The notes under the pieces: generated by a model
Database searches by the model: none
What the model saw: only the letters and a program-made list of their open reading frames with translations
What the model was told of the DNA's origin: nothing
Part shown: in pieces, positions 1-17,112 of the stretch
Layout: every line of letters starts with the position of its first letter
Position numbering within the stretch: position 1 is the stretch's first letter
NCBI GenBank assembly: GCA_958424475.1
Contig: CATZTY010000004.1
Location: forward strand, 1 to 17,112
Origin: an uncultured Collinsella sp.
GTDB taxonomy: Bacteria > Actinomycetota > Coriobacteriia > Coriobacteriales > Coriobacteriaceae
Length of the DNA: 17,112 nucleotides
Direction: 5' to 3'
Translations under genes and position numbers: made by a program

Positions 1-537
1 CAGGATACGCAGGATGGCAACGGCAGCAGGGGCAACCGTGGCAACGGGCAACAGCTTGGCGATGAGCGCACGATACGAAGCATAGGGCTCGCGGGCGAGC
101 AGCTCAGCACGGGGAGAGTCGTAGTGTGCGACAACGACCACCGGGCGGTTGCGCGGAGACGCGAGAGGGCCCGAGGCTTTGTGATAGGCGATGACATTTT
201 GGCTCACGCCCGTCTTGCCCAGGCGCGAAACCACGGGGTGGCCCGTGCGTTCGAGCGCGTAAAGAACGGCGCCGACAATGGCCAGCAAGGTGCCGACCAA
301 GCCGATACCGCCGCCGATGCCCATCAGCAGGGCACCGGCAAACGCAAGAATACCGGTAACGGCAAATGCCAACCTACTGGGCGCCGGGGCATTGAACTCC
401 TGAACCTCGGGATCAAAGCCGTGGTTGCGGAAGATCTGAGCGATATCCTCGGCAGCCAAGCGCTCTTCTTCGCTGCATGCCGGCGTAATGCCGGTGTTCT
501 GCAGCAGGTGGTTAATATAGTTCTGGGTGTTCGCCAT
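1..537 (-). CDS. Membrane-anchored M28-type metallopeptidase, N-terminal part
   Basis: Only the first 179 codons are in the window; the gene runs off the left edge. The start is the ATG at 537, with GGAG five bases upstream. Residues about 57-94 form two adjacent hydrophobic segments and residues about 160-178 a third. Between them, residues 132-144 read RPVVVVAHYDSPR. The AHYDS core is typical of the first zinc-ligand motif of M28 aminopeptidases (His138, with Asp140). The preceding NVIA (114-117) also matches the family, where it leads into the catalytic domain. The likely role is a zinc-dependent exopeptidase tethered to the membrane. Substrate and the remaining zinc ligands cannot be judged because the C-terminal part is missing. 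It is divergent from the WYL regulator at 736, across a 198-bp spacer in which I see no convincing promoter. Confidence 0.75.
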   Translation of the reverse strand, partial: MANTQNYINHLLQNTGITPACSEEERLAAEDIAQIFRNHGFDPEVQEFNAPAPSRLAFAVTGILAFAGALLMGIGGGIGLVGTLLAIVGAVLYALERTGHPVVSRLGKTGVSQNVIAYHKASGPLASPRNRPVVVVAHYDSPRAELLAREPYASYRALIAKLLPVATVAPAAVAILRIL

Positions 538-735
538 GTGCGCTCCACATCCATAATCCGACAAATAGGCCCAATGCATGCACATTAGAACCGTATATAG
601 TCAAAAGTATACCCCGAGCGAGCGCAAACGACCGAATTCGGGCCATCTTAACGCCCCGAGCGGACAAGGATATAGCCTAATCTCCATATCGGACTAAAAT
701 CATGGCAGCAAACCACCTTCTCATGCGATGACTCT

Positions 736-1758
736 ATGACGGCAAGCGACACGACCGCGACAATTAAAAAGGGAAGTTCGGAGCCCAGTTTCGATAAAAC
801 GGCTCAGCGCATCCTCAATCTTTTCTTTGTGCTCAACAGCTCCCCCGAACCGCTGACGACCGAGCAGATCGTCTTGGATTCTGACCTGGGATATGGCTCG
901 GGCAATATCGACTCGGATAAGCGCAAGTTTCGACGCGATCGTGACAAACTGCTCGAACGCGGCATCTTAATCAAGGAGGTTCGCCCCGCCGGCGCGCAGG
1001 AGACCGAGGAAAGCTCGTGGACAATCGACCGCGAACACACGTTTGCGGCAGGCGGCCTCATCACCGGAGACGACGCCGATATCCTGCTCAACGCCATCGA
1101 CCAGACACTAGCGGCCGGCTCATCAACTTTTGCCGCACCGCTTGCCGATATTCGCTCCAAGATTGCCCATCTCACCGGCAGGACGACGGTGGACGAAGCA
1201 CCGATCCGCCGCTCTCCCACCGTCGATGCGGTATGGAGCGCCTTTGCCGAGCGATGCGCGCTGCGATTTTTATATCAGAACGGACGCGGCGAGCAGAAAG
1301 AACGTACCGTCTGCGTCTACGGCATGTTCGAACGCGAGGGCGTGTCGTACTTCTGCGGCCTCGACAATGTCACCGACGGCATCAGGACATTCCGCTGCGA
1401 CCGTATCGTTCGCGCTTGGCGCCCCTCGAAGGCCTACGCCATCCCTGCGGACTTCAATCTCAACGACTATCTGTTCTTTGAATTCGATTTTGCCGACCGA
1501 CCGCCCGTTGCAGCCACGTTCTCGTTCGCCCCTCAGGCGCAGATCGATATGATCAACGGCCTCACGCGCGGGCGAGGTGAGCTCGCATACACCGATGCGG
1601 GATGGACCTGGACCGTTGACGTGCGCGACCTTGAAGCCGCCGCCTCATTTTGCATGGCCCACGCCATGGACGGCATGAGGCCCATGGCCCCCAAATCGCT
1701 CAAGCAGGCGTGGAACCACCTCATTGAAAGGACGGTGCACGAGCATGCCCGTGCGTAA
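736..1758 (+). CDS. WYL-domain transcriptional regulator (PafB/PafC-like), first of a pair
   Basis: A 340-residue protein of the wHTH-WYL-WCX type. Residues about 22-85 form a winged helix (QRILNLFFVLNSS, then KRKFRRDRDKLLERGILI). Residues about 165-235 form the WYL domain, with GVSYFCGLDN followed by GIRTFRCDRIVRAW, which is the usual strand pattern ending in an arginine-rich ligand-sensing edge. The C-terminal third fits a WCX extension. WYL proteins bind DNA and in several families sense single-stranded nucleic acid or other ligands; the target here is unknown. The ATG at 736 has no clear Shine-Dalgarno sequence. Upstream ATGs at 702, 723 and 728 are out of frame. It overlaps the next WYL gene by 14 bases, so the two are almost certainly co-translated and may act as a heterodimer, as PafB and PafC do. 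Confidence 0.85.
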   Translation: MTASDTTATIKKGSSEPSFDKTAQRILNLFFVLNSSPEPLTTEQIVLDSDLGYGSGNIDSDKRKFRRDRDKLLERGILIKEVRPAGAQETEESSWTIDREHTFAAGGLITGDDADILLNAIDQTLAAGSSTFAAPLADIRSKIAHLTGRTTVDEAPIRRSPTVDAVWSAFAERCALRFLYQNGRGEQKERTVCVYGMFEREGVSYFCGLDNVTDGIRTFRCDRIVRAWRPSKAYAIPADFNLNDYLFFEFDFADRPPVAATFSFAPQAQIDMINGLTRGRGELAYTDAGWTWTVDVRDLEAAASFCMAHAMDGMRPMAPKSLKQAWNHLIERTVHEHARA

Positions 1759-2662
1759 ACTCACCAGCGAGCAGAGACTCTCGCGCGCCATCGACATCAT
1801 GGAGGCCCTCTACGCCGCCGGCGAGAGCGGCATGACACGAACCGAGATTTGCAGCCGCTTTGACATCACGGGGGTGTCGCTCGACGAGATTCTCGAGATC
1901 GTCTCGACGCTCGCGGACCGAGAATCGGGCGCGCGCATCATCTGCGAATGCCGCGGCGAGCGTGTGGTCCTCACCGGTGACGCCGGGCGTGTGCTACCGT
2001 TGCGCCTGAGTGCCGCCGAGGGCGCTGTGCTCAACCATGAACTTGAATCGTTGGGGATCGAGCCGCAGACGGCAGCTCGGATTCGACATGCCCTTCTACC
2101 CGAAGAGCTCGGCTATAACCAGCGCGTCTTTGACACCGTCAACCACGGGTCGCACTGGCAGCAGCTGAGCTGCGCCATTCAGGATGGCGTTCGCTGCCGC
2201 ATCTCGTATCGCTCGATGGACGATGCACGGCCACGCGAGCGTCTGGTCGACCCCTTGCGCATTACGGCAAACGGCGACCAAACATACCTGATTGCCTGGG
2301 ACATCGCAGTCGATGAGCAGCGCATCTATCGCATGGATAAAATCGAGGGACTCACCTTGACGGAAGACTCCGTCGTGTCTCACGCACCGGACGTCGCATC
2401 CCTCCACGATTCCCTTGCCCGGACGCAGCGTAGCGCAAAGCTCTTGATGCCATTCGATATGGCGGAACATCTGGACTGGGCCGGCATCACCCTAATCGAG
2501 CGCAGCGGAACAGACATGGCAACGGCAACCGTGCATTACGGCTCCGAGCGTTGGCTGCTGAGCCAGATAATCGCAGCGGGCGGAGCCATCCACATCTTGG
2601 ATGACCCCGCCCTGTCAAAGCGTCTGTGCGATATGGCAAAAACCCTCGTCTGTCCGCTTTAG
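1745..2662 (+). CDS. WYL-domain transcriptional regulator (PafB/PafC-like), second of a pair
   Basis: A 305-residue protein. The ATG at 1745 is chosen over a TTG at 1724 because GAAAGGA lies at 1726-1732, about 12 bases upstream, and this start overlaps the previous gene by only 14 bases. Residues about 9-70 are a helical DNA-binding domain (RLSRAIDIMEALYAAGESG, then MTRTEICSRFDIT). A WYL domain follows in the second half, with GDQTYLIAWDIAVDEQRIYR and MDKI, a better match to the family core than in its partner. The C-terminal region is WCX-like. No proteasome or Pup genes are visible nearby, so the usual Paf context is missing in this window. The gene ends convergently with dinG, and the two stop codons overlap. 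Confidence 0.85.
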   Translation: MPVRKLTSEQRLSRAIDIMEALYAAGESGMTRTEICSRFDITGVSLDEILEIVSTLADRESGARIICECRGERVVLTGDAGRVLPLRLSAAEGAVLNHELESLGIEPQTAARIRHALLPEELGYNQRVFDTVNHGSHWQQLSCAIQDGVRCRISYRSMDDARPRERLVDPLRITANGDQTYLIAWDIAVDEQRIYRMDKIEGLTLTEDSVVSHAPDVASLHDSLARTQRSAKLLMPFDMAEHLDWAGITLIERSGTDMATATVHYGSERWLLSQIIAAGGAIHILDDPALSKRLCDMAKTLVCPL

Positions 2663-5553
2663 CGTCGCCGTTCGTGGCGTGCGCGCCACAGTTGCAGATA
2701 GTGCCCGATCTGCGCCGATTCGATGCGCTGGTAGGAGCTCGTGGGCAGCGACGTTAAGAACTTCTTTCCGTAGCCCTTCGTCACCAGGCGCGGGTCGGCC
2801 AGAATCAGCACGCCGCAATCGGTCGACGAGCGGATAAGGCGCCCGGCCGCCTGCTTGACCTCGAGCACCGCCTCGGGCAGCGAATAGCGCGCCCAAGCGC
2901 GGTCTTCGCGCAGGTTGCGCTCGCACGAGAGCGGGTCCGTGGGGCTCGAGAACGGCAGCTTGGGAATGATGACGCAGCGCAGCGTCTCGCCGCTGGCGTC
3001 GAATCCCTCCCAGAAGGCCTTAAGCGCAAAAAGCGATGAAGTCGGCTCGTTAATAAACCGATCACGCAGGCGACGAGGAGATGAGTTGCGCTGCTGGCAG
3101 TTGAGCTCCAGACCCGCACGGGCCATCTTGGGCTCAACGCGGGCGTACAGGTCTTCCATGTCGCGCCGATTGGTGAACAGCGTGAGCACCGATCCGCCCA
3201 TGGCAAGATGGGCGTCGACCAGCACGCGCTCGAGCGCCGTAAGATAGCTCTCACGATCGCGCGGATCGGGGATATCGCCCGCAACGACTACAGCCATGTT
3301 CGAATCGAAGTCGTAGCTCGAGTCCAAGTGCAGCGATGAGGATGTTGAAGCACCGATGCGATCGAGGCCGACCGCGTGGTTAAAGTGTTCAAAGCTTTTG
3401 GACACCGTCATGGTCGCCGAGGCAAAGATAGCCGTGTGGACCTCGGGCAGCCATTCGGTTGCCAAGGCCTCGCCAATGTCGATGCGCTCTGCGGTCATTG
3501 ACTCTCCGCCGGCACGCAGCCTGCGATTGACCTGCAGCGAATACACGTAGTGTTCATCGGTGCCATCAATGATGAGTTTGAGGTTCTCGGCCAGCTCGTG
3601 CAGGCGGCGCGAGATATCACCCAGGTCGACAACAACCTCGGGCTTGTCGGCGGCGACGGCTTGCACCAGCGCGTCGACGCTCTTGTCAGCTTGTTCCAAT
3701 GCGTCGATGGCAGTGTAGGCCGACTGTAAGAAATCATGCCAGTCGTCAGATTCGCGCAGCTCGGGGCCAATCCATAGATTGGCATTGTCATAACCCCCAC
3801 GGGCACGGCAACCGAGCTCGCGAACGCCATCGAACACGTCGGCGATTGCCATGCTCGCGCGTGCAACCGTCGACGTTGCCTTGGCAGTAAGGCCCAGATA
3901 GAGCGTAGAGCCCTCGGAGGTTGCCAAATCACGGGAAACCTGGCTTAGCGCGCCGGTGCTCGAGCCACCCAGGCGCTCAAACAGAACACGTGATTCGTCC
4001 GCCGACACCACGCGCGCCCACTGACGGCGCGCCTCGCGCTCGATGGAATGGGCCTCGTCGATTACCCAATGACGAATCGGAGGTAAAATCCTGCCCTCGG
4101 CCGCGACATTGCGGAACAGCAGGGAATGGTTGGTGACCACCACATCGGCATGCGCCGCACGACGGCGAGCGCCGTGGACCAAACATTTATCAGGGAAAAA
4201 CGGGCAGAGGCGACGAGCGCACTCGCGCGAGGCCGTCGTAAAGTCGGGGCGGTTGACGCTGCGCCACCGAATGCCGAGCGAGTCGAGGTCGCCATCGGCT
4301 GATTGGCAGACGTACGCCATAATGACCGCGACCGCTGTGAGCGTGTCCGCCGGATCGCGCTTGGTGGTAATCTCGACCTGGCTGCGGCTCATGCGCTCAA
4401 GCTTGCGCAGACACGGATAGTGGTCATATCCCTTGAGAGCGCAAAATGACAGGCCACCGTCCAGTTGCTCGGCAAGTTTTGGCAGCTCATGGTACATGAG
4501 CTGGTCGGCAAGATTGTTCGATTTGGTCGCAATACCAACCGTGATGTTGTTACGGCGTGCTGCCTCGGCAATAGGCACCAGATAGGCCATCGATTTGCCG
4601 ACGCCCGTACCCGCCTCAATTACACGATGAGTGCCCGTGACCAGCGCATCGCGGACCTCGAGCGCCATCGCGATCTGCTCATCACGCGGCTCGTAGGTGG
4701 GGTACATGCGATTGACCAGGCCACCTGGCGCATAGTCTGCCTCAATCTCCTCACGACTCGGCATCTTGAGGACCGGCAGTTCGTCGGCGTCCACCCGATC
4801 GTCGGCGCGATCGGCCTTGAGAACGTCAGCACGAGCGGCGCTGAGAGAGAAGATAGAACCAGGGTTCTGCCCTGCCAAGAATGAGAAGATAGGACGATAG
4901 GACCAAGGCACATCCGGATGCATGTCGGCTAGGCGCGCCATGAGGCCCTGGGGCAAGTCGGTGAGCGCCACGAGCAACACGCGCCATACGCCACACAGGG
5001 CGTCGACGTCGGCGTTGGCACGGTGTGATACCGAGTCACAGCCAAACAGATCGGCCATAAAAGACAGCTTGTGCGAGGCCAGGCGCGGAAGCGCGATTCG
5101 CGACAGCGCCAGCGAATCGATCCAAATATCGCTCACGTTGACGCCGCCTTTGACCGACTCGATAAACGAGCGGTCGAACGTGGCGTTATGTGCGATCACC
5201 GGGCAACCACCGACAAAATCGGCGAGAGCGGCGACGGCCTCAACGGCCGACGGGGCATCTGCCACATCGGCATTTGTAATGCTTGTGAGCTCGGTAATCT
5301 CGGCGGGAACCAGCTGCTTGGGATGCACGAAGGTATCGAAACGGTCGACGATCTCGCGGCCCGAAAGACGGGCCGCCGAGATCTCGATCAGGTCATTGTC
5401 CTGCACCGAAAGACCCGTGGTCTCGGTATCGAGGACAATTACATCTTCCTCGATAAGACCAAAGGACTGCGTTTTGGCGCGTTCGGCAAGCGTGGCATAA
5501 GAGTCGATGACAAACTGCGGCGTTCCTGACGAAACCGCGTCCTCGATTAGCAT
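2659..5553 (-). CDS. dinG: DnaQ-like DEDDh 3'-5' exonuclease / DinG-family helicase fusion
   Basis: A 964-residue two-domain protein. The N-terminal DEDDh exonuclease covers about residues 35-200: LDTETTG gives Asp42 and Glu44, AHNATFD gives Asp127, and HRANADVD gives His177 and Asp182. The superfamily 2 (XPD/DinG) helicase follows: Walker A EAGTGVGKS (Lys320), DEAH box VIDEAH (499-502), and near the C-terminus motif VI QAAGRLIRS. Cys381, Cys445, Cys450 and Cys457 sit where DinG and XPD bind a 4Fe-4S cluster, with C-x4-C-x6-C spacing in the last three. The expected role is DNA repair or resolving of R-loops, forks and structured DNA. It overlaps the ddl end by 7 bases (ATGCTAA), which suggests translational coupling. 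Its stop overlaps that of the convergent WYL gene. Confidence 0.93.
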   Translation of the reverse strand: MLIEDAVSSGTPQFVIDSYATLAERAKTQSFGLIEEDVIVLDTETTGLSVQDNDLIEISAARLSGREIVDRFDTFVHPKQLVPAEITELTSITNADVADAPSAVEAVAALADFVGGCPVIAHNATFDRSFIESVKGGVNVSDIWIDSLALSRIALPRLASHKLSFMADLFGCDSVSHRANADVDALCGVWRVLLVALTDLPQGLMARLADMHPDVPWSYRPIFSFLAGQNPGSIFSLSAARADVLKADRADDRVDADELPVLKMPSREEIEADYAPGGLVNRMYPTYEPRDEQIAMALEVRDALVTGTHRVIEAGTGVGKSMAYLVPIAEAARRNNITVGIATKSNNLADQLMYHELPKLAEQLDGGLSFCALKGYDHYPCLRKLERMSRSQVEITTKRDPADTLTAVAVIMAYVCQSADGDLDSLGIRWRSVNRPDFTTASRECARRLCPFFPDKCLVHGARRRAAHADVVVTNHSLLFRNVAAEGRILPPIRHWVIDEAHSIEREARRQWARVVSADESRVLFERLGGSSTGALSQVSRDLATSEGSTLYLGLTAKATSTVARASMAIADVFDGVRELGCRARGGYDNANLWIGPELRESDDWHDFLQSAYTAIDALEQADKSVDALVQAVAADKPEVVVDLGDISRRLHELAENLKLIIDGTDEHYVYSLQVNRRLRAGGESMTAERIDIGEALATEWLPEVHTAIFASATMTVSKSFEHFNHAVGLDRIGASTSSSLHLDSSYDFDSNMAVVVAGDIPDPRDRESYLTALERVLVDAHLAMGGSVLTLFTNRRDMEDLYARVEPKMARAGLELNCQQRNSSPRRLRDRFINEPTSSLFALKAFWEGFDASGETLRCVIIPKLPFSSPTDPLSCERNLREDRAWARYSLPEAVLEVKQAAGRLIRSSTDCGVLILADPRLVTKGYGKKFLTSLPTSSYQRIESAQIGHYLQLWRARHERRR

Positions 5554-6512
5554 GCAATGCCCGCTCGACGAAGGCCCATACGGATCAGGCTGTCACAGAC
5601 CTGCGGGAACGTCATGTCGTCGGTGTGGCGGATCTCGTCCGGATACAGCGACGTATCGGTCATGCCGGGAATGGTATTGGTCTCGAGGATAACGGGGCCG
5701 TCCTCACTCACAATAAAATCGCTGCGCGAGATACCCAGGCAACCGAGGGCCTTGTGAGCGGCGCAGGCAAGCTCCTGAGCGCGAGCATAATTCTCGGGTG
5801 AAATCTGCGCCGGAATGCGATGGATGTCCGTAGGGTCGACATACTTCACGTCCAGATCGTAGAACTCGCAGTCCTCGGGCTTACGAATCTCGACAATCGG
5901 CAGAGCGCGCACGTCATCTTCGCCGTATACGCCGACGGTGATCTCGGTACCCTCGATGCACTTCTCGACCAGCACTTTGTTGCCGTACTCAAACGCCTTG
6001 GCGATTGCCGCGGGCAGCTCGGAGGGCTCATGGACCAGGGAAATGCCATAGCTGGAACCGTTGACGGCCGGCTTCACAAAGCAGCGCTCGCCACAAACCT
6101 CGACGATATGATCGATATCGACTTCATCTCCCACTTCGAGCGCCAGGCCGGGGGCAATGGGAATGCCCGCCTTGGCGTACAGGAGCTTAGAGACCTCCTT
6201 GTCGGCACCGCAGGCGCTGGCAAGCACGCCCGAAGCCGTGTAGGGGATACCCAGGGTCTCCATGGCGCCCTGCATGGCACCATCCTCGCCGCCGGCACCG
6301 TGCATGGCGATAAACGCCACGTCAAAGCCGCCGGTCGCCATGGTTACCATAAAGTCGTCAGCGGCCGTATCGAGCAGCTCCACCGAGGTGTAGCCGGCTT
6401 CCTTCAGCGCCACCACAACGTTCTTTCCCGAATTGAGCGAGATCTCGCGCTCAGCGGAATGACCGCCCGCCAAGACCGCTACGTGCATGTTCTCTAGGCT
6501 TTTACCCGGCAT
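5547..6512 (-). CDS. ddl: D-alanine--D-alanine ligase
   Basis: A 321-residue ATP-grasp enzyme that joins two D-alanines for the peptidoglycan stem peptide, acting in the cytoplasm. Family landmarks are complete: GGHSAEREISLNSG near the N-terminus (Glu21), KPAVNGSSYGISLV (147-160) with the ligand-binding serine, FYDLDVKY (217-224), and LETNTIPGMTDTSLYP (276-291) with the Mg-binding Asn279. The Lys-Tyr pair 223-224 matches the Tyr of D-Ala-specific enzymes rather than the Phe of D-lactate ligases, so ordinary D-Ala-D-Ala, vancomycin-sensitive termini are expected. The start at 6512 has GAGGAGGAG seven bases upstream; a later ATG at 6488 lacks this. It is translationally coupled to dinG and divergent from rlmN across 85 bases. 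Confidence 0.95.
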   Translation of the reverse strand: MPGKSLENMHVAVLAGGHSAEREISLNSGKNVVVALKEAGYTSVELLDTAADDFMVTMATGGFDVAFIAMHGAGGEDGAMQGAMETLGIPYTASGVLASACGADKEVSKLLYAKAGIPIAPGLALEVGDEVDIDHIVEVCGERCFVKPAVNGSSYGISLVHEPSELPAAIAKAFEYGNKVLVEKCIEGTEITVGVYGEDDVRALPIVEIRKPEDCEFYDLDVKYVDPTDIHRIPAQISPENYARAQELACAAHKALGCLGISRSDFIVSEDGPVILETNTIPGMTDTSLYPDEIRHTDDMTFPQVCDSLIRMGLRRAGIAC

Positions 6513-6597
6513 GGGCAGACTCCTCCTCTATAATTTCTGCAGCTGATACCATATTGTAGCGATACCCTCTACGTTTCCCCAAAATCGAAAGGCTTCC

Positions 6598-7650
6598 ATG
6601 AATCCCAGGACTAAATCTCAGGACATTCGCGACTTGAGCCAAAACGATATTCGCGAGCTCGTGGCCGAGCTTGGCCAGCCCGCCTTCCGCGCGAAGCAGC
6701 TCATCGAATGGGTCTTTGAGAAGAACGTTTGTTCGTTTGACGATATGACCAATCTTCCCAAGGCTTTCCGCGAGCAACTTAAAGAGGCTTTTGCCTTTGA
6801 CACGCCGACTGAACTCACCAAGCAAGTTTCCAAAGATGGCTCTCGCAAGTATCTACTCGAGTACCATGACGGCATTTCCGTCGAGACCGTCGGCATGCCC
6901 CGCCGCAACAAGCTTTCCGTCTGCGTTTCCACCCAGGCAGGCTGCGGCATGGGTTGCGCCTTTTGCGCTACCGGTCTCAACGGCCTCAAGCGCTCTCTGA
7001 CCGCTCAAGAGATCGTCGACCAGGTACTTCATGTATCCAACGACTTTGGCGAGCGCGCCACGAGCGTTGTCTTCATGGGCCAGGGCGAGCCGTTTGCCAA
7101 CTACGACGAGGTTCTCAAGGCGCTGAGAATCCTCAACGACCCCGATGGCATCGGTATCGGCGCTCGTCACCTCACCGTCTCTACCAGCGGCGTTATTCCC
7201 GGTATTCGTAAATTTGCCGACATTCCCGAGCAGTTCACGCTTGCCGTTTCCCTACATTCCGCCATCCAGTCGACGCGTAATAAGCTCATGCCCGGTGTTA
7301 AGAAGTACACGCTGCTTCGCCTTCACGAGGCACTTCAACTCTACACCGAGAAGACTGGCCGCCGCCCGACCTATGAGTACGCCATGATCGAAGGCGTCAA
7401 CGATACGAATCCCGAGATGCAGGCGCTCTGCGACTTCTGCGAGGGAACGCTGTGCCACGTTAACCTGATTCAGCTTAACGACATCGAGGGCAGCCCGCTC
7501 AAGCCGTCGCCGATTCATAAGGTTGAGGATCTTCAGCGTCGTCTTGAGTCCCGTGGCATCGAGACCACGATTCGTAACTCCCGTGGTAACGATATTGACG
7601 CCGCTTGCGGACAGCTGAAGCAGCGCTTCAAGGTTCAGAAGAACGCATAG
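6598..7650 (+). CDS. rlmN: 23S rRNA (adenine-2503-C2) / tRNA (adenine-37-C2) methyltransferase
   Basis: A 350-residue radical-SAM methylase. The iron-sulfur motif is CGMGCAFC (Cys116, Cys120, Cys123). The methyl-carrier cysteine is probably Cys109, seven residues before the cluster motif as in Escherichia coli, and the second catalytic cysteine is Cys337 in NDIDAACGQL. Other family blocks are VVFMGQGEP (157-165), HLTVSTSGVIPGI (191-203) and LAVSLHS (215-221). NSRGNDIDAACGQL and the lack of Cfr-specific features favour RlmN over Cfr, but the families are close. The ATG at 6598 is preceded by GAAAGG about six bases upstream. A perfect TATAAT at 6529-6534 in the 85-bp spacer to ddl may be its -10 element, although no good -35 is visible. 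Transcription ends at the hairpin at 7688-7724. Confidence 0.95.
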   Translation: MNPRTKSQDIRDLSQNDIRELVAELGQPAFRAKQLIEWVFEKNVCSFDDMTNLPKAFREQLKEAFAFDTPTELTKQVSKDGSRKYLLEYHDGISVETVGMPRRNKLSVCVSTQAGCGMGCAFCATGLNGLKRSLTAQEIVDQVLHVSNDFGERATSVVFMGQGEPFANYDEVLKALRILNDPDGIGIGARHLTVSTSGVIPGIRKFADIPEQFTLAVSLHSAIQSTRNKLMPGVKKYTLLRLHEALQLYTEKTGRRPTYEYAMIEGVNDTNPEMQALCDFCEGTLCHVNLIQLNDIEGSPLKPSPIHKVEDLQRRLESRGIETTIRNSRGNDIDAACGQLKQRFKVQKNA

Positions 7651-7668
7651 GGGAGTCGCACCCCAAAA

Positions 7669-7684
7669 CGTTTCATGTGAAACA
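7669..7684. promoter_or_regulatory. Degenerate parS-like site after rlmN
   Basis: CGTTTCATGTGAAACA matches the 16-bp parS of this window (TGTTTCACGTGAAACA) at 14 of 16 bases, differing at positions 1 and 8. It lies 19 bases after the rlmN stop, between the stop and the terminator. It could be a weaker ParB loading site. ParB binding is inferred from similarity only. Confidence 0.55.
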
Positions 7685-7687
7685 TCG

Positions 7688-7724
7688 AACGACCCCGGTT
7701 GCAGAATATGCAACCGGGGTCGTT
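7688..7724 (+). terminator. rho-independent terminator of rlmN
   Basis: Fifteen paired bases (7688-7702 with 7710-7724) enclose a 7-base loop. The stem core is GACCCCGGTTGC / GCAACCGGGGTC. A T-rich tail follows (TTTCATTTATT). The tail direction points to the plus strand, so it ends rlmN transcription. Confidence 0.88.
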
Positions 7725-7785
7725 TCATTTATTGACCTTAATTTTGAATCAGCTGCTACCTGTCCCATGTTTTACGGGCAAAATA

Positions 7786-7821
7786 AGGGGTCCTTGTCTC
7801 GTGAATCAGACAAGGACCCCT
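7786..7821 (-). terminator. rho-independent terminator of the rsmG-parA-parB unit
   Basis: A perfect 14-bp stem, AGGGGTCCTTGTCT at 7786-7799 with its complement at 7808-7821, and an 8-base loop. On the minus strand the stem is followed by TATTTTG, so it ends the minus-strand partition unit, 28 bases past the stop of the small protein. Together with the plus-strand hairpin it insulates two convergent units. Confidence 0.88.
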
Positions 7822-7841
7822 CAAAATATGCTGAGTAATTG

Positions 7842-7853
7842 TTAGGTACCTAA
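7842..7853. repeat. Palindrome TTAGGTACCTAA, copy 1
   Basis: A perfect 12-bp palindrome that overlaps the stop codon of the small protein gene. The same sequence, plus the preceding G, occurs at 11345-11357 between jag and yidC, and I find no third copy in the window. A dimeric protein site is possible; no function is known to me. Confidence 0.6.
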
Positions 7854-8104
7854 TAGCCTACATTTTCCCATTGGTTGCTAACCCAACCTTGATTAATCTT
7901 GGGATTCTTCGTTACCTGAGCAGTACGCATGGCAACATCTTCCGTCATAACATCCATTTTCTTTTTGGAAGTATCGACGATATCTTGCGCGCCACGAAGC
8001 AAACGACCTCGAAGTTCATCGTCTGTCGCAATCTTATAGCCAGCAAAGGCACCAGCCGCGACAGTCGTCACCAATGCAATCGCTGTTAAAATCTTATTCC
8101 TCAT
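7850..8104 (-). CDS. Small membrane-anchored protein (YtxH-like), coupled to parB
   Basis: An 84-residue protein of unknown function. The ATG at 8104 is chosen because AGGAGG lies five to six bases upstream; an in-frame TTG at 8122 would put this ribosome site inside the gene. Residues 4-24 form one hydrophobic helix (ILTAIALVTTVAAGAFAGYK), with a basic residue on each side. The rest is charged and probably helical (DDELRGRLLRGAQDIVDTSK, KKMDVMTEDVA), ending in an aromatic Trp/Asn/Tyr-rich tail. The layout resembles YtxH-type small proteins, but the similarity is by pattern only. It overlaps the parB end by 11 bases, so its translation is probably tied to ParB. A link to chromosome partition or membrane attachment is a guess from position. 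Confidence 0.7.
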   Translation of the reverse strand: MRNKILTAIALVTTVAAGAFAGYKIATDDELRGRLLRGAQDIVDTSKKKMDVMTEDVAMRTAQVTKNPKINQGWVSNQWENVGY

Positions 8105-8999
8105 CTTGGCCTCCTTGATCAAACTGAATCATTTCGCCAAGAATACGAGAGAGCTCTTCCTCGTCTTTAAACTCAATCTCAATCTTATTCTTTCCACGCG
8201 AGCTCTTCACACGCACGTTGGTATTAAATACTTGACGAAGCACACGGGCAGCCTTTTTAAAGGACTGAGGCGTTGCAGGCCTTGGCGTCTTAGGTGTCTC
8301 TCCGGCAGAAAACAACGGAGCAAGATTTTCTGTCGCTCTTACGGAAAGGCCCTCTGCAACTACTTTCTCTGCAAGTCGAATTCGAGCATCCTCATAGGGA
8401 ACTGCAAGAATCGCACGTGCATGACCAGCAGTAAGTTTGCCCTCAAAAATCATCTGCTGAACAACTTCAGGAAGATCGAGAAGGCGCAGCGAGTTTGTAA
8501 TTGCAGAGCGTGACTTGCTTACTGCCTTCGACAATGCCTCCTGCGTCATACCGCTGGCATCGATGAGCTGTCGATAGCCCTTAGCCTCTTCGACGGGATT
8601 CAGGTCAGAACGCTGAAGGTTTTCAATAAGAGCGAGAGCCAACATCTCTTCATCATTAACTTCTTTAATGATGACGGGCAGTTCCTCAAGACCTGCAAGC
8701 TTTGACGCCTGGTAACGACGCTCACCAGCGATGATCTCATAGCCGTTTCCATGTTTGCGAACCAAAAGTGGCTGCAAAACGCCATGTTCTTGGATTGACT
8801 CGCTCAACTCGCGAAGTTCAGTTTCGTTAAAGTGAATTCGCGGCTGGTTAGGGTTGGGAACAATATCCTCAATAGGCAGTTTTGTTTCAGATGATGCATT
8901 TGAACCCGCTGCAGCCGAACCACCGGTCTCATACTCGGCCTCTGAGACCAAAGCATTGAGTCCACGTCCCAATCCGCCACGTTTCTTTACACTAGGCAC
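8094..8999 (-). CDS. parB: Chromosome partitioning protein ParB (Spo0J)
   Basis: A 301-residue CTP-dependent DNA clamp that loads at parS and spreads, recruiting ParA and SMC. Features in order: N-terminal GRGLNAL (11-17), a short Ser/Ala/Gly linker, NPNQPR (49-54), the CTP-binding box GERRYQAS (92-99), ENLQRSDLNPVEEAKGY (126-142), a helix-turn-helix about 152-174 (TQEALSKAVSKSRSAITNSL), GHARAIL (192-198), and a C-terminal dimerisation domain after a Pro-rich linker near residue 235. The start is the GTG at 8999, which overlaps the parA stop by 8 bases and has AGAGGTGAT just upstream inside parA. Its targets are visible: three perfect parS sites just upstream of parA. Base composition is lower in GC than in the operons on either side. 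Confidence 0.97.
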   Translation of the reverse strand: MPSVKKRGGLGRGLNALVSEAEYETGGSAAAGSNASSETKLPIEDIVPNPNQPRIHFNETELRELSESIQEHGVLQPLLVRKHGNGYEIIAGERRYQASKLAGLEELPVIIKEVNDEEMLALALIENLQRSDLNPVEEAKGYRQLIDASGMTQEALSKAVSKSRSAITNSLRLLDLPEVVQQMIFEGKLTAGHARAILAVPYEDARIRLAEKVVAEGLSVRATENLAPLFSAGETPKTPRPATPQSFKKAARVLRQVFNTNVRVKSSRGKNKIEIEFKDEEELSRILGEMIQFDQGGQDEE

Positions 9000-9792
9000 G
9001 CTTGATCACCTCTTTTGCAAGGTTCATATACGCTTTCGCACCCTTATTTTGAGGTGCATAGGTAATTACCGGTTCTCCAAAAGACGGAGCTTCGGAGATT
9101 TTAACCGTACGGGGGATCAGCGTCTTAAACGCCTTATCACCAAAGTACGATTGAACCTCCTCAACAACCTGATTCGATAGAGAGGTACGCGAGTCATACA
9201 TGGTCATAAGCACACCATAGGTATCTAAGCCCTTGTTCAAACGTGATTTGACCATTTTCATTGACTCAAGCAGCTTCGTAACGCCCTCGAGTGCGTAGTA
9301 CTCGCACTGGATCGGAATCAAAACGCTGTCTGCTGCGGTCAAGGCGTTGATAGTAAGCAGGCCGAGCGAAGGAGGACAGTCAATGAAAATAAAATCGAAC
9401 TCGTCCTGAATCGGCTCAAGCAAATCTTTGAGACGGGTTTCACGAGCAATTGCGCTTACAAGCTCAATTTCGGCGCCTGCAAGCTGAATTGTAGCCGGAA
9501 TTACGAATACCTTTTTGCAATTTGTATCAAGAACAAGCGATTCTGCCGGCACATCGTTCAACAATGCATCATAGATGCAGTGATCAAGGTCTTCTTTTTC
9601 AATTCCGAATCCACTGGTGCTGTTTCCCTGCGGATCAAAATCGACAATCAGTGTCTTACGACCCTGCTCACCCAGTGCTGCTGCAAGGTTTACGGCCGTC
9701 GTTGACTTACCGACGCCGCCCTTTTGATTGATGATTGCAATGATACGCGTGTTTTTTGCGCTCTTAGAACGCTTAACGTCGCGAAATCCCAC
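8992..9792 (-). CDS. parA: Chromosome partitioning ATPase ParA (Soj)
   Basis: A 266-residue deviant Walker-type ATPase of the chromosomal ParA/Soj group. The P-loop is KGGVGKST (24-31) with the signature Lys24. Walker A' is VDFDPQGN (50-57) and Walker B is FIFIDCPPSLG (134-144). There is no N-terminal winged helix, so it is the short chromosomal type that binds DNA non-specifically and can also act on DnaA in Bacillus. The GTG at 9792 has AGGAGG four bases upstream. It overlaps parB by 8 bases. The 134-bp spacer upstream holds three parS sites, so ParB spreading there could affect parA transcription. A TTGACA occurs on the minus strand close to the start, but I see no matching -10; cotranscription with rsmG is plausible. 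Confidence 0.97.
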   Translation of the reverse strand: MGFRDVKRSKSAKNTRIIAIINQKGGVGKSTTAVNLAAALGEQGRKTLIVDFDPQGNSTSGFGIEKEDLDHCIYDALLNDVPAESLVLDTNCKKVFVIPATIQLAGAEIELVSAIARETRLKDLLEPIQDEFDFIFIDCPPSLGLLTINALTAADSVLIPIQCEYYALEGVTKLLESMKMVKSRLNKGLDTYGVLMTMYDSRTSLSNQVVEEVQSYFGDKAFKTLIPRTVKISEAPSFGEPVITYAPQNKGAKAYMNLAKEVIKRA

Positions 9793-9831
9793 GGTCCCTC
9801 CTGGTGTGTATTAAAGCTGTCAAACGGAGGA

Positions 9832-9847
9832 TGTTTCACGTGAAACA
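9832..9847. promoter_or_regulatory. parS site 1 (perfect)
   Basis: TGTTTCACGTGAAACA, a perfect 16-bp palindrome identical to the widely conserved bacterial parS. It is 39 bases from the next copy and lies in the leader of parA. Confidence 0.97.
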
Positions 9848-9870
9848 TTCCGAATCGATATCAACCGCCA

Positions 9871-9886
9871 TGTTTCACGTGAAACA
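9871..9886. promoter_or_regulatory. parS site 2 (perfect)
   Basis: Identical TGTTTCACGTGAAACA. It is the middle of three copies, exactly 39 bases from each neighbour. The 23-bp sequences between copies are not repeats of each other, so this is not a tandem duplication of a longer unit. Confidence 0.97.
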
Positions 9887-9909
9887 CTGCAAGTTGTTAG
9901 TATCCATTA

Positions 9910-9925
9910 TGTTTCACGTGAAACA
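9910..9925. promoter_or_regulatory. parS site 3 (perfect)
   Basis: Identical TGTTTCACGTGAAACA, lying directly against the rsmG stop codon at 9927. Third member of the 39-bp-spaced cluster. Confidence 0.97.
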
Positions 9926-9926
9926 T

Positions 9927-10664
9927 CTAGGCAAGCGGATTCTTCTTTGCCATGCCATTTGCACGAGGCAATGAAATGGATGCTGGATGACTCTTCTTAA
10001 GGACGATGAACTCCCTGTGACCCAAGCCTTCAGGTAAATCAATTGCGTCATTCAGAAGCAAAGAGAAGCCGCAAATCTTAGCTGCTGACATACCGGAAGC
10101 AAGCTCCTCATCCGAAGGATTGCCCTTGGTGATAACAAATAGCCCTCCATCCTTGAGGAACGGAGCCGCATACTCAACAAGAATCGGTAGAGGGGCCAGG
10201 GCGCGGGCGGTTACAACGGAGAACTGCTTCTTATGGCTTCGAGCATATTCTTCAAGACGATCGTGGACCGCATGAGCATGTTTCAGTCCAAGAGCATGAA
10301 CAAAAGAATTGACAGCATCAACCTTCTTGCCAACAGAGTCAATATAAGTAGCTTTACGATGCGTGGATATGGTTAACGGAATACCAGGGAAGCCTGCACC
10401 TGTACCCATATCAAGCAAAGCTCCCTCTGGAGCCTTATTGATATAGGGGAGCAAAACAAGTGAGTCGAGGATATGAAGTACGGCAGCATCTTCTACGTTA
10501 AGAATACGGGTGAGATTGGTTGTCTTATTTGTTTCCAGAACCAAGTCCAAATGATGAATACATTTCCTAAGCTCAACATCAGTTACGCTCAAGGAATACT
10601 CTTTGCAATAGGAAGTTAGACGACTCAACATCTCGTCAGCCTGCTGATCGGTAAGTACTAACAA
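9927..10664 (-). CDS. rsmG: 16S rRNA (guanine-527-N7) methyltransferase
   Basis: A Rossmann-fold SAM methylase of about 245 residues that modifies G527 of 16S rRNA. The SAM-binding loop is LLDMGTGAGFPGIPL (about 83-97). The family NLT signature precedes it (TNLTRI), and VTARALAPLPILVEYAAPFL follows. I place the start at the TTG at 10664, because AAAGGAG lies six bases upstream. A TTG at 10712 gives 16 more residues but would put that ribosome site inside the gene and start translation directly on the T-run of the jag terminator. The family length (about 240) also favours the shorter form. It is the first gene of the minus-strand rsmG-parA-parB unit. No strong promoter is visible between the terminator and the start. 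The gene is lower in GC than jag. Confidence 0.93.
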   Translation of the reverse strand: MLVLTDQQADEMLSRLTSYCKEYSLSVTDVELRKCIHHLDLVLETNKTTNLTRILNVEDAAVLHILDSLVLLPYINKAPEGALLDMGTGAGFPGIPLTISTHRKATYIDSVGKKVDAVNSFVHALGLKHAHAVHDRLEEYARSHKKQFSVVTARALAPLPILVEYAAPFLKDGGLFVITKGNPSDEELASGMSAAKICGFSLLLNDAIDLPEGLGHREFIVLKKSHPASISLPRANGMAKKNPLA

Positions 10665-10710
10665 CGAAAGCTCCTTTCTGACAAAAATCAGTGTATCGAG
10701 AACTTTTGAC

Positions 10711-10742
10711 AAAAAAAGGGGACGTGGAAACCACGTCCCCTT
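10711..10742 (-). terminator. rho-independent terminator of the rpmH-jag operon
   Basis: A 10-bp stem GGGGACGTGG / CCACGTCCCC (10718-10727 with 10731-10740), extended by two A-T pairs, with a 3-base loop. On the minus strand it is followed by seven T residues (10717-10711). It separates jag from rsmG. Confidence 0.93.
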
Positions 10743-10760
10743 AGCATAAGCTCGAGTAGA

Positions 10761-11330
10761 TTATCGAGCAACAATCACCACATGGCGATCAGGGTCAGAA
10801 CCCTCAGAATGAGTATCGACGGCATCATTGCCACGAAGTGCAATGTGAACCAGTCGGCGCTCGTAGGCATTCATGGGCGGAAGCGAAACACTCTTATGAG
10901 TGCGGATGGCACGCTCGGCAGCAGACTGAGCCATGGAGGCAACCTTGTCCTGACGGCGGCTCTTGTATCCCTCGACGTCCACTACAACCGGATACCTAAA
11001 GCCAAGCTTGCGGCTCACCAGCAAAGAGAACATAACCTGAAGGGCATCGAGGGTGCGACCATGACGGCCAATGAGAACAGCAAGATCAGGAGCCGTTACA
11101 TCCAAAATCAGCTCACCCTCGTCACCCTCATACTCATCGATAGGAGAGTTGGCGGCATCGAAGTGCGAAAGGATGGAACGCAGGATGGAAATCGCAACAT
11201 CGGCAATGGTGTCGAGCTCCTCATCGGTCAGCTCTTCACCAGCCTTGTAGCGCTGTGCAATCTCGGGATAATCGCCCGCGACCTGCGGGGCAACCTCCTC
11301 AAGCATATCCTCGATGATCTCTTCAGACAT
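10761..11330 (-). CDS. jag: KH-R3H RNA-binding protein Jag (KhpB)
   Basis: A 189-residue single-stranded nucleic-acid-binding protein. The ATG at 11330 is chosen because GGAG lies six bases upstream; a TTG at 11342 precedes that site. The first 75 residues are acidic and helical, with no clear Jag_N domain. A KH domain follows, with the GxxG loop in IGRHGRT (87-93), then an R3H domain at about 145-189 with ERRLVH (Arg158, His162) and a C-terminal VVIVAR strand. In Gram-positive bacteria this protein partners KhpA and influences cell division and elongation through RNA binding. It is the last gene of the rpmH-rnpA-yidD-yidC-jag operon and ends at a strong terminator. The short N-terminal region makes it smaller than many homologues. 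Confidence 0.92.
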   Translation of the reverse strand: MSEEIIEDMLEEVAPQVAGDYPEIAQRYKAGEELTDEELDTIADVAISILRSILSHFDAANSPIDEYEGDEGELILDVTAPDLAVLIGRHGRTLDALQVMFSLLVSRKLGFRYPVVVDVEGYKSRRQDKVASMAQSAAERAIRTHKSVSLPPMNAYERRLVHIALRGNDAVDTHSEGSDPDRHVVIVAR

Positions 11331-11345
11331 AACGTACTCCAAAAG

Positions 11346-11357
11346 TTAGGTACCTAA
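11346..11357. repeat. Palindrome TTAGGTACCTAA, copy 2
   Basis: A second identical 12-bp palindrome, between the yidC stop and the jag start, just upstream of the jag ribosome site. The shared core including the preceding G is 13 bases; beyond it the flanks differ. See copy 1 at 7842. Confidence 0.6.
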
Positions 11358-11374
11358 ATAAGATTGATATCCCA

Positions 11375-12145
11375 CTACTTCTTCTTGTGCGGGCGCGGCT
11401 TCTTCTCTCGACGAGTGACCTCAACCTGCAGCGGCGCGTTCTTAAGACGCTCCTCCTCATCGGCCTTCGCCTTGTCGATGACCTTCTGCGTCACAAAAAT
11501 CTGCTGGATAACCTGCCAAGCAGACGAGACGTCGTAGTACAGCAGAACACCAACGGGAAGGCTCCAGCCCATCCAAAGCATCATGACCGTCATGACAACG
11601 GCCATCATACGCATGCTCTGAGCCTGCTGGCCGGTCTGGTTGCGCGACATGTAGAGCTGCGGAATCAGGGTCAGGACGGCGAACAGGATCAGGCAGACCA
11701 GCGCGGGCAGTGCAACCATAAAGCCATCGGCAAAGGAAGCGCTCGGCGTGGTGGTCAAGTCGGGCAGGATGTTGAAGAACGAGAACGTGCCCTCGTTAAA
11801 GTACTGCGGCAGGTTACGCAGCAGCGTAAACAGGGCACACAGGATAGGCATCTGGATCAACAGCGGCAGACAACCAGCCATGGGGTTGAACTTGTTCTCG
11901 CTGTAGAACTTCTGCATCTCCTCGGCCTGACGCTGGGGATCGTCGGCATAGCGCTCCTGGATCTCGAGCATCTTGGGCTGCAGCACCTGCATGCGAGCCG
12001 TCGACTTGGTCGACTTGAGCATGAGCGGCGTCAGCAGCAGACGGATGATGACCACCAGGATGATGATGGACAGGCCCCAGTCGACCGCAAAGGTCTGGAT
12101 GAGCTTGAGCAGCTCGAAAAGGATGTTAACGATCCAATCCCACAT
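11375..12145 (-). CDS. yidC: Membrane protein insertase YidC/OxaA
   Basis: A 256-residue integral membrane protein of the Oxa1 family, which inserts and folds membrane proteins with or without SecYEG. A hydrophobic segment at about 23-43 carries the conserved groove arginine Arg35 (VVIIRLLLTPL). A cytoplasmic charged hairpin follows (about 45-85, MQVLQPKMLEIQERY), then four more hydrophobic segments, including GCLPLLIQMPILCALF (91-106) and LWMGWSLPVGVLLYY. The basic C-terminus (REKKPRPHKKK) is suited to ribosome contact. There is no N-terminal lipobox, unlike the lipoprotein SpoIIIJ of Firmicutes, and no large periplasmic domain as in Proteobacteria. GGAGG lies nine bases before the ATG. Position between yidD and jag is the conserved one. 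Confidence 0.96.
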   Translation of the reverse strand: MWDWIVNILFELLKLIQTFAVDWGLSIIILVVIIRLLLTPLMLKSTKSTARMQVLQPKMLEIQERYADDPQRQAEEMQKFYSENKFNPMAGCLPLLIQMPILCALFTLLRNLPQYFNEGTFSFFNILPDLTTTPSASFADGFMVALPALVCLILFAVLTLIPQLYMSRNQTGQQAQSMRMMAVVMTVMMLWMGWSLPVGVLLYYDVSSAWQVIQQIFVTQKVIDKAKADEEERLKNAPLQVEVTRREKKPRPHKKK

Positions 12146-12174
12146 GTAAGTTTTCCTCCGATAGCGAGTGCCCG

Positions 12175-12399
12175 CTAGGGCACAGGGTCATAACCGCCGA
12201 CGTGCAGGGGATTGCAGCGAGCGATGCGCCTCACGGCAAGCCAGCAGCCTCTCAAAACACCGTGCTTCTCAATCGCCTGGATGGCGTATTGCGAGCACGT
12301 TGGGTAATAAATGCAGGCGTCAGGCAATAAGGGCGAAATAACCTGTTGATATATGCGAATAGGAGCGATGGCAACACGTCGCAAAACGTGATTGCTCAT
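12175..12399 (-). CDS. yidD: Membrane protein insertion efficiency factor YidD
   Basis: A 74-residue protein with the family signature: [34 protein letters not shown], and the C-terminal [15 protein letters not shown]. Conserved cysteines are Cys29, Cys35 and Cys62. It is an amphipathic inner-membrane-associated factor thought to help YidC-dependent insertion. It overlaps the rnpA stop by 4 bases (ATGA), the usual coupled arrangement, and is followed by yidC after 29 bases. Confidence 0.95.
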
Positions 12400-12734
12400 C
12401 GCTCCTCCCCGGCAACGCCGGCGCGTTTCATAAGCGAACGCAACGCCTTGTCCATCTCCTGCGGCGAGGAAACCCTCGTCTTGGGAGTTGCAAACAAGAT
12501 GATGTCATAACCCGCAACGGGAAATCCGCAGCTGCGGGCGGCCTCGCGCATCACACGCTTAGATCGGTTGCGCACGACGGCACAACCGAGTCGCTTAGCA
12601 CCAACGAAGGCGACCCTTCCGGAGTCGCCTTCGCCAACCGATTCACATATGGTCATTCGAATCAGAGGGTGATTGAAACGACGCCCCTGACTGAACACAT
12701 GCTCGAAATCTTGCCGAGACTTAATAGTCTTCAT
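12396..12734 (-). CDS. rnpA: Ribonuclease P protein component
   Basis: A 112-residue basic protein that binds the RNase P RNA and helps recognise the 5' leader of pre-tRNA. The signature RNR motif is clear in [16 protein letters not shown] (52-67), and the N-terminal FxxVFxxG motif appears as [11 protein letters not shown]. Length is normal for the family. The ATG at 12734 has no recognisable Shine-Dalgarno sequence. It sits 20 bases after the rpmH stop, so translation may depend on reinitiation or coupling with rpmH. Low RnpA output compared with L34 is common. Confidence 0.96.
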
Positions 12735-12754
12735 GCGAGATGTGTGTATCGCTG

Positions 12755-12889
12755 CTAGACAGTGAGACGCTTGCGGCCCTTGGCGCGACGACGGGCGAGC
12801 ACGGCACGACCACCCTTAGTGGCCATACGGGCACGGAAGCCATGGGTCTTGGCACGCTTACGCTTATTAGGCTGATACGTACGCTTCAT
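12755..12889 (-). CDS. rpmH: 50S ribosomal protein L34
   Basis: A 44-residue, highly basic ribosomal protein with the near-invariant start [18 protein letters not shown], followed by [20 protein letters not shown]. The ATG at 12889 has AGGAGG eight bases upstream. An in-frame extension upstream to 12949 is ignored because it runs through the leader hairpin and the ribosome site. First gene of the operon, expressed from the promoter at 12962-12991. Confidence 0.98.
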
Positions 12890-12917
12890 CTTAAGTTCCT
12901 CCTGCTGCATTTCGAGT

Positions 12918-12935
12918 GTCCGCGGGGACGCGGAC
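12918..12935 (-). promoter_or_regulatory. Hairpin in the rpmH leader
   Basis: A 7-bp GC-rich stem, GTCCGCG / CGCGGAC, with a 4-base loop lies in the 5' leader of rpmH between the promoter and the ribosome site. There is no T-run, so it is not a terminator. It could stabilise the mRNA or act in control, but this is not shown. Confidence 0.5.
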
Positions 12936-12961
12936 GCAGATATAGACACGTGAGCTTGAAG

Positions 12962-12991
12962 ATTGTAGGGAAATCAATGTTCAAATGTCAA
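12962..12991 (-). promoter_or_regulatory. Promoter of the rpmH-rnpA-yidD-yidC-jag operon
   Basis: On the minus strand, a perfect TTGACA (12991-12986) and TACAAT (12967-12962) are separated by 18 bases. The predicted start near 12955 gives a leader of about 65 bases before rpmH. It is the strongest sigma70-type promoter I see in the window. Confidence 0.8.
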
Positions 12992-13088
12992 GAAATCAAA
13001 GGTAAAAGGTTGCGCAGTTCACACGGTTCCCCCATAAGCACAACCGAAATTTGCGCCTCATGGCAACCTTTCACGATATTTCATCGAG

Positions 13089-13097
13089 TTTTCAACA
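13089..13097 (+). promoter_or_regulatory. Variant DnaA box 1, TTTTCAACA
   Basis: Part of the 14-mer AGTTTTCAACAGGT (13087-13100), which is repeated at 13140 and, inverted, at 16340. It differs from the usual TTATCCACA at positions 3 and 6. It is 53 bases, about five helical turns, from box 3. Confidence 0.7.
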
Positions 13098-13111
13098 GGT
13101 CATGTTGGCAA

Positions 13112-13120
13112 TGTTGAGAA
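13112..13120 (-). promoter_or_regulatory. Variant DnaA box 2, TTCTCAACA
   Basis: On the minus strand TTCTCAACA, one base from the main variant box. It lies between boxes 1 and 3 in the opposite orientation. Confidence 0.5.
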
Positions 13121-13141
13121 CTTTTCGCCCGTTTTCCAAAG

Positions 13142-13150
13142 TTTTCAACA
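13142..13150 (+). promoter_or_regulatory. Variant DnaA box 3, TTTTCAACA, inside an inverted repeat
   Basis: The second copy of the 14-mer. It is the centre of an inverted repeat with 8-bp arms TTTCCAAA (13133-13140) and TTTGGAAA (13154-13161). TTGTCGAAA follows at 13163-13171, a 9-mer that also abuts the box in the dnaA-dnaN spacer. Confidence 0.7.
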
Positions 13151-13234
13151 GGTTTTGGAAAGTTGTCGAAAGATGAGAAACGCTGCACGGTGAGCTACTA
13201 TTTGTTCGAAACCTTTTGAAAGATTGCGAGCGGC

Positions 13235-14587
13235 ATGTCTGACGACTTTTACACCATGGTCGATTCCGGAGACCCGGCACCCGACAACGAGCACATCACC
13301 GGCGTGCGCGAAGAGCGTGCGGAAGGCGAGCAGACGACCACGCAGGCGCCGAAAGCCATGTACGCCGCGCGCATCGCCGTCTATGACGACATGCTGTCGA
13401 CACCGCGTGTAATCGTCATTGATCCGCAGGATGTCCGCACGTATTTGGAAGAGACGACCAACACCGTCTACCAGTGCATGAAAGAACAAGGTGGCCATAT
13501 CTCGCTCATGGTCATCCGCGAGATTGTCGAAAACTTTATCCACGCGCACTTTGCCGAGCCCATCATCTCGATTCTGGACGGCGGAGACACCATCCGCTTT
13601 GCTGACCAAGGACCCGGCATCGACGACAAGGAACGCGCTTTCGACTTTGGCGTTACCAGTGCAAACAGCAAGATGAAGCGCTATATCCGTGGAACCGGAG
13701 CAGGGTTTCCCATGGTGCAGGAGTATTTGGAAAACGCCGGCGGTGCCGTATCCATCGAGGACAACATGGGCAACGGCACCGTGGTTACGGTAAGCCTGAA
13801 CCCTAAACGCGTGCAGGAAATCGAGCGTGCCGGCGGACGCGGTGCTGCCGTGCGGCCCGAGACGGAGCAGCCCACATATCCCCTGCCGGGAGCTTTTGCG
13901 CAGCAGCCCATGGCAACGCAGCAGATGCAGCCCCCCGTGGGGCAGATACAGCAGCCTGGAATGCTTCCTACACAAGAGCCCCGGGCGGCATCGATGTCGA
14001 TGCCGCCAAACATGCCAGAGGCCATGCCGCTGGCGGATCAGGATGCAGCAGCAATGCAGCAGGCAACGGGGGCACCGGGCGGCCAGCAAATGGGCTATCA
14101 GCCGTACCAACAGGGATATCCATATCAGCAGATGCCGCCACTGGGGTATGACCAGCAGTTCCCGCAGCAGTACCAGCAGGGATATCAGCAGCCGTACCAG
14201 CAGATGCCGCAGCAGCAGTACAACCCTTGGGCCCAGCAGATGCCTCCGCAGCCTTACCAACAGTGGCCTCAAAGTTTTCAACAGCAAATGCCGCCGATGC
14301 AGAGTTCTCAACAACCAGCAGCTCAAATGATGTATCCTAATGCAGCAAATCAGTATGCGCAGCCACAACCGGACGTGTTCGTAAGCGATCGCGGCAACGC
14401 CGCGCTGGGCTATCTGGCGCAAAATCAAGCGTGCGGTGCAACCGATCTGGCGAGGGCGTTTGGAAACTCGGCCCCCACTTGGTCACGCACGCTCAATGAC
14501 TTGGCGCAGGCCGGCTTGGTCATCAAGCATGGCCAGAAATACCATCTGACCGAACTCGGCGCCGCTCGCGTGCGAGCTCAGAGCTAA
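13235..14587 (+). CDS. Origin-linked GHKL ATPase with Gln/Pro-rich linker and C-terminal winged helix
   Basis: A 450-residue protein of unknown function just upstream of dnaA (15 bases). Residues about 86-188 form a GHKL (HATPase_c) ATP-binding domain: N-box IREIVENFIHA (Glu96, Asn100), G1 box DQGPGI (124-129), G2 box GTGAGFPMVQEYLENAGG (153-170) and the final strand NGTVVTVSL. There is no histidine phosphoacceptor (DHp) domain, receiver or membrane segment, so it is not a typical sensor kinase. Residues about 205-382 are low-complexity, with many Gln, Pro, Tyr and Met (YQQGYPYQQMPP and similar, repeated). Residues about 384-448 look like a winged helix (ALGYLAQNQACGATDLARAF, then a WSRTLNDLAQAGLVI recognition part). 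I infer an ATP-dependent DNA-binding protein active at the origin. The start ATG at 13235 has only a weak ribosome site. Confidence 0.85.
   Translation: MSDDFYTMVDSGDPAPDNEHITGVREERAEGEQTTTQAPKAMYAARIAVYDDMLSTPRVIVIDPQDVRTYLEETTNTVYQCMKEQGGHISLMVIREIVENFIHAHFAEPIISILDGGDTIRFADQGPGIDDKERAFDFGVTSANSKMKRYIRGTGAGFPMVQEYLENAGGAVSIEDNMGNGTVVTVSLNPKRVQEIERAGGRGAAVRPETEQPTYPLPGAFAQQPMATQQMQPPVGQIQQPGMLPTQEPRAASMSMPPNMPEAMPLADQDAAAMQQATGAPGGQQMGYQPYQQGYPYQQMPPLGYDQQFPQQYQQGYQQPYQQMPQQQYNPWAQQMPPQPYQQWPQSFQQQMPPMQSSQQPAAQMMYPNAANQYAQPQPDVFVSDRGNAALGYLAQNQACGATDLARAFGNSAPTWSRTLNDLAQAGLVIKHGQKYHLTELGAARVRAQS
14275..14313 (+). promoter_or_regulatory. Two variant DnaA-box-like sequences inside the GHKL gene
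   Basis: TTTTCAACA at 14275-14283 and TTCTCAACA at 14305-14313, in the same orientation, 30 bases apart, inside the Gln-rich coding part. The first shares the 11-mer GTTTTCAACAG with the spacer boxes. They encode Ser/Phe/Gln codons, so chance from codon use is possible. Confidence 0.35.
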
Positions 14588-14602
14588 AGAACGGGAGAGA
14601 CA

Positions 14603-16327
14603 GTGGACGAGGAAGCAAGCATCATCCTGGGGGATGCCATCGCCTTTTGCCAGCGCGACGGCCAAGATGCACGCCTCATCAACATGCTGGGGCAATCGCG
14701 CGCCATAAGCCTGACCGAAGATACGCTCACGATCGAGGCCCCCTCGCGCTTTGCCATCGCCCAGCTCAAAAAGCATCAGCCGACTATTGAGGCCTATCTG
14801 GAAGAAATCGCCTTTGCACCGATTGCGCTCGACATCGTGGCACCGCAAGGCGCCGCGACGGAATCCGCTGCCGCGACGGCGCCCGCCACGGCTCCCGCTG
14901 CTTCCCCGGCGGTGCCGGCCTCCGCAGGCGATGTGTCGGCAATCGAGCACCAGCACAGCGATGTTTCCCGTGAAACCATGGCACCGTTGCCGACCGCGGC
15001 GGCGACGTCAACGAACGTACCCGTCACGCACATGCCCATCGCTCACGACGCAGCGGCGGGCGCGGATTCGGGCATTGCAATCAAGAACACGCTCTCGGCC
15101 GATGATTTTCGTCGCATGATGAACCAGATGAAGGGCGGAGCGCCGACTAAATCCACGCGAGCTGCGACCCCCGCTTCACCCGTGCCAGCACCGACCGTAC
15201 CGGCCGAGCAGAATACGGATGGAGCCCCGCTCGCCGCGAACTCAAAGTTTACCTTTGAGAATTTTGTCTACGGCCCCGAGAACAGCCATGCCTATCGCTC
15301 GGCACTCAAGTTTGCCGCCCTCGCGGACGAGCGCGGCACGTGCACATCGCTGTTCATCTACGGCAAATCGGGCCTGGGCAAGACGCACCTGCTGCTTGCC
15401 ATCAAAAACGAGCTCGCCGAGAAGTCGCCCGAGATCAAGGTCAAGTATGCCAACTCCCAGGCGTATCTGGACGACCTGATGACCGAGTTCGACCGTCAAA
15501 AGAAGAGCAACGCCCCCATCATGCAGGCGTACCACGGCGTGGACGTACTCATCATCGATGACATCCAAAACATCATCGGCAAGCGCGCGAGCGTGGACTA
15601 CTTTTTCCAGCTCATGGACGAGTTCATCCGCAACAACAAGAAGGTCGTCATCGCGGCAGACCGCGCCCCCAAGGACCTGAGCATGGACGAGCGTCTGACC
15701 AGCCGCTTCAACGCCGGCATGCTCTGCCTGGTCGCAGAGCCCAGCTACGAGATGAAATACAAGATCTTGCAGCGCTATTACGAGAACACCATCGTCGCCG
15801 CTCCCGAGGCGGGCGACGACTCGCTGCTGGCGGCCTATGGGGGCGACGGCGGGCACCTGACCGACAAGCACTTTAAACACATGGCCGAGGTCTCGGGCAC
15901 CAACATCCGCGAACTCGAGAGCTTTTGCGAGCGCTGCGCCGGCGAGGCGGGCGACCGCGAGCGCGAGGGCGGGGAACTCACCTTTGACGATATCGACGCC
16001 ATCGCCAGCCAGTACTTCGACACATCGGCCAAAAAGATCAACGTCCAGACGGTTCAGTCCGTCATCGAAGAGCAGTACGGCGTGACGCACGAGGAGCTCA
16101 TCGGCCCGCGTCGCAACGCCAATATCGCCAAAGCACGCCATATCGCTATCTACCTGGCCATCGAGATGTGCGAGATGACGACCACGGCGGTGGGCGCCGA
16201 ATTTGGCAACCGCAACCACTCGACCGTCAGCACGAGCTACAAAAAGGTCCAGAAGATGATCCAGGAAGACCGCACCGTCACCGAAGATCTCAAATCGTTG
16301 CGCGATAAAATTACACTGCGCTCGTAG
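14603..16327 (+). CDS. dnaA: Chromosomal replication initiator protein DnaA
   Basis: A 574-residue initiator. Domain I covers about residues 1-78; an Ala/Pro/Thr-rich domain II of about 130 residues follows. The AAA+ domain begins at FTFENFVYGPENSHAY (216-231), with Walker A GKSGLGKT (254-261), Walker B VLIIDDIQ (315-322) and the arginine finger in LTSRFNAGM (Arg368). Domain IV binds the box, with its signature in NRNHSTVS (536-543). Compared with E. coli, Arg504 and His539 match Arg399 and His434, but Thr527, Thr528, Asn538 and Ser540 replace Leu422, Pro423, Asp433 and Thr435. The start is the GTG at 14603 with GGGAGAG upstream. A parS-like site lies in domain II. It is probably cotranscribed with the GHKL gene. 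Confidence 0.98.
   Translation: MDEEASIILGDAIAFCQRDGQDARLINMLGQSRAISLTEDTLTIEAPSRFAIAQLKKHQPTIEAYLEEIAFAPIALDIVAPQGAATESAAATAPATAPAASPAVPASAGDVSAIEHQHSDVSRETMAPLPTAAATSTNVPVTHMPIAHDAAAGADSGIAIKNTLSADDFRRMMNQMKGGAPTKSTRAATPASPVPAPTVPAEQNTDGAPLAANSKFTFENFVYGPENSHAYRSALKFAALADERGTCTSLFIYGKSGLGKTHLLLAIKNELAEKSPEIKVKYANSQAYLDDLMTEFDRQKKSNAPIMQAYHGVDVLIIDDIQNIIGKRASVDYFFQLMDEFIRNNKKVVIAADRAPKDLSMDERLTSRFNAGMLCLVAEPSYEMKYKILQRYYENTIVAAPEAGDDSLLAAYGGDGGHLTDKHFKHMAEVSGTNIRELESFCERCAGEAGDREREGGELTFDDIDAIASQYFDTSAKKINVQTVQSVIEEQYGVTHEELIGPRRNANIAKARHIAIYLAIEMCEMTTTAVGAEFGNRNHSTVSTSYKKVQKMIQEDRTVTEDLKSLRDKITLRS
14962..14977. promoter_or_regulatory. Degenerate parS-like site inside dnaA
   Basis: TGTTTCCCGTGAAACC matches parS at 14 of 16 bases (positions 7 and 16 differ). 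It encodes VSRET in the poorly conserved linker of DnaA, where the protein sequence is free to vary. ParB binding is inferred. Confidence 0.5.
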
Positions 16328-16335
16328 GGAAATAG

Positions 16336-16380
16336 AGACACCTGTTGAAAACTTGTCGAAACCACGGGCATAAGGTGTCT
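16336..16380. repeat. Inverted repeat after dnaA enclosing a DnaA box
   Basis: Arms AGACACCT (16336-16343) and AGGTGTCT (16373-16380) are perfect complements with 29 bases between them. No T-run follows on the plus strand, so it is a poor terminator. Confidence 0.55.
16343..16351 (-). promoter_or_regulatory. Variant DnaA box, TTTTCAACA, inverted
   Basis: On the minus strand this is the third exact copy of the 14-mer AGTTTTCAACAGGT (16353-16340). It is followed on the plus strand by TTGTCGAAA (16353-16361), as also seen near box 3. Confidence 0.7.
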
Positions 16381-16518
16381 AAAACCCAAACCGCGGTGAT
16401 GAAAAGTTTTGCGCAGGTTTTGAACGTGGAAAACCACCCCTGTTGCACACAGGTTGCTGTCGATTCTCTTTCTGGGTCTGACCTGCGTCTTTGGGAGTAA
16501 TCAACAGTTTCGTCAGTG

Positions 16519-16533
16519 CTATTACTATTATTA
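16519..16533 (+). promoter_or_regulatory. DnaA-trio-like array
   Basis: The plus strand reads CTA TTA CTA TTA TTA. The other strand, read 3' to 5', is GAT AAT GAT AAT AAT, which fits the 3'-[G/A]AT-5' DnaA-trio unit five times. A box-like TAATCAACA lies 12 bases upstream and AT-rich DNA follows directly. Confidence 0.65.
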
Positions 16534-16565
16534 AGATATTTATATCTATAGAAAGGTATTAAAAG

Positions 16566-17112
16566 ATGAAGTTCACCGTCAGCCAGAGCTCGCTTACACA
16601 AGCCATCGGCGTCGTTATGAAGGGTGTCGCTTCGGCATCCACCCTTCCCATCCTGTCGGGCGTGCTCGTCAAGGCGCAAGACGGCATCTTGGAATTCCAG
16701 ACCTCTAACTACACCATCTCGATCCGTCATCGCATCGCGGCGCATGTCGAAGAAGAGGGTGAGATGGTTATCCCCTGTAAGATGCTCTCCAATATCACCA
16801 AGACTCTCCCCGATGCCCCGGTCACCTTTGAGCTGTCCGAGCGCCAGGTGCTGATCAGTTGCGAGAAGAGCTCTTTCCGCCTGAACACGCTCGATGCCAA
16901 TGACTTCCCCGAGTTTCCGGCCTATGCCATCGAGAGTGCCGTGGAGCTGCCGACCGATATCTTGTCCGAAATGGTCGGCCGCGTGTGGCGCGTCACCTCG
17001 ACCGACAAGGCTCGCCCCATCCTGGGCGGCGTGCACATGAAGGTCGAGAACAACACCGTACGCCTGGTAGCGACCGATTCCTTCCGCTTGGCCGTGTGCG
17101 ATACGCAGGTCG
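16566..17112 (+). CDS. dnaN: DNA polymerase III beta sliding clamp, N-terminal part
   Basis: Only the first 182 codons are present; the gene continues past the right edge. The start MKFTVSQSSLTQAIGVV is typical of the beta clamp, followed by LPILSGVLVKA (29-39), the FRLNTLDANDFPEFP segment (105-119) and, at the beginning of domain two, TSTDKARPILGGVHMKVEN and VRLVATDSFRLAV. The clamp is a ring-shaped dimer with three similar domains per subunit that holds polymerase III on DNA. The ATG at 16566 has GAAAGG nine bases upstream. Its leader overlaps the probable origin, so dnaN expression and origin opening may influence each other. Confidence 0.96.
   Translation, partial: MKFTVSQSSLTQAIGVVMKGVASASTLPILSGVLVKAQDGILEFQTSNYTISIRHRIAAHVEEEGEMVIPCKMLSNITKTLPDAPVTFELSERQVLISCEKSSFRLNTLDANDFPEFPAYAIESAVELPTDILSEMVGRVWRVTSTDKARPILGGVHMKVENNTVRLVATDSFRLAVCDTQV

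Follow-up and report, generated by a model that had tools for sequence, protein, structure and literature searches.

The replication origins of Bacillus subtilis and Helicobacter pylori are bipartite: arrays of DnaA boxes flank dnaA, and a DnaA-trio lies by the array on the dnaN side, as described in PMC8235120. The same arrangement was found in the DNA analysed here, a 17,112-nucleotide window (the whole stretch examined) from an uncultured Collinsella sp., in which DnaA-box clusters occur on either side of dnaA. The window differs from these two origins in that an extra gene, encoding a protein with an ATPase domain and a winged helix, sits between the arrays; in part of the Coriobacteriaceae, DnaA boxes are also found inside that gene.

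Among described proteins, DIP2311 of Corynebacterium diphtheriae (PDB 3lmm) has a GHKL-like fold in common with the product of this gene, at 14-15% identity; one 210-residue alignment spans both domains, but at 9.3 Å. The 3lmm protein carries a further N-terminal part, presumably AlbA_2, which is absent from the window protein: there about 40 residues precede the ATPase region, and no match to AlbA_2 was obtained up to E 1. The GHKL serine kinases SpoIIAB and RsbW, which are anti-sigma factors, likewise have a single GHKL domain without a DHp domain, and they share the invariant Glu and Asn of the N-box; however, the GHKL domain of the present family is fused to a winged helix, and its score lies far under the NCBIfam cut-off. 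In Csa3/CasR-type regulators, a ligand-switched domain is followed by the same kind of winged helix-turn-helix that was matched here, but their sensor is a CARF domain, whereas the window protein has a GHKL ATPase and no CRISPR gene was recognised in the window. A defence gene was considered and rejected, the sole PADLOC matches being weak and confined to the winged helix. A literature search found nothing on the gene, which does not prove its absence from print.

The gene, its parts and its neighbours are laid out in the window as follows.

12758..12889, - strand: rpmH, the divergent neighbour that marks the conserved site (synteny)
13235..14587, + strand: GHKL ATPase-linker-winged-helix gene, first of an apparent dnaA operon (domains, synteny)
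13355..13834, + strand: RIAVYDD N-terminal strand motif and GHKL ATPase domain, residues 41-200 (Pfam, alignment, model)
13835..14386, + strand: linker-coding DNA, residues 201-384, disordered and Gln/Pro-rich (composition, pLDDT)
14387..14584, + strand: C-terminal MarR-like winged helix, residues 385-450 (models, structure)
14603..16327, + strand: dnaA, 574 aa (ORF, domain models)

According to the ORF list of the window, the gene encodes a 450-aa protein from an ATG start; the start codons of the orthologues are script guesses. Pfam matched HATPase_c (PF02518) at residues 93-189 (E 1e-10), and this domain was present in 26/26 orthologues. The GHKL motifs IREIVENFIHA, DQGPGI and GTGAG were located at residues 94-104, 124-129 and 153-157, respectively, and a 99-row alignment showed E96, N100 and H103 of the N-box, D124, G126 and G128 of G1, and G153, G155 and G157 of G2 to be invariant. 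No HisKA/DHp model was among the 12 Pfam families listed for the window protein or among the 25 of 31 families listed for the 26 orthologues. A two-component sensor histidine kinase was therefore rejected: HATPase_c is present, but the DHp dimerisation domain with its phosphoacceptor His was not found. The region of residues ~385-444 matched HVO_A0261_N (E 1.3e-7) and MarR/IclR-type models, every one below its curated cut-off. For the window protein, MarR scored 16.2 against a gathering score of 24.6 bits and MarR_2 scored 21.7 against 27, so that the protein is described as having a winged helix and is not filed as a MarR protein. A winged-helix fold with a recognition helix and a wing is present, and conservation of the winged helix extends over the whole family. 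In the AlphaFold2 model, both domains mostly reached a pLDDT of 84-98 per ten residues, with a few ATPase blocks at 73-79, and the mean pLDDT per ten residues was 39-57 across residues 201-380, so that the linker is predicted to be disordered; the second structure modelled was that of P0237, a protein attributed by its source to Armatimonadota (MAG). The initial annotation had read GHKL boxes and a C-terminal winged helix without a histidine-kinase dimerisation domain, and the motif positions and Pfam results bear this out; the structure prediction that it proposed gave two well-modelled domains and a low-pLDDT linker. It had also placed the gene 15 bases before dnaA, in agreement with a stop ending at 14587 and a dnaA GTG at 14603.

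Given the invariant N-box glutamate, the family could act as a serine kinase or anti-sigma factor of the SpoIIAB/RsbW kind, an alternative that had been raised at the outset. In that case a kinase of this kind would have gained a winged helix that only positions it on DNA, and its GHKL domain would act on a partner protein, be it a sigma factor or DnaA, by phosphorylation or sequestration. The NCBIfam SpoIIAB model, TIGR01925, matched 12/26 orthologues at E<=1e-3, with scores well below its cut-off (the first member reached 23.4 bits where 135 are required), and was not among the best 25 of 42 models for the window protein; one source labels relatives 'anti-sigma regulatory factor (Ser/Thr protein kinase)'. 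However, several histidine-kinase models match 12-15 of the 26 members, and a family-wide winged helix would be superfluous for a pure anti-sigma factor. Reading of the window translations recognised no STAS or sigma-factor gene, although partners could be encoded elsewhere. The fused, conserved winged helix and the lack of a recognised sigma or STAS-type gene weaken the alternative, which we regard as improbable; the ATPase core by itself is still compatible with kinase chemistry.

The linker of roughly 180 residues had been described as rich in Gln, Pro, Tyr and Met, and the composition of residues 201-384 agrees (Gln 26.6%, Pro 17.9%, Ala 10.9%, Met 8.7% and Tyr 7.1%). In Collinsella aerofaciens and its relatives, this low-complexity, Gln/Pro/Tyr-rich and predicted disordered segment could be taken to build prion-like condensates in which DnaA or DNA would accumulate at the origin. 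Outside the Coriobacteriales, however, the interdomain stretch measures about 10-40 residues in most orthologues (62 in L152; the value of 155 for L166 is an artefact of a split domain match). Within the order, linker lengths range from ~14 to ~270, several orthologues being short at about 10-60. Across 41 longer linkers, the content was 3-26% for Gln, 10-30% for Ala, 4-24% for Gly and 0-5% for Asn, and two Coriobacteriaceae rows have Gln down to 3% with Ala/Gly/Pro in its place. Since both length and composition vary, the prion-like character is a local feature and not a family mechanism. The prion-like linker of the initial annotation thus fails as a conserved trait, linker lengths and composition rule out a condensate or prion role as a conserved function, and condensate formation at the origin seems highly improbable, although a role limited to this one family is conceivable. 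Domain II of the window DnaA (~residues 90-200) is also a long Ala/Pro-rich segment, resembling the linker of the neighbouring protein.

The position of the gene was compared across 139 loci, which are not all independent (near-identical C. aerofaciens rows are included and some genomes were fetched twice). The next gene on the same strand was dnaA in 127 loci, rpmH lay divergently upstream in 134, both held in 122, and dnaN followed dnaA in 118. In 11 of the 12 loci where dnaA could not be seen, the sequence stops within 400 bases past the gene, several of these stops being the ends of few- or one-contig genomes; in the remaining one, L117, the linker is interrupted by a run of N. Of the 5 loci lacking rpmH, 4 start no more than 550 bases from the ATPase domain, and in L162 the 5 kb of upstream sequence gave no rpmH match. 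For the 40 loci outside the order (L149-L188), dnaA was in view in 32 and rpmH in 37. Conservation of the gene and of its place before dnaA, set beforehand as the test on which the initial proposal could fall, therefore extends far beyond the class. Divergence of the gene tracks that of DnaA (Mantel r 0.56, permutation maximum 0.13, 72 loci), which is consistent with mostly vertical inheritance. In several loci the gap between the gene and dnaA is 75-200 bases and contains DnaA boxes, so dnaA may have its own promoter there.

The order of rnpA, yidC, jag, rsmG, parA and parB past rpmH is also largely kept, and position alone is thus no proof of an initiation function. Transcriptional regulation is the usual task of MarR-type domains, and the protein might be a transcription factor of a wider regulon, responding for example to ATP or energy status, that has no part in origin function and whose gene is carried along in a frozen gene block. 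However, the block contains the apparent chromosome origin, the gene lies between two DnaA-box arrays and adjoins dnaA, and its divergence follows that of DnaA; we consider the wider regulon rather unlikely.

The distribution of the family was assessed at three levels. Among 58 relatives, 53 matched at E<=1e-3, and five of these matches were weak (best E above 1e-6), leaving a clear orthologue in 48/58. The class and phylum searches used the ATPase-domain profile, with a class threshold of E<=1e-8, at which 264/296 genomes of the class matched (252/268 among good genomes); in the phylum sample, 158/396 genomes matched. At both levels a matching genome nearly always had a single match. Genomes of genus code g269 (G554, G582, G596, G621, G627, G665 and G666) had two ATPase-profile matches each, or three in the case of G665; the extra matches are possible paralogues. 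Groups outside the class include Rubrobacter: P0250 is named Rubrobacter xylanophilus by its source, and we take G097 to be R. xylanophilus DSM 9941. Among the other source names are Candidatus Aquicultor, Candidatus Oleimmundimicrobium, one 'Firmicutes/Bacillota' MAG and two 'Armatimonadota' MAGs. Profiles built from two parts of the family align across 243 columns with a probability of 100. Some lineages do without the gene: six class members (L221-L226) have the rpmH-dnaA junction without a gene found by the profile, with a gap of 1375 bases in L221, and 14 phylum members (L227-L240) lack it by the profile, rpmH being seen in 12 of them. Ten of the 33 gene-negative genomes checked had no DnaA match at E<=1e-20, and for these an assembly gap may explain why the gene is missing.

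The elements of the apparent origin on either side of dnaA and inside the gene are the following.

12890..13234, unstranded: first origin spacer, rpmH to the gene, upstream half of the bipartite DnaA-box array (spacer alignments)
13089..13120, unstranded: convergent DnaA-box pair, starts 23 bp apart (13089 +, 13112 -) (box scan)
13142..13150, + strand: DnaA box TTTTCAACA, upstream spacer (sequence scan)
14275..14283, + strand: DnaA box TTTTCAACA in linker codons (sequence scan)
14305..14313, + strand: DnaA box TTCTCAACA in linker codons (sequence scan)
16328..16565, unstranded: second origin spacer, dnaA to dnaN (spacer alignments)
16343..16351, - strand: DnaA box TTTTCAACA, dnaA-dnaN spacer (sequence scan)
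16519..16533, + strand: CTATTACTATTATTA, triplets resembling a DnaA-trio that run into AT-rich sequence ahead of dnaN; predicted unwinding element (sequence)

The variant DnaA box TTNTCAACA occurs in six copies in the 17.1-kb window, all within 13089-16351, against 0.39 expected, and 0/200 shuffles reach six. Three copies lie in the rpmH-side spacer, two in linker codons and one in the dnaA-dnaN spacer. The flanking spacers do share a variant box, as first noted, TTTTCAACA being present in both; the two copies within linker-coding DNA (14275 and 14305) had been overlooked. A block like CTATTACTATTATTA with its AT-rich stretch is conserved before dnaN in 32 aligned Coriobacteriaceae spacers and, judged by its letters, fits the DnaA-trio element of B. 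subtilis and H. pylori as given in PMC8235120.

Upstream of the gene, a convergent pair of boxes 23 bp apart was found in 51/134 loci against 0.44 expected, near-identical rows being counted, and additional convergent pairs occur at 22, 24, 12 and 11 bp. This module spans the Coriobacteriaceae to other classes, with spacings of 24 and 12 bp in Rubrobacter, and in deeper lineages a third box-like sequence often lies between the convergent boxes. Two loci that lack the gene, L228 and L237, have a 23-bp pair as well. The pair was therefore rejected as an operator of the winged helix, and the best reading is that it belongs to DnaA itself, as a site in its operon or origin, which would place the gene under the same control as dnaA. 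In the Rubrobacter group (L167-L171), the upstream spacer has a three-box module (+, -, -) with spacings of 12 and 24 bp, after which CCTGCAAA comes in 5/5 loci, and the dnaA-dnaN spacer of L171 holds 15 TTNTCCACA boxes.

The boxes inside the gene were compared with synonymous shuffles in 51 loci, a set from which L069-L086 (near-identical to the window) were excluded except for L084. The motif TTNTC(A/C)ACA was observed 32 times in linker DNA, whereas 1000 shuffles averaged 2.47 copies and never exceeded 9; owing to the relatedness of the rows, these are not 32 independent events (6 come from the window, L084 and L125, and L116/L118 and others are near twins). Four control motifs of similar composition gave 0, 1, 0 and 0 copies. 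Chance or Gln-codon composition is thus ruled out as the origin of the linker boxes. The excess extends beyond the linker, the whole gene having 50 boxes against 7.0 expected. Two exact + strand boxes 22 bp apart, 264-337 bp before the gene end, were found in 11/33 Coriobacteriaceae rows, and at this spacing the two boxes fall in different reading frames: in L089, the same nine bases are read as Phe-Pro-Gln and as Phe-Ser-Thr. In the window and L125 the spacing is 30 bp and the frame is the same. At least one exact box is present in that linker stretch in 16/33 Coriobacteriaceae rows and none in 17/33; in a 38-row tree, which includes L093, L100, L102, L103 and L123 from outside the shuffle set, 21/38 rows carry a box somewhere in the linker, a distribution that takes 6 changes. 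Many Atopobiaceae-group loci have boxes in the spacer between the gene and dnaA instead, often 47-110 bases before the first DnaA-like residue. From these scans we conclude that the linker boxes have apparently been retained for their DNA in part of the Coriobacteriaceae, where the linker DNA seems to double as an origin element; dnaA autoregulation, titration and orisome extension are candidate roles.

A site for the winged helix was sought by 7-mer enrichment in the spacers, which returned mainly DnaA boxes, the apparent rpmH promoter and an AT-rich element; no non-DnaA-box motif convincingly tied to the winged helix was found there. Two motifs chosen after viewing the alignments are leads only: CCTGCAAA in the upstream spacer (5/5 Rubrobacter-group loci; 7/32 deep loci against 0.66 expected) and ACCTGC in the dnaA-dnaN spacer (11/31 Coriobacteriaceae, 2.7 expected; 10/20 Atopobiaceae-group loci, 1.2 expected; 2/20 deep loci, 1.4 expected; 0/7 other Coriobacteriales). 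An ACCTGC-type element lies at ~16482 of the window; in many Coriobacteriaceae it precedes dnaN by ~84-98 bases and separates the DnaA boxes from the unwinding element. It may be a site for a second protein.

Further observations concern DnaA and the rest of the window. The E. coli DnaA signature is GRDHTTV, and that of the window DnaA is NRNHSTV. At 23 loci with Asn at the Asp position of the signature, origin boxes comprised 89 CAACA and 3 CCACA, and at 33 loci with Ser, Thr or His there they comprised 52 CAACA and 12 CCACA; 66 loci that retain Asp had 122 CAACA and 153 CCACA, two gapped loci being set aside. A shift of DnaA-box specificity with the signature residue is suggested, with the qualification that 17/23 Asn rows are near-identical C. 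aerofaciens-type loci and that 24 Asp loci still favour CAACA. Elsewhere in the window, two adjacent + strand ORFs (736-1758 and 1724-2662) overlap by 35 bases, and their translations resemble what we take to be a pair of helix-turn-helix WYL-type regulators.

Given that actinobacteria of many distant lineages have the gene in the same place and that DnaA sites lie in the DNA of its middle part, it appears to be a good candidate for an overlooked regulator of the start of chromosome replication. We put at about 0.6 the probability that its product is a DNA-binding regulator, switched by ATP, that acts on the dnaA operon and/or initiation and is encoded by the first dnaA-operon gene between the halves of a bipartite origin. 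In many actinobacterial lineages the gene would head the dnaA operon and be co-transcribed with dnaA. By analogy with the GHKL and winged-helix families, the ATPase probably dimerises or changes shape upon ATP binding, and a flexible tether, long in the Coriobacteriaceae, would join it to the MarR-like winged helix. The most likely DNA targets of the protein are the promoter of the dnaA operon and/or the origin at its own gene, and its ATP-set state may then raise or lower dnaA expression or orisome assembly. A more specific version, which we offer tentatively as possible, holds that the protein is a replication-initiation factor absent from the literature searched, a GHKL ATPase that loads its winged helix on the origin in an ATP-dependent manner and partners or restrains DnaA, that it is ancestral to many actinobacterial classes and was lost in others, and that the Coriobacteriaceae made its coding sequence part of the origin (boxes, two linker frames).

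To our knowledge, the regulation of DnaA beyond a few model bacteria is largely unknown, and the family offers a concrete single-gene candidate that is kept next to dnaA in Collinsella (gut commensals), in Rubrobacter and in other lineages of actinobacteria. The linker boxes point to a low-complexity protein segment that is apparently constrained by the origin function of its DNA, and they caution against interpreting low-complexity linkers purely as prion-like protein.
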